Shown: one piece after another, positions 1 through 64,000 of the stretch
How positions within the stretch are numbered: position 1 is the first letter of the stretch
How the letters are laid out: each line of letters opens with the position of its first letter
From: Arcobacter arenosus
GTDB taxonomy: Bacteria > Campylobacterota > Campylobacteria > Campylobacterales > Arcobacteraceae
Reading direction: 5' to 3'
Assembly (NCBI RefSeq): GCF_005771535.1
Contig: NZ_VANU01000008.1
Location: forward strand, 39,826 to 103,825
Length of the DNA stretch: 64,000 bases
Position numbers and translations under genes: made by a program
The notes under the pieces: generated by a model
The model's database searches: none
The model's input: the letters and a program-made list of their open reading frames with translations, nothing else
Told to the model about the DNA's origin: nothing

Positions 1-442
1 GGAGCTAATTTAGTTAACTCTGGACAAGAGTTACCAGCATTTAATGTAACAGCAACAAGTGCAGGAGTAGATGGTTCAAGCCAAACAGTACAAAACTTAG
101 ATCCAGCAGTTACAACAGTAAATGATGCTATGACTGGATTTGAGATGAATGAAGTTAATAACTTCACTGAAGATTCAACATCTGCAGGAGATACAGTAAC
201 AACAGTAAAAACTGCACCAAGTGATGAAGATGGTGGAGATATCACATACTCAATTTCAGATACAACAAACTATGCAATTAATGAAACAACAGGTGAAGTT
301 ACACTTACAGAAGCAGGAGCTAATTTAGTTAACTCTGGACAAGAGTTACCAGCATTTAATGTAACAGCAACAAGTGCAGGAGTAGATGGTTCAAGCCAAA
401 CAGTACAAAACTTAGATCCAGCAGTTACAACAGTAAATGATG
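1..442 (+). repeat. 315-bp tandem coding repeat in the adhesin
   Basis: Bases 1-127 and 316-442 are identical base for base, giving a 315-bp (105-codon) period. The repeat continues upstream beyond the window edge. Identity at the DNA level, not just the protein level, points to recent homogenisation or expansion. Confidence 0.95.
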
Positions 443-3400
443 AAACAGTAGTAGTAGAAGATAATGCAACTACAAGTGAAGATATTGCAATAAATATTGA
501 TGTTCTAGCAAATGATACAGATGAAGAAGGTAATATATCACCAGTTGTTTCAGTTACGCAAGGTTCAAATGGAACTGTAACAATTAATGAAGATGGAACA
601 GTAAAATATACACCAAATGAAGACTTCAATGGAACAGATAGCTTTACATATACAAATGAAGAGGGAAATACAGAAACTGTAAATGTAATAGTAGATCCAA
701 CAAATGATAATCCTATAGCCGTAGATGATGGTAATATTTCATCAGTTACGTACACGGTAAATGTAGACAATGTACTAAATACAGATGCTTTTACCGTAAA
801 AGCTTATAATAGTGAAGGAGTTGAAGGAGAATTAGCATTAAGAAAAGATTCAAGTCCTGAAGGTTTTGGTGTAGCTGGTGATGATGCTTCTAATGGAGCT
901 TCTTCTGAAATTGGTGGTGAAGAGTATATTGCAATAGAATTCAAAGATGATATTCAAAGTGTTGATGTTTCTTTTGCTTGGATGGCATCATCAGAAAATG
1001 CAGAAATAGGCTTTTATAAAGATGGTGTTCTTATAGACACTCAGTATAAAATGGGTGGTACAGATAGAGTTGATGGACCTTATAGTTATGAAACTTCAGA
1101 TGGACAAGCATTTGATGAGATTCGATTTGCAGGATATGGAACAAATTCTGATTTCTTATTACATGAAATAACTGTAAATACAGTGGATTCAACATTTGAA
1201 ACAAATGAAGATACAGCAATTACTATTGATGTATTAGATAATGATACTGATGTAGAAGGAGATGAACTATCAATTATTCAAATCCAAGGGCAAGATGTAA
1301 GTACTGGTCAAACAGTTAATATCTCTGAAAATGGTGAAGTTATTGGTACAGCAAAAGTTGTTAATGGACAAATTGAGTTTACTCCTGGGGAAAATTTACA
1401 AAATCTTAGTGATGGTGAAAATCAAAATGTGACTTTTGATTATACTGTTAGTGACGGTAGTTTAACTGATACTGCAAATGTAACAGTTAATGTTACAGGA
1501 ATAACAGATAACTTTGTTCCAACAAGTGAAGATGAGTCTCAGTCAATCAAGTTTGAAAGTTTAAATGAAATTGATACAACATCAACTAATCTTATAATTA
1601 CTCTAGATACTTCAGGTTCAATGTCTATGGAAAATTATGGAGGAGTTGTTACATTAGATGATGGATCAACTACAACAAGATTTGAAATTGCAAAAAATTC
1701 ATTAATTGATACAATAGAAGCATATAAAGAACAAGGTTCAATTGATGTAAACTTAACATTATTTGGAAGTTCAGGAGCAAACATTGGGTGGATGAGTTCA
1801 GATGAAGCAATCACCTACTTAGAAAGTCTTTCAATGGATCAAAATGGAGACTTATTAAAAGATGGAAATGATTATAATGTTTCAGGAAATGGTACTGATT
1901 ATTATGAAGCAATTACTGCAACAGATAATATTGATTTTAGTGGTCATCCTGCAGATAAGAATGTGGGTATATTTATATCTGATGGTGATCCAACAGAAAA
2001 TTGGTGGAGGGTAAATTCTGATAGTGATTCAGCAATTCAAAACTGGAAATCTTTTATTGAAAATAATAATATTGACCTAAGTGTTTATGGAATAGGTGAA
2101 AATGTAAGTTCTTCTTACTTAGATATTATTCAAGTTACTGATGGTAAAGTTGCCTCAATTATAACAAATGAAGTAGATATGTCAGATACATTAGTTGCTG
2201 AAGCAATTTCAAAAAGTGTAAGTGGGAATATTTTAGATAATGTTAGTGGTGGAGATGGAGATATATCAATCGTAAAAATAACTATTGATGGCGTTGATTA
2301 TTCTGCAAGTGATATGCCTATAACAACACCTGATGGTGCAACATTAAATGTTGACTTCTCAAGTGGTAACTATACATATACTGCTAAGGCAAATTTATTT
2401 ACTGAAGATACTACAGAAACATTTATTGTTACAGCTTCAGATGAAGATGGTGATGAAACAAACTTTAATGTAAATATAAATATAGATGCTGCAGACTCAC
2501 AAAACTATATTCAAAGTGACTATGATTATTGGGCTGATAATGAAAATATAGATGGAACAGTAAACAGTGATTATATTAATATTGGAACGGGAAATAATAA
2601 AACTATTAATGCTGGTGATGGAGATGATATAATTGATACACCAATACAAGTCGGAAATAATTTAGGTACAGGTCATATTATTGATGGAGGAGAAGGAAAC
2701 GATAAGTTAATTATTGATGATGTATTAGATAGTGGTTCTTATAAATATGAAATTACAGCTAATGGAGACGGAACATTTGATATTGAAAAAATTGGATACA
2801 ATGATTATAGTCAATGGTCTTTAAATCATTATGCCGTTACAGTTGATAGTATAGAAGCAATAGAGTTTACTGACAAAACTTTTGTATTAAATGATTCTGG
2901 TGATGCTTTTGTTGAAAGTACAGACAGTAGTGCTGATGACTTACTAGTAGCAACTTTAGTTGATGGTATCGTTGAAGGTGCATATTATGAAACTTCTTCA
3001 GGTGTAACAGGTTATACAGATGAAAATGGTAACTTCAACTTTAGAGAAGGGGATTCTGTAACATTTAGTGTTGGTGGAGTAGTTTTAGGTACTGCAACAG
3101 CAGAAGATATAGCTTCTGGTCAAACTTTCTTACAAGATATTGCAGATGTAGATAGAACAGATTTAAATGATGAGTATCTTGAAAATATGGCAGTATTTTT
3201 ACAATCTATTGATACAGCAGATAGTGGTGATAATATTGTTATTACACAAGCTATGAGAGATGCCCTTGCTGATGTTACAATAGATCTTACAACTGCAACA
3301 GAAGAGGAAGTTAAATCTTTAATTGAATCAATTGGTGGAAATTATGTAGGTGAAGATGCAGCGATGGTTCACGTTCAAGAGATGCTTCAAGAGTATGCAG

Positions 3401-4014
3401 GTATAGATGAATCTGAATTTGATGAAAGAATATCTGATGATACACTAAGTGCAACTTTAGGAAATGAGCCACAAGCAGGAATAGAGTTTACAACATCTTC
3501 TGGGGTTTCAGGGATTACAGATGATAATGGTAGCTTCTTCTATAATGTAGGTGATGAAATCACATTTACAAAAGATGGAGAGGTGTTATCAACAATAGAT
3601 TCAAATGCTATTGGTGATGATTCATTAATTACATTTAATGAATTAGAAAGCCTAAACCAAACAGAAATAGATTTTGAGAATCTTGAACTTGATTTTGATA
3701 GTTTAAGTGAGATTACAGATAGTGAAGATACAACAGTTTATGAAAAAGATGAATCTTTAGAGGATAAAGAAATTATTATGGAAGATATGCTTACAAGTGA
3801 AGACTCTGATTCTTCTTTATCAACTTTATTAGGTGAAACTGAAGAGGATAGAAATATCACTTCACTTGATGAACTTAAAACTGAAGATGCAACTGCTCAA
3901 GATGATGGAAATGACGAATATTGTCCATTTAAAGCATTAGAAGAGAGTTCAGGAAATCTTATCTCAAATATTGAAGCTGATGATACAACAGATATAGACG
4001 ATCATAATTCATAA
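1..4014 (+). CDS. Giant repetitive surface adhesin with vWA domain (5' end outside window)
   Basis: The reading frame is open from base 1, so only the C-terminal 1337 residues are present. It starts in a 105-residue cadherin/Ig-like repeat, then a tandem-95/VCBS-like domain (IDVLANDTDEEGN), another such domain near residue 400, and a von Willebrand A domain with a MIDAS-type DTSGSMS motif near residue 536. An RTX-like nonapeptide (DGGEGNDKLI) lies near residue 895. Two copies of a small module (TSSGVTGYTDENGNF and TSSGVSGITDDNGSF) precede an acidic tail. This architecture is typical of type I-secreted, calcium-stabilised biofilm adhesins; secretion route and ligand are inferred, and no transporter genes are in view. 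The composition is very Asp/Glu/Thr/Asn-rich with almost no Cys (one near the C terminus, EYCPF). Confidence 0.85.
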   Translation, partial: GANLVNSGQELPAFNVTATSAGVDGSSQTVQNLDPAVTTVNDAMTGFEMNEVNNFTEDSTSAGDTVTTVKTAPSDEDGGDITYSISDTTNYAINETTGEVTLTEAGANLVNSGQELPAFNVTATSAGVDGSSQTVQNLDPAVTTVNDETVVVEDNATTSEDIAINIDVLANDTDEEGNISPVVSVTQGSNGTVTINEDGTVKYTPNEDFNGTDSFTYTNEEGNTETVNVIVDPTNDNPIAVDDGNISSVTYTVNVDNVLNTDAFTVKAYNSEGVEGELALRKDSSPEGFGVAGDDASNGASSEIGGEEYIAIEFKDDIQSVDVSFAWMASSENAEIGFYKDGVLIDTQYKMGGTDRVDGPYSYETSDGQAFDEIRFAGYGTNSDFLLHEITVNTVDSTFETNEDTAITIDVLDNDTDVEGDELSIIQIQGQDVSTGQTVNISENGEVIGTAKVVNGQIEFTPGENLQNLSDGENQNVTFDYTVSDGSLTDTANVTVNVTGITDNFVPTSEDESQSIKFESLNEIDTTSTNLIITLDTSGSMSMENYGGVVTLDDGSTTTRFEIAKNSLIDTIEAYKEQGSIDVNLTLFGSSGANIGWMSSDEAITYLESLSMDQNGDLLKDGNDYNVSGNGTDYYEAITATDNIDFSGHPADKNVGIFISDGDPTENWWRVNSDSDSAIQNWKSFIENNNIDLSVYGIGENVSSSYLDIIQVTDGKVASIITNEVDMSDTLVAEAISKSVSGNILDNVSGGDGDISIVKITIDGVDYSASDMPITTPDGATLNVDFSSGNYTYTAKANLFTEDTTETFIVTASDEDGDETNFNVNINIDAADSQNYIQSDYDYWADNENIDGTVNSDYINIGTGNNKTINAGDGDDIIDTPIQVGNNLGTGHIIDGGEGNDKLIIDDVLDSGSYKYEITANGDGTFDIEKIGYNDYSQWSLNHYAVTVDSIEAIEFTDKTFVLNDSGDAFVESTDSSADDLLVATLVDGIVEGAYYETSSGVTGYTDENGNFNFREGDSVTFSVGGVVLGTATAEDIASGQTFLQDIADVDRTDLNDEYLENMAVFLQSIDTADSGDNIVITQAMRDALADVTIDLTTATEEEVKSLIESIGGNYVGEDAAMVHVQEMLQEYAGIDESEFDERISDDTLSATLGNEPQAGIEFTTSSGVSGITDDNGSFFYNVGDEITFTKDGEVLSTIDSNAIGDDSLITFNELESLNQTEIDFENLELDFDSLSEITDSEDTTVYEKDESLEDKEIIMEDMLTSEDSDSSLSTLLGETEEDRNITSLDELKTEDATAQDDGNDEYCPFKALEESSGNLISNIEADDTTDIDDHNS

Positions 4015-4015
4015 A

Positions 4016-4043
4016 AAGAAACCCTAAAAAATTAGGGTTTCTT
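4016..4043 (+). terminator. Hairpin after adhesin gene
   Basis: A 12-bp perfect stem (AAGAAACCCTAA / TTAGGGTTTCTT) with a 4-nt A loop starts two bases after the adhesin stop codon. The T run on the plus strand is short (TTTCTT), so termination strength is uncertain. Confidence 0.7.
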
Positions 4044-4087
4044 AAGAAAAAATGAATAAATATTTATATATACTTTCATTTCTTAAT

Positions 4088-4163
4088 GACCCTGTCGTCT
4101 AGTGGCCAAGGACATTTGGATTTCCTCCAAAGAACGCAAGTTCAAATCTTGCTGGGGTCGCCA
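4088..4163 (+). tRNA. tRNA-Glu (anticodon UUC), unusual anticodon loop
   Basis: A 76-nt cloverleaf can be folded by eye: acceptor GACCCTG pairs with TGGGGTC (two G-T wobbles), the D arm GTCTAGTGGCCAAGGAC is the classic tRNA-Glu D arm, the T arm is GCAAG-TTCAAAT-CTTGC, and the encoded end is GCCA. The anticodon stem TTTGG/CCAAA (4115-4119, 4127-4131) closes a 7-nt loop ATTTCCT, placing TTC at 4122-4124. Position 37 is C instead of the usual purine, and loop ends A32/T38 could pair, making the loop atypical. It may be a divergent second tRNA-Glu; a glycine TCC reading would require shifting the loop. Confidence 0.8.
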
Positions 4164-4330
4164 TTTATTTATCTTTAATTTGACATCTCAAATTTTTACA
4201 TATTTTCAACAATTCTTTTTAATAAATCTAAATATAATATTACAATAAACATTAACATATTTAAACATACTCTATAATATTTAATAATATTAATTATATA
4301 ATTGAAGCAAATTAAATATTTAGGGCTGTT
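4164..4330 (+). promoter_or_regulatory. AT-rich leader before sbcDC
   Basis: A TATAAT hexamer at 4273-4278 is the best -10 candidate, with TTAACA 15 bp upstream. The spacing is short, but a conserved -35 element is often lacking in this phylum. Nothing else was recognised in this stretch. Confidence 0.35.
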
Positions 4331-5524
4331 TTGAAATTATTACACACATCGGACTGGCATTTAGGACAAAACTTTATGAACAAAAGCAGAGTAGAAGAGC
4401 ACAAAGCTTTTTTATCTTGGCTATTAGACACAATTGAAGAGAAACAAATAGAACTTTTACTAGTATCAGGAGATATTTTTGATACAGGAACACCACCAAA
4501 CTATGCACTAGAAACTTACTACAACTTTTTAAAACAGTTATCATCAAAAAAGAGTTTAAAAACTACAATCATCACAGCAGGAAATCACGACTCAGTTTCT
4601 ACACTAAAAGCACCAAAACAACTACTTGAAGCACTAAATGTTCATGTAGTAGTAAATGGCGATGAAGAGGAAAATATAATTATCCCTATAAATGAGGGCG
4701 ATACGACTAAAGCAATAGTTTGTGCAGTTCCTTTTTTAAGAGATAGTGTTATAAGACAATCACTTGGTGGCGAAACTGTAAGTGACAAAGAAAAACTAGC
4801 AAATGATGGTATCAAAACCTACTATGAAAATGCATACAAAAAAGCAAAAGAGTTAGACTCAAATGTACCAATCATAGCTATGGGGCACCTTACAACTGTA
4901 GGAAGTAGAACAAGTGAAAGTGAAAGAGACATCTATATAGGTGGAACACTTGATATTGGTGGGGATTATCTTGGGAGTTTATTTGACTATGTAGCTTTAG
5001 GACACTTGCATATCAATCAAACAGTTGGCTCTAACCATGTTCGATATTCAGGTTCACCTATACCTCTAAGTTTTAGTGAATCAAAAAACACTCAAAAAGT
5101 AAACCTAGTAACTATAAAAGAAAGTGTAGAAGTAGAAGAGTTAGAAATCCCACTAAAAAGAAAGCTACAAGTTATCAAAGGCAACTTGGAAACCATTATA
5201 GCTGAACTAAAAAAGGTGAAAGATAAAACAATTTGGATAGAAGTTCATATCAAAGATGATAATCCAATGTTTGCAAATACCCAAATAAGAGAAGAGGCCA
5301 CAAAACTAGACCTAACAATCTTAGCAGTTAAAATAGAAAAAAGCGAAAAGCAAATCAGAGCAAAAGAGCTAAAAGCTATAAGTCTAGATGAACTAAGTGT
5401 AAATGATGTATTTGAAAAAAGATTAGAGCAAGAAAACATAGAAGACAAAGAGTTCAAAGAGCAACTAACTCTTAGCTTCTCTCAAATAGTAAACAACCTT
5501 CACGAAAGTGAGGAACAAATCTAA
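4331..5524 (+). CDS. sbcD: Exonuclease SbcCD, nuclease subunit SbcD
   Basis: This is a 397-residue Mre11-type metallophosphoesterase. The metal-binding motifs are in order: TSDWHLG at residue 6, SGDIFD, GNHDS and GHLH. With SbcC it forms the ATP-dependent nuclease that opens hairpins and processes double-strand ends. The start is a TTG at 4331, chosen because the protein then begins MKLLHTSDWHLG as the family does. The stop codon overlaps the sbcC start by one base (TAATG), implying translational coupling. Confidence 0.95.
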   Translation: MKLLHTSDWHLGQNFMNKSRVEEHKAFLSWLLDTIEEKQIELLLVSGDIFDTGTPPNYALETYYNFLKQLSSKKSLKTTIITAGNHDSVSTLKAPKQLLEALNVHVVVNGDEEENIIIPINEGDTTKAIVCAVPFLRDSVIRQSLGGETVSDKEKLANDGIKTYYENAYKKAKELDSNVPIIAMGHLTTVGSRTSESERDIYIGGTLDIGGDYLGSLFDYVALGHLHINQTVGSNHVRYSGSPIPLSFSESKNTQKVNLVTIKESVEVEELEIPLKRKLQVIKGNLETIIAELKKVKDKTIWIEVHIKDDNPMFANTQIREEATKLDLTILAVKIEKSEKQIRAKELKAISLDELSVNDVFEKRLEQENIEDKEFKEQLTLSFSQIVNNLHESEEQI

Positions 5525-8500
5525 TGAAGATACTAAAAGTAAAACTACTAAACATAAACTCTCTAAAAGGTGAGTTTGAAATAGACTTTCAAAAGTTTTT
5601 AAAAGATGAATCACTTTTTGCAATAACAGGACCAACAGGAGCAGGAAAAAGTACAATCCTAGATGTAATAACTTGCTCACTATATGGAAGAACAGCAAGA
5701 CTTACAAACCCAAACGACCTGATGAGTAGACACACGGGTGAATCTCTTTGTGAAGTAGAGTTTGAAATCAAAGGCAATACTTATAGAAGTTCTTGGAGCC
5801 AAAAAAGATCAAGAAAAAATCCAGATGGAAACTTCCAAACTGCAAAGATGGAGATAGTTGATTTAGGTACAAACAAAATACTTGAATCAAAAGTAAGGGA
5901 AGTGCCAAAACTAATAGAGCAAATTACTGGACTAGATTTTGATAGGTTTGTTCAATCTATGATGTTAGCCCAAGGTTCATTTGATGCTTTTTTAAAAGCC
6001 AAAGAAAACGAACGTTCAAATCTACTAGAAAAGATCACTGGAACATATATCTACAAACAAATCTCACAATCTATCTATGATACATACGCTCAAAAGAAAA
6101 AAGAGATAGAAACTGCCCAAATAGCACTAGGAAGTATAGAACTACTAGATAATGAGATAGTAAAAGAGAAAACAAAACAGCTAGAAGAGAGCAAAAAACA
6201 AAAGCAAGAACTAGACAAAAAAGAAGCAGAACTAAAGAAAATATCAACTTGGCAAGATACTTTAAAAACTCTTGAAAATGACAATATCAAATATATAAGT
6301 GAGTTCGAACAAATCTCAAAAGAGAAAGAGGACAAAAAAGAGGAGTTCGTAAAACTAGAACTAGCAAACAAGGCTCTAAGAATACAGCCAATAAACCAAG
6401 AGAAAAACCAACTCTCAACAACTATATCAAATGACAAACAAAGATTAGAATCACAAAAGCAAGAAAAAGAAACTCTAACAAAAGAGATAAATGCTAAAAC
6501 AAAAGAGTTAGACTCTTCAAAAGAAACCCTAGAAAAAGAAAAACTCTCATACTCACAAAACTACAACAAACTAAAAGAGGTAAGAGTTTTACAAACACAA
6601 GTTGAAAATAAATACGCCCTAAACATAGAAAAAAGCAAAAAAATATCAAGCTATCTACAAGAGTTAGCAAAGCTTTTTGAAGTAGATTTTGAAATACTTC
6701 TAAATGATGAATCTCAACTGCAAAGCTACTATGAAAGCTTTTCAAACACTTTAAACACTTCAAAAGAACAACTAAATAAACTCTTAGATCAATACAAAGT
6801 TTATGAAGAACAAACAAAAGATATAAACACAAAAGAAAACAACACCAGAGCCAAACTAAAAGAGATAGAATCACTTCTAAAAGCACTAGAAGATTATGAA
6901 AAGCTAAATCAAGAACTAAACCAAGAACAAGCAAACATAAAAGAATACAACTCACAAATAGAAGTTCAAACAAACCTAAACAACGAAAAAACAAAACTAA
7001 TTAAGCAAATACAAGAAACTCTATCAACTCTAAAACAAACAAGAGAAAAAGAGCTTCTTATCAAAAACTACGAACAAGACAGAGCCAAACTAAAAGATGG
7101 GGAAGAGTGTTTCTTATGTGGCTCAAAAGAGCATCCATATATCAATCATAATATCAATATAGATATAGACAAAACCACACAGAAAATAAAAGAGCAAGAA
7201 AACTATCTGCAAGAGCAAAACAAAGAGCTAAACCAAGCACAAATTAATCTAGGTAAATTAAGCACAAAACTTGAAAACTCAAACCTAAACTTACAAAAAC
7301 AACAAACAACAAAAACACAAATAGAAGAGTTCTTCCAAGCAAATAGTTTCAAAATAGAGCAAGACTCAAAAGCAAACCTACAAGAACAAAACCAAATAAA
7401 TGAAGCCAAGCTAAAAGAGTATGTACTTTTAAGAGAGCAAAAAGAGAAACTACAAGCACAAAAAGAAAACCAACAAACAGTAGTAAACAACTATGTGCAA
7501 AAAGAACAACAAATAAAATCAAACATCAAAGCAATAGAAGAGTTAAAACAAGAACAAAAAGCTTTAAACAAAGAACTTCAAGAGTTACAAACAAAAAGTA
7601 AATCTATCTTAGATGTACCAAACCTAGATGAGTTTGAACAAACTATTCAAAAAAGTCTTGATAGTGTTTCAAAACATTATAACGATTTGCAAACATATCT
7701 TTCAAGCCTAAAAACAAAAGATGAAGAAACAACAAAACAAATAGAACAACTAGAGCTAAAACAAACAGAAGATAATCAAACACTAGAACTTTTAACTCAG
7801 AAGTTTAACAAAGCCCTAGAAGAGTATGGCTTTAACTCATACGAAGAGTTTGAAAAAGCAAAGCTAGAAAAAGAGCAGTTTGAGACTCTTACAAAGCTAT
7901 GCAAAAATATAGAAGAGAAATACTCACAAATACAAACACTCAAAACAGACACAACTAAAAAACTAAAAGAGCATAAAGAGCAAGAAAAAGAACTCTCTTT
8001 AGATAACAGAACTTTAGAAGATATAAACAAAGAACTACAAGAATTACAAAGCACTATAGACAAACTTCAAGAGAGTATTGGAAGCCTTTCAAAAGAGTTA
8101 GAGATAAACGCTTCAAATATGAAAAAATCAGAAGATAAGATAAAAGAGCTAGAGAAGAAAAAAGAAGCCTCAAAAGTATGGGTAAAACTAAATGATATGA
8201 TAGGTTCAGCCACAGGAGACAAGTTTGCCAAATTTGCCCAAGGTATAACCCTAGACCAACTAATATACCTAGCAAACAAACATCTAGAGATACTTAGCCC
8301 AAGATATGAACTCCAAAGAGCCACAGATTCAAGCAAGCTTTTAGATATAGAGATAATAGATGGTTCCCAAGGAGATGTTGTAAGAGGTGTAAATACACTC
8401 TCAGGAGGAGAAAGCTTCATAGTAAGTCTATCTTTAGCCTTAGGACTTTCAAGTCTAGCTAGCCAAAAGATAAGTATAGATTCACTTTTCCTAGATGAAG

Positions 8501-8685
8501 GGTTTGGAACACTAGATAGCGACAGCCTAGAACTAGCACTAAATGCCCTAAATCAACTACAAAGTTCAGGAAAGATGGTAGGTGTGATTTCCCATGTGGA
8601 AGCACTAAAAGAGAGAATTCCATTGCAGATAAAGGTTGAGCCTAAAGGTGATGGGACGAGTGGTTTAAATCAAATAAAAGGATAG
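5524..8685 (+). CDS. sbcC: Exonuclease SbcCD, ATPase subunit SbcC
   Basis: This is a 1053-residue SMC/Rad50-like ATPase. It has a Walker A motif GPTGAGKST near residue 37, long Lys/Glu/Gln-rich coiled coils, a central zinc hook CFLC near residue 529, an ABC signature LSGGESF and a Walker B motif LFLDEGFGTLD near the C terminus. It dimerises through the zinc hook and drives SbcD. The last 30 codons are copied in the tandem duplication that follows, so the 3' end of this gene is the junction with the accessory island. Confidence 0.96.
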   Translation: MKILKVKLLNINSLKGEFEIDFQKFLKDESLFAITGPTGAGKSTILDVITCSLYGRTARLTNPNDLMSRHTGESLCEVEFEIKGNTYRSSWSQKRSRKNPDGNFQTAKMEIVDLGTNKILESKVREVPKLIEQITGLDFDRFVQSMMLAQGSFDAFLKAKENERSNLLEKITGTYIYKQISQSIYDTYAQKKKEIETAQIALGSIELLDNEIVKEKTKQLEESKKQKQELDKKEAELKKISTWQDTLKTLENDNIKYISEFEQISKEKEDKKEEFVKLELANKALRIQPINQEKNQLSTTISNDKQRLESQKQEKETLTKEINAKTKELDSSKETLEKEKLSYSQNYNKLKEVRVLQTQVENKYALNIEKSKKISSYLQELAKLFEVDFEILLNDESQLQSYYESFSNTLNTSKEQLNKLLDQYKVYEEQTKDINTKENNTRAKLKEIESLLKALEDYEKLNQELNQEQANIKEYNSQIEVQTNLNNEKTKLIKQIQETLSTLKQTREKELLIKNYEQDRAKLKDGEECFLCGSKEHPYINHNINIDIDKTTQKIKEQENYLQEQNKELNQAQINLGKLSTKLENSNLNLQKQQTTKTQIEEFFQANSFKIEQDSKANLQEQNQINEAKLKEYVLLREQKEKLQAQKENQQTVVNNYVQKEQQIKSNIKAIEELKQEQKALNKELQELQTKSKSILDVPNLDEFEQTIQKSLDSVSKHYNDLQTYLSSLKTKDEETTKQIEQLELKQTEDNQTLELLTQKFNKALEEYGFNSYEEFEKAKLEKEQFETLTKLCKNIEEKYSQIQTLKTDTTKKLKEHKEQEKELSLDNRTLEDINKELQELQSTIDKLQESIGSLSKELEINASNMKKSEDKIKELEKKKEASKVWVKLNDMIGSATGDKFAKFAQGITLDQLIYLANKHLEILSPRYELQRATDSSKLLDIEIIDGSQGDVVRGVNTLSGGESFIVSLSLALGLSSLASQKISIDSLFLDEGFGTLDSDSLELALNALNQLQSSGKMVGVISHVEALKERIPLQIKVEPKGDGTSGLNQIKG

Positions 8686-8855
8686 AAAATGTTAGGAAGT
8701 AATTCAAGTGGAAGATCATTTACAGGTGGAAGCACTAAAAGAGAGAATTCCATTGCAGATAAAGGTAGAGCCTAAGGGTGATGGGACGAGTGGTTTAAAT
8801 CAAATAAAAGGATAGAAAATGTCAGGAAGTAATTCAAGTGGAAGATCATTTACAG
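8596..8855 (+). repeat. 130-bp imperfect tandem duplication spanning sbcC tail and start of next gene
   Basis: Bases 8596-8725 and 8726-8855 are direct tandem copies differing at only three positions (TTGAG/TAGAG, AAAGG/AAGGG, TTAGG/TCAGG). A further GTGGA at 8856 matches the unit start, consistent with slippage or unequal exchange at a short repeat. Copy 1 contains the true 3' end of sbcC and the first 12 codons of a Gly/Ser-rich reading frame. Copy 2 repeats the dead sbcC tail and the real start of the downstream gene. Confidence 0.97.
8689..8775 (+). pseudogene. Truncated duplicate of the Gly/Ser-tail gene (28 codons)
   Basis: This frame has the same ribosome-binding context as the intact gene at 8819 (AAAAGGATAGAAA before ATG). 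It encodes MLGSNSSGRSFTGG, then runs into the duplicated sbcC 3' sequence in another frame and stops at 8775. Twelve of the first 14 residues match the intact protein's N terminus. It could be translated into a 28-residue peptide carrying the same N-terminal tail; whether that matters is unknown. Confidence 0.7.
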
Positions 8856-9190
8856 GTGGAGGAAGTAGTTTCATTGGTGGTTTAACTAGTGGAGGAGGAA
8901 GTGGTTCATCAGGAGGTTCATTTCAAAGTTGTTCTAAATTAAAAGGGTCAACAAAAGTTATAAGTCCAACAATGACTTATTTTTCTACAGTAAAAATAGG
9001 TGAAATATTAAAAGTGGAGTTAGATGAAGATATGATTGTATTGGTTAATAAGTCTAATGATCAGGTAGGTGGGATAAATCCTCCTTGGGTAATTGATCTT
9101 ATTGAATGTATAAAACAAGGAAATAAATATATTGCTAAAATAATGAAAATTAATGGTGCAGCAATTGATGTATTTGTTGAAATGGTATAA
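8819..9190 (+). CDS. Small protein with Gly/Ser-rich N-terminal tail, first gene of QueC/Dgt module
   Basis: The 123 residues divide in two. Residues 1-36 are almost all Gly, Ser, Thr and Phe (GGGSSFIGG, SGGGSGSSGG), a flexible, low-complexity tail. Residues 37-123 form a compact-looking beta-rich domain with one Cys near residue 38. No family was recognised. It lies 9 bp ahead of the PfkB-deoxyribosyltransferase gene and in the same direction as the QueC-like and Dgt genes, so it is very likely co-transcribed. Gly/Ser-rich N termini also occur in the QatB partner of the QueC-like protein QatC in Qat defence, which suggests, by inference only, that this protein is the substrate or effector of the QueC-like enzyme. 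Confidence 0.75.
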   Translation: MSGSNSSGRSFTGGGSSFIGGLTSGGGSGSSGGSFQSCSKLKGSTKVISPTMTYFSTVKIGEILKVELDEDMIVLVNKSNDQVGGINPPWVIDLIECIKQGNKYIAKIMKINGAAIDVFVEMV

Positions 9191-9199
9191 GGCTTAATT

Positions 9200-10417
9200 A
9201 TGATAAATGTTATTGGAGGATTCTATAAAGAATTATGTTTATATCCTGAATGGGATTATAATTATGGATCTGGTGGCAGAGCATCTGCTATTTTATCTAG
9301 TTTAGGGGCAGAGGTATGTTTTCATTCTTATGTCCATAAAGAAAAAGAAAAAGAATTTAAATATTTTTCAAAGACCTTTAGAATAAAAACAAATACCTTT
9401 TCTTCCTCAGAAATGATTAATTTTGAATATTATCATTCTTTATCAGCACCAAATATACATACACTAAATAATCCTATTGAAACACAAGTTCAAATGAATA
9501 TAAAAGAGGATATTGTAATTTGTTATGGAATGATGGAGTCACTAAATCCTATAGTCAATGCAAATTATTTAATTTATGATCCACAATCAGAGAATAATCC
9601 GTCATTGATTACAGAAAATGGTTCTACTTTTAATCATTTGGCAATTGTTATGAATGTAGAAGAAGCAAAAAAATTTACTAAAAAAGAAAATATTGATTTG
9701 ATTGTAAAAGATTTATTTGAAAAAACACATCAATTGGAAGTTTTAATTTTAAAAGATGGTCCGTTTGGTGCATATTTATTTCATGATGATAAATACTTTC
9801 ATATTGATGCATATGAGACGGAAAATGTTTTTAAAATAGGCTCAGGTGATGTTTTTGTTGCAGTATTTGGATATTTATGGGCAAAAGAAAAAATTGAACC
9901 TACTACAGCTGCACAAAAGGCTTCTTTAGCAACAGCATTATATTGTAATGACCAAGTTTTACAGATAAAAAGAGAATCTTTAAATAATTTAGGTTTATTT
10001 AAAAAGGTAGGAATAGATAAAACTAAATTTGATAAAAAAATTTATTTAGCAGGTCCTTTTTTTACTATGGCAGATCGTTGGCTAATAGAAGAAGCAAAGT
10101 TTCAGCTTGAAAAGTTTGGAGCAAATGTTTTCTCACCTTTACATGATGTTGGATATGGAAAGTCTGATACAGTAGCAAAAGAAGATTTGAAAGGTGTAGA
10201 TGAATCTAATATTTTATATGCAGTACTTAATGACTATGATCCTGGTACTATTTTTGAAGTGGGTTATGCTATTTCTAAAGGGATACCTGTCGTAATATTT
10301 ATAGAAAATAAAACTCCTATCAATATGACGATGTTTGAAGGTTCAGGTTGTATTATAGAAAGTGATTTTGCTACTTCAATATATAAAGTAATTTGGGAAG
10401 TTACTAGAACAAAATGA
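9200..10417 (+). CDS. PfkB-like kinase fused to nucleoside 2-deoxyribosyltransferase
   Basis: The 405-residue protein has two domains. Residues 1-265 resemble the PfkB/ribokinase family: a GSGGRA glycine stretch near residue 24 and a degenerate anion-hole signature KIGSGDVFVAVF near residue 212, where the family has DTTGAGDxF. Residues 278-405 are a nucleoside 2-deoxyribosyltransferase fold: KIYLAGPFF at its start and DPGTIFEVGYA near residue 347, which carries the catalytic Glu. These enzymes swap or hydrolyse bases on 2'-deoxynucleosides or nucleotides. The stop overlaps the QueC-like start (ATGA), so the two are coupled. The exact substrate is unknown; deoxyguanosine or 7-deazaguanine derivatives would fit the neighbours. 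Confidence 0.85.
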   Translation: MINVIGGFYKELCLYPEWDYNYGSGGRASAILSSLGAEVCFHSYVHKEKEKEFKYFSKTFRIKTNTFSSSEMINFEYYHSLSAPNIHTLNNPIETQVQMNIKEDIVICYGMMESLNPIVNANYLIYDPQSENNPSLITENGSTFNHLAIVMNVEEAKKFTKKENIDLIVKDLFEKTHQLEVLILKDGPFGAYLFHDDKYFHIDAYETENVFKIGSGDVFVAVFGYLWAKEKIEPTTAAQKASLATALYCNDQVLQIKRESLNNLGLFKKVGIDKTKFDKKIYLAGPFFTMADRWLIEEAKFQLEKFGANVFSPLHDVGYGKSDTVAKEDLKGVDESNILYAVLNDYDPGTIFEVGYAISKGIPVVIFIENKTPINMTMFEGSGCIIESDFATSIYKVIWEVTRTK

Positions 10418-11019
10418 CAGCTTTACTTTTATCTGGAGGAATGGATTCAATTTCAATTTTATACTGGAAAAAACCTGATATAGCATTAACTATTGATTAT
10501 GGTCAAAATTGTGCTAAAGCAGAAATTAATGCTGCTGAATATGCATGTAAAATATTAAATATAAAACATTATGTATTGAGTATTAATTGTGCTGAATTAG
10601 GATCTGGTGATTTGTCTAAAAATCTAACTACTAATGAGTACGCACCACATAGTGATTGGTGGCCTTATCGAAATCAACTTTTAATTACATTTGCTGCAAT
10701 GTACTTACTTAAATTTAAAGTTAAAAAGATTTTAATTGGCTCTTTAAAGCCTGATGAACAATTTAAAGATGGTACAGATAAATTTACAAAACTTATAAGT
10801 GAATTAATATCTTTTCAAGAAGGTGGAATTATAGTAGAAGCACCAGCTATTAATATGACAGCAATGGAACTTATAGAAAAATCTAAAATACCTAAATCTA
10901 TATTGTTTTGTGCTCATTCTTGCCATAAAAAGAATATCCCATGTGGAAATTGTAGAGGATGTAATAAATTTATTAGAATATTTGATAAATTAGAAGAATC
11001 TAAAAAGGAAAACTTATGA
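10414..11019 (+). CDS. QueC-like 7-deazaguanine PP-loop enzyme
   Basis: The 201-residue protein begins with the PP-loop SGGMDS (residues 7-12) that binds ATP, has the QueC-like WWPYRNQLL motif, and ends with a four-cysteine zinc site (SCHKKNIPCGNCRGC). Housekeeping QueC converts 7-carboxy-7-deazaguanine to preQ0. Here it is embedded between a deoxyribosyltransferase and a dGTPase with 4-bp overlaps on both sides (ATGA at 10414 and 11016), not with queuosine genes. QueC homologues in Qat and type IV CBASS defence are specialised for modifying a partner protein. A defence role here is an inference from context. Confidence 0.88.
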   Translation: MTALLLSGGMDSISILYWKKPDIALTIDYGQNCAKAEINAAEYACKILNIKHYVLSINCAELGSGDLSKNLTTNEYAPHSDWWPYRNQLLITFAAMYLLKFKVKKILIGSLKPDEQFKDGTDKFTKLISELISFQEGGIIVEAPAINMTAMELIEKSKIPKSILFCAHSCHKKNIPCGNCRGCNKFIRIFDKLEESKKENL

Positions 11020-12497
11020 TTGATTATAGAAAAAAAATAACTTGTAATCGGAAATATCAAAGAAGTGTTAGTAGTGATATTGATTTAGCCACAGAAAGTA
11101 ATAGAGGAAGAATTGTGAATTCTCCTGCTGTTAGAAGACTTCAGCAAAAAACACAAGTTTTCCCTTTAGAAATTAATGCAGCTGTTAGAAGTAGGTTAAC
11201 TCATTCCTTAGAGGTTCAACAAACAGCTAGATATATTTCAAAAACTATTCTTAAAGAGTTAAAGAAAAATAATAAGCTTAAAAAATATAATTTACAAGGC
11301 TTAGAAGAAGCCTTTATTTCAACTTCAGAAATGGCAAGTTTAATGCATGATATAGGAAATCCTCCTTTTGGTCATTTTGGTGAATTAGCAATAAATGTTT
11401 GGATGAAATCAAAAGGAATAAAATGTTTTAACAAAGCTTTAAACATAAAACAAAATTCTTTACTTGAACCAGAAGTAAAAGTATTAAAAAAGAAACTAGA
11501 AAAGGATATATGTAATTTTGAGGGAAATGCTCAAGGAGTTAGAATAGTCCATAATCTACAAAGTTTAAATTTGACTTATAGTCAAATCGCTTCAATTTTA
11601 AAATATACTAGAGTTGCTTATGAGAATAAGCCAAATAATAGTTCTCCTTTTAGTTACTTAAAGAAAAAACCTGGATTCTATTATAGTGAAGAAGAGTTTG
11701 TTCAAGAAGTATGTACAGAATTGAAAATGAAAAATGGTTACAGATTTCCTCTCACTTATATAATGGAAGCTGCAGATGATATTTCTTATGGTATAGCAGA
11801 TTTAGAAGATGCTGTTGATAAAGGTATTTTATCCTTGAAAAAATTGTATGAAACAATTATACAAGAAGCTTCAAAAGAAGTATATGAAGGTAAGGGTATA
11901 TATATTAAGTGTATAGCAGAAGAAAATTATCAAAAAGCAAAAAAAGTAAAAAGATTAAAAGTTAATACTTTTATCATAAATTTTAGAACACAGTTAGTTA
12001 ATGAACTTGTACCATATGCAGCAAAGGTTTTTTTAGAAAATCATAAGGATATCTATAACGGATGTTTTAATAAGGCATTATTAGAAGATAATAGTAAATA
12101 TCATATTGCATTAAAAGTATTAAAAAATGTTGCATTTAAACATGTTTTTAGCGATGATGAAGTTGAGTTACTTGAACTTAAAGGTAATTCTTCAATTAGA
12201 GGATTATTAGATTGCTATAAACCATTGTTAACTTTACCAAATAAAAAATTTTTATGTCTAATTAATGGTGAAAAAAATGATACACCAATTGAATCTAGAC
12301 TTTTTAAACGTTTATCAAATAAACATATCAGTTCTTATGAAAAAGTTATAGATGAACTAAATAAGAAAAACATTAAAGGATTTAAATTTAAAATTCTTGA
12401 ATGGTATTATAGAGGGCGTTTATTGATAGATTTTATAAGTGGTATGACTGATGAATATGCAATAAAAGAATTTCAAGAATTATCAGCAATAAAATAA
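11016..12497 (+). CDS. dgt: Dgt-type deoxyguanosine triphosphate triphosphohydrolase
   Basis: The 493-residue HD-domain protein follows the E. coli Dgt pattern closely: RGRIVNSPAVRRLQQKTQVFPLE near residue 30, RLTHSLEVQQ with metal ligand His63, LMHDIGNPPFGHFGE with His111-Asp112, and a third motif AADDISYGIADLEDA. Dgt cleaves dGTP to deoxyguanosine and triphosphate; related enzymes protect bacteria by depleting dNTPs during phage infection. It is the last gene of the four-gene unit, overlapping the QueC-like gene by 4 bp. It could be a housekeeping Dgt, but its tight coupling to a QueC homologue and a deoxyribosyltransferase argues for a dedicated role. Confidence 0.92.
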   Translation: MIDYRKKITCNRKYQRSVSSDIDLATESNRGRIVNSPAVRRLQQKTQVFPLEINAAVRSRLTHSLEVQQTARYISKTILKELKKNNKLKKYNLQGLEEAFISTSEMASLMHDIGNPPFGHFGELAINVWMKSKGIKCFNKALNIKQNSLLEPEVKVLKKKLEKDICNFEGNAQGVRIVHNLQSLNLTYSQIASILKYTRVAYENKPNNSSPFSYLKKKPGFYYSEEEFVQEVCTELKMKNGYRFPLTYIMEAADDISYGIADLEDAVDKGILSLKKLYETIIQEASKEVYEGKGIYIKCIAEENYQKAKKVKRLKVNTFIINFRTQLVNELVPYAAKVFLENHKDIYNGCFNKALLEDNSKYHIALKVLKNVAFKHVFSDDEVELLELKGNSSIRGLLDCYKPLLTLPNKKFLCLINGEKNDTPIESRLFKRLSNKHISSYEKVIDELNKKNIKGFKFKILEWYYRGRLLIDFISGMTDEYAIKEFQELSAIK

Positions 12498-12670
12498 AGG
12501 ATTTATAAGTGAAATTAAATAATATAGAATTATTTAAACTTTTAAAAAAATAACACCCCTGAGGATGAATCTCCACTTTTACTAAGGAATGTGGTGGTCA
12601 ATAGATAACAATAATTTTTTTAAATTAAATAGATTTAGATATTGCAAAGTGTAATATTTTTAAACAAGTA
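12498..12670 (+). other. Intergenic region after dgt with a 14-codon micro-frame
   Basis: A GTG-initiated frame at 12509-12553 (MKLNNIELFKLLKK) sits behind AAAGG and may be a short peptide or the remnant of a lost fifth gene. Bases 12553-12600 are less AT-rich and contain CCAC...GTGG, a weak hairpin. No larger gene is present. Confidence 0.35.
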
Positions 12671-12777
12671 TATTTTTTAATGTTATTATTTATGATGATT
12701 TTTTAGATATAAAAAACCCAAGCTTAAACTCAAAGGTTTAAGTCTTACTGGGTGTCGTGACAAAATTATATAAAAAT
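12671..12777 (+). repeat. Repeat copy 1 carrying the putative ncRNA (copy 2 at 14989-15097)
   Basis: Bases 12671-12777 are nearly identical to 14989-15097, including an AT-rich upstream part with TATTTTTTAATGTTATTATTT that probably holds the promoter, the hairpin core, and the tail CAAAATTATATAAAAAT. The copies are in the same orientation about 2.3 kb apart and differ by a few bases and small indels. Confidence 0.93.
12717..12761 (+). ncRNA. Structured RNA upstream of HEPN gene (abiF-RNA-like), copy 1
   Basis: The 45-nt core has a long hairpin: outer CCCA pairs with TGGG, inner CTTAAAC pairs with GTTTAAG around the loop TCAAAG. It ends with GTCGTGAC, which could form a small hairpin or a pseudoknot. 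It lies 32 bp before the HEPN/Abi gene. Conserved structured RNAs next to Abi_2/AbiF genes are a known class (the abiF RNA motif); I assign it on position and structure, not by a covariance-model match. Read on the minus strand, the hairpin is followed by a T run, so a terminator role in that direction is an alternative. Confidence 0.6.
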
Positions 12778-12793
12778 AGTAAGGATATGTCAA

Positions 12794-13375
12794 GTGAAAG
12801 ATGAAATTAAATCTAGATTTATCAGTAATATTCGACTTGAATCCTATAAAGATTTTGTTGAATACAAACAAAATATAAAACACTCTGAAGAATACTATAT
12901 ATTATTATCTATATTTGAAATTAGTTTAAGAAACTCTATCAATCATTATTTCCAAAAAAAGATTTCAAAAGATTGGTTCGAATCTAATATTCTACACACT
13001 GACACACAACAAAGAATAAATGAATCAAAAAATAAAATAAAACAAAGAAAAGAAGAAATAACTCATGATAAACTCATAGCTGAACTTCCTTTTGGTTTTT
13101 GGACTTCTTTGTTTAGAAAATCATACTCTAATCTATTTAGAATAAAAGATATAAAATATATTTTTCCTAATATGCCAAATAAAGATGAAAAACTCATAAC
13201 TAGGCAAATATTAGATAAAGAATTAAATAAAATAAGAAAATTTAGAAATAGAATATTTCACTATGAAAAGATAATTAATAAAAAAGAATATAAAAATATA
13301 AAAGAAGAAATTGAATTGTTATTATTATATTTTGATGAAGAGATATATTTATTTTCAAAAGAATTGATTGATTAA
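12794..13375 (+). CDS. Abi_2/AbiF-like HEPN-domain protein
   Basis: The 193-residue protein is alpha-helical and Lys/Ile-rich. It has the Abi_2-type signature LPFGFWTSLFRKSYS near residue 97 and a HEPN ribonuclease motif R-x4-H (RNRIFH, Arg151 to His156). Such proteins are RNA-cleaving abortive-infection toxins held in check by, or working with, a neighbouring structured RNA. The start is a GTG behind AAGGA (12781-12785). The structured RNA lies just upstream and another hairpin just downstream, with no protein antitoxin adjacent. The family assignment rests on motifs; at 193 residues it is short for Abi_2. Confidence 0.72.
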   Translation: MKDEIKSRFISNIRLESYKDFVEYKQNIKHSEEYYILLSIFEISLRNSINHYFQKKISKDWFESNILHTDTQQRINESKNKIKQRKEEITHDKLIAELPFGFWTSLFRKSYSNLFRIKDIKYIFPNMPNKDEKLITRQILDKELNKIRKFRNRIFHYEKIINKKEYKNIKEEIELLLLYFDEEIYLFSKELID

Positions 13376-13400
13376 CCCCATCAAAAAGATGGGTCGTCCC
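13376..13400 (+). other. Hairpin after HEPN gene
   Basis: CCCATC-AAAAA-GATGGG begins immediately after the stop codon and is followed by TCGTCCC, which can pair with the same GGG as an alternative. There is no T run, so it is not a standard terminator. GGGTCGT resembles the GGGTGTCGT end of the upstream RNA. Confidence 0.5.
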
Positions 13401-13469
13401 GTAGGAATTTAGAATATGATTATAACACAAATTATAAATAAATGCAACAACAAATAAAGGTAAAATAAA

Positions 13470-14957
13470 ATGAACCTATCTAAATCCCTCTACACAAAAG
13501 GAATCCAATGCCCCAAAGCACTTTGGCTTAAAAAATACAAGTCAAGTGTTTTAACACCACCAGATGAGGCTGCCCTTTCAGTATTTGAAACAGGGAATAT
13601 AGTAGGTGATTTAGCTTGCCAGCTTTTTCCATATGGGAAAGAAGTACCATACACTACAAACCCAAATAATTATATAGAGATGATAGCTACTACAAAAGAG
13701 TGGCTAAAAGAAGGTGTATCAAATATCTACGAAGCTACTTTTAACTATGAGGGCATACTTATCATGGTAGATATTTTAAAAGTAGAAGATGATGGTGTAT
13801 CTATCTATGAGGTTAAAAGTTCAACTGAGGTAAAAGATATTTATCTTCATGATGTATCTATTCAGTATTATGTTTTACAAAACTTAGGCTTTAGTATAAA
13901 AAGTGCAAGTGTAGTACATATAAACAATGAGTATGTAAGAGGTGAGAGTTTAGAACTAGACAAACTATTTAAAATAGTTGATGTCACAAGCGAAGTGCAA
14001 AACCTACAGCCAAATATCCCAATCATATTAAAAGAGTTTGAAACTTATCTTGAAGATAAAGAAAATGAGCCAGATATAGATATAGGAAAACATTGTAACA
14101 AACCTTATGAATGTGAAGCTAAAAACTATTGTTGGAAAGTTCAAAGACAAATTCCAGATTATTCTATATTTAATATTTTCAATCTAGGAAGTAAAAAACA
14201 AATTGAATTATACAATCAAGGTATTATAGATATAGAAGATATCCCAGAAGATTTTGATATGACTGCAAATCAAGCTCAAGCAGTAAAAAACTACAAATCA
14301 AAAGCAAGTTACATAGACAAAGAAAATATCAAAGCCTTTTTAGAAAACCTCACATACCCAATCTATCACTTAGACTTTGAAACCTACCAACAAGCCATAC
14401 CACAATATAAAAGTATAAAACCCTTCGAGCAAATACCTTTTCAATACTCACTTCATATAGAGTATGAAGATGGTAGGTTAATTCATAAAGAGTATTTGAG
14501 CCAAGATAGTGTAGATAGCAGATATGAGCTTGCACAAAAACTATGTGAAGATATCCCAAGTGATGTTACAGTATTGGCTTACAATATGAGCTTTGAAAAA
14601 GGTGTAATAAAAAGACTAGCCAACCTTTTTCCAGAACTCAACGCTCACTTACTAGCCATAAATGAAAACATACAAGACCTAATGACACCATTCCAAAAGA
14701 AATGGTATGTAACCCCAAGTATGCAAGGAAGCTACTCTATCAAGTATGTATTGCCAGCCTTAGTTCCAGAGTTTGAAAAAGCTTATAAAGAATTAGAAGG
14801 TGTACAAAACGGAAGCCAAGCTATGAATGCCTTTGCAAATCTATCAAAGCTTGATGGGCTAAGCAAAGAGAAGATGAGAACTTCACTTTTAGAGTATTGT
14901 AAACTTGATACTTTGGCTATGGTGAAGATATTGGAAGTTTTGAGAAATATTTCCTAG
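13470..14957 (+). CDS. DUF2779 protein: PD-(D/E)xK plus RNase H-like nuclease domains
   Basis: The 495-residue protein begins with the family's MNLSKSLYTKGIQCPKALWLKK signature. Residues 60-140 contain a Cas4/PD-(D/E)xK-like core (MVDIL...VSIYEVKSS). Cysteines near residues 210-224 (CNKPYECEAKNYC) are consistent with an iron-sulfur or zinc site. The C-terminal half starts with YHLDFETY near residue 296, a DEDD/RNase H-like exonuclease motif, with LAYNMSFEKG and LEYCKLDTLAM as later motifs. The activity is probably nucleolytic; the biological role of DUF2779 is not established. The flanking RNA repeats place it inside the accessory segment. Confidence 0.82.
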   Translation: MNLSKSLYTKGIQCPKALWLKKYKSSVLTPPDEAALSVFETGNIVGDLACQLFPYGKEVPYTTNPNNYIEMIATTKEWLKEGVSNIYEATFNYEGILIMVDILKVEDDGVSIYEVKSSTEVKDIYLHDVSIQYYVLQNLGFSIKSASVVHINNEYVRGESLELDKLFKIVDVTSEVQNLQPNIPIILKEFETYLEDKENEPDIDIGKHCNKPYECEAKNYCWKVQRQIPDYSIFNIFNLGSKKQIELYNQGIIDIEDIPEDFDMTANQAQAVKNYKSKASYIDKENIKAFLENLTYPIYHLDFETYQQAIPQYKSIKPFEQIPFQYSLHIEYEDGRLIHKEYLSQDSVDSRYELAQKLCEDIPSDVTVLAYNMSFEKGVIKRLANLFPELNAHLLAINENIQDLMTPFQKKWYVTPSMQGSYSIKYVLPALVPEFEKAYKELEGVQNGSQAMNAFANLSKLDGLSKEKMRTSLLEYCKLDTLAMVKILEVLRNIS

Positions 14958-14988
14958 TATTACAATCTGCAATATATTTAAATAAATA

Positions 14989-15097
14989 TATTTTTTAATG
15001 TTATTATTTTTAATGATTTTTTTGGCATAAAAAAAACCCAAGCTTAAACTCAAAGGTTTAAGTCTTACTGGGCGTCGTGACAAAATTATATAAAAAT
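14989..15097 (+). repeat. Repeat copy 2 carrying the putative ncRNA
   Basis: This is the second copy of the 12671-12777 repeat, including the AT-rich upstream element and the downstream tail. It is not followed by a HEPN gene but by an ORF6N-domain gene. Confidence 0.93.
15037..15081 (+). ncRNA. Structured RNA, orphan copy 2 (abiF-RNA-like)
   Basis: The 45-nt core equals copy 1 except GGGC for GGGT next to the terminal GTCGTGAC. The hairpin stem is unchanged. It lies 46 bp before the start of the ORF6N gene and 1.7 kb from the HEPN gene. It may be a solitary antitoxin-like RNA, a leftover from a second lost HEPN gene, or a leader regulating the ORF6N gene. Confidence 0.55.
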
Positions 15098-15127
15098 CAT
15101 TGGAATAAGTCAAATGAGGACTGTAAT

Positions 15128-16054
15128 ATGAATGAATTAGTAATTGATGAAGATATAAAAAATAAAATCTATACAATAAGAGATATGCAAGTTATGATTG
15201 ATAAAGACTTAGCGAAACTTTATGGTGTAGAAACAAAAGTATTTAATCAAGCAGTAAAAAGAAATATAGAAAGATTTCCTAAGGAGTTCCGTTTTCAGCT
15301 TACTGAAGATGAATATCAAAATTGGAGGTCACAAATTGTGACCTCAAGTTTAAATGATGCTTTAAGGTCACAAAATGTGACCTTAGAAAGTCAAAGAGGA
15401 AAACATAGGAAATATTTACCTTATGTATTTACAGAGCAGGGTGTTTCTATGCTTTCAGCAGTACTTAAAAGTGATAAAGCTATTCAGACAAGTATCCATA
15501 TTATAAATAGTTTTGTTAAGATGAGACAATTTTTGTCACACAGTGGTGATGTATTTAAACGACTAGAATTAGTTGAAAAAAGGCAAATATCTTATGAGGT
15601 TAAAACAGATGAAAAATTTGAAAAACTATTTAATGCTTTAGAAGATAAATCATTAAAACCAAAACAAGGTATCTTTTACGATGGAGAGATGTTTGATGCC
15701 TATACTTTTGTATCTGATTTAATAAGAAGTGCTAAAAGTAAAATAATACTTATAGATAACTATGTTGATGATAGTGTCTTAACTCTATTTTCAAAAAATC
15801 AAAATATAGATGTAATTATATATACTAAAAATATCTCAAAACAACTAAATCTTGACCTTAAAAAATACAATTCTCAATATAAAAAAATTGAGATAAAAAA
15901 GTTTGAAAACTCACACGATAGATTTTTGATAGTGGATGAAAAAGAACTTTTTCATCTTGGAGCTAGTTTGAAGGACTTGGGTAAAAAATGGTTTGCTTTT
16001 TCAAAGATGGATTTAAAAAGTCTTGATGTCTTAAAAAGATTAGAATCGATATAA
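15128..16054 (+). CDS. ORF6N-domain protein with PLD-like C-terminal region
   Basis: The 308-residue protein has an ORF6N/KilA-N-type DNA-binding domain at residues 10-110 (IYTIRDMQVMIDKDLAKLYGV, KYLPYVFTEQGVSML). The C-terminal half resembles a phospholipase-D-like fold (ILIDNYVDDSVLTLF; HDRFLIVDEKELFHLGASL). ORF6N proteins are common in phages and mobile islands and are usually regulators. The ATG at 15128 was chosen because it follows GAGGA and the domain starts there; an upstream GTG would lie inside the RNA element. The coding region contains two perfect palindromes at 15325-15385. Confidence 0.82.
   Translation: MNELVIDEDIKNKIYTIRDMQVMIDKDLAKLYGVETKVFNQAVKRNIERFPKEFRFQLTEDEYQNWRSQIVTSSLNDALRSQNVTLESQRGKHRKYLPYVFTEQGVSMLSAVLKSDKAIQTSIHIINSFVKMRQFLSHSGDVFKRLELVEKRQISYEVKTDEKFEKLFNALEDKSLKPKQGIFYDGEMFDAYTFVSDLIRSAKSKIILIDNYVDDSVLTLFSKNQNIDVIIYTKNISKQLNLDLKKYNSQYKKIEIKKFENSHDRFLIVDEKELFHLGASLKDLGKKWFAFSKMDLKSLDVLKRLESI
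15325..15385 (+). repeat. Two perfect palindromes inside the ORF6N gene
   Basis: Palindrome 1 (15325-15345) has arms GAGGTCACA / TGTGACCTC around AAT; palindrome 2 (15363-15385) has arms TAAGGTCACA / TGTGACCTTA around AAA. Their centres are 39 bp (13 codons) apart, and they encode the repeated residues RSQ-x-VT. They could be operator sites for the protein itself or a target for sequence exchange. Confidence 0.9.
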
Positions 16055-16079
16055 TTCCCATCATATAAAAAGGAACTCT

Positions 16080-16361
16080 ATGGCAAAAGCTACAGCTAGA
16101 CATATATTAGTAAACAATGAAAAATTAGCTAGAAAACTAAAAAAAGAGATTATTAAAAATGAAATCACTTTTGAAAAAGCTGCTAAAAAGTTCTCAAAAT
16201 GTCCTTCTAAAAAAAGTGGAGGGAACTTAGGTACTTTTTCAAAAGGTGAGATGGTAAAAGAGTTTGATAGTATTGTTTTTAAAGAGGATTTACACAGAGT
16301 TCATGGACCTATCAAAACAGAATTTGGTTTTCATCTAATTGAGATTTTAGCTAGATACTAA
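16080..16361 (+). CDS. Parvulin-type peptidyl-prolyl cis-trans isomerase
   Basis: The 93-residue single-domain rotamase (PpiC/parvulin family) carries ATARHILV, the SGGNLGTFSKGEMVKEFD core and the closing EFGFHLIEIL. There is no signal peptide, so it is likely cytosolic. It accelerates proline isomerisation in proteins. An AAGGA motif lies just before the ATG. Confidence 0.92.
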   Translation: MAKATARHILVNNEKLARKLKKEIIKNEITFEKAAKKFSKCPSKKSGGNLGTFSKGEMVKEFDSIVFKEDLHRVHGPIKTEFGFHLIEILARY

Positions 16362-16414
16362 TTATAAAATATAGTATATTTTAGATAACATACAAAAAAA
16401 TTTAGGAGCATTTT

Positions 16415-16720
16415 ATGGCAAAATTTATAAAACTAAAACTTGAAGAGACTTATCAAATCCCAGATGAATGGGAACTTGTTACAAATGAAGAAGGAATAAC
16501 TAAAATAAAAGTATCAGAAAATGAATATTATGACTTTGGATCTATTCCTTATTGTTCACCTTCTTTAGAATCTGAAGAAGAGATGATGTTATTACCAGAA
16601 GAATATCTTGAGTTTCAAAGTAAAGGTTTAGATTTGATTATGGCTGATGGTAATGTATCTGTAATTGAAGATGAAAATGAAATAAAAGAGATACTTGATT
16701 CTGATGATGAAGAGCTTTAA
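16415..16720 (+). CDS. Hypothetical acidic protein
   Basis: The 101-residue protein is acidic and has no recognised family. It contains IPDEWELV near residue 16 and a C-terminal acidic tail (DSDDEEL). It has a good ribosome-binding site (TTAGGAG) and ends just before a bidirectional terminator, so it is a real gene, probably a soluble cytosolic protein of unknown role. Confidence 0.7.
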   Translation: MAKFIKLKLEETYQIPDEWELVTNEEGITKIKVSENEYYDFGSIPYCSPSLESEEEMMLLPEEYLEFQSKGLDLIMADGNVSVIEDENEIKEILDSDDEEL

Positions 16721-16749
16721 TATTTAGAAAGTAGATAGAGAAGAAAATA

Positions 16750-16772
16750 TAAAATAGGAAAATCCTATTTTA
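16750..16772. terminator. Bidirectional terminator between convergent genes
   Basis: The stem TAAAATAGGA / TCCTATTTTA with a 3-nt A loop has A and T runs on both sides. It lies between the plus-strand gene ending at 16720 and the minus-strand gene ending at 16814. Confidence 0.8.
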
Positions 16773-16813
16773 TCTCTTTTGAGGTTGTGCTTCTTTTCGT
16801 AGTTTTTTTAACT

Positions 16814-17389
16814 TTACCAACGTGCTTTTTGCTTTTTACTAGGAATTAGAAATGGAAGTATTAATCCGAAAATAAGACCAGCTCCTGCAACAATACCACC
16901 ATATGTGAACCAACGCATCAATAGTTCATTTTGTTCTTTATCTAGCTTCTCATTTAACTTTTCATTCTTTTGTTGAACTTGTTTTAGTTCTTTGCTCAAA
17001 GATGAATTTAACTTTTTTAATTCTTGCACTTGCTTGATATTAGTGGCTAATTCTTTTTCTAAATTTATTTTATTTTTATCCATTTTTGAATACGAGATTT
17101 TTAGTTCTTCTAACTGTTCTTTTAATCCTGGTTGATTTGAAATATATTTTGAGTTCATCCAAACATTACGACCTTTTGAATCTACTATTTGAGTATATTC
17201 TGCATTTTCATTTGTACTTACTACTTTGATTTTTTCACCTGCATTTACTATTCCTACAATTTTATATTTTATTCCTGGCCCTGAATGGGTATATGTAAAT
17301 AATTCGTCTGAAACATAATAGTTCGCTGCAAATGCTGATGTGCTTAGACAAACAGTGGTAAATAATATTGAAAATCTTTTTTTGATCAT
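16814..17389 (-). CDS. SH3-domain envelope protein (TIGR04211/YgiM-like)
   Basis: The 191-residue protein has a Sec signal peptide (MIKKRFSILFTTVCLSTSAFA), a bacterial SH3 domain at residues 24-88 (YVSDELFTYTHSGPGIKYK, VWMNSKYIS), a coiled coil at about 90-155 rich in Lys, Glu and Leu, and a C-terminal membrane helix (YGGIVAGAGLIFGLILPFLIP) followed by basic residues. This order is that of the TIGR04211/YgiM family, probably anchored in the inner membrane with the SH3 domain in the periplasm, where such domains often bind cell wall. Its partner is unknown. Confidence 0.85.
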   Translation of the reverse strand: MIKKRFSILFTTVCLSTSAFAANYYVSDELFTYTHSGPGIKYKIVGIVNAGEKIKVVSTNENAEYTQIVDSKGRNVWMNSKYISNQPGLKEQLEELKISYSKMDKNKINLEKELATNIKQVQELKKLNSSLSKELKQVQQKNEKLNEKLDKEQNELLMRWFTYGGIVAGAGLIFGLILPFLIPSKKQKARW

Positions 17390-17578
17390 TTTTAACCTTT
17401 ATAGTAAATAATTATTTTTTAAATTTTTTACAATTATAACCTATAAAGTTATTAATATTCCTTAGTAATATTAAATGAATTCCCAAGATGTTATTGAAGT
17501 AGCTTTTAAATTGAGATTTTAGCTAGGTATTAATAAAAAGTTAAATATAATTCCAGAAATTAATTACCTAGGATGATT

Positions 17579-17938
17579 ATGAATAAAATAGTACTAAAAC
17601 CAAAAGTGCAAAAAAAATTTAGTCTATATTGCCCATTTACAAATGAAAAGCTATTCAACGATGATAGTTCATTTGAAATCTATGAAGGTGCTGGAAACTA
17701 TCTTTTTTCTATATGTGAAGATTGTCTTTTTGTTGATGCAGGAAACAATGAAGAGATTGAAAACTATTGGAATGATTCTGCTTTAAAAGCTATTGAAAAG
17801 TTTGTTGAAAATCATAAAGAAGAGAATATTTTAGTTATTGAAGTTCAAGACAATGAGGATACTTATTGGTTTGGTTTTTTAAATGAAGACAATATCGAAT
17901 TAGAAGTAGAAGAGATAGAAAAAAGATTTATAAAATAG
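17579..17938 (+). CDS. Hypothetical protein with paired Cys motifs
   Basis: This protein of about 119 residues has no recognised family. It has CPFTNEKL near residue 17 and CEDC near residue 48, which could bind zinc, and is otherwise acidic and aromatic. An in-frame ATG at 17573 overlaps the AGGA motif, so the ATG at 17579 is preferred. The gene ends inside a bidirectional terminator shared with the convergent TM2-domain gene. Confidence 0.7.
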   Translation: MNKIVLKPKVQKKFSLYCPFTNEKLFNDDSSFEIYEGAGNYLFSICEDCLFVDAGNNEEIENYWNDSALKAIEKFVENHKEENILVIEVQDNEDTYWFGFLNEDNIELEVEEIEKRFIK

Positions 17939-17954
17939 GGAAAACCCTATTTTA
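17931..17954. terminator. Bidirectional terminator overlapping both stop codons
   Basis: The 10-bp perfect stem TAAAATAGGG / CCCTATTTTA with a 4-A loop contains the stop codon of the upstream plus-strand gene and the end of the minus-strand TM2 gene. Confidence 0.85.
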
Positions 17955-18263
17955 TGACATTTGATTTTGTGTTGATTTTTCGTAGTTTTCTATAACTTCT
18001 AAGTTTTGTAGTTGAATTACTTTATGTAAATTTACTGCATCAATAATCCACCAGATAAATAATCCCAACAAAATAACATAACCCACAAGTATAAAAACTG
18101 TAATAGCTCCAACTAATCCTAATACTGGATATAACCACCATTTTGACATTCCAGCATATAATCTATGAATACCTAACCAACCAAGAAACCACCAAAGTAA
18201 ATAAGCTAGTACAACACTTTTTTGTTGTGTTTTTGCTTTCTCTAATCCAAAGTCTGTTGCCAC
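17952..18263 (-). CDS. TM2-domain membrane protein
   Basis: The 103-residue protein has two hydrophobic helices in the TM2 pattern: VLAYLLWWFLGWLGIHRLYAG (the GxHR(L/F)Y motif) and VGYVILLGLFIWWIIDAV. TM2 proteins are small inner-membrane proteins of unknown biochemical role. The start is the ATG at 18263, behind a purine-rich site. Confidence 0.9.
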   Translation of the reverse strand: MATDFGLEKAKTQQKSVVLAYLLWWFLGWLGIHRLYAGMSKWWLYPVLGLVGAITVFILVGYVILLGLFIWWIIDAVNLHKVIQLQNLEVIENYEKSTQNQMS

Positions 18264-18426
18264 TTTTTTTATCCTTTATTTTTCAATAAATTAAATTATT
18301 AATTATGGAAATTATATCGAATAATATATTATTATTTCTTTTGCGTTAAATAATCAGTAGTAATCAAATCTTAATTATGTTAGAATTTAAATTCCAAAAT
18401 CAAATACTTCTCAAGGGATTAGTAAT

Positions 18427-19293
18427 ATGGAATATCAAATCTCCAACAATTTTATCACTGCATGTGTAAAAGACCATGGTGCTGAGCTTTTCAGCTTAAA
18501 AAGAAATGGTGTAGACCTTGAATATATGTGGCAAGCTGATGAAAGTTATTGGGGCAGACATTCCCCTGTATTATTTCCAATAGTTGGAAAACTTTTGGAT
18601 GATGAGTATGTTTATAAAGATAAAACTTATAAAATGACCCAACATGGTTTTGCAAGAGATTGTAAGTTTGAACTCTTTGAAGGAAAGAAAAACTATCTAT
18701 GTTTTAAACTTCAATCAAACACTGAAACCCTTGAAAAATATCCCTTCGAATTTGAACTTTTTATCTCCTATACACTTATTGAAAATAAACTAAAAATCAC
18801 TTATAAAGTTGTAAACCTGTCTGAAAATACTATGCCTTTTTCAATTGGAGCACACCCCGCTTTTAATTGGCCTTTAGATGATGAAAGAAGAAGTGAGTGT
18901 TATTTTAGATTTGATGAAACCAATGAACTTGAAAGACTTCCTTTAACAAAAAATGGTATTTCATCAAGGAAAGAGTATATTGAACTTTTTGATGAAAGGT
19001 TATATTTAAACAAAAAAATTTTTAAACATGATGCTTTGGTTATAGAAAATTTACAAAATAAATCAGTTATCTATAAAAATTGCATAAATGACAAATTTGT
19101 TCAACTTGATTTTGAAGGTTTTGAGTACTTAGGTTTATGGTCAAAACCATGTGGTGCGCCATTTGTGTGTATTGAGCCTTGGAATGGAATTGCAGATTTT
19201 ACAGACCATAACAAAAATATAGAAGAAAAAAAAGGTATTAAGTTTTTAGAAAAAAATGAATTCTTTGAAAGCTTTTACACAATTGAGATTTAA
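18427..19293 (+). CDS. Aldose 1-epimerase family protein (galactose mutarotase-like)
   Basis: The 288-residue protein has family motifs: GAELFSLKRNG near residue 20, RHSPVLFPIVGKL, HGFARD, the substrate-binding FSIGAHPAFNWPL, and a late CIEPWNG. The fold interconverts anomers of hexoses or hexose-6-phosphates; sugar specificity cannot be told. It is monocistronic, closed by a T-tailed terminator. Confidence 0.9.
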   Translation: MEYQISNNFITACVKDHGAELFSLKRNGVDLEYMWQADESYWGRHSPVLFPIVGKLLDDEYVYKDKTYKMTQHGFARDCKFELFEGKKNYLCFKLQSNTETLEKYPFEFELFISYTLIENKLKITYKVVNLSENTMPFSIGAHPAFNWPLDDERRSECYFRFDETNELERLPLTKNGISSRKEYIELFDERLYLNKKIFKHDALVIENLQNKSVIYKNCINDKFVQLDFEGFEYLGLWSKPCGAPFVCIEPWNGIADFTDHNKNIEEKKGIKFLEKNEFFESFYTIEI

Positions 19294-19305
19294 AAACTAA
19301 TCCAT

Positions 19306-19329
19306 AAAGCCCATTATAAGGCTTTTTTT
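19306..19329 (+). terminator. Rho-independent terminator after aldose epimerase gene
   Basis: The stem AAAGCC / GGCTTT is followed by an uninterrupted T run on the plus strand. Confidence 0.85.
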
Positions 19330-19376
19330 AGCTGTTATTTGATATTTTATGATTAATTTTAATTTATGGATTTTTT

Positions 19377-20417
19377 ATGATTGTAAACATTACTTTACCT
19401 GACAATACTTCTTACGATATTACAATAGATACTTTAAAGAATATGACCTTTGATAGAAAAGTTGTAGTAGTAACAAACCCAACTATTAGTGCCTTGCATT
19501 TAGATTATTTAACTTCTAAAATTGATGCAAAAGAACTTTCTGTTGTTACAATTCCCGATGGGGAAGAGTACAAAAGAATGAATACAATAGAAACTATACT
19601 TGAACACTGCTTTGAGCACAAACTAAATAGAAGTTCTCTTCTAATTGCATTTGGTGGTGGAGTTATTGGTGATATGACAGGTTTTGCTGCTTCTATTTAC
19701 CAAAGAGGAATTGATTTTATTCAAATTCCTACAACTTTACTTTCACAAGTTGATGCTAGTGTTGGTGGTAAAACTGGAATAAACAACAAATATGGAAAAA
19801 ATTTAATTGGTGCATTTTATCAACCAATTGCAGTAAATATCGATCCACATTTTTTAACAACTTTACCAAAAAGAGAGTTTGGTGCAGGGATTGCAGAGAT
19901 TGTTAAGATGGCAGTTACTTTCAATAGTGACTTTTTTAAATGGCTTGAAGAAAATGATTTAAATGATGAAGAAAATATCAAAGTTGCCATTGCAAAATCA
20001 GTTGAAACAAAAGCTTGGGTTGTTTCTCAAGATGAAAAAGAAAGAGGATTGCGAGCAGCTTTAAATTATGGACACACCTTTGGTCATGTAATTGAAAATG
20101 AAACAAATTATGACACTTATTTACATGGAGAAGCTGTTGGTATTGGGATGACGATGGCAAATGCACTAGCAGTTAAAATTGGATATATGACCCAAGAAGA
20201 TTCAAATAGAGTTACTGCATTACTTGAAAAATATGATATTCCAACAACATACAACATCAAAGATGTAGAAGATTTCTATGAACACTTTTTCTTAGATAAA
20301 AAATCTTTAGACAATAAAATTAAATTTATTGTACCAAAAGGTATTGGTGATTGCGAGATTACCGCAAATATATCAAAAGAAGATGTGATAGAAGTTCTAA
20401 AAGGTTTTAACTCGTGA
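19377..20417 (+). CDS. aroB: 3-dehydroquinate synthase
   Basis: The 346-residue protein catalyses the second step of the shikimate pathway (DAHP to 3-dehydroquinate) with NAD and a divalent metal. Family motifs are GGGVIGDMTGFAASIYQRG near residue 94, DASVGGKTGIN, and the metal-binding LNYGHTFGHVIE and LHGEAVGIGM. Length is normal. The stop overlaps the next gene's GTG start by 4 bp, beginning a run of closely packed genes to mogA. Confidence 0.96.
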   Translation: MIVNITLPDNTSYDITIDTLKNMTFDRKVVVVTNPTISALHLDYLTSKIDAKELSVVTIPDGEEYKRMNTIETILEHCFEHKLNRSSLLIAFGGGVIGDMTGFAASIYQRGIDFIQIPTTLLSQVDASVGGKTGINNKYGKNLIGAFYQPIAVNIDPHFLTTLPKREFGAGIAEIVKMAVTFNSDFFKWLEENDLNDEENIKVAIAKSVETKAWVVSQDEKERGLRAALNYGHTFGHVIENETNYDTYLHGEAVGIGMTMANALAVKIGYMTQEDSNRVTALLEKYDIPTTYNIKDVEDFYEHFFLDKKSLDNKIKFIVPKGIGDCEITANISKEDVIEVLKGFNS

Positions 20418-22150
20418 AAATATTAAAAACTCTTCTTATCACCTCTTTATTTGCTTTTAGTTTATATTCTCAAGAAAGTGAAAATATTATTGATAAAGCA
20501 GGAAATCTAGTTAATAGTGTAGTTAATGATGCAAAAGAGATTGTAGTAAACAATCTTGAAGATATTAAACAAATTGAAGAGGAAAAAAGACTACAAGAAG
20601 AAGCTGAAAAGCTAAAAAAAGAGGAAGAAGAAAAAAAGCTATTAAGAGAAGTTAAAATCAAAGATATGCAAAAAAGAATTGCTTTAATTGATGAGCAATT
20701 AAAAGATAATATCTTACTAAAAAGATATAACAATTACGATGCATATAGAAAAATTTCAGAAGAATTAATTCGCTTAAAAAAGAGTTTAACTACTATAAAT
20801 GAAAAAAGTGCAGATCAGGTTTATCATTTAAATAATAAAATTAGAATCAAAGAAAACGAATTAGAACTTATTTCAGAATATAAAGGTTCGCCAATAGGTT
20901 CTTTAATTGACCCTCCTGAAATTGATAATTATGAAGTTATCACAAACCCATTTGGGATATTAAATGCACTATCTTATATTAAAAAACTAGAAAACAACAA
21001 AAAAGACTTTTTGTCTGTTGAAACTAGAGTTAAAGAGCTTACAAATCTTTTAGAAGAAAAGCTTTTTGTATATTTAGACCTTTATAATATCGATCCAAAG
21101 CCAGAGTATAAAGAAGAGTTAGAGTTTCTAGAAAAAGAGAAAAAAGACTTTAATATGGTTTTAGAGATTGTATCAACAACTGAAGAGGTTTATACAAGAA
21201 AGATAGAACAAGTTATTTTAGAAACAAAAAGTCAAATTTCAGAACAAATTGAAAAGATATTTAATCTTGGATTGATAATCGTGATTTTATTTTTTGTTGC
21301 TTTTTTAATTAAACTTGCACTTAAAAAATATTTTTCTCAAAACGAAAATTACTATATGACAAACAAAATCATAAACTTTACTGTTGTATTTTTTGTTTTG
21401 ATTGTTTTACTTTTTTCTTATATCGATAATGTTTCATACATAGTAACAATCCTTGGATTTGCATCTGCGGGTATTGCTATTGCTTTAAAAGACTGGTTTA
21501 TGTCTATTTTTGGATGGCTTGTTATTGTAACTTCTGGGTCAATTTCCGTGGGAGATAGAATCAAAGTTACTAGAGATGGACAACAAGTTGTAGGTGATGT
21601 ACTTGATATTTCATTATTTAAAATGACAATTAGAGAAGATATCACTTATACTTCATATAGAGTTAATAGAAGAACAGGAAGAATTTTCTTTATTCCAAAT
21701 AACTATATTTTTTCAGAAATGATTGCAAACTATACTCACTCAGGATTAAGAACAGTTTGGGATGGAATTGATATTGCTATTACTTTTGATTCAAATCATA
21801 AAAAAGCACAAAATATTGTAAAAAATATCTTAAAACACTATTCAAAAGGGTATACAGATATTACTAGAAAACAACTTTCAAAAATGAGAAGTAAATACCA
21901 ATTAAGAGCAACAGGGGTTGAACCTAGAGTTTATACTTTTGCTGAGCCATATGGTATTGTAATTTCAGGATGGTATCTAACAAACTCATATTCAGCATTA
22001 GTTTTAAGAAGTACAATGTCTCCTGAGATTATTGAAGCATTTTTAAAAGAAGATGATATAACAATTGCATACCCAACTCAAACAGTAAATACTACTGGTG
22101 GTAATCAAAACTTTAGAGTTCCACCTGCTGATTTACCTGAGGTGCCATAG
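20414..22150 (+). CDS. MscS-family mechanosensitive channel
   Basis: The 578-residue protein has a signal peptide (MKILKTLLITSLFAFSLYS), a periplasmic coiled-coil-rich region (to about residue 275), membrane helices at about 285-360, and the MscS pore and beta domain (GFASAGIAIALKDWFMSIFGWLVI, GSISVGDRIKV). It releases solutes on hypo-osmotic shock. The extended N terminus places it among the larger MscK/YnaI-like members rather than the minimal MscS. The start is a GTG overlapping aroB. Confidence 0.92.
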   Translation: MKILKTLLITSLFAFSLYSQESENIIDKAGNLVNSVVNDAKEIVVNNLEDIKQIEEEKRLQEEAEKLKKEEEEKKLLREVKIKDMQKRIALIDEQLKDNILLKRYNNYDAYRKISEELIRLKKSLTTINEKSADQVYHLNNKIRIKENELELISEYKGSPIGSLIDPPEIDNYEVITNPFGILNALSYIKKLENNKKDFLSVETRVKELTNLLEEKLFVYLDLYNIDPKPEYKEELEFLEKEKKDFNMVLEIVSTTEEVYTRKIEQVILETKSQISEQIEKIFNLGLIIVILFFVAFLIKLALKKYFSQNENYYMTNKIINFTVVFFVLIVLLFSYIDNVSYIVTILGFASAGIAIALKDWFMSIFGWLVIVTSGSISVGDRIKVTRDGQQVVGDVLDISLFKMTIREDITYTSYRVNRRTGRIFFIPNNYIFSEMIANYTHSGLRTVWDGIDIAITFDSNHKKAQNIVKNILKHYSKGYTDITRKQLSKMRSKYQLRATGVEPRVYTFAEPYGIVISGWYLTNSYSALVLRSTMSPEIIEAFLKEDDITIAYPTQTVNTTGGNQNFRVPPADLPEVP

Positions 22151-23419
22151 ATGAATTTTTCAACAAATAAACAAAAAGTTTTTTTTAAAACCTTTGGATG
22201 TAGAACAAATGTATTTGATACTCAAGTTATGATGAGTAATCTAAAAGATTTTGAAGTAACACAAGATGAAAAAGAAGCTGATATAGTTGTAATTAACTCT
22301 TGTACCGTTACAAATAGTGCAGATAGCACAGCACGTGGTTATATAAATTCACTAAATAAATTTGATAAACCTCCAAGGGTTGTTTTTACAGGATGTGGTG
22401 TTTGGACAAAGGGTGAGGGACTTTTTAAAGAAGAAAAGATAGATTCCCTATTTGGGCACTCTGAAAAAGAAAAAATCAATGACTTACTTAAAAATGAAGA
22501 AAGATTTTTTGATGCCGGTGATTTAGAACATATTGATGATACTATTGTTGAAGAGTTTATTGGGAAAAGTAGGGCATTTATCAAAATCCAAGAGGGATGT
22601 GACTTTAGATGTTCATATTGTATTATTCCTTATGTAAGAGGTGATGCAAGATCTTACAAAGAAGACAAGATTTTAGAACAAATAGAAAAACTAGCATCAA
22701 ATGGTTTTGGTGAGTTTATTCTAACTGGTACAAATGTAGGAAGCTATGGTAAAAAACAACATACTTCTTTAGCTAAACTTCTTAAGAAAATGTCACAAAT
22801 TAAAGGTGTTAGAAGAATAAGAATGGGAAGTATTGAGCCTATTCAAATTGATGATGAGTTTAAAGAGATTATAAATGAGCCATTTATGGCAAAACACCTT
22901 CACATTGCACTTCAACACACATCAAAAGAGATGTTAAAAATTATGAACAGAAGAAATAAGGTTTTATCAGACCTTGAACTTTTTGAATTTTTAAGGGACA
23001 ATGGATATGCTTTAGGAACAGACTTTATTGTAGGACATCCAGGGGAAACAGATAAGTTATGGAAAGAAGCAGTTGAAAATCTTCATAAATTTCCTTTAAC
23101 TCATGTACATGCCTTTACATACTCAAAAAGAGATGGAACTCCTAGTGCAACAATGAAAGATATTGTAAGAGGTGATATTGCAAAAGAGCGATACAATGAA
23201 CTTGTATCAATAATTGATGACAAAAATTATCAGTTTAGAAAAAACAATAAAACTACTTTAGAAGTTCTAATTGAATCTGAGAAAAATGGTAAATATGTAG
23301 GCTTAGACCAACATTTTAATCAAATAGAAGTAAATTCAACTGCAGATTTAGTAGGGGATTGGATTTTTATTGATGACTATGAAGCAAGGCAGGATAAAAA
23401 TGTCGCAGAATTTAAATAA
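22151..23419 (+). CDS. mtaB: tRNA t6A37 methylthiotransferase MtaB
   Basis: The 422-residue radical SAM methylthiotransferase has an N-terminal UPF0004 domain with conserved Cys (FGCRTN, SCTVT, GCGVW), the radical SAM CxxxCxxC motif (CDFRCSYC) near residue 153, and a C-terminal TRAM-like segment. It converts t6A37 to ms2t6A37 in tRNAs reading ANN codons. It starts one base after the mscS-like stop codon and overlaps the next gene. Confidence 0.94.
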   Translation: MNFSTNKQKVFFKTFGCRTNVFDTQVMMSNLKDFEVTQDEKEADIVVINSCTVTNSADSTARGYINSLNKFDKPPRVVFTGCGVWTKGEGLFKEEKIDSLFGHSEKEKINDLLKNEERFFDAGDLEHIDDTIVEEFIGKSRAFIKIQEGCDFRCSYCIIPYVRGDARSYKEDKILEQIEKLASNGFGEFILTGTNVGSYGKKQHTSLAKLLKKMSQIKGVRRIRMGSIEPIQIDDEFKEIINEPFMAKHLHIALQHTSKEMLKIMNRRNKVLSDLELFEFLRDNGYALGTDFIVGHPGETDKLWKEAVENLHKFPLTHVHAFTYSKRDGTPSATMKDIVRGDIAKERYNELVSIIDDKNYQFRKNNKTTLEVLIESEKNGKYVGLDQHFNQIEVNSTADLVGDWIFIDDYEARQDKNVAEFK

Positions 23420-24863
23420 AAACAAACTTGATAAAAACATAAAACTAATGGGGCTTTCAGCCATAGTTTTATTAGTACTTTTTTTATATACACTTTATAA
23501 AAGTAGTGAGCACATACAACAAAGTTCTTATTACTTTGGAATAATCTTTTTACTATTTCTTTTAGCTTTTGCAATATTTGCAAGGCTAAAACAAGATAAA
23601 ATTCAAAAATTTTTAAATAAAACAAAAACTAATAACAATAGTTTTTCAAATCAACTTGAAACTGCTCAAGAATCACAAGAGGAGATTAGTTCAAATATTA
23701 CAGCAGTATCTTCAAATACAACATTTAAAGATGTAGCTGGAATCTCTGAGGTTAAAGGTGAGCTTGAGGAGATTGTTGATTTTTTAAACAACCCAAGTAA
23801 ATATATGCAATTTGGTGTTAAATTACCAAAGGGTGTATTATTAGTTGGACCTCCAGGTGTTGGTAAAACACTTATTGCAAGAGCTGTAGCTGGGGAAGCT
23901 GATGTTCCATTTTTTTATCAAAGTGGTGCTTCTTTTGTACAAATTTATGTTGGTATGGGTGCAAAAAAGGTGCGAGAACTTTTTATGAAAGCAAAAGCTT
24001 CTGCTCCTGCAATTGTATTTATTGATGAGATTGATGCTATTGGTAAACAAAGAGGTGGCAAAACGAATGATGAAAGGGAATCTACATTAAATGAACTTCT
24101 AACTCAAATGGATGGTTTTGATGGAGAATCTGGAGTTATTGTAATTGCTGCAACAAATAAAATAGAAGTATTAGATGAAGCCCTTTTAAGAGCAGGAAGA
24201 TTTGATAGAAGAGTGTTTATTAAACTTCCAAATAAAAATGATAGAAAAAAGATTTTAGAGTTATATTTAAAAAACAAACACTATGAATTTGATTTAGAAA
24301 AACTTGCTATAGATACAGCAGGTTTTAATTCTGCGGCACTATCAACTTTGATAAATGAAGCACTTTTAAATATGATTAAAAGAGATTCTAAAAATTTAGA
24401 ATTAGAAGATATTGAAATTGCAAAACGAAAAATTGAGTTTGGTAAAAAAGAAACTCTTATTTTAGATGACAAACAAAAAGAGATTTTAGCTATTTATCAA
24501 GCTAGTAAAGCCTTTATTTCAAAATCTAAAGTAGCACTTTTTGAAGAGGGGACTTCTAATATTGATTCAGTTTATCCTTCTTTCAATGAATTACTTGAAA
24601 ATATAAAAAGATATCTTGCAGGTACAATTGGTGTTGAAGTTATCAAAAAACAAAGATATGCAATAAATGACGAAGATATTAAAAAAGCTTATTCTTTAGC
24701 TGATTCAATTGTTACAAACCATAAAATGGCAAAAGATGCAAATGGTTTAATAGAAAAAGTTAGCAACGAACTAAGAACAAATTTATCTGAGAATATTCAA
24801 GAGATTAATAGACTAAAAGAGATTATTCTTAAAAATGAGGTTATAACTCAAGATGACCTTTAA
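23400..24863 (+). CDS. FtsH-like membrane AAA+ ATPase lacking the zinc-protease site
   Basis: The 487-residue protein has two N-terminal membrane helices (residues 15-65), then a full AAA+ module: Walker A GPPGVGKT, Walker B IVFIDEID, second region of homology LLRAGRFDRR. Where FtsH has HEAGH, this protein reads IYQASKA (near residue 365), so the zinc ligands and catalytic Glu are missing, and the protein is about 150 residues shorter than FtsH. It is probably an inactive-protease paralogue acting as an unfoldase or FtsH partner. The start at 23400 follows AGGCAGGA and overlaps mtaB by 20 bp. Confidence 0.9.
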   Translation: MSQNLNKNKLDKNIKLMGLSAIVLLVLFLYTLYKSSEHIQQSSYYFGIIFLLFLLAFAIFARLKQDKIQKFLNKTKTNNNSFSNQLETAQESQEEISSNITAVSSNTTFKDVAGISEVKGELEEIVDFLNNPSKYMQFGVKLPKGVLLVGPPGVGKTLIARAVAGEADVPFFYQSGASFVQIYVGMGAKKVRELFMKAKASAPAIVFIDEIDAIGKQRGGKTNDERESTLNELLTQMDGFDGESGVIVIAATNKIEVLDEALLRAGRFDRRVFIKLPNKNDRKKILELYLKNKHYEFDLEKLAIDTAGFNSAALSTLINEALLNMIKRDSKNLELEDIEIAKRKIEFGKKETLILDDKQKEILAIYQASKAFISKSKVALFEEGTSNIDSVYPSFNELLENIKRYLAGTIGVEVIKKQRYAINDEDIKKAYSLADSIVTNHKMAKDANGLIEKVSNELRTNLSENIQEINRLKEIILKNEVITQDDL

Positions 24864-25377
24864 ATATTTTAGTGGTTTTTCTTTAGAAAAGGAAAGTGAA
24901 CTTTTCAAAGAATATATAAATGAAAATGATTTTACAGTATGTGGCTTTTCATATGGAGCAATAAAAGCTTTTGAGGAAGTTTATAACAATACACAAAGAG
25001 TTGATACCTTACAACTTTTTTCACCTGCATTTTTTCAAACACAAGATAAAAGATTTAAAAGAACACAATTGATGTTTTTTAAAAAAGATGAAAATACATA
25101 TTGTGAAAACTTTTTAGAAAACATCTCTTTTCCATCGAATTTTGAAATGAAACATTTTTTTAAAAAAGGTTCTTATGAAGAGTTAGAAGAGCTTTTAAAT
25201 TATGAATGGGATGAATCAAAACTTCAAGAGCTTATAAATAGGGGTGTTAAAATCGAAGTTTATTTAGGGGAAGAGGATAAAATATTTGATTCTTCAAAAG
25301 CTTGTGAGTTTTTTAGGAATCATGCAACAGTTTATTTTATAAAAAATGTTGGACATATATTAAAAGAAAAGGAATAA
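24853..25377 (+). CDS. bioV: Pimeloyl-ACP methyl ester esterase BioV
   Basis: The 174-residue alpha/beta hydrolase has the nucleophile elbow GFSYGAIKA near residue 31, an acid candidate in YLGEEDKIFD, and the late His in NVGHILKE. The sequence pattern (FKYFSGF at the N terminus and GFS(Y/M)GAIKA) is that of BioV, the esterase replacing BioH in Helicobacter and relatives for biotin synthesis. It overlaps the FtsH-like gene by 11 bp. Confidence 0.85.
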   Translation: MTFKYFSGFSLEKESELFKEYINENDFTVCGFSYGAIKAFEEVYNNTQRVDTLQLFSPAFFQTQDKRFKRTQLMFFKKDENTYCENFLENISFPSNFEMKHFFKKGSYEELEELLNYEWDESKLQELINRGVKIEVYLGEEDKIFDSSKACEFFRNHATVYFIKNVGHILKEKE

Positions 25378-25379
25378 TA

Positions 25380-25910
25380 TTGATAGCAAAAATTGGAATT
25401 ATAACAGCAAGTGATAGAGCAAGTAGAGGGGAATATGAAGATATCTCTGGACAAGCAATCATTGATACTATGAATGACTATTTAACATCTCCTTGGGAAC
25501 CAGTTTATAGATGTATTGAAGATGATCAAAAAACAATTGAAGATACAATGAAAGATTTAGTTGATAATGAAGGTTGTTGTTTAGTTGTAACAACAGGTGG
25601 AACAGGACCAGCTGCAAGGGATGTTACTCCTGAAGCAACTGAAGCTGTATGTGATAGGATGATGCCAGGTTTTGGAGAACTTATGAGAGCAGAATCTCTT
25701 AAATTTGTTCCAACTGCAATTTTATCTAGACAAACAGCAGGACTTAGAGGAAGTTCTTTGATTGTAAATCTTCCAGGAAAACCAAAATCAATAAGAGAGT
25801 GTCTAGATGCAGTTTTCCCTGCAATACCTTATTGTATTGATTTGATGGAAGGGCCATTTTTAGAATGTAACGAAGAGGTTATGAAACCTTTTAGACCAAA
25901 GAAAAAATAG
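25380..25910 (+). CDS. mogA: Molybdopterin adenylyltransferase MogA
   Basis: The 176-residue MoaB/Mog-family protein has IGIITASDRASRG at the N terminus, the TTGGTGPAARDVTPEAT signature near residue 75 and NLPGKPKSIRECLDAVFPAIP near residue 139. It adenylates molybdopterin before metal insertion, as needed for the molybdenum or tungsten formate dehydrogenase encoded 14 kb downstream. The start is TTG at 25380 behind AAGGAATA. Confidence 0.93.
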   Translation: MIAKIGIITASDRASRGEYEDISGQAIIDTMNDYLTSPWEPVYRCIEDDQKTIEDTMKDLVDNEGCCLVVTTGGTGPAARDVTPEATEAVCDRMMPGFGELMRAESLKFVPTAILSRQTAGLRGSSLIVNLPGKPKSIRECLDAVFPAIPYCIDLMEGPFLECNEEVMKPFRPKKK

Positions 25911-25915
25911 TTAAT

Positions 25916-25944
25916 ACGAAATGTACAAAGGATGTACATTTCGT
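25916..25944. terminator. Perfect 11-bp hairpin after mogA
   Basis: The arms ACGAAATGTAC and GTACATTTCGT enclose a 7-nt loop. There is no plus-strand T run, so it may be a factor-assisted terminator or an operator-like palindrome for the downstream symporter gene. Confidence 0.6.
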
Positions 25945-26071
25945 GTAAAAAGAATGTAAGAAGTAGTAAAAAATAAAATATTTTATTAATTCTTTAATAT
26001 ATACTAAGAAAAATCTATTATTTTATCTTTTTTAATTTATAGTTATATATATACTATAAAAAGAGGTCAAA

Positions 26072-27406
26072 ATGAAAGGTATTTTTTTAGCATTAGTGAT
26101 GGCTGTTGCCACTTTTTTAATTGCTGGTTTAGCTTTTAATACACAACATGCAACACTATTTGGAATAATTGTATTCCTTGTAGCTTTATGGACAAATGAA
26201 GCTTTACCATTAGGAGTTGTATCTTTACTTCCTATAATACTATTTCCAAGTTTAGATATCATCAGTACAAATGCAACTGTTGCAAACTATTCAAAATCTA
26301 CTATATTTTTATTTTTAGGTGGGTTTATGTTGGCTATTGCAACTCAAAAAACTGAACTTCATAAGTTTATTTCAAACAAACTTTTAACACTTTTTCCTAA
26401 TACACCAAGGGGTGTTTTATTTTCATTATCAATTACAAGTGCTTTTTTAAGTTCTCTTATCTCAAACACCACAACGGCACTTTTATTAATACCCATTGCG
26501 ATGTTTTTAACAGATAATATAAAGTTAAAAATGAGACTAGTTTTAGCTATTGCCTATGGAGCAAGTATAGGAGGAATAGTTACACCAATTGGAACACCAC
26601 CAAACTTAATTTTATTAGGATTTATGGAACAACATGCAATAGAAGCAATTCCATTTATAAAATGGATGGTTTTAACAGGACCTTTAGCTCTAGCAATGTT
26701 AATAGTTGTACCTTTTGTGTTATCTTTAGGTGTTGAAGATTTATCTTTCGAAAAAGAATTGTCAGATAATTTAAAGTTGACAGGTGAACAAAAGAGATTG
26801 ATGTACATTTTAGGTTCTTTAGTTATTTTACTTTTAGTAAATTCAAAAATAGAACCATATTATTCAGGTTTAGGATTAAATGAAAAGGGAATTCTTCTTG
26901 GATATGGACTTTTGATGTTTATACCAAAAATTGGTTTTTTAACTTGGGATGATTCAAGAAAAATCCCATATGAAATCATTTTTCTTTTTGGTGCAGGGTT
27001 TTCAATTGCTGCAGCTTTCTCACAAACAGGACTTGCCTCTGAAATTGCAAACTATTTATTAGTTTTAACTGATTTACCAGTTATATTATTGATTTTAATA
27101 GTTGCTTCATTGATTACATTTACAACTGAGATTACCTCAAATACAGCTTTAATCTCAATTGCTTTACCAATAATTTATTCTTTAAATGAAGTGGCAAATG
27201 TTGATATTACGCTTATTTTAATGGTTGCTACAATTTGTGCATCATATGCATTTATGCTTCCAATTGCTACACCACCAAATGCTATTGCAATGAGTAGTGG
27301 TGCAGTAAAAGTAAAAGATATGTCTAAATACGGAATTGTATTTAACATCGTAGGAATTATATTTGTTACAATAACTGCCCTTGTTTATTGGCAGTATATT
27401 TTATAA
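26072..27406 (+). CDS. DASS/SLC13-family anion symporter
   Basis: The 444-residue protein has 11-12 membrane helices. It has the DASS signature halves SLISNTTTALLLIP and the matching TEITSNTALISIALP, each with a nearby PIGTPPNLILLG or PIATPPNAIAMS element, the two-fold SNT motifs that bind sodium and substrate. It probably imports a dicarboxylate or another small divalent anion with Na+. It stands alone, convergent with selB (2 bp apart). Confidence 0.92.
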   Translation: MKGIFLALVMAVATFLIAGLAFNTQHATLFGIIVFLVALWTNEALPLGVVSLLPIILFPSLDIISTNATVANYSKSTIFLFLGGFMLAIATQKTELHKFISNKLLTLFPNTPRGVLFSLSITSAFLSSLISNTTTALLLIPIAMFLTDNIKLKMRLVLAIAYGASIGGIVTPIGTPPNLILLGFMEQHAIEAIPFIKWMVLTGPLALAMLIVVPFVLSLGVEDLSFEKELSDNLKLTGEQKRLMYILGSLVILLLVNSKIEPYYSGLGLNEKGILLGYGLLMFIPKIGFLTWDDSRKIPYEIIFLFGAGFSIAAAFSQTGLASEIANYLLVLTDLPVILLILIVASLITFTTEITSNTALISIALPIIYSLNEVANVDITLILMVATICASYAFMLPIATPPNAIAMSSGAVKVKDMSKYGIVFNIVGIIFVTITALVYWQYIL

Positions 27407-27408
27407 AA

Positions 27409-29250
27409 TTAAAAAGAGGTGGTAGTAAAAACTCTCTTATTACCATCTTTTTTAATTTGTGAGAAATTGTCCAAATAATCTAAATATGTAATTAGATATT
27501 TTCTACTTAGTGGAAATTTATCTTTAAAGTTTTGGATATCAATATATCCATCTGTTGTGATTATATTTTTCATAACTTTTACAATATCTGTTAAAACTCT
27601 ACTATGAACAAAAAGATTATGTTGTAATCTTACAACAGCTTTTTTAGCACATAAAGACTTTAAAATATCATCACCAGTTTTTCTATCTAAATCCATCTCA
27701 TCATAGATATTATATGGAGCAGTAGGTGTTAATCCTTCCTCCTCAAGTCTTTGCAAGATTATCTCTTCTAACGAGTTTTTAATATCGATTTTTATATTTT
27801 TATTTTTATATAAATTTCCATCTTTTTCTAAGAAATTTTCTTCTAGTAGTTGATTTAAAGCTAAATCAATAAAACTTTCACTTGCCCATTTCATTTTTAG
27901 AGCTAATGATGAATTTGAAAGTAGGGCAAATTGATTTTTTCTATATATTTGTTTTATTATATCAACTATTTTTTCTTTTGTCTCAATTGGATAAAGAACT
28001 AAAGCTTTTTCATCAATAAAACAATTATCTAAACCTTTTGCATACGCTAAAGCCTTTTCATGACTTAAGGCAAATCTTTGAGCTGATGAGATTAAACCTA
28101 AACCTTTTCTATGGGCATTTAATAGTACTTTGTAAGCCTCTTTAATATCTTCTTTTTCCAAAAGTTCTAGAAGTTGTAGTTTTTGAGATTTTTTCATGGG
28201 GTCAATTACTGGATTTAAAACTTTTCCCCCTGCAATTGTTTGATTCCCTTGTCTAATAATAAGTTTTTCTTTATATATTGAAAAAATATCTTCATTAAGT
28301 CTTAATATTGCAAAACCATTTTCTGCTTCATTTTGGTTATTAAATAAAAGTGTTTTACCCTCAACTTTTTTTGAACCTATAAAAATTGAGTAGTTTTGAT
28401 TATGTTTAAGTTTTTTCCCCTTTAAGGCTCTAAAAGAGATATCGACACTATTAAATCCTCTTAAAAAACCTTTTTTAGAAATCAAAAAACCTTTTTTAAT
28501 TTCGCTAGATTTTACACCAGCAAGATTTATTGCTGTTCTATTTGAGATATTTGAAACTTCTGTATTAATTCCATGTACTTGAAGGTTTTTTATTTTTACA
28601 TCTTTTTTTATATCACAAATAAAAACTTTTTCATTAACTTCAATTGGTTTACCTAAAACAGTTCCTGTTACAATTGTTCCAGCCCCTGGTGCAGAAAAAA
28701 TTCTATCAACATAATATCTAAAGAAATTCTCTTCAACTTTTGTATTGGCATTTAGTGTAAAAAGTTTCTCTTTTAATTCATCAATAGAGTTTTCATCATA
28801 AATTGAAACAGCAGTAGTAAAAAGAATATTAAAATCAAACTCTTTTACAAATGATTCAATCTCTTCAACAATTTTTGGAAGTTCCTGTTCTTCAACTAAA
28901 TCTTTTTTTGTAATAGTTAATATTGCATTTTTTACACCTAAAAGATTTAAAATCTCCAAATGCTCAATAGTTTGAGGCATAATCTTTTCTGAAGCACTAA
29001 CAACAATCATAACACAATCAAATGAGAAAGCACCAGCAATCATATTTTTAACAAGTTTTTCATGCCCTGGTACATCAATAAATGCAATATTTTGTGTTTC
29101 ATTACTTAGATTTGAAAAGCTTAAATCAATAGTTATTCCTCTTTGTTTTTCCTCATTAGTACTATCACCTTCATAACCATTTAAAGCCTTGATTAAAGCT
29201 GTTTTACCATGGTCAATATGTCCGCAAGTTCCAATTATGTAATTATTCAT
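27409..29250 (-). CDS. selB: Selenocysteine-specific elongation factor SelB
   Basis: The 613-residue protein has an EF-Tu-like GTPase domain with GHIDHGKTALIKAL (P loop), DVPGHEKLVKNM and TKKDLV, then beta-barrel domains and C-terminal winged helices (about residues 400-613) that bind the SECIS hairpin. It brings Sec-tRNA(Sec) to the ribosome at UGA. It overlaps selA by 8 bp and is transcribed with it; its client UGA codons are in selD and fdhF nearby. Confidence 0.97.
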   Translation of the reverse strand: MNNYIIGTCGHIDHGKTALIKALNGYEGDSTNEEKQRGITIDLSFSNLSNETQNIAFIDVPGHEKLVKNMIAGAFSFDCVMIVVSASEKIMPQTIEHLEILNLLGVKNAILTITKKDLVEEQELPKIVEEIESFVKEFDFNILFTTAVSIYDENSIDELKEKLFTLNANTKVEENFFRYYVDRIFSAPGAGTIVTGTVLGKPIEVNEKVFICDIKKDVKIKNLQVHGINTEVSNISNRTAINLAGVKSSEIKKGFLISKKGFLRGFNSVDISFRALKGKKLKHNQNYSIFIGSKKVEGKTLLFNNQNEAENGFAILRLNEDIFSIYKEKLIIRQGNQTIAGGKVLNPVIDPMKKSQKLQLLELLEKEDIKEAYKVLLNAHRKGLGLISSAQRFALSHEKALAYAKGLDNCFIDEKALVLYPIETKEKIVDIIKQIYRKNQFALLSNSSLALKMKWASESFIDLALNQLLEENFLEKDGNLYKNKNIKIDIKNSLEEIILQRLEEEGLTPTAPYNIYDEMDLDRKTGDDILKSLCAKKAVVRLQHNLFVHSRVLTDIVKVMKNIITTDGYIDIQNFKDKFPLSRKYLITYLDYLDNFSQIKKDGNKRVFTTTSF

Positions 29251-30592
29251 TTATCATCTCTTTTAAAATATTTTCAATTAGTGCAATTTCATCTTTTTGT
29301 ATAGTTCTAAAGTCTAACAAAAATTGTTCATTTTCAATTCTTCCTATAATGTTTTTGGCTCTTAATAATTTTTCTATTTTATTTGGCTTATAGTTTTTAA
29401 AACCTATTGAAAGTGCAATTGTTGGTATCTTTTTATTTGGAGTTGTCCCTCCACCAATTACCGTTTTTGTTTCTATAATTTCTGTTTTACAAATATCTTT
29501 TATTTTTTCTTGTAGAGATATTGCATCTTTTTTTAATTCATCAAGTGATTTAAAAAGCATATTTAATGTTGGAATATTCTCAAGTTTTCCTAAAAGAATA
29601 GATTTCATATTCTCTTCAAGTAAAGCAAGAGTTAGTTTATCAACCCTTAACATTCTTAAAAGTTGGTTTTTCTTTAGTTGGTCTATATATTTTTTCTTTC
29701 CAACTATAATTCCAGCTTGAACACTTCCTAAAAGTTTATCCCCTGAAAAACTTAATAGTGATGGATTTGATTCCATATATTTTAAAACAGATGGTTCACT
29801 TTGGTCAAGTCCATATGGTAAATCAATTATATGACCGCTTCCCATATCATAATAATCAATTACATCATGTTCTTTTGCTACTTCTACAATCTCTTTAAAT
29901 AAAACTTCAGAAGAAAATCCTTCAATTGAATAGTTTGATTTATGAACTTTCATTAACATTGAAGTGTTTTCATTTATTGCATTAATATAGTCTTTTAGGT
30001 GAGTTTTATTGGTTGTTCCAATCTCTTTTAGTGTTGCTCCACTACTACTCATTACATCAGGAACCCTAAAGCTACCGCCAATTTCAACTAATTCACCTCG
30101 ACTAACCACAACCTCTTTATTTTTTGCAAAGGTATTAAGTATCAAGAAGACTGCACTCGCATTGTTGTTTACAATTAAAACATCTTCACATCCAAGTAAT
30201 TTTTTTACAACATTTGAGATATGAGAATATCTTTCTCCTCTTTTCCCTAATTCTAAGTTATATTCTAAGTTATTGTAAGAAGTTGCGATTTGTTTTACTG
30301 CATCAAAAGTTTTACTATCAATTAAACTTCTACCTAAGTTTGTATGAACAATAACTCCTGTTGCATTGATTACTTTTTGAAGTGAAGGTTTTGTAATATC
30401 TTCATATTTACTTATTACTTCTTGAATAAGTTTAGTTTCATCTATTTTCTCAATATTTTCTTTTAAGATATCTTCTCTTAAATTATTGATAACATTTTTT
30501 GCAATTGATAGTATTAGAGGTTTTGACATCTCTTCAAAAGCTTTGTTTGAGACAAACTTGTCTACCTTTGGAATTGATTTCAGTAAATCCAT
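29243..30592 (-). CDS. selA: L-seryl-tRNA(Sec) selenium transferase SelA
   Basis: The 449-residue PLP enzyme converts Ser-tRNA(Sec) to Sec-tRNA(Sec) with selenophosphate. Motifs include NATGVIVHTNLGRSLI near residue 79, NNNASAVFLIL, and the PLP-lysine segment SFSGDKLLGSVQAGIIVG near residue 280. Its start lies about 55 bp from the divergent tRNA-Sec gene, so the two share a compact divergent promoter region. Confidence 0.97.
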   Translation of the reverse strand: MDLLKSIPKVDKFVSNKAFEEMSKPLILSIAKNVINNLREDILKENIEKIDETKLIQEVISKYEDITKPSLQKVINATGVIVHTNLGRSLIDSKTFDAVKQIATSYNNLEYNLELGKRGERYSHISNVVKKLLGCEDVLIVNNNASAVFLILNTFAKNKEVVVSRGELVEIGGSFRVPDVMSSSGATLKEIGTTNKTHLKDYINAINENTSMLMKVHKSNYSIEGFSSEVLFKEIVEVAKEHDVIDYYDMGSGHIIDLPYGLDQSEPSVLKYMESNPSLLSFSGDKLLGSVQAGIIVGKKKYIDQLKKNQLLRMLRVDKLTLALLEENMKSILLGKLENIPTLNMLFKSLDELKKDAISLQEKIKDICKTEIIETKTVIGGGTTPNKKIPTIALSIGFKNYKPNKIEKLLRAKNIIGRIENEQFLLDFRTIQKDEIALIENILKEMINE

Positions 30593-30627
30593 TTTTAACC
30601 TTTTGGAAATTTTAAATAAAGATGTTG

Positions 30628-30633
30628 TATAAT
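30628..30633 (+). promoter_or_regulatory. -10 element for tRNA-Sec
   Basis: A TATAAT hexamer lies 14 bp before the mature tRNA-Sec 5' end, a good position for a start just upstream of the tRNA. No clear -35 was seen. Confidence 0.5.
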
Positions 30634-30647
30634 TTCAACCTTGATTT

Positions 30648-30746
30648 GGGGGGTATGTGACCCTGGTGGGCACCACAGGCTTCAACCCTGATTGGCGGTT
30701 TATGTGTATACGCCGCGGTAGGTTCGATTCCTACACCTTCTCGCCA
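30648..30746 (+). tRNA. selC: tRNA-Sec (anticodon UCA)
   Basis: The roughly 99-nt gene has the long form expected of tRNA-Sec. The anticodon stem CAGG/CCTG closes CTTCAAC with anticodon TCA, which reads UGA. The extra arm is long, with stem GGCG/CGCC; the T arm is GTAGG-TTCGATT-CCTAC, followed by ACCTTCTC and GCCA. The best acceptor pairing is GGGGGGT with ACCTTCT (three G-T pairs); the eighth outer pair would be T-C, so the exact 5' base (30647 or 30648) is uncertain. It is divergent from selA. Confidence 0.93.
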
Positions 30747-30979
30747 TTCCTCAAATCTATACAAATTCTTTAAATATAAAATAAAATATCATGCCTTATT
30801 TCACTTGTTTTTAGCTATTTTAAGGCTTATAAAGTAGTAAATTATAACTAATAAAAAATCAGTAAAGTCTTAATTTGTAAAAAAAAATTTACTAAAAGTG
30901 TCATAGTTAAGGTATAATTGAATAATTATTCATTAAAATAATATCACATTTTTAATTATTTTATAAAAAAGGCTAGCTC

Positions 30980-31366
30980 GTGAAAAAAATTTTGGTTGTT
31001 GACTATGATAATTATATCTCTTCTTATGATTTTTTAGAGCAATTAACAACTTATGAAATTGAGCATGCAAACTCTTATACTGATTTTAAATTAAAGTTTG
31101 AAATAAAAAAATATGATTTATGTATTTTGAGTATTGAAGATAATATAGAAAGAGATTTTATCGTATATGATATTTTAGCTTTAGATAAAACTCAGTCTAT
31201 TTTACAATTAGTTATGCCTAAATCTCAATGTTTTTTTGATAAAGACTGTAAAAATTGTGAAAAATATAATATTAAAAGTATATTTTTTGATAACAATGAA
31301 AAAGTTTTAAAATATATAACAAGCTTTGAAACCTCAATATGTGAGTTTACAAAGCTTAATATTTAA
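30980..31366 (+). CDS. Receiver-like hypothetical protein
   Basis: The 128-residue protein begins MKKILVVDYDNYISSYDFL, resembling the first strand and helix of a response-regulator receiver, but no clear phosphoacceptor Asp or conserved Lys motif follows. A Cys-rich stretch CFFDKDCKNC near residue 86 could bind metal or sense redox. The start is GTG; TATAAT lies at 30913-30918. It ends 4 bp into the convergent diguanylate-cyclase gene. Confidence 0.65.
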   Translation: MKKILVVDYDNYISSYDFLEQLTTYEIEHANSYTDFKLKFEIKKYDLCILSIEDNIERDFIVYDILALDKTQSILQLVMPKSQCFFDKDCKNCEKYNIKSIFFDNNEKVLKYITSFETSICEFTKLNI

Positions 31367-32655
31367 AACTCTTTTATAATAACTTTATTTCTACCTGCAC
31401 TTTTAGCATTGTATAAAGCCTCATCTGCTCTTTTTATAGTATCTTTTATATCTTCATTTAAAGAATGAATAGTTCCACCACAAGAACAAGTAAGTTTAAT
31501 ATTTTTAGAAAAATTTGAGTTTTCAATATTTTTTCTTAATTTTTCAAGACTTATTTCTAAATCGGTATAGTTTTTTATTTTTAAAATAAATATAAATTCT
31601 TCTCCACCCCATCTAATTAGATAATCATCCATTCTAGAGTATTTTTTTATAATTTTTACAAAATCAACTAAAATATTATCTCCCACATCATGTCCATAAG
31701 TATCATTTACATTTTTGAAATAATCAATATCTAAAATAGCAATACCAAAGCTGTATGTTTCATCTACAAATTTTGAGATTAGTTTTTCATAATTATCCTC
31801 AAAATATTCTCTATTAAATGCACCAGTTAATTTATCATGTATAGTTTTATCTTTAAGTTGAAGTTGTTTTAAAAATGTTTCACTAATATCTGTAAAAGTT
31901 AATACTATCGTCTCTTCATGTTGCGCAATGGTGATTTTAAAAGCTTTTATACCCATAGTTTTATGGCATAAAATAGATACTATTCTTTCAGAAGGAGTTG
32001 CTTTTTTTAAACTCTCAATCCAATTTTCATTTTCTTTTACTTTCCCTATGTGGAAGTAGTTATCATTTTCTATAAAAGTTTTTTCAATAGCTTGGTATTC
32101 TTTTTTTAATTCTTCTAGATTTTCAGATAAATAAAAGTCTAATAAAGTTTTATTAGCAAAGGTAAGTTCACAGTTTTTATTAAATAAAGCAATCATTGTA
32201 GCTTGAGTATTTAAAACCATATGTAAAAAATCATTTTGTTTTGAAACTTTTTCTTGGAGTTTTTCTATTTTTTTCTTGATATTTAAAAGATCAAGTGTTT
32301 TTTCTAAAACTTCTTCTAATATATCTAAATCAATTGGCTTAATGATATATCTATCAATTTTATATTGAATTGATTCTAATAAGTATTGAGTGTCATTATG
32401 TGCAGAACAAACAATTATGGGGATATCTTTATTTTTTTCCCTAATTGTTTTGATTAATTCCATACCATTAAGGTTTGGCATTCGAATATCAGTTAAAACA
32501 ATATCAATCTGTTCCTTTTCATATATTTCTAGTGCTTCTTGACCATCTTTAGCCGCATAAACATTTTTAAAATAATCTTCTAGAACAGAAGATAACATTT
32601 GTGAGACGAGTTGGTCATCTTCTGCATATAAAATTGAAAAATCTGTTTTATTCAT
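31363..32655 (-). CDS. Response regulator with GGDEF (diguanylate cyclase) output
   Basis: The 430-residue protein has a receiver domain (YAEDDQLV; phosphoacceptor Asp56 in LTDIRMPN; terminal KPID), a middle PAS-like region (residues 140-255), and a GGDEF domain with the active motif GGEEF and an upstream I-site RMDD for c-di-GMP feedback. It overlaps the sensor kinase gene by 8 bp and is its likely phosphorylation partner, so the pair would turn a periplasmic ligand signal into c-di-GMP. Confidence 0.93.
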   Translation of the reverse strand: MNKTDFSILYAEDDQLVSQMLSSVLEDYFKNVYAAKDGQEALEIYEKEQIDIVLTDIRMPNLNGMELIKTIREKNKDIPIIVCSAHNDTQYLLESIQYKIDRYIIKPIDLDILEEVLEKTLDLLNIKKKIEKLQEKVSKQNDFLHMVLNTQATMIALFNKNCELTFANKTLLDFYLSENLEELKKEYQAIEKTFIENDNYFHIGKVKENENWIESLKKATPSERIVSILCHKTMGIKAFKITIAQHEETIVLTFTDISETFLKQLQLKDKTIHDKLTGAFNREYFEDNYEKLISKFVDETYSFGIAILDIDYFKNVNDTYGHDVGDNILVDFVKIIKKYSRMDDYLIRWGGEEFIFILKIKNYTDLEISLEKLRKNIENSNFSKNIKLTCSCGGTIHSLNEDIKDTIKRADEALYNAKSAGRNKVIIKEF

Positions 32656-35401
32656 TTTTATCCTTCTCTTTTAGAGGAATTTCAATTGTAAAAATTGTAA
32701 TATCATCTTGTGTTGTAACATTTATTTTTCCAGATACAGAATTTTCTATAATTAATTTTGACATATATAATCCCAATCCTGTACCATTTTTTTCCTCTTT
32801 TGTTGAAAAATATGGTTCAAAAATATTTTCTATTACATTTTCAGATATTCCACCTGCATTATCTTCAATTTTAATAATTAGTTTTTCATTTTCTAATAAA
32901 TTATATATTTTTATATAAAAATTTGGCTTATCTTTAGTTACTGCTTCAATACTATTATTAATCATAGTTAAAAAAACTTGTAAGAGTTCATTTTTAAATG
33001 TATATATTTTTAGTTTTTCTAAATTATTATATTCGATAATTAGATTTTCAACTCTATTACTTATAAGAACTTCTAAATTTCTATAAAACTCTTCTAACAA
33101 AAAAGCTTCTTTTTTCTTATTAGGTTTATAAAAATTACAAAAATCTTCTATAGTTTGTGATAAGTGTTTTAGAATATCAGTTGTTGTATTTTTGTAGAAA
33201 ACAAATTCATCTTTTTGAGCTACATTTGGTTCTACTTTTCTAATAAACATTTGAGTTAAAACAGATAATTGATTTAAAGGTTGTCTCCATTGGTGAGCTA
33301 TCATATTTAACATTTCACCTTGAAGAGCTAATTTACTTTGTTTTTGTAGCAAGAATGCCTGTTGTATTCTCTCTTTTTCGTTTAAAACTTTTTCTGTAAT
33401 ATCTTGCACTGATGCTATTGTTTTTATTGCTTCTTTATCTTTGTTATGAATCATTTTCCAATAAATCATTATATATTTAACTTTTTTAGCTGGAGTTATT
33501 ATTTTTACTTCAGCATTTTGCTCCTCTTTTGAAGTATAAGAGTTCATAAGTTTTTCTTTAAACTTCTCTTTATCATCAGGATGAATAAAATCAATTAAAA
33601 GTTTTCTACTTATTTTTGGATAATCTTTTGGTGAAATTTCAAATATATCATAAATAGAATCATCTATTTCTTCATAATAATCTTTTGATAAATCATTTAC
33701 AAAAGAACTAATTTTTGCTATTTTTCTAGCTTGTTTTAAACTATTTGTTAACTCATTTTCTTTCTTTCTTTTTTTATCAAGTATTTTTATATATCTAAAT
33801 TCAAGGAGGGCAATAATAACTAATAATATAAATAAAATATACCATAGCCATTCGTAGTTTTTTTCAATTACATACTTTGATATTCTATAGTTTGAGGCAA
33901 AACTATTTAACTGTTCATTTGAAAAATCATTTATAGTTTTATTAATAGAAGAGTGTAAAAGTGGATATTTATTATTTACTAAAATTGCACCATTTGCTTT
34001 TAAACTATCAAAAATATCGTCAATTTTAAATTTATCAGGTCCATATTTTCTTATCGTTTCATCAGCAATATAAGTTGTAAGGATAAAGTGAGACTTTGAA
34101 TCATTTTTGATTATTTTCATAATTTCATCAATATTTGAATTAACAATTACTTTTGCTTTTGGATATTTTTCTAGGAATTGATTTTTGAAAATTTCATCTT
34201 TTGTATAAAAAATATGGTTGTTCAATTGACTTAAATTAGAAATATATGGATTATTTATAGAACCAATTGAAACATAAAATTGATTAAGCATTGGTTTTGT
34301 AAATGTAAAATCTTTATATCCAGTATATCTATTTTTTTCCATTGAAATTAGGTCACATTTATCTTTGTTTATATTTTCTTTAAACTCTTCAAGGCTATTT
34401 GAAGTTATAGGTATAAATTTAATATTAAGTTTTTTTGATATTTCATCGTAAATTTGTCCAGCTATACCAATAAGTTTTCCATTTTCAACAGCATCTATTG
34501 GGTAGTTTTTATATTTTGAACATACATTAAACTCATTTTTTGTTTTTAGAAAATCTATCTCTTCTTTTGTTAGTTGATTATTATTGTTTTTTTGTGAATC
34601 ATCCCCTAACCATTTTTTTAAAATTGTATTCTTTTCTTCTAAACTTAAAGAGTTTATACTTTTATTTATAATTGATTGAAGTATTTTGTCATTTGGTTTA
34701 ACTGCTGCAGCGGTATTAGGTTGAAACTCTTTTAATCTATATATAGAATGGATATCTTTAATTTCATATTTTCCTAGAATGTATTTATCCCTATGAAAAG
34801 TGATAACAGCATCAACTTTATTATTTTCAAGTAGAAAAAAAGCTTCTAAGGTTGTCTTTTGTCCCCTAATCTTTATTTTATCTTCATATTTTTTAAGTGA
34901 GCTTTTTAAAGATAAAATATTAAAATTAAAAGCAATCTCTTTTCCATATAAATCCTCTATTGAATTTATTTCAAAAGATTGTGAATCTTTTGTAAATACA
35001 CTATATGAAGCCTTTGATATAGGTTCTGCTTCAAGTAAGTTTTCTTTTTGTACAATTTTTTTATTGATTACTGGTATTACATCTATATTTCCATTTTTTA
35101 AATCATTTATTATCTCTTTCCATGATTTATTTATAAACTCAACATCAAAACCAAATTTTTCACTTAAGGTTTTATATGTATCTATAATTATTCCATTTAA
35201 ATTACCACTACTATCTTTAAAAAAAAGTGGTTCAAATACAGAAGAGTGTCCAACTTTTATTAAGGGGTTTTGTTTTAAATATTCTTGTTCCTCTGTTGTA
35301 AAAATAGTTTTAGAAAGCTGTGTTAAATCTTTATTTTTTGAAGTATGAATATTTGCAAACAATGTTAAAAAAAATAAAGATGATATAAAAAATAATCTCA
35401 A
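32648..35401 (-). CDS. Sensor histidine kinase with two periplasmic SBP_bac_3 domains
   Basis: The 917-residue protein has a signal sequence (residues 1-17), two tandem family-3 solute-binding domains (about 45-265 and 270-500; LIKVGHSSVFEPLFFKD, FNVCSKYKNYPIDAVENGKL), a membrane helix (WLWYILFILLVIIALLEF), a PAS domain, the phosphoacceptor box MIAHQWRQPLNQ, and an ATPase domain with NGTGLGLYMSK. This is a BvgS/EvgS-like layout but without a fused receiver. The ligand is probably a small organic compound such as an amino acid. Confidence 0.92.
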   Translation of the reverse strand: MRLFFISSLFFLTLFANIHTSKNKDLTQLSKTIFTTEEQEYLKQNPLIKVGHSSVFEPLFFKDSSGNLNGIIIDTYKTLSEKFGFDVEFINKSWKEIINDLKNGNIDVIPVINKKIVQKENLLEAEPISKASYSVFTKDSQSFEINSIEDLYGKEIAFNFNILSLKSSLKKYEDKIKIRGQKTTLEAFFLLENNKVDAVITFHRDKYILGKYEIKDIHSIYRLKEFQPNTAAAVKPNDKILQSIINKSINSLSLEEKNTILKKWLGDDSQKNNNNQLTKEEIDFLKTKNEFNVCSKYKNYPIDAVENGKLIGIAGQIYDEISKKLNIKFIPITSNSLEEFKENINKDKCDLISMEKNRYTGYKDFTFTKPMLNQFYVSIGSINNPYISNLSQLNNHIFYTKDEIFKNQFLEKYPKAKVIVNSNIDEIMKIIKNDSKSHFILTTYIADETIRKYGPDKFKIDDIFDSLKANGAILVNNKYPLLHSSINKTINDFSNEQLNSFASNYRISKYVIEKNYEWLWYILFILLVIIALLEFRYIKILDKKRKKENELTNSLKQARKIAKISSFVNDLSKDYYEEIDDSIYDIFEISPKDYPKISRKLLIDFIHPDDKEKFKEKLMNSYTSKEEQNAEVKIITPAKKVKYIMIYWKMIHNKDKEAIKTIASVQDITEKVLNEKERIQQAFLLQKQSKLALQGEMLNMIAHQWRQPLNQLSVLTQMFIRKVEPNVAQKDEFVFYKNTTTDILKHLSQTIEDFCNFYKPNKKKEAFLLEEFYRNLEVLISNRVENLIIEYNNLEKLKIYTFKNELLQVFLTMINNSIEAVTKDKPNFYIKIYNLLENEKLIIKIEDNAGGISENVIENIFEPYFSTKEEKNGTGLGLYMSKLIIENSVSGKINVTTQDDITIFTIEIPLKEKDKNE

Positions 35402-35451
35402 AAATAGCCCTTTTAGAAAATTATTTTATTATATCAAAAAAAAAGGTGAAT

Positions 35452-36486
35452 TCAATAAATCATAATAGGACTCGCACCTCTAGGTATAACTTCACCAATA
35501 ATTGAAGCATATCCAAAACTTAAATCTTCAATAACTTTTATATACTCTTTAGCATCATCAGGATCCATCGCTATTAAAAGTCCACCAGAAATTTGTGTAT
35601 CACAGTACATTAAATAGCAGGCATTTGTTGCACACATTATTGTTGTCTTATCTTCAATATATTTCATATTTTTTTTAGATCTTTCTGGATAAACTCCTTG
35701 CGCTGCTAATTCATTTGCTTCTGTTATAACTGGAACTTCCCCACAATGAATAGCAAAAGAATTAAAATTACTAGTTGATTCTAAAGCATGACCTAATAAA
35801 CCAAAATCAGATATATTGGTAACTGAACTAACTTTATAATCTCGTAATATTTTAGATGGTAGATAGTTTAAAGTTTCTAAAATTTTTATAGTCTCTTTTT
35901 TTGCATTTTCATCTAATAAATCTTTTTTTATTGCATCTGTTAAAATACCTGTTCCAACGGGCTTTGTTAAAACTAATACATGTCCGATTTTGGCAGTATT
36001 ATTTCTATATATCTTATTGGGATGAATCATCCCTGTAACAGATAATCCATAAAACATCTCTAATGATTCAATAGTGTTTCCTCCCATTAGAAGACCACCA
36101 CACTCTTGAATCTTTTCATTTCCACCTCTAAGTATCTCTTTTAATACTTCTGTTCCATGGTTTTTTTTATCAAAACCTACAATATTTAAAGCTGTTTTAA
36201 CACTTGCACCCATTGCAAAAACATTAGATAGTGAATTTGCAGCTGCAATTTTTCCAAATATATAAGGGTCATCAACAATAGGTGTAATAAAATCTAGGGT
36301 TTGTACTATTGATTCTTCATCATTTATTTTATATACAGAAGCATTATCATTATTTTCAAATCCAACAACAACTCGGCCATCACACGGTACTAAGCTAATA
36401 ATTGATTGTTTTAGATCCCCCGGACCCATCTTAGCTGCTCAACCTACGGCTTGAACAAATTTTGTTAGTTTATATTCTTCTTTCAT
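35452..36486 (-). CDS. selD: Selenophosphate synthetase SelD, itself a selenoprotein
   Basis: The true start is the ATG whose complement lies at 36484-36486, behind AAGAGA. The frame reads KFVQAVG, then an in-frame UGA (complement at 36439-36441, codon 16), then AAKMGPGDL. This is the catalytic Sec/Cys-Gly loop of SelD, so the UGA is read as selenocysteine and the product has 344 residues. A conventional gene call would start at the later Met and lose the active site. The enzyme makes selenophosphate from selenide and ATP for SelA. Downstream bases can form a short hairpin with AGAT/ATCT arms, a weak SECIS candidate. Confidence 0.94.
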
Positions 36487-36683
36487 AATTTCTCTTTTAG
36501 ACAGTTATTATAAGTTCTAATTATAATACAAAAAAGTATTTTTTAATTATATTAATATTTAATTAAATTTTACAATTAATGTAGTTAAAGTTGGATTAAT
36601 ATATTAGTTTTATATATTAGTAATTATTTTTATTTAAGAAAAATTTAATTAAAAAAGGAATATAGTTTTGTTATATAAGCATT

Positions 36684-36759
36684 GCCTAAGTTTAGGCCAG
36701 ACATAAAAATAACTTTTTTACTTGACTACATATGCTGTTAATTGTCTAAGTTTTAGACA
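36684..36759 (+). promoter_or_regulatory. Two palindromes and a 14-mer upstream of dehydratase-like operon
   Basis: The 354-bp gap between selD and the next gene holds GCCTAA-GT-TTAGGC at 36684-36697, TGACTACATATGCT at 36723-36736 and TGTCTAA-GTT-TTAGACA at 36743-36759. The first two recur in the same order upstream of 52962. They look like operator sites for a common regulator. The rest of the gap is AT-rich with no gene seen. Confidence 0.7.
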
Positions 36760-36840
36760 CACATGATTTAAAGACAGTACTTTCTTAATTATTCTTCTTT
36801 TTCTCATGTATTACAAAAAATTATACTATAGGAAAATAAA

Positions 36841-38163
36841 ATGGGTGTTGCAGAACATAAAAAACTACTTTCAGATATTGGTGTTGATGTTGATAGACAT
36901 GCTCAAATGATGAGTATGGGATTAGAATCTTATGAGGCACAATTTAAGTCTCAAAATAATAGACCAAAAGGTATGGAATATTTTGATTGGTTTATGAGTG
37001 AGATTCAAGGTCAAAGAATTGCAGAGATTAATAAATTAAGAGCTGAAAAAAAGCCAGCAGTTGGTACATTTTGTATTTTTGTTCCTGAAGAGATTATTGT
37101 TGGTGCAGGGGGAGCATGTTTTGGTTTATGTGGTGGGAGTCCCGCTACAATTGCCGATGCAGAAACAGAGCTTCCTAGAAATATTTGTCCATTAATTAAG
37201 TCAGCTCACGGGTTTAAACTTCAAAAAACATGTGCTTATACACAAAGTTCAGATTTTATTTATGGTGAAACAACTTGTGAAGCGAAAAAGAAAACTTGGG
37301 AGATTTTAAATAAACATCATCCTGTACATGTAATGAATATTCCTCATATGAAAAGGGAAAAAGATTTAAAAATGTGGCAAGAAGAGATTGTTGAATTTAA
37401 AGAACATATAGAAGAAGTTGCAGGTAAAAAATTAAGTTTAGATGAGATGATTGAAGGAACAAAAATCATCAATGAAAAAAGAAAAGCAATGCAAAGACTT
37501 GATTCTTTAAGGGGAATGAACCCAGATGTTATACCAATTTCTGGTAAAGATGCATTATTTATAAATCAAATGGGATTTTTAGATGACCCTAGAAGATATA
37601 CACAAAAAGTAAATGAATTATGTGATGAATTAGAAAAAAGAATTGATGAAAATAATTCTGTATTTGAAAAAGACACTCCAAGACTTATGGTTTTAGGAAC
37701 TCCAATTGCTCCACCAAACTGGAAACTTCACACAGCAGTTGAGGGCTCAGGTGGTGCTATTATAAATGAAGAATCATGTATTGGGCATAGATACTATAAA
37801 GACAATGTTGATTTAGATAGTGTTGAAACTGAAGAAGATTTAATGAAACAATTAATGCAAAGATATAGTGCTGTTGATTGTGCGTGTTTTACACCAAATA
37901 CACCAAGAATTGATAAAATTTTAAAAATGTATGAAGATAGAAAAGCTGATGGAGTTATCTATTATACATTATCTTTTTGTCATACATATAATGTTGAATC
38001 TCATTTAGTAACAGAAGCACTTGAAGCTGCTGGAATACCATGTTTAGTTATTGAATCAGATTATTCACCTGAAGATGCAGGTCAAATTAAAACTAGAGTT
38101 GAAGCATTTTTAGAATCAATATCTTTTAAGAAAAAAGCAAAAAACTTTAAAAATAAAGATTAA
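36841..38163 (+). CDS. 2-hydroxyacyl-CoA-dehydratase-like / double-cubane cluster protein
   Basis: The 440-residue HgdB/FldB-superfamily protein has spaced Cys motifs (GACFGLCGG, RNICPLIKS, TTCEAKKK, NEESCIGHRYY, DCACF, SFCHTYN) that would ligate iron-sulfur clusters. There is only one subunit, not the alpha/beta pair of true dehydratases, and it is followed 4 bp later by a lone activator ATPase. This single-subunit plus activator arrangement is that described for double-cubane cluster proteins, which do low-potential reduction of small molecules. The substrate here is unknown. Confidence 0.85.
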   Translation: MGVAEHKKLLSDIGVDVDRHAQMMSMGLESYEAQFKSQNNRPKGMEYFDWFMSEIQGQRIAEINKLRAEKKPAVGTFCIFVPEEIIVGAGGACFGLCGGSPATIADAETELPRNICPLIKSAHGFKLQKTCAYTQSSDFIYGETTCEAKKKTWEILNKHHPVHVMNIPHMKREKDLKMWQEEIVEFKEHIEEVAGKKLSLDEMIEGTKIINEKRKAMQRLDSLRGMNPDVIPISGKDALFINQMGFLDDPRRYTQKVNELCDELEKRIDENNSVFEKDTPRLMVLGTPIAPPNWKLHTAVEGSGGAIINEESCIGHRYYKDNVDLDSVETEEDLMKQLMQRYSAVDCACFTPNTPRIDKILKMYEDRKADGVIYYTLSFCHTYNVESHLVTEALEAAGIPCLVIESDYSPEDAGQIKTRVEAFLESISFKKKAKNFKNKD

Positions 38164-38167
38164 AAAT

Positions 38168-38929
38168 ATGTACTGGGGAGTTGACGTTGGTTCCACATAT
38201 ACTAAAATATGTGGAATCGATGAAAAAAAACAGATTATTGATACAAAAGTTATTCCAACAATTGTAAATCAAGATGAGATAGTAAAAACATATTTAGAAG
38301 ATAAAAATGTTGAAATGTTAGTTTCAACTGGATATGGAAGACATATGATAGAAGATACCTTTTGCTGTCCTGTTATCTCAGAAATAAAAGCCCATGCCAA
38401 AGGTGCATACTATTTTGCCCAAGAATCTCAAATGGTAATTGATCTTGGTGGACAAGATAGTAAAGTTATTATGCTTGATGGAAATGGTGGTTTTGTAGAT
38501 TTCAAAATGAATGACAAATGTGCCGCAGGAACTGGAAAGTTTTTAGAAATAGCTTCAAGTAGAATGGGACTTGAACTTGAAGAGTTTTCAAAAATTGGTT
38601 TTGAAGCAAATAAAGAGTTAAGTATCTCAAGTATGTGTGCAGTTTTTGCAGAATCAGAAGTTATATCTTTAATTGCAAAAAAAGAGAGTGCCGCAAATAT
38701 ATGTTATGCCGTCCATGATTCAATTGCTTCAAGACTTGCATCAATGGCAAGAAAATTTGCTATAAAAAGTGATGTAATACTTTTTACAGGTGGTGGAGCA
38801 TTAAATGGTTTTTTACTTCATCTTCTTTCAAAAAAATTAGAAAAAAATGTAATTAGCGTAGGATATCCTCAATTAACAGGGGCTATTGGTGCTGCTATAT
38901 CTGGCTTTGAGGTTTGTAAAGAGTTTTAG
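38168..38929 (+). CDS. BadF/BadG/HgdC-type activator ATPase
   Basis: The 253-residue ASKHA ATPase has WGVDVGSTYTKICGID at the N terminus, DLGGQDSKVI, the cluster ligands NDKCAAGTGKFLE and SSMCAVFAESEVISL, and TGGGALNGFLLHLLSKKL. A homodimer holding one [4Fe-4S] cluster hydrolyses ATP to push a low-potential electron into its partner, here the protein encoded just upstream. Confidence 0.93.
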   Translation: MYWGVDVGSTYTKICGIDEKKQIIDTKVIPTIVNQDEIVKTYLEDKNVEMLVSTGYGRHMIEDTFCCPVISEIKAHAKGAYYFAQESQMVIDLGGQDSKVIMLDGNGGFVDFKMNDKCAAGTGKFLEIASSRMGLELEEFSKIGFEANKELSISSMCAVFAESEVISLIAKKESAANICYAVHDSIASRLASMARKFAIKSDVILFTGGGALNGFLLHLLSKKLEKNVISVGYPQLTGAIGAAISGFEVCKEF

Positions 38930-38988
38930 AGCTTGTAAATGGTTTATTTATAATTTATGGGAGTTAGGAATATTGAAAATAATCGATT

Positions 38989-39627
38989 TTAAAAAGATCT
39001 TAGTCGATTCCAATCTAATATTTTATATTTATGGAATCCAACTTTTGTAATTATCTTTTCAGAAATCAATTCATTGAACACTGTTGATACAGTTTGTCTC
39101 TTAGCTCCAATAAAGGTTGAAAATTCTTGCATTGAAAAATCAAGATTAATTACAACATCTTCTTTTTTATCCAAATATTTTTGCATTAAAGCAACTTCAA
39201 CAAGAAAATATGAAATTCTTGTTCGGCAGTTTTTAAAAACAAGCATTTGAATAATTCTTCTTTCAATTTCAGCTCTTAATTTAAGTGAAGCTAATACTGC
39301 AGTTGCAAAACTTGGAGTTCTAAAAAAATTCTCAAACTGAATTGCATCAATTACATATACTTCAGATTCTTCTAAAAACTCTATTACACATGTTTCAACA
39401 GGGATAATTATATTGTTTTTTTCTAAGTGATAAAGAACAAACTCTTGTTCATCTCCATATATACTTACTTTTGCCTTACCATTTTTAAAAACAAATAAAT
39501 TTAATTTATCATCAGAATATTCTATATTATTCTTAGAAAACTTTTTTATAGGAATTGAATTAAACTCCTCTTCTGAAAGTACAGAAGATAAATCAACTGA
39601 ATCAATTTTTATTCTACTAAATGGCAT
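38989..39627 (-). CDS. Crp/Fnr-family transcription regulator
   Basis: The 212-residue protein has a cyclic-nucleotide-binding-like beta barrel (residues 10-115) and a C-terminal winged helix-turn-helix (MQEFSTFIGAKRQTVSTVFNELISEKII). The N-terminal Cys cluster of oxygen-sensing Fnr is absent, though single Cys residues occur near 99 and 154, so it may sense another ligand. It is divergent from the FHL operon, with two dyad sites in between, and is the obvious candidate regulator of that operon. Confidence 0.9.
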   Translation of the reverse strand: MPFSRIKIDSVDLSSVLSEEEFNSIPIKKFSKNNIEYSDDKLNLFVFKNGKAKVSIYGDEQEFVLYHLEKNNIIIPVETCVIEFLEESEVYVIDAIQFENFFRTPSFATAVLASLKLRAEIERRIIQMLVFKNCRTRISYFLVEVALMQKYLDKKEDVVINLDFSMQEFSTFIGAKRQTVSTVFNELISEKIITKVGFHKYKILDWNRLRSF

Positions 39628-39738
39628 AAGTTATTTATCCCCCCTCTTTTTAATAAAACATTATAGTAAACTAAAAAAATATTTTTAGTTTTAAATATAA
39701 ACTTAGTTTTAATATTATCAGAAAAAAAATTTACAAAG

Positions 39739-39754
39739 TGTCATTTATCTGACA
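39739..39754. promoter_or_regulatory. Crp/Fnr-type box 1
   Basis: TGTCA-TTTATC-TGACA is a 5-6-5 dyad typical in geometry of Crp/Fnr-family sites, centred about 119 bp upstream of the crp/fnr gene start and 268 bp before fdhF. It could mediate autoregulation. Confidence 0.65.
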
Positions 39755-39898
39755 GTTAACTCTTGTTTTTCTTGCAATTTTATTTTCTGATTGAATGGTA
39801 GTTAAAAAGTGTATTTAAAATAAAAACCTACTTCACATATAATTTTACTTAAAAGAATAGTAAAAGTTAATTAAATTTTACCAAAACACTTGACTGAA

Positions 39899-39916
39899 CT
39901 GTCATTCATGTGACAG
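39899..39916 (+). promoter_or_regulatory. Crp/Fnr-type box 2, fdhF promoter
   Basis: CTGTCA-TTCATG-TGACAG is a perfect 6-6-6 dyad. A TATTAA/TTAAAAT -10 candidate lies at 39934-39942, which would put the site near -41.5, as in class II activation. No sigma-54 GG-N10-GC signature was seen before fdhF. Between 39628 and 40014 no gene was found. Confidence 0.72.
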
Positions 39917-40014
39917 ACAGATAAAAAATAAACTATTAAAATTCTACTTGAATATTAAATATAGCTTATTAAATTAAGAGTATTTTAAGTATTACATTAT
40001 AAAGAGAGGTAGAT

Positions 40015-42252
40015 ATGAAAAAGTTTCAAACTACATGTCCTTATTGTGGAACAGGCTGTAATATTGATTTATTTGTAGAAAATAATAAGATAGTAAAAGC
40101 TGAACCTACAAAAGAACATCATGTCAATGACGGTGAACTTTGTCTTAAAGGACTTTATGGTTGGGAATATGTACATTCCCCAAGAAGACTAACTAAACCA
40201 ATGATTAGAAAGAAAAATGGCGAATTTTCTAAAGATGGTGATTTAGTAGAAGTTAGTTTTGATGAAGCTTATGATTTTGTTGCTCAAAGAATGAAATCAA
40301 CAGTTGAAAAGTATGGTGCAGACAGTTTGATGGGATTCTCATCGGCAAGATGCTCAAATGAAGATAACTATACATTTCAAAAATTATTTAGAACACAAGG
40401 AACTAATAATATAGATCACTGTGCAAGATTATGACATGGTCCTACAGTAGTCGGTTTGACTAAAACATTAGGAAACGGGACCATGACAAATGATCTAACA
40501 GAGTTTGCAACTCATTCAGATGTATTGTTTTTAATAGGTACAAATACAAGTGAATGTCATCCCATCATAGCAATGCAAATGTTAAGGGGTATTGAACGTG
40601 GAGCTAAGATGATCGTAATTGATCCAAAAGAGACTGACATGGCGAAAAAGGCAGACATCTTTTTACAAATTCCAGTTGGATACAACATTCCATTATTAAA
40701 TGCATTCATTAATTATATCATAGAAAACAATTTATATGATAAAGATTTTGTAAAAAATCACACTCAAGGTTTTGAATATGTGAAAGAGGCAGTAAAAGGT
40801 TTTACTCCTCAAAAAGTTGAAGAAGAGACAGGAATACCTGCACAAAAAGTAATTGAAGTAGCTGAATTATATGCAAAAGCAGGCACTGCTGCGATTTGTT
40901 ACACTATGGGTATGACTCAGTTTATTGATGGGACATCAAACATTTTCTCATTATCAAACCTTGCTTTATTAACAGGTAATTTAGGAAAAAAGGGTGGAGG
41001 AGTAAATCCTCTTAGAGGTCAAAATAATGTGCAAGGTGCATGTGATATGGGTGCTTTACCTCATGTTGTACCAAATGGTTTGGTTACATCAGAAGAAGTA
41101 AGAGCACACATAAAAGAGATTTGGGGTTATGATATTAGTTCAAAACCGGGATATTCATTAACATCAGCACCACATAAAATAGAAGAAGGAAAAGTTAAAT
41201 TTCTTTATGTATTTGGTGAAAATCCAGTAATGAGTGACCCATGGACAGAACACTTTATTCATGTAACTGAAATTGTAGAGACTTTAGTTGTTCAAGATAT
41301 ATTTTTAACTGAAACTGCCCAAAAAGCTGATGTTATTTTACCATCTGCATGTTGGGGAGAAAAAGAAGGAACTTTTATAAACACTTCAAGAAGAGTTCAA
41401 TTAATTTCAAAAGCAGTTGAACCAGCTCTTGGATTAGAAGCCGATTGGAAAGTTATTTGTAACATTGCAAATAGAATAGGGTTAAATGGTTTTGACTTTT
41501 ACAAAGCCCAAGAGATTTGGGAAGAGATTAGAAAAGTAAATCCAAATTTCTTTGGTGGAATATCTTATGAAAGACTAAAAAAACTAGATGGAATATCTTG
41601 GCCTTGCCCTACTGAAGATCATGAAGGAACGCCTGTATTGTATGAAGGAAATAAATCAATGCTTCCTGATGGTAAATTTAAATTTGCTCCAGTTGTATAC
41701 GCAGATGAAAAAGAAAATAGAGCTATCTTAGAACAAGAAATTATTAAAAAAATGAATATACCAGAAGGTTATCCAGTTGGTTCAGGTGCTTTAAGTGAAA
41801 AAGTAAATGAACTTTATCCTTGTTTATTTACAACAGGAAGAAAAGTTTATCACTATCATACAGGAACAATGACAAGAGAATGTAAACCTCTAGAACTAGG
41901 TTCAGACATTATGGGACCAGCAATTGAAGTTAGTCCTGATATTGCAAATGCAAGAGATTTACAAGAAAATTGTTATGCAGTTGTTGAAAATAAAAGAGGA
42001 AGAATTGCAGCAAAAGTTAGAATAAATCCAGACCTTAGACATGGAACAATTTTTACTACATTTCATTATGCTGAAGCAGATGGAAATGAATTAGCAAATG
42101 CGGAAGAAACAGATCCATTATCAGGTATGAATCCACTTAAAATGACTATTGCTGCCATTAAAAAGATTTCAGAAGAGGAATTTATCAAGATTCGTCATGA
42201 ATCTGATATGCAAATGCACCCTTCTGAACAATATAGAACAGTAAGGAGATAG
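40015..42252 (+). CDS. fdhF: Formate dehydrogenase H, selenocysteine-containing
   Basis: This 745-residue bis-MGD oxidoreductase is read through an in-frame UGA at 40432-40434 (codon 140, the same number as Sec140 of E. coli FdhF) in the context HCARL-U-HGPTVVGL. The N-terminal [4Fe-4S] motif is CPYCGTGC...CLKG; later domains include GTNTSECHPI, RGQNNVQGACDMG and the C-terminal cofactor-binding TGRKVYHYHTGTMTRE. It oxidises formate to CO2 and passes electrons through the downstream ferredoxin to the Hyf hydrogenase. It would look like two genes or a pseudogene if UGA were taken as a stop. Confidence 0.97.
40432..40485 (+). promoter_or_regulatory. bSECIS element of fdhF
   Basis: Directly after the UGA, CATGGTCC (40435-40442) pairs perfectly with GGACCATG (40478-40485). 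Inside, AGTC/GACT (40449-40452, 40458-40461) closes the loop GGTTT, matching the SelB-recognised apical stem-loop with GGU. The UGA-to-apical-loop distance is in the range of bacterial SECIS elements. Confidence 0.9.
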
Positions 42253-42254
42253 TT

Positions 42255-42830
42255 ATGAGTTTACAATCAAAAGTAAATCAATTTGTAATTGCTAATCCTA
42301 AAGTTTGTATTGGATGTGCAACATGTATGGCTGGTTGTTACGAATCTTCTTACAAAAGGGGAAAACTTGCAGTTTCTAGATTAATTGTAACTAGAACTGC
42401 AAGTGGAACAATGCCTAACCAATGTAGACAATGTGAAGATGCACCTTGTGCAAATGTTTGTCCTACCGGAGCATTAAGAATTGGTGAAAAAAGTATTGAA
42501 TTATATGAAGAGATATGTATTGGGTGCAAAATGTGTACTCTTGCATGTCCTTTTGGTGCAATAAAAGCAGAAGCTGAAATTATGCCATCGGTAAATTATT
42601 CAATGGAACCAAAATACAACTTAGGTTTAGAATCTGAATCAGGTGCAAAAAGTATTGCAATTAAGTGCGATTTATGTGCAGGCTCTGAAAGTGGTCCAAC
42701 TTGTGTCCAAGTTTGTCCTACCGGAGCATTGATGTTTGTAAATGGTAAAGATGGTCAGAGTAATTTAGTAAATAAGAAATCGGAAGAAGCGGTATCATCA
42801 TTTATTGAAATACTTTCAAAGAATTTGTAA
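42255..42830 (+). CDS. hyfA: Electron-transfer 4Fe-4S protein (HydN/HycB/HyfA-like)
   Basis: The 191-residue protein has four cysteine clusters: CIGCATCMAGC, CRQCEDAPCANVCP, CIGCKMCTLACP and CDLCAGSESGPTCVQVCP. It should carry four [4Fe-4S] clusters and link FdhF to the hydrogenase small subunit. It starts 2 bp after fdhF. Confidence 0.9.
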   Translation: MSLQSKVNQFVIANPKVCIGCATCMAGCYESSYKRGKLAVSRLIVTRTASGTMPNQCRQCEDAPCANVCPTGALRIGEKSIELYEEICIGCKMCTLACPFGAIKAEAEIMPSVNYSMEPKYNLGLESESGAKSIAIKCDLCAGSESGPTCVQVCPTGALMFVNGKDGQSNLVNKKSEEAVSSFIEILSKNL

Positions 42831-42840
42831 AGGATTATAA

Positions 42841-44802
42841 ATGACACAAGTATATTTGATATATCTAGTTGGTTGTGTTGTTTCACTTTTATTATATAAA
42901 AAAAATAATCTAGCTGCAAAAGTTGGTTTTTCAATTTCTGCAGTTGCATCATTGATTGGTGTATTTTATTTTTTAATTAATATAGGAGAGACAAGCACTT
43001 ATAACTTTAGTGAACAACTATTATATAGCCCAAACTTTACATTAGAACCAGTAGGAAACTTCTTTTCTTTTGTTATTTCACTAATTGCACTTGCTTCTTC
43101 AATTTATGCAATTCAGTATTCGCAAGAGTATGAAAAAAAAGGAAGTTTAGCTGTAATGGCATTTCTTTTTAATGCATTTATTCTATCAATGCTTTTAGTT
43201 GTATCGGCATCTGATGTTTTTTGGTTTATGATTTATTGGGAAATTATGACTGTTGTTTCTGCATTTTTAATTTGTTTTAATGATTCAAAAAGTTCTTTAA
43301 AAGCAATTATGATTTATCTAGGAGTTGCTCATTTTGGAGGAATGTGTATTTTATCTGCATTCTTATTATTGGCATCACAATCTGGCTCTTTAGAGTTTAG
43401 CTCTTTTACAAGTGTAGAGATGTCACCATTATATGCGAGTGCAATTTTTATATTAGCTTTAGTTGGTTTTGGTTCAAAAGCAGGTATGTTTCCTTTTCAT
43501 GTTTGGCTTCCGAAAGCTCACCCAGCTGCACCTTCAAATATCTCTGCATTAATGAGTGGAGTGATGATTAAATTAGGTTTATTTGGGATTATAAAATTTT
43601 GTTTGTGGCTTCCTATTCAAGAATGGTGGGGATTATTAATTGTTGTATTAGGAGCATTGTCTTCTCTTTTAGGTGTTTTATATGCATTAATTCAACACGA
43701 TTATAAAGCTTTACTTGCTTATCACTCAGTTGAAAATATAGGAATTATTTTATTAGGAATTGGAACAGGAGTTTATGGAATAGCAATAAATTCACCTATT
43801 TTAGCAACAATTGGTTTTTTAGCTGGACTATACCATGTCGTAAATCATGCTATTTTTAAAGGTTTATTATTTTTAGCTGCAGGTAGTGTTTTATTTAGAA
43901 CTCATACAAGAGAAATTGAAGTATTAGGTGGCTTAGCAAAAAAGATGCCATTTACAGCAATTGGAATGTTTGTTGGTGTAATGGGTATTGCCGCGCTACC
44001 TCCTTTGAATGGTTTTGTAAGTGAATGGTTTACTTATCACGGAATGATTCAAGGTGCTTTAAGTGAAGGTATTCTTCCTAGAACTGTATTTACTTTATCA
44101 GTCATTGCTTTAGCACTTACAGGTGTTTTAGTTGTTATTCACTTAAAATTATATGCAGTTATCTTTGCTGGGACTCCAAGGGATAAAAAAATCTGGGATA
44201 ATGCAAAAGAAGCACCTCTTTCAATGTTAGTTGGAATGTTTATTCTTATAGTTGGATGTTTTGCCTTTGGTATAGGTGCTAGTGTAGTAACTGAAAATAT
44301 AATGACAGTTGTTACTTCATTTAGTGGCGCTTACGAAGCAACACCTGATGGAGGATTTATTGCCTCAACTTTAGGAAATAAGATCTCACTTCCATTAATA
44401 ACAATGGTATTAGTAGGAGCTATGACTTTACCTTTCCTTATAGTAGTTATTTTTAGAGCTAATAAAACAAAACCAAGAGAGACTGATCCTTGGGCTTGTG
44501 GATTTAAATATAGTTCTAGAATGCAAATGGTAGCAGGTCCATTTACTGGTGACTTAAGAAGATTGATGGAATGGTTATTTAGAAGTAAGCCTACTGTAGA
44601 AGATAGAGGTTATTTTGAACCAGTAGTTTATACAGATAAACCAAAAGATATTTGGTGGAATGCATTTTATGCGCCAATAATAAATTTAACTATGTATTGT
44701 GTTAGAAAAATTGGTCTTTTACAAAATGGTAGCACTTCGGCTTATTCTGTATATATTTTATTAGGCTTATGTCTGTTTTTAGTCATAAGTTATTTATTGT
44801 AG
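42841..44802 (+). CDS. hyfB: Hydrogenase-4 membrane subunit HyfB
   Basis: The 653-residue NuoL/Mrp-antiporter-like protein has about 16 helices. It contains GFGSKAGMFPFHVWLPKAHPAAPSNISALMSGVMIKLG, the conserved Lys/His proton-path region, and ALLAYHSVENIGIIL. It is the main membrane-arm subunit of the group 4 hydrogenase and may couple H2 production to ion movement. Confidence 0.94.
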   Translation: MTQVYLIYLVGCVVSLLLYKKNNLAAKVGFSISAVASLIGVFYFLINIGETSTYNFSEQLLYSPNFTLEPVGNFFSFVISLIALASSIYAIQYSQEYEKKGSLAVMAFLFNAFILSMLLVVSASDVFWFMIYWEIMTVVSAFLICFNDSKSSLKAIMIYLGVAHFGGMCILSAFLLLASQSGSLEFSSFTSVEMSPLYASAIFILALVGFGSKAGMFPFHVWLPKAHPAAPSNISALMSGVMIKLGLFGIIKFCLWLPIQEWWGLLIVVLGALSSLLGVLYALIQHDYKALLAYHSVENIGIILLGIGTGVYGIAINSPILATIGFLAGLYHVVNHAIFKGLLFLAAGSVLFRTHTREIEVLGGLAKKMPFTAIGMFVGVMGIAALPPLNGFVSEWFTYHGMIQGALSEGILPRTVFTLSVIALALTGVLVVIHLKLYAVIFAGTPRDKKIWDNAKEAPLSMLVGMFILIVGCFAFGIGASVVTENIMTVVTSFSGAYEATPDGGFIASTLGNKISLPLITMVLVGAMTLPFLIVVIFRANKTKPRETDPWACGFKYSSRMQMVAGPFTGDLRRLMEWLFRSKPTVEDRGYFEPVVYTDKPKDIWWNAFYAPIINLTMYCVRKIGLLQNGSTSAYSVYILLGLCLFLVISYLL

Positions 44803-44811
44803 GAGCATGTT

Positions 44812-45732
44812 ATGAGTATATTTTTTATGTTATTACAAGTAGTAGTAATTATCATGCTTGCACCTTTATTTGATGGGATGGCCAGAGTATTAAGAGCAAG
44901 ATTGCAATCAAGAAGAGGACCTTCAGATTTTTTCCAAACTTATAGAGATATTCAAAAACTTTTTAAAAGAGGAAGAACAGTACCAGAATGTTCTCATTGG
45001 GTATTTAGATTTGGGCCTTATACATTATTTGGGGCAGGGGCTGCATTACTTGCAGTTATACCTATTTCATATAATGCTGGCTCATTAGCTTCATATGCCT
45101 CTGATATTTTTGTTGTTCTTTATATTGGTGCAATGTTAAGATTTATTTTTGGTGCAGCTTCAATTGACTCAGGAAATCCTTTTGCTGGTGTAGGTGGAAG
45201 TAGAGAACAGATGTTAGCCGTTTTTGTTGAACCTGTAATGATGAGTAGTTTATTAGTAGTAATGCTTTTAGCAAAAACTTCAAATTTAGCTGAAATACAA
45301 ATGTTGGTTCAAAATGGTGATATAGGTTATCAAATGCCAGCTTTTGCAGTTGCTTCAATCTCTTTTCTTTGGGCAATGTATGTTGAGTGTGGAAGAAATC
45401 CCTATGATTTAGCAGAAGCAGAGCAAGAGATTCAAGAGGGTGTTTTAGGAGAATATGCAGGTGCAGATTTTGGTATAGCGCATGCAGGACTTATTTTAAA
45501 ACAGTTTGCAATGATTGGTATGTTTTTAACTATATTTGAACCATGGACTTTTGAAAATTCATTTCTCGCATTAATAGTTTTTATTTTAAAAGCTGGTATT
45601 TTTTATGTTGCTGCAGTATTTATTGATAATTTTGGACCTAGATATAAATTATTAACAAGTTTTAAATCAAATGCTATAGTCGCACTTTGCGTTTCTTCAG
45701 TTGCATTGATTTTATATATAGTAGGAGTTTAA
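44812..45732 (+). CDS. hyfC: Hydrogenase-4 membrane subunit HyfC
   Basis: The 306-residue NuoH/HycD-like protein has eight helices, with the N-terminal RARLQSRRGPSDFFQTYRDIQKL and the middle NPYDLAEAEQEIQEGVLGEYAG loop that contacts the hydrogenase module. It anchors the peripheral arm to the membrane. Confidence 0.95.
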   Translation: MSIFFMLLQVVVIIMLAPLFDGMARVLRARLQSRRGPSDFFQTYRDIQKLFKRGRTVPECSHWVFRFGPYTLFGAGAALLAVIPISYNAGSLASYASDIFVVLYIGAMLRFIFGAASIDSGNPFAGVGGSREQMLAVFVEPVMMSSLLVVMLLAKTSNLAEIQMLVQNGDIGYQMPAFAVASISFLWAMYVECGRNPYDLAEAEQEIQEGVLGEYAGADFGIAHAGLILKQFAMIGMFLTIFEPWTFENSFLALIVFILKAGIFYVAAVFIDNFGPRYKLLTSFKSNAIVALCVSSVALILYIVGV

Positions 45733-45733
45733 T

Positions 45734-46381
45734 ATGTTAGATTTATTAAGTATTTTATCAATAGCAATTATTATAACTTCATTAGGTGTATTTTCACTTA
45801 GAAACTACCAGTTTTCAATATATACCTATGCAGTACAAACATTTATACTTGTTTCAATATTTTTTACATTAGCATTTAGATTTGATGCTGAACAATTAAG
45901 TATTTGGGGAATGATTGCATTTTTTACAAAAGTTGTTTTTATTCCAATGCTTTTATTAAAGTTAGTAAAAAAATTGGATGTCAAAAGTGAAGATGAACCA
46001 GTTTCTGGCTTTTTCATAAGTCCTATTATTGCTATGGGATTTTCATTAGCAATATCAATGGCAATTTATCCAATCTATTTAGAGTTTTCTCTAATAAAAG
46101 AGGCAATTCCTTTAATGGCTTCAATTACAGTTTTCATGATGGGAATTTTTGGTTTTATTTTAAGAAATTCTGCAATAAAACAGATTTTAGCTTATTGTAT
46201 GTTTGAGAATGGAATACATTTATCTCTTGCATTAATGGCTTATAACTCTCCAGAAATTGCAGAGTTAGGAATATTAACTGATGCAATTTTTGCAGTAGTG
46301 ATTATGTCTATTTTAGCTCAAAGATTTTTTAAATATTTTGGATCTTTAGATGTATCTAAAGCTAATGAGTTGAAAGGATAA
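45734..46381 (+). CDS. hyfE: Hydrogenase-4 membrane subunit HyfE
   Basis: The 215-residue NuoK-like HyfE-family protein has about seven helices, with ILAYCMFENGIHLSLALMAYNSPEIAELGILTDAIFAVVI as its C-terminal hallmark. It lies 1 bp after hyfC; there is no hyfD between them. Confidence 0.9.
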   Translation: MLDLLSILSIAIIITSLGVFSLRNYQFSIYTYAVQTFILVSIFFTLAFRFDAEQLSIWGMIAFFTKVVFIPMLLLKLVKKLDVKSEDEPVSGFFISPIIAMGFSLAISMAIYPIYLEFSLIKEAIPLMASITVFMMGIFGFILRNSAIKQILAYCMFENGIHLSLALMAYNSPEIAELGILTDAIFAVVIMSILAQRFFKYFGSLDVSKANELKG

Positions 46382-46384
46382 AAT

Positions 46385-47869
46385 ATGAATATTGAATTAT
46401 TATTATTTCTAATATTGATTGTTCCATTAATCATATCAGGTCTGATTTGGTTTTTAAAAAAAGACTTGAAAATTTTAACTTCTATTCATTTAGGAGGGGC
46501 AATTATTGAAGCAATTTTAGGATTGGCAGCTGTTGCAAGTGTTGTAAATGGCAAAACATATTTTATCTTTGATCAGATGCTATTTTTAGACGCTGTTGGT
46601 GGAGTTTTTGTCACACTAATTGCAATTACAGGGGTTCTTGTAAATATTTATTCTATTAAATATATGCAGTGGCAAGTTGAGAGTGCTCATATAACAGAAA
46701 AAGATGTAAAACTATTTTTTAGTTTATCTCATCTATTTATTTTTACAATGACATTTTCAGTGTTAGCAAACAATATTGTACTAATGTGGGTAGCAATTGA
46801 GGCAACTACATTATCTTCAGTATTTATGGTTGCTATAAATAAAGGTAAAAAATCAACTGAAAGTGCTTGGAAATATATAGTTATTTGTAGTATTGGTTTA
46901 GCTTTTGCTTTATATGCAACTGTTCTTTTATATAGTGCAGGTTTTTCAGTAATCAATGATAGTCATAGTACGATGTTATGGACTACATTAATGAGTCATG
47001 CAAAAGAGATAAATTCAGATGCATTAAAATTGATTTTTGTTTTTGCATTAATTGGTTTTGGTACAAAAGCAGGATTTGCTCCAACACATACATGGTTACC
47101 AGATGTTCACTCAGAAGGTCCAGCTCCTGCTTCGGCTATGTTATCAGGTATTCTTTTAAAATGTGCTCTATTAGGTTTAGTTAGATACTACGCAATTGTT
47201 GGAAACTCAACTTTAGGATTTGAGTTTGTTCAAAGTGTAATGATTGTAAGTGGATTATTAACTGTGTTTGTAGCAGCATTATTCTTAATTAAACAACATG
47301 ATGTAAAAAGAATGTTTGCTTACCATTCAATTGCACATATGGGTGTAATTGCTGTTGGTTTAGGTTTTGGTGGCTTTCTTGGTATATTTGCAGCATTATT
47401 TCATACCCTTGCTCACTCTTTTACAAAAGCGTTGGCATTTTGTGTAACAGGAAATATTCAAAAGATTTACGGTACTAGAAATATGGAAAAAATGGGTGGA
47501 ATGATTAAAATTGCACCTATTACAGCAATACTGTTTGGTATAGCAGTTTGTTCTTTAGTTGGTGTGCCAGGCTTTGCGATTTTTGTAAGTGAATTTTATA
47601 TTATTCAAGAAGCTATTTCTTCAGGAGGTTATATCCCTGTAGCACTATTTATCATTGGATTGATTATTATTTTTATCGCTGACTTTTCACATTATAATTT
47701 AGCAACTTTTGGACAAAGTAAAACAGAAGTACAGTGTGGTGAAGTGGAAAGAAAAGCAAATGCACCTCTTATTGCTCTTGCGGCATTAATCATTATATTT
47801 GGTATTTTCACAGTTGATAGCTGGGTTAGCTTACTAAATAGTGCAGTAAAAATTATAATTGGCGTATAA
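46385..47869 (+). CDS. hyfF: Hydrogenase-4 membrane subunit HyfF
   Basis: The 494-residue NuoM/NuoL-like protein contains FGTKAGFAPTHTWLPDVHSEGPAPASAMLSGILLKCALLG and RMFAYHSIAHMGVIAVG. It is the second antiporter-like subunit of the complex. Confidence 0.92.
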   Translation: MNIELLLFLILIVPLIISGLIWFLKKDLKILTSIHLGGAIIEAILGLAAVASVVNGKTYFIFDQMLFLDAVGGVFVTLIAITGVLVNIYSIKYMQWQVESAHITEKDVKLFFSLSHLFIFTMTFSVLANNIVLMWVAIEATTLSSVFMVAINKGKKSTESAWKYIVICSIGLAFALYATVLLYSAGFSVINDSHSTMLWTTLMSHAKEINSDALKLIFVFALIGFGTKAGFAPTHTWLPDVHSEGPAPASAMLSGILLKCALLGLVRYYAIVGNSTLGFEFVQSVMIVSGLLTVFVAALFLIKQHDVKRMFAYHSIAHMGVIAVGLGFGGFLGIFAALFHTLAHSFTKALAFCVTGNIQKIYGTRNMEKMGGMIKIAPITAILFGIAVCSLVGVPGFAIFVSEFYIIQEAISSGGYIPVALFIIGLIIIFIADFSHYNLATFGQSKTEVQCGEVERKANAPLIALAALIIIFGIFTVDSWVSLLNSAVKIIIGV

Positions 47870-47881
47870 GGAGAATTCATT

Positions 47882-49621
47882 ATGAAAAAAGGTGAAAATT
47901 TTATAAAAAAAGTAGAAGAGACTATTAAGGTTATTAGTGTAGAAAGACAGGCTGATGACCAAATCACTATTACTGTAGATAGAAATGACCTACCAGAAGC
48001 AGTTAGAATTTTATATTATGATTTAGGTGGTTGGCTATCAAGTATGATTCCTAATGATGAACGACAACTAAATGGTAGTTTTGCTATGTATTATGTGTTA
48101 TCTATGGAAGGTGGAAAAATGAACGAGGGGGATGAACTTCCTCAAGAAGAAAAGTGTTGGATGACAGTTAAAGCTTATCTTCCAGCAAATGATCCCACTT
48201 TTCCATCTGTGACTTGTAAAGTTCCTGCAGCTGTTTGGTATGAAAGAGAAGCATTTGATATGTTTGGTATTACCGCTGTGGGTTTACCCGATCCTAGAAG
48301 ACTAGTTCTTTCAGATGATTGGCCAGAAGGTCTTCATCCTTTAAGAAAAGATGCAATGGATTATAGACATAGACCAGCAGCAGTTGATCATAAAGATGAA
48401 CCAGATTATGACTTTTTACATCCTGAGGGAAGTAAAGTATTAGATGTTCCTTTAGGACCATTGCATATCACAAGTGACGAACCTGGCCATTTTAGATTAT
48501 ATTGTGATGGAGATACTATTATTGATGCAGACTTTAGATTATTTTATCAACACAGAGGTATGGAAAAACTTGCAGAAAATAGAATGAACTATGACCAAAT
48601 GGGATATTTAGCTGAAAGAGTTTGTGGAATTTGTGGTTATGCCCATGCCATTGCTTGTATTGAAGCAGCTGAAAAAGCAGTTGGATTAGAAATTCCATTA
48701 AGAGCCCAAGCAATTAGAGTTATTTGTCTTGAAATAGAAAGACTTCATTCCCATTTATTAAATATAGGACTTGCTTGTGAAGTTACAGGAAATGTAACTA
48801 GTTTTATGCAGATATTTAGAATTCGTGAATATTCAATGGAACTTGCACAATTAGTTACAGGGGGAAGAAAAACCTATGGAAATGTTGTTATGGGTGGACT
48901 TCGAAGAGATATGTCAGGTGAAGAGATAAAAAAGAGTTTAGATTTATTAAAAATTATTGAGCAACAAACAAAAGAGGTTTGGGATGCTGTTATGGATGAT
49001 AAATCTCAAATTGATAGATGGATTGGAGTTGGCGTTTTAGATAAACAAGTTGCCAGAGACTTCTCTCCTGTTGGACCAAATGTAAGAGGTTCAGGGTTTA
49101 AAAGAGATTCAAGATATGACCATCCATATGATTTTATTGACAAACTTGACTTTAATATTCCCGTTGAACATGGTGGAGATGTATTTTCAAGAGAAACGGT
49201 TAGATATTATGAATTATTAGAATCTGTTTCAATAATTAGACAATGTTTAGAGATGTTACCAGGTGGACAAACTGTTATATCAACAAGAACACTTATTAGT
49301 CCAGAAGCATTTGGTATTGGAAATGTAGAAGCTCCAAGGGGAGAAAATATTCACTGGATTATGCATGGAAATGCTCAAAAGGTTTATAGATGGAGATGTA
49401 GGGCAGCAACTTATAATAACTGGCCATCATTAAGATATCAATTTAGAGGAAATACTATTGCTGATGCAGCATTAATTGTATGTTCCCTTGATCCATGTTA
49501 TTCATGTACTGAAAGAGTTACTGTAATCGACGTTAATAAGAATAAATCAAAAATTCTTACACATAAAGATTTAAAACAGTATTCACAGACGCTGAAAAAT
49601 TCTCCTTTAATGAAAATGTAG
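47882..49621 (+). CDS. hyfG: NiFe hydrogenase-4 large subunit HyfG
   Basis: The 579-residue protein has an N-terminal NuoC-like domain (VPAAVWYEREAFDMFGI) and a NuoD/HycE-like catalytic domain. The NiFe ligands are in ERVCGICGYAHA (near residue 254) and DPCYSCTER near the C terminus. A 34-residue tail after CYSCTER (VTVIDVNKN...PLMKM) matches the peptide removed by HycI during nickel insertion. Confidence 0.96.
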   Translation: MKKGENFIKKVEETIKVISVERQADDQITITVDRNDLPEAVRILYYDLGGWLSSMIPNDERQLNGSFAMYYVLSMEGGKMNEGDELPQEEKCWMTVKAYLPANDPTFPSVTCKVPAAVWYEREAFDMFGITAVGLPDPRRLVLSDDWPEGLHPLRKDAMDYRHRPAAVDHKDEPDYDFLHPEGSKVLDVPLGPLHITSDEPGHFRLYCDGDTIIDADFRLFYQHRGMEKLAENRMNYDQMGYLAERVCGICGYAHAIACIEAAEKAVGLEIPLRAQAIRVICLEIERLHSHLLNIGLACEVTGNVTSFMQIFRIREYSMELAQLVTGGRKTYGNVVMGGLRRDMSGEEIKKSLDLLKIIEQQTKEVWDAVMDDKSQIDRWIGVGVLDKQVARDFSPVGPNVRGSGFKRDSRYDHPYDFIDKLDFNIPVEHGGDVFSRETVRYYELLESVSIIRQCLEMLPGGQTVISTRTLISPEAFGIGNVEAPRGENIHWIMHGNAQKVYRWRCRAATYNNWPSLRYQFRGNTIADAALIVCSLDPCYSCTERVTVIDVNKNKSKILTHKDLKQYSQTLKNSPLMKM

Positions 49622-49630
49622 GAGGATAGT

Positions 49631-50170
49631 ATGAAAATAATAGACATAGCAAAAAAATATGGTTTAGCCACATATAATTATCCTTTTGAACCTTATGAGG
49701 TTCATGAAGGGTTTCGTGGTAAACCAGTTTATGACTACGATAAATGTATAGGCTGTACAGCTTGTGCAGTGGCTTGTCCTTCAAATGCAATTAATGTAAA
49801 GTTAAATGAACAAGGGGATAAGTTAGTATGGGAGTTTGATTGTGCTCGTTGTATATTTTGTGGACGATGTGATGAGGTTTGTCCTACTAATGCTGTTGTT
49901 CAATCAGACCAGTTTGAATTAGCTGTGAAGTTTGATAAAAAAGCTTTAAAAATAGTTGGGGAGCTTGAATTACAATATTGTGAAGTTTGTAATTCAGCTT
50001 TTACAACTAAAAGATTAATCTCTTATAATCTTGAAAGATTAGAACGAGCAGGTTGGTCTAGTGATAACTTAGATGAAAAAACAAAATATATTAGAACTTG
50101 TCCTGAGTGTAAAAAAAATAAAGTAGTTGAAGAATCTAACAAATATTTTTCAGGAGTAAATAATGAGTAA
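49631..50170 (+). CDS. hyfH: Hydrogenase-4 4Fe-4S subunit HyfH
   Basis: The 179-residue NuoI/HycF-like protein has two ferredoxin motifs ([12 protein letters not shown] and [15 protein letters not shown]) and a C-terminal pair of CxxC motifs ([15 protein letters not shown]). It relays electrons to the small subunit. It overlaps hyfI by 8 bp. Confidence 0.94.
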
Positions 50171-50975
50171 AACATATGTAGTTCCAGATGAAATAGCTTG
50201 TGCAAATTCATTAGAAGCAAAATTAGAACATCTTAATAATATACAAAGAAGTTTTAGTGTTTATAGAGTTGATGTTGGTTCTTGCAATGGTTGTGAAATT
50301 GAAATTTTTGCAGCAATTACTCCAATGTGGGACCCTGAAAGATTTGGTTTTAAGCTTGTAGCAAACCCAAGACATGCAGATATCTTACTTTGTACAGGAC
50401 CTGTTACAAGACAAATGTATTATCCACTTTTGAGAGCTTATGAAGCAATGCCTGACCCAAAAATTGTTGTTGCTCTTGGAGCTTGTGGTTCTAGTGGGGG
50501 AATCTTTCATGATGCTTACGGTACTTGGGGTGGGATAGATAAAGTGATTCCTGTAGATGTTTATATACCAGGATGTCCTCCTCATCCTGCGGGAATAATT
50601 TATGGATTAGCAACCGCTTTGGGTATTTTAGACCAAAAAGTTAATTATATTGAAAATAAAGATGGAGAAGATAATTTAGAGTTAATCTCTGAATCTATAT
50701 TTGGAAATATACTCTTTGAAAGAGACGTTATGGCAAAGGCAAAAGTTTTAATGGGATATTTATTAGCAAGGAAACTATTTGATAAGTATATTAATGGTGT
50801 AAAACAATCTCTAGATATTAAAAATGTTGTACTGACGAAAGTAGCATTGGAAAAAGCTTTTGATGAAGAATTTGATGAGAGATATGTTGAGTGTATGAAA
50901 ATAATACATAATGAAGTGTATCTAACGCATATGTTGTATTATGGAAAAATACTCGAAGAATATAAATTTGATTAA
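50163..50975 (+). CDS. hyfI: NiFe hydrogenase-4 small subunit HyfI
   Basis: The 270-residue NuoB/HycG-like protein has the proximal [4Fe-4S] ligands in [26 protein letters not shown] and [15 protein letters not shown]. It has an extended C-terminal helix-rich tail compared with HycG. Confidence 0.94.
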
Positions 50976-50989
50976 AAAAAAGTGAGTTT

Positions 50990-51343
50990 GTGATGATTGA
51001 AATATGTAGATTAACAAAAAGACAAGTAGATCCATCTTCTAAGAAAAAAATGCCAACACCTTTGGAACAAATAAAAATTTTTTCTTTAGCTGTAGGACAT
51101 GGAATAGGAAGTGTTGACTTTGTAGAATGTATAGGAGAAATGGAAGATAGTGCCTATGATGAAATGCTAAAATCTTGTGATGAATATGCAACTTTCAAAC
51201 TTGGTAATCTTAGTAAATATTTTGAAATAGAAGTTTTTCCAGAACATGCAAGAATGTTAGTCAATGAAATGCCTAATTGTTTTTTAAAAGAACAATTTCT
51301 TTCATTACAAGAAGGTTATATCGTTATTAGGAAAAAATTATGA
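50990..51343 (+). CDS. hycH: Formate hydrogenlyase maturation protein HycH
   Basis: The 117-residue HycH-family protein has the pattern KIFSLAVGHGIGSVDFVECI, a middle Phe-Glu-Ile segment and a closing short strand. HycH assists assembly of the large subunit. The start may be GTG 50990 or the next ATG 50993. It overlaps hycI by 4 bp. Confidence 0.85.
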   Translation: MMIEICRLTKRQVDPSSKKKMPTPLEQIKIFSLAVGHGIGSVDFVECIGEMEDSAYDEMLKSCDEYATFKLGNLSKYFEIEVFPEHARMLVNEMPNCFLKEQFLSLQEGYIVIRKKL

Positions 51344-51786
51344 AAAAAGCATTTTTAGCAGTTGGAAATACTTTAAGGGGTGATGATGGTATTTGCGCTT
51401 ATTTAGGTAATTTACTAGAAAAAGAAGATTTGGGATGGAAGGTTTTCTATGCAGAAGATACTCCTGAAAGCCAATTTAATTTAATAAGAGAATATGAACC
51501 TGATTTAGTTGTAATAGGTGATGCTATGACAGGTATCAAAGTTGGCAGTGTTGATGTAATTGATGTAAGTGATGAAAGAGAATATATGTATTCAACTCAC
51601 AATTTACCAATGCCAATACTTATAAGTTATTTAAAAGGATTTTGTAAAGGAGTTCTGTTTTTAGGACTAAATGTAGATATTGAAAATGTATTAGAAGTAA
51701 ATCCAGAGATTTCTCAAGAAGCTAAAGTAACAGCTTTAAGAGGATTAGAAAAGTTAATTGAAATTAATACAATTTTTGATAAATGA
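51340..51786 (+). CDS. hycI: Hydrogenase maturation endopeptidase HycI
   Basis: The 148-residue protease has the family start AVGNTLRGDDGICAYLG (metal-binding Asp), VVIGDAMTG, and STHNLPMPILISYL with the His ligand. It removes the HyfG C-terminal peptide after nickel is inserted. It is encoded directly downstream of its substrate operon. Confidence 0.92.
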   Translation: MKKAFLAVGNTLRGDDGICAYLGNLLEKEDLGWKVFYAEDTPESQFNLIREYEPDLVVIGDAMTGIKVGSVDVIDVSDEREYMYSTHNLPMPILISYLKGFCKGVLFLGLNVDIENVLEVNPEISQEAKVTALRGLEKLIEINTIFDK

Positions 51787-51804
51787 TAATAAAAGGATTA
51801 AGTA

Positions 51805-52662
51805 ATGTTATCTCCAGCAGAAGCAGCAAAAGCTGTATCAGGTGGTTCAGGGCATAAGGCTAATATGCCAATGTTAAGTATTATTTTCTTGTCAATTATG
51901 GCAGGTGGATCAATTGCAATGGGTGATATTTTCTGGGCCCATGCAACAGTTGGTGTTGCAAAAGCCACAGCTCCAGGGATTGCAAACTTTTTAGGGGGTA
52001 TTGCATTCTCTGCTGGACTTATGATGGTTGTGTTCTTTGGAGGACACTTATTTACAAGTTCACTATTAACTGGTGTTACAACAATGGAACATAAGTTACC
52101 ATTAAGTAAAATGGCAATTTATTGGATTATTGTTTGGGTATTTAATTTTGTAGGATCAGTTTTAATTGCGTATATGTATTATAGAACAAATTTACCATTA
52201 AAATATGATGGTGAAATTTTAAAACACTTTATGGCATTAGGGGCAGGAAAAACTTCTTTAGCATTTGATGAAGCATTTATCAGAGCAATATTCTGTAATG
52301 TTTTTGTTTGTATGGCGGTATGGACTGCAATTGCAGCAAAAGATACTGCAGGTAAAATTTTAGGTATTGCATTTTTAATTGGTGCATTTGTAGCTTCTGG
52401 CTATGAACACTGTGTTGCTAATATGTTTATTATTACTGAAGGTTTATTAGCTAAAGCTCATTATTTAGCAGAAGTTGGTGGTAATATAGAAGCTTTATCT
52501 CATTTAGCTCATGTTTCTGTTGATAAAATCAATAATCTAACAATTGAGGCAATGTTAGTTAAGAATCTTATTCCTGTTACATTAGGAAATATCGTTGGAG
52601 GTCTTTTCTTTGTTGGTATTATTGGATTTATGTCACATAAAGTAGATATGAAAAATGATTAA
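51805..52662 (+). CDS. focA: Formate channel FocA (FNT family)
   Basis: The 285-residue protein has six helices and the FNT features AAKAVSG at the N terminus, GGHLFTSS, the AIFCNVFVCMAVW pore segment, and a C-terminal NLIPVTLGNIVGG. It exports or imports formate to balance FHL. It is the last gene of the operon, closed by a strong hairpin. Confidence 0.94.
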   Translation: MLSPAEAAKAVSGGSGHKANMPMLSIIFLSIMAGGSIAMGDIFWAHATVGVAKATAPGIANFLGGIAFSAGLMMVVFFGGHLFTSSLLTGVTTMEHKLPLSKMAIYWIIVWVFNFVGSVLIAYMYYRTNLPLKYDGEILKHFMALGAGKTSLAFDEAFIRAIFCNVFVCMAVWTAIAAKDTAGKILGIAFLIGAFVASGYEHCVANMFIITEGLLAKAHYLAEVGGNIEALSHLAHVSVDKINNLTIEAMLVKNLIPVTLGNIVGGLFFVGIIGFMSHKVDMKND

Positions 52663-52665
52663 TCT

Positions 52666-52697
52666 CAAAAACCTTCTTTTAATAAAGAAGGTTTTTG
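52666..52697 (+). terminator. Terminator of FHL operon
   Basis: A 14-bp perfect stem (CAAAAACCTTCTTT / AAAGAAGGTTTTTG) with a 4-nt loop, containing the T run, directly follows the focA stop codon. Confidence 0.88.
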
Positions 52698-52879
52698 AAC
52701 AAAAGAGTTTGCATTTGATAAATTTTAATGTACTTATTGAGAATTTATTAGAAATTAAAACAAATTGTAGGAAGTAAAAATAAAATTTAAAATTTAAACT
52801 AAGGGTAAATTTTTTTTTACCTTTAAGAAAAGATTTATATTTAATATTTTAAAATTATAATATTTTAAAATTAAGCATT

Positions 52880-52939
52880 AACCTAAGGTTTAGGTTGGAC
52901 ATAATTGATATGCGTGAAACTATTATGACTACATATGCT
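52880..52939 (+). promoter_or_regulatory. Palindrome and shared 14-mer upstream of transglutaminase operon
   Basis: AACCTAA-GGT-TTAGGTT at 52880-52896 is followed by GGACATAA and, at 52926-52939, TGACTACATATGCT. The same set (palindrome, GACATAA, 14-mer) is found at 36684-36736. The remainder of 52698-52961 is AT-rich without a gene. Confidence 0.7.
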
Positions 52940-52961
52940 TCAACACACTTGGAGTAAAAAA

Positions 52962-54056
52962 ATGAATAGAAGAACATTCTTAAAAAACACAACAATCTTG
53001 GCTGCAACATCTACTGTTATTCCTAACTTAGTATTTGCTAATGAAAACAAAAATCCGTTTGGTATCAAAGAGGGTATTAGAAAGTTTACAATTAACAATA
53101 ATTTTAAGCTTGAATCATCAAATGAAAAAGCTCAAATTTGGATTCCAGTTCCATTGAGTTCAAAATATCAAGAACTAGTTGATATCTCTTATTCTGGAAA
53201 TTATGAAAAAGCAGAAATCGTTGAAAATGAATATAATACAAAAGTTTTATATGCAACTTGGAAAGTGGAAGAAAAAGAACCAAAAATTGATGTAAAATTT
53301 GAGGTAATAACAAAGCAAAGCTTTACCGATTTATCAAAAGCTAAAAATGATGAAAATTATTCGGATGAAATAAAAGTATATCTTAAACCAACTGCTCATA
53401 TCCCTGTAAATGATAAACTTAAAGATTTTACAGCACAAATCACAAAAGATGTAAAAACATCTTTAGAAAAAGCTCAAGCTATATATGACTGGACAGTAAC
53501 TACTATGTATAGAGACAATTCAGTTATTGGGTGTGGAGTTGGAGATGCTGGTAAAGCTTTAGATGAAAAAATCTATGGTGGAAAATGTACAGATATAAGT
53601 TCAGTATTTGTTGCACTTTTAAGAAATGCAAATATTCCATCAAGAGAAGTATTTGGTATTAGAGCTGGTAAATCAAAAATCTCAAAAGTTTGTGGAAAAG
53701 CAGATGAAAAAGGTTTTGCAAATATTACTGGTGGACAACACTGTAGAGCAGAGTTTTACGTAAGTGGTTTAGGTTGGGTACCAGCAGATCCAGCAGACGT
53801 TACTAAAGTAAGACTTGGTGAAAAATTAACAAATGAATCTGAAAAAACAATTCAAACTAAAAACTTTATGTTTGGTAACTGGGAAATGAACTGGGTTGCA
53901 TTTAACTATGCTAGAGATTTTGTATTAAATCCTAAGCCAGCGCAATATCCTTTAAATATGTTAGGTTATCCTTATGCAGAATTAGGTGAAGATGTACAAA
54001 ACTACTATGATCCTAAATCTTTTGCATATGCTTATACTTCGCAAGAGAGAGTATGA
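52962..54056 (+). CDS. Tat-exported transglutaminase-like protein
   Basis: The protein has about 364 residues. It begins MNRRTFLKNTTILAATSTVIP, a twin-arginine-type signal (NRRTFLK). The core has the papain-like catalytic set Cys in GGKCTDISSVFVALLR, His in GGQHCRAEFYV and Asp in VPADPADV. It is probably a periplasmic peptidase or protein-modifying enzyme. The ATG at 52962 was chosen because it follows GGAG and gives a proper signal. The following MerT-like gene overlaps by 4 bp. Confidence 0.88.
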   Translation: MNRRTFLKNTTILAATSTVIPNLVFANENKNPFGIKEGIRKFTINNNFKLESSNEKAQIWIPVPLSSKYQELVDISYSGNYEKAEIVENEYNTKVLYATWKVEEKEPKIDVKFEVITKQSFTDLSKAKNDENYSDEIKVYLKPTAHIPVNDKLKDFTAQITKDVKTSLEKAQAIYDWTVTTMYRDNSVIGCGVGDAGKALDEKIYGGKCTDISSVFVALLRNANIPSREVFGIRAGKSKISKVCGKADEKGFANITGGQHCRAEFYVSGLGWVPADPADVTKVRLGEKLTNESEKTIQTKNFMFGNWEMNWVAFNYARDFVLNPKPAQYPLNMLGYPYAELGEDVQNYYDPKSFAYAYTSQERV

Positions 54057-54379
54057 AAAACTACGTATTACCGATAATTGGTGCAGTTTTTACTGCACTA
54101 TTATCAACTTTATGTTGTTTACCAGCATTTTTATTTTTATTCTTTGGTGTATCAGGTGGAATATTAACTTATTTTACTACACTTGAATACATAAGAATCC
54201 CGATGGCTGTTTTAACAGTTATTCTTTTTATTTATGGAATTAAAAAATTAAATGGAAAAATTAAATGTGAATGCACAAAAGGTGAAAAAGTTAAAAATTA
54301 TTTTTTAGCTATTTTATTTTTCTTAATTGTATTGGCAATACTTTTATATCCAGAAATAATTCCTATGTTTATGGAGTAG
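54053..54379 (+). CDS. MerT-like membrane protein
   Basis: The 108-residue protein has three helices. The first carries a Cys-Cys pair (TLCCLPAFLFLFFG) as in the mercuric transporter MerT, and a second CxC pair (CECTKG) lies in the loop near residue 67. It likely moves a soft metal ion or thiol species across the inner membrane. It overlaps the transglutaminase gene; no MerR or MerA is nearby. Confidence 0.78.
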   Translation: MKNYVLPIIGAVFTALLSTLCCLPAFLFLFFGVSGGILTYFTTLEYIRIPMAVLTVILFIYGIKKLNGKIKCECTKGEKVKNYFLAILFFLIVLAILLYPEIIPMFME

Positions 54380-54382
54380 ATT

Positions 54383-54646
54383 ATGAAATTTTTATTATTA
54401 CTAGTTCTTTTTGTAAGTTCAGGTTTTGCACAACAAACTTCAGTATTTGAAGTAAAAGGTATGCACTGTCCTTTATGTACTACAGCTGTGAAAAAAGCTA
54501 TCAAGAAGCTTGATGGAGTCGAAAAAGTTAGTGCAAGATTAAATACAAAAAAAGTAACTGTTGTTCATGATGAAAAGGTTACAATTGATTCAATACTAAA
54601 AGCGATTAAAACAACTTCTTATACTGGCACTCTTCTACTGAAATAA
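54383..54646 (+). CDS. MerP-like periplasmic heavy-metal-binding protein
   Basis: The 87-residue protein has a signal peptide (MKFLLLLVLFVSSGFA) and an HMA domain with GMHCPLC. Such proteins carry a metal ion on two Cys to a membrane partner, here the MerT-like protein 3 bp upstream. Confidence 0.88.
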   Translation: MKFLLLLVLFVSSGFAQQTSVFEVKGMHCPLCTTAVKKAIKKLDGVEKVSARLNTKKVTVVHDEKVTIDSILKAIKTTSYTGTLLLK

Positions 54647-54703
54647 TTGAATAAACGTTCAAAAAGTAAACATTTTTTTACTATTAATTTAAGTTATTTA
54701 TAT

Positions 54704-54709
54704 TATAAT
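54704..54709 (+). promoter_or_regulatory. -10 element for chemoreceptor gene
   Basis: TATAAT is preceded by a T-rich stretch, a usual sigma-70 promoter form in this phylum, 65 bp before the start codon. Confidence 0.5.
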
Positions 54710-54773
54710 CTTTGATTATTTTTTTATTATAAAACATAAAATTCAAATAAATAATAATTTTAAAGGAGAAAAT

Positions 54774-56873
54774 ATGTATGAAATATGGAGAAAGCTTTTT
54801 GGCAATTTAAAAGTTTTTAAAAAAATGTTACTTGTGTCAATTGTATCATTAACATCAATGATTATATTAGCTGTTATTCTTTTACTTGGACAAGAAAAAA
54901 TGATGTTTAAAGAGAAAAAAACTCAATTAGTTAATGTAATTGATTTATCCTATAGTTTTGTAGAAAAAGAGTATAAAAAATTTGAATCGGGGCAAATTAC
55001 AGAAACTGAAGCCAAAAATAATGTTATAGAAGCCTTTAAAAACTTTAGATATCAGGGTGATAATTATATTTGGATAAATGATAATAATATTGATTCTGTA
55101 AAAATGGTTATGCATCCAATAGATTTAAATAAAAATGGTAAAGTTATGGATGATAAAGCTTATAATCTTGCTACTGCCATTGATTTTGGCAAAGATTCAA
55201 AATCAACTAAAAAATTAGATAATGAAAATATCTTTAAAGCTTTTGTTGAAGCTACTCAAGATAATGGTTCAGGTTTTGTTCATTATTCAAGGACTGATGA
55301 AAAAACTAAAGAAACACAGAAAAAACTTTCTTATGTAAGAGAATTTACTCCTTGGGGTTGGGTTTTTGGGTCAGGAATATATATTGATGATATCCAAGAA
55401 GAGTTTATAAATTCAGCACAAAAAGCAGGATTAATTCTTTTAATTATTCTTGGTATTTTATCTTTTATTTTTAGAATGATTACAAAAGAGATTGTATTTA
55501 AAGTAACATTTATAAATGAAGGTTTAGAAAACTTTTTTGCATATTTAAATAGAGAAACAAATGATGTTGAGATTAAACAAATAACTTGTAGAGATGAGTT
55601 TGGTCATATGTCAGATTTAATAAATTCAAATATTGAAAAAGCTAAAAGAGGTATCATAGAAGATAGAGAATTAATTGATGAAACAATCACAGTTTTAGGT
55701 GAGTTTGAACAAGGTGATTTATGTCAAAGAGTTAATATAAATGTTTCTAATCCTGCTATGCAACAGTTAAAAGAGGTTTTAAACAGTATGGCTGGAAACT
55801 TAGAACATAATATTGAATCTGTTTTAGATGTCTTAGAAAAATATTCTAATTTCAACTACCTTGATAAAGTTAATACAACTGGAATTCAAAAGGATTTATT
55901 AAAGCTTGCAAATGGAGTTAACACTTTAGGTGATTCTATTACAGCTATGTTGGTTGCAAGTAAAAGTGATGGTTTAAAACTAGATGATAGTTCGGCTTTA
56001 TTATTAGAAAATGTAGAATCTTTAAATAACAACTCTAATGAGGCAGCTTCTTCTTTAGAAGAAACAGCGGCATCATTAGAACAAATGACAGGAAATATTA
56101 GAAGTAATACACAAAATATTTATGAAATGGCTCAAATCTCACAAAAAGTTACTAAATCTGCAAAAGATGGAGAGGTTTTAGCAAACCAAACAACAACTGC
56201 AATGGAAGAGATAGATACACAAGTAAATTTAATCAACGATTCTATTACAATAATTGATCAAATTGCTTTTCAAACAAACATACTTTCATTAAATGCGGCG
56301 GTAGAAGCTGCAACAGCAGGGGAAGCTGGAAAAGGGTTTGCCGTAGTTGCTCAAGAGGTTAGAAATCTTGCAAATAGATCTGCAGAAGCTGCAAAAGAGA
56401 TAAAAAATCTAGTAGAAAGTGCAACTAATAAAGCAAATGAGGGTAAAGAGATTGCTACAAATATGATTAATGGTTATGTTGCTTTAAATGAAAATATTAA
56501 TCAGACAATTACTTTAATCAATAATGTTGAAATGTCTAGTAAAGAGCAATTAACGGGAATAGAACAAATTAATCAAGCAGTTGCTCAATTAGATACACAA
56601 ACACAAATGAATGCACAAGTTGCTTCTCAAACACAAGAAATAGCTTTAGAAACAGATAAAATTGCAAAAATGGTTCTAGAAAGTGCCGATGAAAAAGAGT
56701 TTATTGGTAAAGAAAACTTAAAAAAAAGAGATAGAACATCTAAAAAATCTTATACAGGTGAAGAAAGAAGATCGTTAGAAAAAATTATTAAATCTTCACC
56801 TTCAAATTCTGTTAAAAAAGAGAACTTTAAAGCAAAAGTTCAAGAACAAGATGATGAATGGGAAAGTTTTTAA
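54774..56873 (+). CDS. Methyl-accepting chemotaxis protein with Cache sensor
   Basis: The 699-residue protein has a membrane helix at 16-38, a periplasmic single Cache domain ([32 protein letters not shown]), a second helix at about 215-232, a long linker, and the signalling hairpin tip [37 protein letters not shown] near residue 500. The C terminus ends EWESF, matching the x-W-x-x-F pentapeptide that tethers CheR/CheB. The ligand is unknown; related Cache domains often bind small carboxylates. Confidence 0.94.
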
Positions 56874-56887
56874 TCTTTTAGTTCAAT

Positions 56888-56920
56888 GTTAAAAACAGCA
56901 CCTTTTTGGCTGTTTTTAAC
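56888..56920 (+). terminator. Terminator after chemoreceptor gene
   Basis: The 12-bp perfect stem GTTAAAAACAGC / GCTGTTTTTAAC has a 9-nt loop. No long T run follows. Confidence 0.75.
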
Positions 56921-57047
56921 AGAAACCCCCTTTAATACTTGATAAATAATTATAAAAATATAATACAAAAAATTGGTGCCTAATAATTATTTTTTAATTG
57001 TTAAGTTTTAAAAAGATATGATTTCCTTTTATTTTTAAAGGTTTTAT

Positions 57048-58481
57048 ATGAATTCTAAATATAAAGTTATTATAGTTATTTCAAGTTTATTAATAGTCTT
57101 ATCAATAAGTATATCTTTTATAAATTATCTAGTTTCTTTAAATAGTGCCCAACAACAATTGAAGAATCAATCCCTTCCTTTATCTTTAGATAATATTTAT
57201 TCTGACATACAAAAAAATATTATCCAACCATATTTAGTTTCTTCAATGATGGCAAATGATACCTTTGTTCATGATTGGCTATTAAATGAAGAATCAAATG
57301 AAGAGAAAATTATTAAATATCTAGAAGCTATTAAAAATAAATACAATATGTTTAATACTTTTTTAGTTTCTAATGAAACAAAAAACTATTACACTCCCCA
57401 TGGAGTTGTTGAAAAAATTAAAAAAGATAATCCAGCAAATAAATGGTATTTTGATTTTTATAATTCCCAAGGCAAACATGAAATAAATTTAGATTTTAAT
57501 GAACACTTGTCAAATAATATGATTATGTTTATTAACTATAAAATTTTTGATAGTAACTTTCACTTCATTGGTGCAACGGGAGTTGCCCTTAAAATATCAT
57601 ATATAGATGAACTACTTGAGACCTTTAGAAGCAAATACAATTTTCAAGTAACTTTTTTTGATAAAAATGGAAAGGTAGTTTTATCTGAAAGAAAATTTTA
57701 TAAATATAAAACTATAAAAGAAGATGAAACCCTTAAAGAGTTTGAAAATGTTATAATCTCAAAAAAAAGTAATATTATTGAATATGAGAATAATGATTCT
57801 AAATATATTATAAACACAAAATATATACCTGAACTTGACCTTTTCTTAACAGTTAAAGCAAATTTAGATGATTTTACTAAAGATGTAAAGAAAATTTTTT
57901 ATTTTAATTTAATTACTTCTATTATTATTACTTTTATTATTGCTTTTATTGTTTTTTATATCATTAGAAACTATAGTAAAAAACTAGAATACTTATCTCA
58001 ATACGATTCTTTAACTGACCTTTCAAATAGAAGGGACTTTGAAGAAAAATTAAATAGAGAGATTGATTTAAATAAAAGAAGACCCCAAAATATATCTTTT
58101 GCATTTTTAGATATTGATAATTTCAAATCAGTAAATGATAATTATGGTCATGCAAAAGGGGATTTAGTTTTAAAAGAGATTGCAAAAATTTTAAAAACAA
58201 ATATAAGAAAAACAGATATTGTTGGTAGATGGGGTGGAGAAGAGTTTGTTATTGCTTTTATTGGTTCATCTTTAGAAAATGCTACTTCAGTTTGTGAGAA
58301 TATTAGAAAAGAGATTGAATCAAATATAAAAATTAAAAAACTAGTAAGTCTTAAAGTAACAGCAAGTTTTGGTGTTACAATGCTAAAACAATCAGATAGT
58401 ATAGATACAATTACTTCAAGGGCAGATGAAGCAATGTATTTATCAAAAAATAATGGAAAAAACCAAATAAATAGTTTATAA
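57048..58481 (+). CDS. Membrane diguanylate cyclase with periplasmic Cache domain
   Basis: The 477-residue protein has helices at 7-30 and about 283-305, with a Cache-type sensor between them (NTFLVSNETKNYYTPHG, FHFIGATGVALKISYIDEL). The GGDEF domain (YDSLTDLSNRR, FLDIDNFKSVND) has an intact GGEEF and an I-site RKTD. It should make c-di-GMP in response to a periplasmic ligand. Confidence 0.94.
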   Translation: MNSKYKVIIVISSLLIVLSISISFINYLVSLNSAQQQLKNQSLPLSLDNIYSDIQKNIIQPYLVSSMMANDTFVHDWLLNEESNEEKIIKYLEAIKNKYNMFNTFLVSNETKNYYTPHGVVEKIKKDNPANKWYFDFYNSQGKHEINLDFNEHLSNNMIMFINYKIFDSNFHFIGATGVALKISYIDELLETFRSKYNFQVTFFDKNGKVVLSERKFYKYKTIKEDETLKEFENVIISKKSNIIEYENNDSKYIINTKYIPELDLFLTVKANLDDFTKDVKKIFYFNLITSIIITFIIAFIVFYIIRNYSKKLEYLSQYDSLTDLSNRRDFEEKLNREIDLNKRRPQNISFAFLDIDNFKSVNDNYGHAKGDLVLKEIAKILKTNIRKTDIVGRWGGEEFVIAFIGSSLENATSVCENIRKEIESNIKIKKLVSLKVTASFGVTMLKQSDSIDTITSRADEAMYLSKNNGKNQINSL

Positions 58482-58513
58482 AAGTTTAGATGATTACTTC
58501 ATCTAAACTTTTA
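58479..58513. terminator. Bidirectional terminator
   Basis: The long perfect stem TAAAAGTTTAGATGA / TCATCTAAACTTTTA with a 5-nt loop overlaps the stop codons of the convergent genes. Confidence 0.88.
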
Positions 58514-58980
58514 TTTCTCACATCATCAATTTGAAAACAAGCGTTTGCAATTTTTCTTGCTGTGTCATCTTTATATTTTTCCACAATTTCTTTGATACAT
58601 TTCATCTCTTCTTTATCAAACATAGAAGAATCAAAATCTTCTTCCATTTTTAAAAAATTTAGTTCAATGAATTTTTCTTTTGTAAGAATCTCAATATCAA
58701 TAAAGTCAAGCATATCTGTAATAAGATAAAGCCTCTCATCATCCTCTTCTAAATCTTCGCCATTTGCAATAATATCAAAGATATCAGCTAAAACAACAGC
58801 TTCAGGATTTCTTTTTTGCTTTATATATTCATCACCAAAGATTTTTCTACCTTTAGTTTTATAAAAGTTATAATCGATTAAAAATAGTAAAATTATTAGT
58901 TTCCTATCATTTAAGTGTTTTACATCTTCATCAAGCATGTAGATTATTACATTTGCAACTTTTGTTATATCAATATTCAA
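58486..58980 (-). CDS. Hypothetical protein at end of two-component operon
   Basis: This 164-residue soluble protein is helical and acidic, with no recognised family (VADIFDIIANGEDLEEDDERLY in the middle). It follows the response regulator by 9 bp and is probably co-transcribed. Function unknown. Confidence 0.65.
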   Translation of the reverse strand: MNIDITKVANVIIYMLDEDVKHLNDRKLIILLFLIDYNFYKTKGRKIFGDEYIKQKRNPEAVVLADIFDIIANGEDLEEDDERLYLITDMLDFIDIEILTKEKFIELNFLKMEEDFDSSMFDKEEMKCIKEIVEKYKDDTARKIANACFQIDDVRNKSLDEVII

Positions 58981-58989
58981 AATATTCCT

Positions 58990-59655
58990 TTAAATTAAAT
59001 CTAATGAGTCTTCATTAAATTTATATGTTTTGTGGGCAACCTTTGTCAAAATCTTTTTTTCTGCTAATTCTTTAAATAGTTTAATTAACGTAGGTTTAGA
59101 GATGGAAATTTTATCCATAATATCTGAATATGAGGTTACAAGTTCATCATTACTGTCTAAATTTGAAATAATACATTTTATAACTTCAACTTGTTTACTA
59201 TCTGTAACTGCCGATATTGTCTTGATTACATTAATATTTTTTTGCATTTCGTGAGATTGTACAATTGGAAATAAAATATCATGTAAGGTATTTAGTAACT
59301 CTTTTATATTTATTGGTTTTACAATATAATTTTCAACTTTTAATTTTATAGCGTCTAAAAGGTATTTTGTATCTGTATGGGCGGTTGTTAATATAATTGG
59401 TATATTTACATCTTTTTGTTTTATATCTCTTAAAAAGTCAATTCCGTTTTCATTTTCTAATAAAATATCTGAAATTATAACATCAACTTTTTTACTTTCT
59501 AAAACTTCAAGTGCTTCTTTTGATGTATTTACTGCATAAACATTTGCAACAAAATCATCTAAAATATCTTTCGTATGTGTTAAAAGAGATTTATCATCTT
59601 CTAAATACAGTATATTGAATGTTGACAAGATATTGAGGTTTCTTTCTTTAGTCAT
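58990..59655 (-). CDS. Response regulator with helix-turn-helix output
   Basis: The protein has about 221 residues. Its receiver domain (ILYLEDDKSLL; phosphoacceptor Asp in VDVIISDILLENENG; terminal KPIN) is followed by a C-terminal winged-helix segment (YSDIMDKISISKPTLIKLFKELAEKKILTKVAHKTYKF). This HTH resembles that of Crp-type regulators. The ATG at 59655 follows AAGGAC and is preferred over an upstream ATG at 59670. It overlaps the kinase gene. Confidence 0.9.
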   Translation of the reverse strand: MTKERNLNILSTFNILYLEDDKSLLTHTKDILDDFVANVYAVNTSKEALEVLESKKVDVIISDILLENENGIDFLRDIKQKDVNIPIILTTAHTDTKYLLDAIKLKVENYIVKPINIKELLNTLHDILFPIVQSHEMQKNINVIKTISAVTDSKQVEVIKCIISNLDSNDELVTSYSDIMDKISISKPTLIKLFKELAEKKILTKVAHKTYKFNEDSLDLI

Positions 59656-61249
59656 CACTTTGTCCTTCATTTTTATTATCTAATGGAATGTCCACAATAA
59701 AAAGTGCTCCATATTCTAGGTTTTCACTATTTATTTTATTGTAAACATTCTTACATTTTATATTACCATTCATATGCTTTTCAATAATTTGTTTAGACAT
59801 ATAAAGTCCAATACCTGTTCCAGCACTTTTATATTTGGTTGTATAGTATGGTTCAAAGATGTGTGGAAGGATTTTTTCTTCTACTCCACCACCATTGTCA
59901 TATATAAGAATTCTAGCTTTTTGCCTATACTCTTTAACCACAATTTTTATAGCTCTTTCTTTATCTAAATTTTTTAAGGCATCTTTAGAATTTGAAATCA
60001 TATTTAAAACTACATGGGATAATTCATTATAGTATCCATAAATATTTAAATCATTCATAATGATAATATTTAGTTTGATATTCTCTTTTTCTAGTATATA
60101 TTTAGATAAATCAGCTGCATGTAAAACACAATCTTTTACTGAAAATTTTACTTTAGCCTTGTTTGGACTAAAGAAATTTTGAAAATCATCTAGGGTATTT
60201 GACATATTTTCTGCTAGTAATACTGCATCTTTAGTTTTTTGTTCAACAAACTCAAAAGAGAGTTTTCCAAATTCCATTTTTGTTTGAAATGATTGAATAA
60301 TCATCATTAAAGAACCCAATGGTTGTCTCCATTGGTGAGCAATATTTCCCAACATTTCACCTAAACTTGCTAGTTTTGATTGTTGGAACATAATTAAATC
60401 TTTTTTCCTAGAGTTTGCAACTTCTTTTTTTATTTTAATTTCAAGGTAATCATTTAGTTCTTGTAACTCTTTTGTCTTTTCACTTACTGCATCTTCAAGA
60501 TTAAAGTGTAATTTTCTAAAGTTATTGATTAGTAAAACTGATAAAATTACTGAAAATAAAAATACTGAAACAATAGAGTAGATTAAAATAGTGGTTAAAA
60601 GATTAAAGGTTTTTTGAGTTTCCCTTTTTTCTGTTACAGCAAGATTTAAATCATAGTTTGTAAGGTTTGTAATATACACATTTACTGAATTTATTTCAAA
60701 ATAGAGTTTATCAATAAAAAATATAGCCTCAACAAAGTTATTCCTTTGAAGAAGTTGAACTATTTTATTGATATCTTTATGTAAATCTGAGATTTTCTCA
60801 TTTATATTCAAAATTAAATTACTTTGTAAAATCTTTTCATTATCCTCTTCTTTATTAATCTCAAAAAAATCATTAATAAAATTTGTAATAAAAGATTTCT
60901 CATATTTTTTATCAATAGTAGCATTTTTATAGTTTTTCCAACTTTTATTAATAAGTTGTTGTGCTAATGAGATAATATCTTTTGCTTGGTCTATGGTAAT
61001 GTTTTTTTGTTGAATTTCATAAAAGGTATCATAGATATTGATTTTATATATATCTTTTATATTCTCTAATTCAATGATAGGTTTTGTTCTTTTTTCAAAT
61101 AGAGTGTCAAAATCATTTTTCATTGAATAAACTGATATCTGAGATAATGCAATAATAGAAATCATACCACCTGTGATAATAAATAAAAGAACAGAACTTT
61201 TATAACTAAATGATAAATTGTCAAAATAGTGTAGTAGTTTTTTAATCAT
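59648..61249 (-). CDS. Sensor histidine kinase
   Basis: The 533-residue protein has two helices (about 19-41 and 216-238) around a helical periplasmic sensor, a coiled coil, the phosphoacceptor box GNIAHQWRQPLGSL, and an ATPase domain (NMISNSKDAL, DNGGGV, GTGIGLYMSKQII). It probably receives the signal from the binding protein encoded upstream (8-bp overlap) and phosphorylates the response regulator downstream. Confidence 0.93.
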   Translation of the reverse strand: MIKKLLHYFDNLSFSYKSSVLLFIITGGMISIIALSQISVYSMKNDFDTLFEKRTKPIIELENIKDIYKINIYDTFYEIQQKNITIDQAKDIISLAQQLINKSWKNYKNATIDKKYEKSFITNFINDFFEINKEEDNEKILQSNLILNINEKISDLHKDINKIVQLLQRNNFVEAIFFIDKLYFEINSVNVYITNLTNYDLNLAVTEKRETQKTFNLLTTILIYSIVSVFLFSVILSVLLINNFRKLHFNLEDAVSEKTKELQELNDYLEIKIKKEVANSRKKDLIMFQQSKLASLGEMLGNIAHQWRQPLGSLMMIIQSFQTKMEFGKLSFEFVEQKTKDAVLLAENMSNTLDDFQNFFSPNKAKVKFSVKDCVLHAADLSKYILEKENIKLNIIIMNDLNIYGYYNELSHVVLNMISNSKDALKNLDKERAIKIVVKEYRQKARILIYDNGGGVEEKILPHIFEPYYTTKYKSAGTGIGLYMSKQIIEKHMNGNIKCKNVYNKINSENLEYGALFIVDIPLDNKNEGQSDD

Positions 61250-62390
61250 CTTTATTTATCTCTTTAAAGGTTGATTCTTCATATTTAAATAAATAGACTT
61301 TATTTGATAGTTGATCTTTTTTATGTTCAAGTTTAATACCTCTTAATATCTCTTTAGGAAGTCTATTCCATTCTTTTAAGAAAGCATTTTTACTTAAAGG
61401 ACCTTTTATATTCTTAATTGATTCAACAACACTTTTTGCAACAAGGAAGGCTTCTAGTGAGATAAAGCCTAATGATTCTTTAGGATAATATCTTCTCATC
61501 ATATATTTATATTCTCTAATTATTTCAATTCTATAGTTATCAAAACTAGGAACTACTTGAGAGAAGATTATATTCTGTGTTTCATAGTTTAGTTCTTTTA
61601 CAATCGCACTAGCATCACCAAATGAAATAATACAAAAAATTGAATCTTTTAATACAGGGTCCATTTTTGCTTTTTTTATAAACAATGCATTTGCTTGATA
61701 AGCTCCAACCATAATAATAGCTTCCGGTTTTGAATCTCTAATTTCACTAAAAGCATGTTTTATAGATAAGGTATTTCTTTTATACATACCCTCACCATTT
61801 AAAGCCAAATCTCTACTTCTAAGAGATTTTATAGTTGAAACAAATCCCTCTTCACCATAATCATCATTTTGATAAAAAACAGCAAATTTTTTTATCTTTT
61901 TTTTAGTGTTTAGATACTCAATTATTTTATCAATCTCTTCATAATAAGAGGCTCTAAAGTTTACAATGTTTTGTTTATTCTTATCCCTTAAAAAAGAAGC
62001 ACCAGTAAAAGGAGCTATAAATGGTATAGAATTGTTTTCTATAATAGGTAATATTTTTTTTACTGTTGGAGTGCCAACATAACCATAAAATGCAAATAAA
62101 TCTTTTCTCTCTAATAGTTTATTTGTATTCTCAATTGTTAGATTTGGTTCATATTTATCATCTAATGAAATTAAAGATATTTTTTTATTATTTGGTAAAA
62201 TACCTTTTTCATTAACATATTTAAAGTAAGCGTTTGTACCAATCTCTACGTTATGGCCCCAGTCTTTCATAATACCAGTTTTAGGTAAAGAAGCCCCAAG
62301 TACTATATTGTTATTGTAATATTTTTGTTCATTGAAAAAATAAATCAGAAAGGCAAAAATAATAAAAATTGAAATTAAAATTTTTTTCAA
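61242..62390 (-). CDS. LivK-like periplasmic binding protein
   Basis: The 382-residue protein has a signal or anchor helix (MKKILISIFIIFAFLIYFF) and a type I periplasmic-binding fold of the branched-chain amino acid/amide family (LGASLPKTGIMKDWGHNVEIGTNAYFKYVNE; YVGTPTVKKILPIIE). No ABC permease genes accompany it. As the first gene of the kinase operon it is likely a signal receptor rather than a transporter subunit. Confidence 0.9.
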   Translation of the reverse strand: MKKILISIFIIFAFLIYFFNEQKYYNNNIVLGASLPKTGIMKDWGHNVEIGTNAYFKYVNEKGILPNNKKISLISLDDKYEPNLTIENTNKLLERKDLFAFYGYVGTPTVKKILPIIENNSIPFIAPFTGASFLRDKNKQNIVNFRASYYEEIDKIIEYLNTKKKIKKFAVFYQNDDYGEEGFVSTIKSLRSRDLALNGEGMYKRNTLSIKHAFSEIRDSKPEAIIMVGAYQANALFIKKAKMDPVLKDSIFCIISFGDASAIVKELNYETQNIIFSQVVPSFDNYRIEIIREYKYMMRRYYPKESLGFISLEAFLVAKSVVESIKNIKGPLSKNAFLKEWNRLPKEILRGIKLEHKKDQLSNKVYLFKYEESTFKEINKDD

Positions 62391-62518
62391 TACTTCTCCT
62401 TAAAAATAAGATTATACCATAATAGTAAACTTAAAATTAACAAAAATTAAAAAGTTATATAAATTTAGTAAAAAAAAGTTAACTATTTAAGCTTTAATAA
62501 AGTTTAATCATTTTAGAA

Positions 62519-62538
62519 TGGTAAAATATTATTTACCA
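62519..62538. promoter_or_regulatory. Palindrome before the ferredoxin gene
   Basis: TGGTAAA-ATATTA-TTTACCA, a 7-6-7 dyad, ends 14 bp before the start codon at 62553, in the divergent region with the binding-protein operon. It is a plausible repressor site. Confidence 0.5.
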
Positions 62539-62552
62539 ATAAGGCATAGGTT

Positions 62553-64000
62553 ATGCAAGAGTATATTTATTACAACAAACAAAACTTAGATTTCCCGTTA
62601 TCTGAAAAGATTTTAGTGACTAACAATATGATTGAATATAAAGATTCAGATTTTATTGTTTCAAATACAAATCTTTTTAATGCAGAATTAGTTGCAGATG
62701 AAATCGACTTTTATATTAGAAACTCACAAGATACAATAGCTGACAAAATTAAAAATATTGAAAAACTTTATGACTTAAATGAATCAAGATTTGATAATGC
62801 ACAAGATATGACATTTAGTCAAGATGTAGAGAAAAAAGTTTTATTAATCTGTGATGAGTCATGGAAAAAAGAGTTTATTAAAAAAATAGTTTCAAATGAA
62901 TTTGACCTTTTCCATATAAATGAAAATATTTTAAAATCTATAACTGGGTCAATTGGAAACTTAAATGTAGTAGTTGATGATGAAGACAAAGATATAACTT
63001 TAAATATTGACCAAATTATTTGGTTTGATATGAAAGAAGAAGGTAAAAAACAAAGTGGTTGTTTTGATCCACTTGAAACTTCTATTGATGATGTATTAGC
63101 TGAAGTTAGAGCTAATATTGCAAATTATGAATATAGAAAATTTCTAAGTTATGATAAAACAATTTGTCAATATCATGAACGAAGAGATGAAACTTGCGCT
63201 AAGTGTGTAGAGGTTTGTCCTACAACTACAATCGTAAAAGATGATGAGAATAAACATTTACATTTTTCACAAATAGATTGTCATGGGTGTGGTGGTTGTA
63301 TCTCAGTGTGTCCAAGTGGTGCTTTAGATTATACTCCATCAAACAGAGAATCAATCTATGCAATGAGTAAATTTTTTAATGGACATATCCCATTAATCAT
63401 TCCACAAAAAATGAATATATCTTCTTTAGAAGTAGCCTTAAAAGAGAATGTTTTACCATTTAAAATAGAAGGTGAAAAGTTTTTACATGAATCAACTTTA
63501 TTAACAATACTACAAGAATCTGGTTCTCAAGTAGTTTTTTATACTGACTTTTTATCTAAAGGAACTACTGATTCTATTTCTATATTAAATCAAATTTATC
63601 AAGCAAAATATCAAAAAGACGCAATTTTAGTTGCAATGAATAAAGAGCAATTAGTTGATGCTTTAGAAAAAGTAGATTTTATTGATGGTTCAAAATATCA
63701 ATTAAATGATATGAGTTTAAGAAAAAGAGAAAACTTTGCAATTAGATTATCAAAAATAGTTGGAGAATATAACTTTGGTGAAGTTCAAACAGGACCAAAT
63801 GTTCATTATGCAAAGGTTGAAGTAAATGAATCAAATTGTACTTTATGTTTATCATGTGTTGGTGCATGTAATGTAAATGCAATTTTTGCAGATGCGAAAG
63901 ATAATACTTTAAGATTAAATCCATCTTTATGTACATCATGTGGATATTGTGAAGCATCATGTCCTGAATCAGATTGTTTAACAATAAAAAGAGATGTAAT
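62553..64000 (+). CDS. Multi-cluster ferredoxin protein (3' end outside window)
   Basis: At least 482 residues are present, open at the window edge. Residues 1-190 have no recognised domain. Then come ferredoxin motifs: CAKCVEVCP and CHGCGGCISVCP near residues 214-255, and a second set CTLCLSCVGAC and CTSCGYCEASCP near 430-475. An N-terminal Cys in CQYHERRDETC may add a ligand. It should carry four [4Fe-4S] clusters and transfer electrons in the cytosol; the partner is not visible. Confidence 0.85.
   Translation, partial: MQEYIYYNKQNLDFPLSEKILVTNNMIEYKDSDFIVSNTNLFNAELVADEIDFYIRNSQDTIADKIKNIEKLYDLNESRFDNAQDMTFSQDVEKKVLLICDESWKKEFIKKIVSNEFDLFHINENILKSITGSIGNLNVVVDDEDKDITLNIDQIIWFDMKEEGKKQSGCFDPLETSIDDVLAEVRANIANYEYRKFLSYDKTICQYHERRDETCAKCVEVCPTTTIVKDDENKHLHFSQIDCHGCGGCISVCPSGALDYTPSNRESIYAMSKFFNGHIPLIIPQKMNISSLEVALKENVLPFKIEGEKFLHESTLLTILQESGSQVVFYTDFLSKGTTDSISILNQIYQAKYQKDAILVAMNKEQLVDALEKVDFIDGSKYQLNDMSLRKRENFAIRLSKIVGEYNFGEVQTGPNVHYAKVEVNESNCTLCLSCVGACNVNAIFADAKDNTLRLNPSLCTSCGYCEASCPESDCLTIKRDV

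What the first reader, a model, noticed from the sequence alone, without database searches (positions are those of the whole stretch)
12671..13375. HEPN (AbiF-like) protein with an adjacent structured RNA
A short protein with R-x4-H and an Abi_2-like LPFGFW motif follows a 45-nt hairpin-plus-GTCGTGAC RNA by 32 bp. HEPN-RNA pairs of the AbiF class are RNA-based toxin-antitoxin or defence systems and have been linked to the origin of Cas13; this example is small (193 residues).
Basis: partly seen in the sequence, partly recalled or inferred. Interest (0 to 1): 0.7.

Follow-up and report, generated by a model that had tools for sequence, protein, structure and literature searches.

The report
HEPN toxin with divergent small RNA
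Next to a small gene that looks like an RNA-cutting bacterial toxin lies a tiny structured RNA gene that has travelled with it through evolution and, judging by its promoter, is read from the opposite DNA strand, so the pair is probably an RNA-controlled self-poisoning switch against viruses.

Summary
The hairpin (12717-12752) and the 193-aa HEPN gene (12794-13375) are real and belong together. All 19 close HEPN genes, this one included (E<=1e-42), have the hairpin just upstream. Its stems are kept by compensatory changes (9 of 15 pairs, 48 cells; 0/500 shuffles reach the cells), and a model trained on one bacterial family found it at 6 of 6 held-out loci. The protein model's best PDB match is AbiF bound to its RNA (8VZ6, Z 11.0; next 5.0); by sequence it is PD-T4-5-like (19 of 19). 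The RNA is not Rfam abiF. And it is most likely read from the minus strand: a perfect TTGACA-17-TATAAT lies between hairpin and HEPN, its layout kept in 14 of 14 family loci. RNA copies not followed by a HEPN gene occur at 21 places, one in this window; no close HEPN gene lacks the RNA. Best reading: a HEPN RNase toxin restrained by a divergently transcribed RNA antitoxin. Expression, binding and toxicity are untested.

The parts
12794..13375 (+). HEPN gene, 193 aa, GTG start; R151-N152-x3-H156 active-site motif; AbiF-like fold, PD-T4-5-like sequence
12781..12785 (+). candidate ribosome-binding site AAGGA of the HEPN gene
   Evidence: read; not tested
12709..12758 (-). predicted small RNA gene: start near 12758, bulged hairpin 12752-12717, U-run at 12716-12711
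   Evidence: structure; strand; ends inferred from promoter and U-run; fold
12765..12793 (-). promoter of the small RNA, TTGACA-17-TATAAT, 12 of 12 consensus letters
12661..12689 (+). candidate promoter for the HEPN mRNA, TAAACA-17-TATTAT with TG before the -10 (9 of 12); sites this good are as common in shuffles
   Evidence: weak
12640..12797 (.). first copy of the duplicated block that holds RNA gene and promoters
14958..15117 (.). second copy of the block, directly after the DUF2779 gene
15029..15078 (-). second RNA copy (one mismatch in the hairpin), not followed by a HEPN gene
15085..15113 (-). promoter of the second RNA copy, TTGACT-17-TATAAT (11 of 12)

Best explanation
The locus is an RNA-restrained HEPN toxin module of the AbiF / PD-T4-5 branch. 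The HEPN protein is an RNase toxin, probably a dimer like AbiF. A strong consensus promoter between the two genes constantly makes a roughly 48-nt structured RNA from the opposite strand, away from the toxin gene. That RNA binds the HEPN protein and keeps it inactive, as AbiF is held by its ncRNA. When supply of the RNA stops, for example when a phage shuts off host transcription, the toxin is freed, cuts RNA and aborts infection. Shown: both genes, the RNA's conserved structure, its fixed linkage to this HEPN clade, the AbiF-like fold. Well supported, not proven: transcription from the minus strand (about 0.85). Inferred: RNase activity, direct RNA-protein inhibition, phage trigger.
For: RNA structure: 90.7% of cells paired, 9 of 15 pairs with changes on both sides, 48 such cells, 0/500 shuffles for paired cells, double-change cells and covariation score; hold-out model found 6 of 6 HEPN loci, best of 40 controls E 0.44. 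Linkage: 19 of 19 close HEPN genes have the RNA, while 21 RNA places are not followed by HEPN; one truncated HEPN beside an intact RNA (L079) and one eroded HEPN remnant (L095): the loss pattern expected if the RNA is the antitoxin. Fold: PbAbiF-ncRNA 8VZ6 Z 11.0 over 177 of 192 residues, next 5.0. Active site invariant. Strand. Precedent: AbiF of C. difficile is toxic, needs the matching R and H, and is neutralised by direct RNA binding (PMC12373285, abstract and sections 6, 7, 12). PD-T4-5 gives abortive defence, is called TA-like and a distant relative of AbiF/D (PMC9519451, passages and one section).
Against: No transcript, toxicity, binding or phage data. The RNA is unlike abiF RNA, so the AbiF mechanism is carried over by protein similarity alone. 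In one search two measures are weak: pairs with double change 4/500 and pair types 420/500. Strand: over all pairs, wobble cells favour plus (40 G.U against 22 A.C), because two helix-end pairs are G.U on plus; only pairs inside helices favour minus (16 against 1, 12 of them at one pair). Outside the family the -35 is weak in L069-L072 (p 0.13-0.51) and the U-run is missing in 6 of 20 loci. A 580-bp gene is a larger target for loss than a 45-nt RNA, which alone could give the asymmetry. Z under about 13 can be a common arrangement for helical proteins (note).
Confidence: 0.58

Rival explanations
1. Antisense (type I-like) control: the minus-strand RNA pairs with the leader of a HEPN mRNA that starts further left and reads across the hairpin, lowering toxin translation or mRNA life. 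The protein itself is not bound.
For: By position the minus RNA is fully complementary to any HEPN mRNA that starts left of it; a weak plus promoter with TG-extended -10 lies at 12661-12689, and in L040, L042 and L071 the module lies between hsdM and hsdS, where read-through would give such an mRNA.
Against: Stem letters change freely while pairing and a few bulge and loop letters are kept, which points to shape recognition; the fold is that of a protein that binds its RNA; the RNA ends about 23 nt before the ribosome-binding site.
Confidence: 0.22
2. Sense leader RNA: the hairpin is the 5' part of the HEPN transcript and works as in AbiF of C. difficile.
For: AbiF's RNA is a sense-strand leader mapped by RACE (PMC12373285, section 7); a weak plus promoter exists at 12661-12689; two helix-end pairs and the overall wobble total favour plus.
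Against: Perfect minus promoter with fixed spacer and distance in 14 of 14 family loci; U-run of four or more after the hairpin on minus in 14 of 20 loci against 0 of 20 on plus; 0 of 20 loci have a plus promoter with -10 4-18 nt left of the hairpin better than shuffles at p<0.1 (this test does not reach the site at 12661-12689). abiF loci of the same bacterial family have T5 on the sense side in 5 of 5.
Confidence: 0.08
3. The element is a widespread regulatory RNA or promoter cassette for neighbouring defence genes, and HEPN is only one of its users (or its processing enzyme).
For: RNA copies stand before other genes: ORF6N in this window and in L087, a CAP12-type TIR gene between hsdR and hsdS in L111 and, by ORF reading, L113, hsdS in L101, an AAA-ATPase-like gene in L115 and, by ORF reading, L117.
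Against: 19 of 19 close HEPN genes have it; RNA class follows the HEPN tree (5 changes, shuffles 25.1); the copies' neighbours are mostly unrelated to each other; L095 and L079 show HEPN decay beside a kept RNA.
Confidence: 0.1

Closest known systems
AbiF and its ncRNA (Pfam Abi_2 PF07751; Rfam RF03085; PbAbiF structure 8VZ6; C. difficile AbiF-RCd22)
   Same: HEPN fold over nearly the whole chain, conserved R and H, one structured RNA beside the gene, defence-gene surroundings
   Different: Shorter (193 aa; AbiF frames here 256-357 aa where intact); window protein below Abi_2 detection; RNA unrelated by model in both directions and most likely on the other strand
PD-T4-5 (PADLOC PDLC04038; Vassallo 2022, PMC9519451)
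   Same: Profile match in 19 of 19 close genes; 193 aa HEPN of AbiF/D type
   Different: The passages seen report no RNA partner for PD-T4-5, and the original locus was not examined here
Abi2/AbiF/AbiD and jhp1408 HEPN families embedded in R-M operons (Anantharaman 2013, PMC3710099, passages seen)
   Same: HEPN of the same group; found between hsdM and hsdS in three relatives
   Different: That table, as seen, gives no RNA for this group; whether this gene is of the jhp1408 family was not tested
Type I and type III toxin-antitoxin systems
   Same: RNA as presumed antitoxin: opposite-strand position as in type I, presumed direct binding of an RNase as in type III
   Different: Type I toxins are mostly small membrane peptides and type III antitoxins sense-strand repeats (both recalled); this would mix the two plans

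Membership tests
Rfam RF03085 abiF RNA | Match to the abiF covariance model (gathering score 37 bits) | tested here: not met
   No abiF match at E<=10 in window 12480-13470, 12705-12765 or 19 related loci; positive control L058 45.2 bits
Pfam Abi_2 (PF07751) | Profile match over the curated cut-off of 25.6 bits | tested here: not met
   Window protein: no match listed at E<=1. 7 of 19 close genes match at E<=0.01, best 3.1e-8; one of them, L043's gene, reaches 31.2 bits
AbiF fold | Whole-chain structural match to AbiF | tested here: met
   8vz6_A Z 11.0, rmsd 3.5, 177 of 192 residues, next entry 5.0; Foldseek alone had no hit at E<=0.001; profile comparison with AbiF proteins E 2.3e-4 but probability 45%
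PD-T4-5 | Match to the PADLOC PD-T4-5 profile | tested here: met
   E 5.6e-16, 29-173 of 192 residues; 19 of 19 close genes match
PD-T4-5 | Defence against T4-like phages by abortive infection | not testable with these tools
   Needs phage assays
HEPN RNases | Conserved R-x4-6-H | tested here: met
   R151 and H156 invariant in 27 of 27 aligned proteins
Type III toxin-antitoxin | Antitoxin RNA of tandem repeats in front of the toxin on the same strand | tested here: not met
   One hairpin at this gene, most likely on the opposite strand; the definition is recalled
Type III toxin-antitoxin | RNA neutralises the toxin by direct binding | not testable with these tools
   Needs binding and rescue assays
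Type I toxin-antitoxin | Antisense RNA overlapping the toxin mRNA | tested here: inconclusive
   Fits only if the HEPN mRNA starts left of the RNA; a weak plus promoter is there, the true start is unknown

The most novel reading that the evidence does not exclude
The PD-T4-5 branch of AbiF/Cas13-related HEPN RNases as a whole is controlled by small structured RNAs read from the opposite strand to the toxin gene, a layout not described for AbiF in the papers seen. The RNA partners differ by HEPN clade (three types seen here, none matched in Rfam), so the partner was exchanged or re-invented as these toxins diverged. Solitary copies of the RNA persist after toxin loss and may protect their hosts against incoming HEPN modules.
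Probability: 0.35. Interest if true: 0.8.

Novelty: new variant of a known kind. Interest (0 to 1): 0.62.

Why it matters
HEPN-RNA pairs of the AbiF type are thought to lie at the root of Cas13. If a second, smaller branch that includes the phage-defence gene PD-T4-5 also carries dedicated RNAs, unrelated in sequence and read from the other strand, then the RNA partner has been exchanged or re-invented while these toxins evolved. It would also offer a mechanism for defence genes now listed without an antitoxin, and a direct test: does PD-T4-5 need a neighbouring small RNA? Solitary antitoxin RNAs would be natural anti-toxin genes.

Tried and rejected
Rfam: no credible match to this RNA (matches listed at E 0.67-10 apart from a tmRNA in L069 are unrelated or chance) or, at E<=1, to the second and third RNA classes in the 19 loci given. 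Genome-wide repeat: rejected; apart from the window's two copies the other 42 matches are short pieces with E>=0.0095. Viral contigs: 0 exact matches of the RNA pattern, 1 distant HEPN relative. Phage records: 7 HEPN relatives. Plasmids: 459 records with HEPN relatives, all under 60% identity; 8 were opened. Plasmid search with the DNA block: 1 chance match. PDB by sequence: nothing meaningful.

The plus-strand hairpin looks somewhat like abiF RNA (AAGC..CUCAA..GCU with a 3' bulge). That was my own early idea; I dropped it after models failed in both directions and the strand evidence turned. I had also first read the conserved ATTATA right of the hairpin as a plus-strand -10 of HEPN; the minus promoter replaced this.

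Rows left out before counts: the second RNA of L040 is in A2 but not in A4, because MAFFT misaligned its longer loop; L068 was left out of A2-A4 as its hairpin equals L052's. In one search L047, L065 and L068 were not entered. L049 (E 3.9e-5) shows no R-x4-H context of this family and was not used. Five R1 hits weaker than E 1e-5 were not counted as RNA copies; three were opened: L105 and L106 look unrelated, L110 may be a decayed copy. The RNA classes 1-3 were assigned by me by eye.

Literature: searches showed no paper in this library that describes an RNA partner of PD-T4-5-like HEPNs (PD-T4-5 in 5 papers; with non-coding RNA and antitoxin in 0). Most subscription papers are not held; the primary paper on AbiF as Cas13 ancestor was not seen, only passages of a review (PMC12737573) and two passages of PMC12165695.

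Full report
What is there. The ORF at 12794-13375 codes for 193 residues with R151-N152-x3-H156 and LPFGFW. Ten columns, these three residues among them, are invariant over 27 relatives from Campylobacterota, Gammaproteobacteria, Burkholderiales, Neisseriaceae, a cyanobacterium and a Bacteroidota plasmid. Upstream lies a hairpin at 12717-12752. A 158-nt block around it recurs at 14958-15117 with a one-mismatch hairpin, in front of an ORF6N gene that PADLOC scores as PDC-S05. No third full copy was found in the 3.13-Mb genome.

The RNA is real. HEPN relatives occur in 16 of 104 family genomes (E<=0.001) and 19 of 398 order genomes (E<=1e-8). Reading the DNA upstream of the close ones showed the same hairpin with changed but complementary stems. 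On alignment A2 (22 rows, 20 distinct) 90.7% of cells pair, 9 of 15 pairs have changes on both sides in 48 cells, and 0 of 500 shuffles reach the paired percentage, the double-change cells or the covariation score; pairs with a double change reach 4/500 and pair types 420/500. Sliding the partners by 1-3 columns leaves at most 12 double-change cells. As a hold-out, model R2 was built from 14 family loci only and run over 6 order-level loci with HEPN and 40 control loci. The six were its best hits (35-48.4 bits, E 9.9e-8 to 8.7e-12); the best control scored 13.1 bits, E 0.44. I had seen these six hairpins by eye before; one (L079) has a HEPN with an internal deletion.

Which strand. The promoter scan found one perfect sigma-70 site in the region, on minus, TTGACA-17-TATAAT at 12793-12765, between hairpin and HEPN; sites of 9 of 12 are as common as in shuffles. 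In all 14 family loci (window and L033-L045) a 10-12/12 match has spacer 17 and its -10 ends 12-13 nt from the hairpin. Of 20 loci of this RNA class 16 have p<=0.02 against letter shuffles, and 0 of 20 have a plus promoter with its -10 4-18 nt left of the hairpin at p<0.1 (relatedness is not corrected for, and this test does not reach the weak plus site at 12661-12689). Read on minus, the hairpin is followed within 14 nt by four or more U in 14 of 20 loci; on plus in 0 of 20; five abiF RNAs of the same bacterial family have T5 on the sense side, 5 of 5. Wobble pairs are mixed. Over all pairs plus has the more G.U (40 against 22 cells that would be G.U on minus, A4 and A10 together), owing to two pairs at helix ends. 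In pairs inside the helices it is 1 against 16 in favour of minus, 12 of the 16 at one pair. Outside the family the -35 is weak in L069-L072 (p 0.13-0.51). The predicted RNA runs from about 12758 to 12709, starts ACGAC, forms the bulged hairpin and ends in UUUUUU (fold).

The protein. AlphaFold2 on ten sequences gave pLDDT 90.3. Foldseek alone found nothing in the PDB at E<=0.001. VIA-align over Foldseek's candidates put PbAbiF bound to its ncRNA (8VZ6) first, Z 11.0, 177 of 192 residues, rmsd 3.5; then Cas13h1 5.0, Csm6 4.7 and a toxin-antitoxin structure (7bxo) 4.3. For helical proteins a Z under about 13 can be a common arrangement, but this match stands alone and spans the chain. By sequence: PADLOC PD-T4-5 in 19 of 19 close genes, Pfam Abi_2 in 7 of 19 but not in the window's, profile comparison with AbiF proteins E 2.3e-4 at 45% probability. 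On a tree the five AbiF proteins stand apart.

Not the abiF RNA. Rfam's abiF model does not match this RNA or its relatives at E<=10, yet in the same genome a true AbiF gene (PF07751, E 8e-56) has an abiF RNA at 45.2 bits. R1 gives 2.1 bits at that RNA. abiF RNA was found at 5 of 17 Abi_2 loci of this family, 4 over the gathering score, so AbiF proteins too must often have other or no partners.

Partners by clade. More distant PD-T4-5-like genes have other hairpins in the same place. Class 2 has outer stems such as CCUAGG, CCCAGG or CCCAGA around UCAUCA..GAGAGGA (L046, L048, L073, L074, plasmid loci L060, L062-L066). Class 3 has an extra CCCUACUU..CUUCGGG hairpin (L047, L075-L078, L080). No covariation count was made for these. 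In the 19 loci scanned none matched Rfam at E<=1. RNA and AbiF labels, assigned by me, need 5 changes on the HEPN tree where 4 is the least; shuffles give 25.1. A minus -10 box ends 11-12 nt from the hairpin in 8 of 9 class-2 loci, but only 5 of 9 minus promoters reach p<=0.05 and 3 of 9 loci have a plus promoter as good; in class 3 it is 1 of 5. Their strand is open.

RNA without toxin. In 104 family genomes R1 has 27 hits at E<2e-8: 14 beside the 14 close HEPN genes, 13 not followed by one. The order and phylum samples add 5 HEPN-linked places, 1 truncated HEPN (L079) and 8 more without HEPN (for the last two, L142 and L143, only 3 kb was read). In sum 19 of 19 HEPN genes with E<=1e-42 have the RNA and 21 RNA places are not followed by one; three of these are second copies in genomes that have the pair (this window, G091, G029). 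R1 was trained on most of the linked copies, so only the reverse count and the hold-out are independent. L095 keeps an eroded HEPN remnant. Seventeen solitary RNAs keep 92.9% of cells paired, though they were found by a model that rewards this. Their best minus promoter has its -10 at 11-14 nt in 10 of 20, and only 4 of 20 stand out from shuffles (at most 2/60). This is what toxin-first loss would leave, but a 580-bp gene is also a larger target than a 45-nt one.

Context. The module lies between hsdM and hsdS in L040, L042 and L071, next to hsdS in L045, after a BrxC gene in L070, a type ISP gene in L072 and an AbiF gene in L043. L101 has hsdM-RNA-hsdS without HEPN. In L111 the RNA lies between hsdR and a CAP12-type TIR gene followed by hsdS; L113 looks the same by ORF reading. 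HEPN genes of this group in R-M operons were noted in 2013 (PMC3710099, passages).

How it most likely works. A HEPN RNase toxin is held by a constantly made small RNA from a divergent consensus promoter; loss of supply frees it. Direct inhibition is preferred (0.58) because the fold is that of AbiF, which is neutralised by RNA binding (PMC12373285), and because RNA shape rather than letters is conserved. Antisense control is the main rival (0.22). Nothing here shows expression, toxicity, binding or phage defence.

Verdict. Observation confirmed; interpretation partly right (AbiF-type HEPN with an RNA), wrong on the RNA family and most likely on the strand. New variant of a known kind.

Noticed in passing
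window 14958-16054: Second RNA copy with an 11/12 minus promoter in front of an ORF6N gene (PDC-S05 in PADLOC; likely ATG at 15128). L087 of another genome has the same DUF2779-RNA-ORF6N order.
   Followed up: partly
L111 and L113, about 1501-2401: The RNA stands between a type I hsdR gene and a CAP12-type TIR gene followed by hsdS, with no HEPN gene; a TIR effector occupies the place HEPN has elsewhere.
   Followed up: partly
L046, L048, L060, L062-L066, L073, L074; L047, L075-L078, L080: Two further kinds of conserved hairpin upstream of other PD-T4-5-like HEPN genes, also on plasmids of Aeromonas, Enterobacter, Xanthomonas, Pseudomonas and E. coli; no Rfam match at E<=1.
   Followed up: partly
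L058 (G000:C3:357850-358401): The same genome has a true AbiF gene with a true abiF RNA on another contig.
   Followed up: yes
L043 263-2085: A true AbiF gene lies directly upstream of a small HEPN-RNA pair of the kind described here.
   Followed up: partly
L035, L036, L040: The module is flanked by repeated pieces of its neighbour: the start of the DUF2779 gene (L035, L036) or the end of hsdM (L040), as if inserted by recombination.
   Followed up: no
window 13377-13410: After the HEPN stop lies another small hairpin (CCCCATC..GATGGG) with GTCGTCCCGTAGGAATTT; L083 and L098 have it right after the RNA with no HEPN between.
   Followed up: no
L035-L038, about 40-100 nt left of the RNA: A further stem-like stretch with GACATYGGGAAAACG-like letters in several loci; possibly another small element.
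   Followed up: no
window 9200-12497: A sugar-kinase-like gene, a QueC-like gene and a dGTPase gene in a row upstream; could be a nucleotide-based defence cluster.
   Followed up: no
window 30648-30742: Selenocysteine tRNA (Rfam RF01852, 49.4 bits).
   Followed up: no
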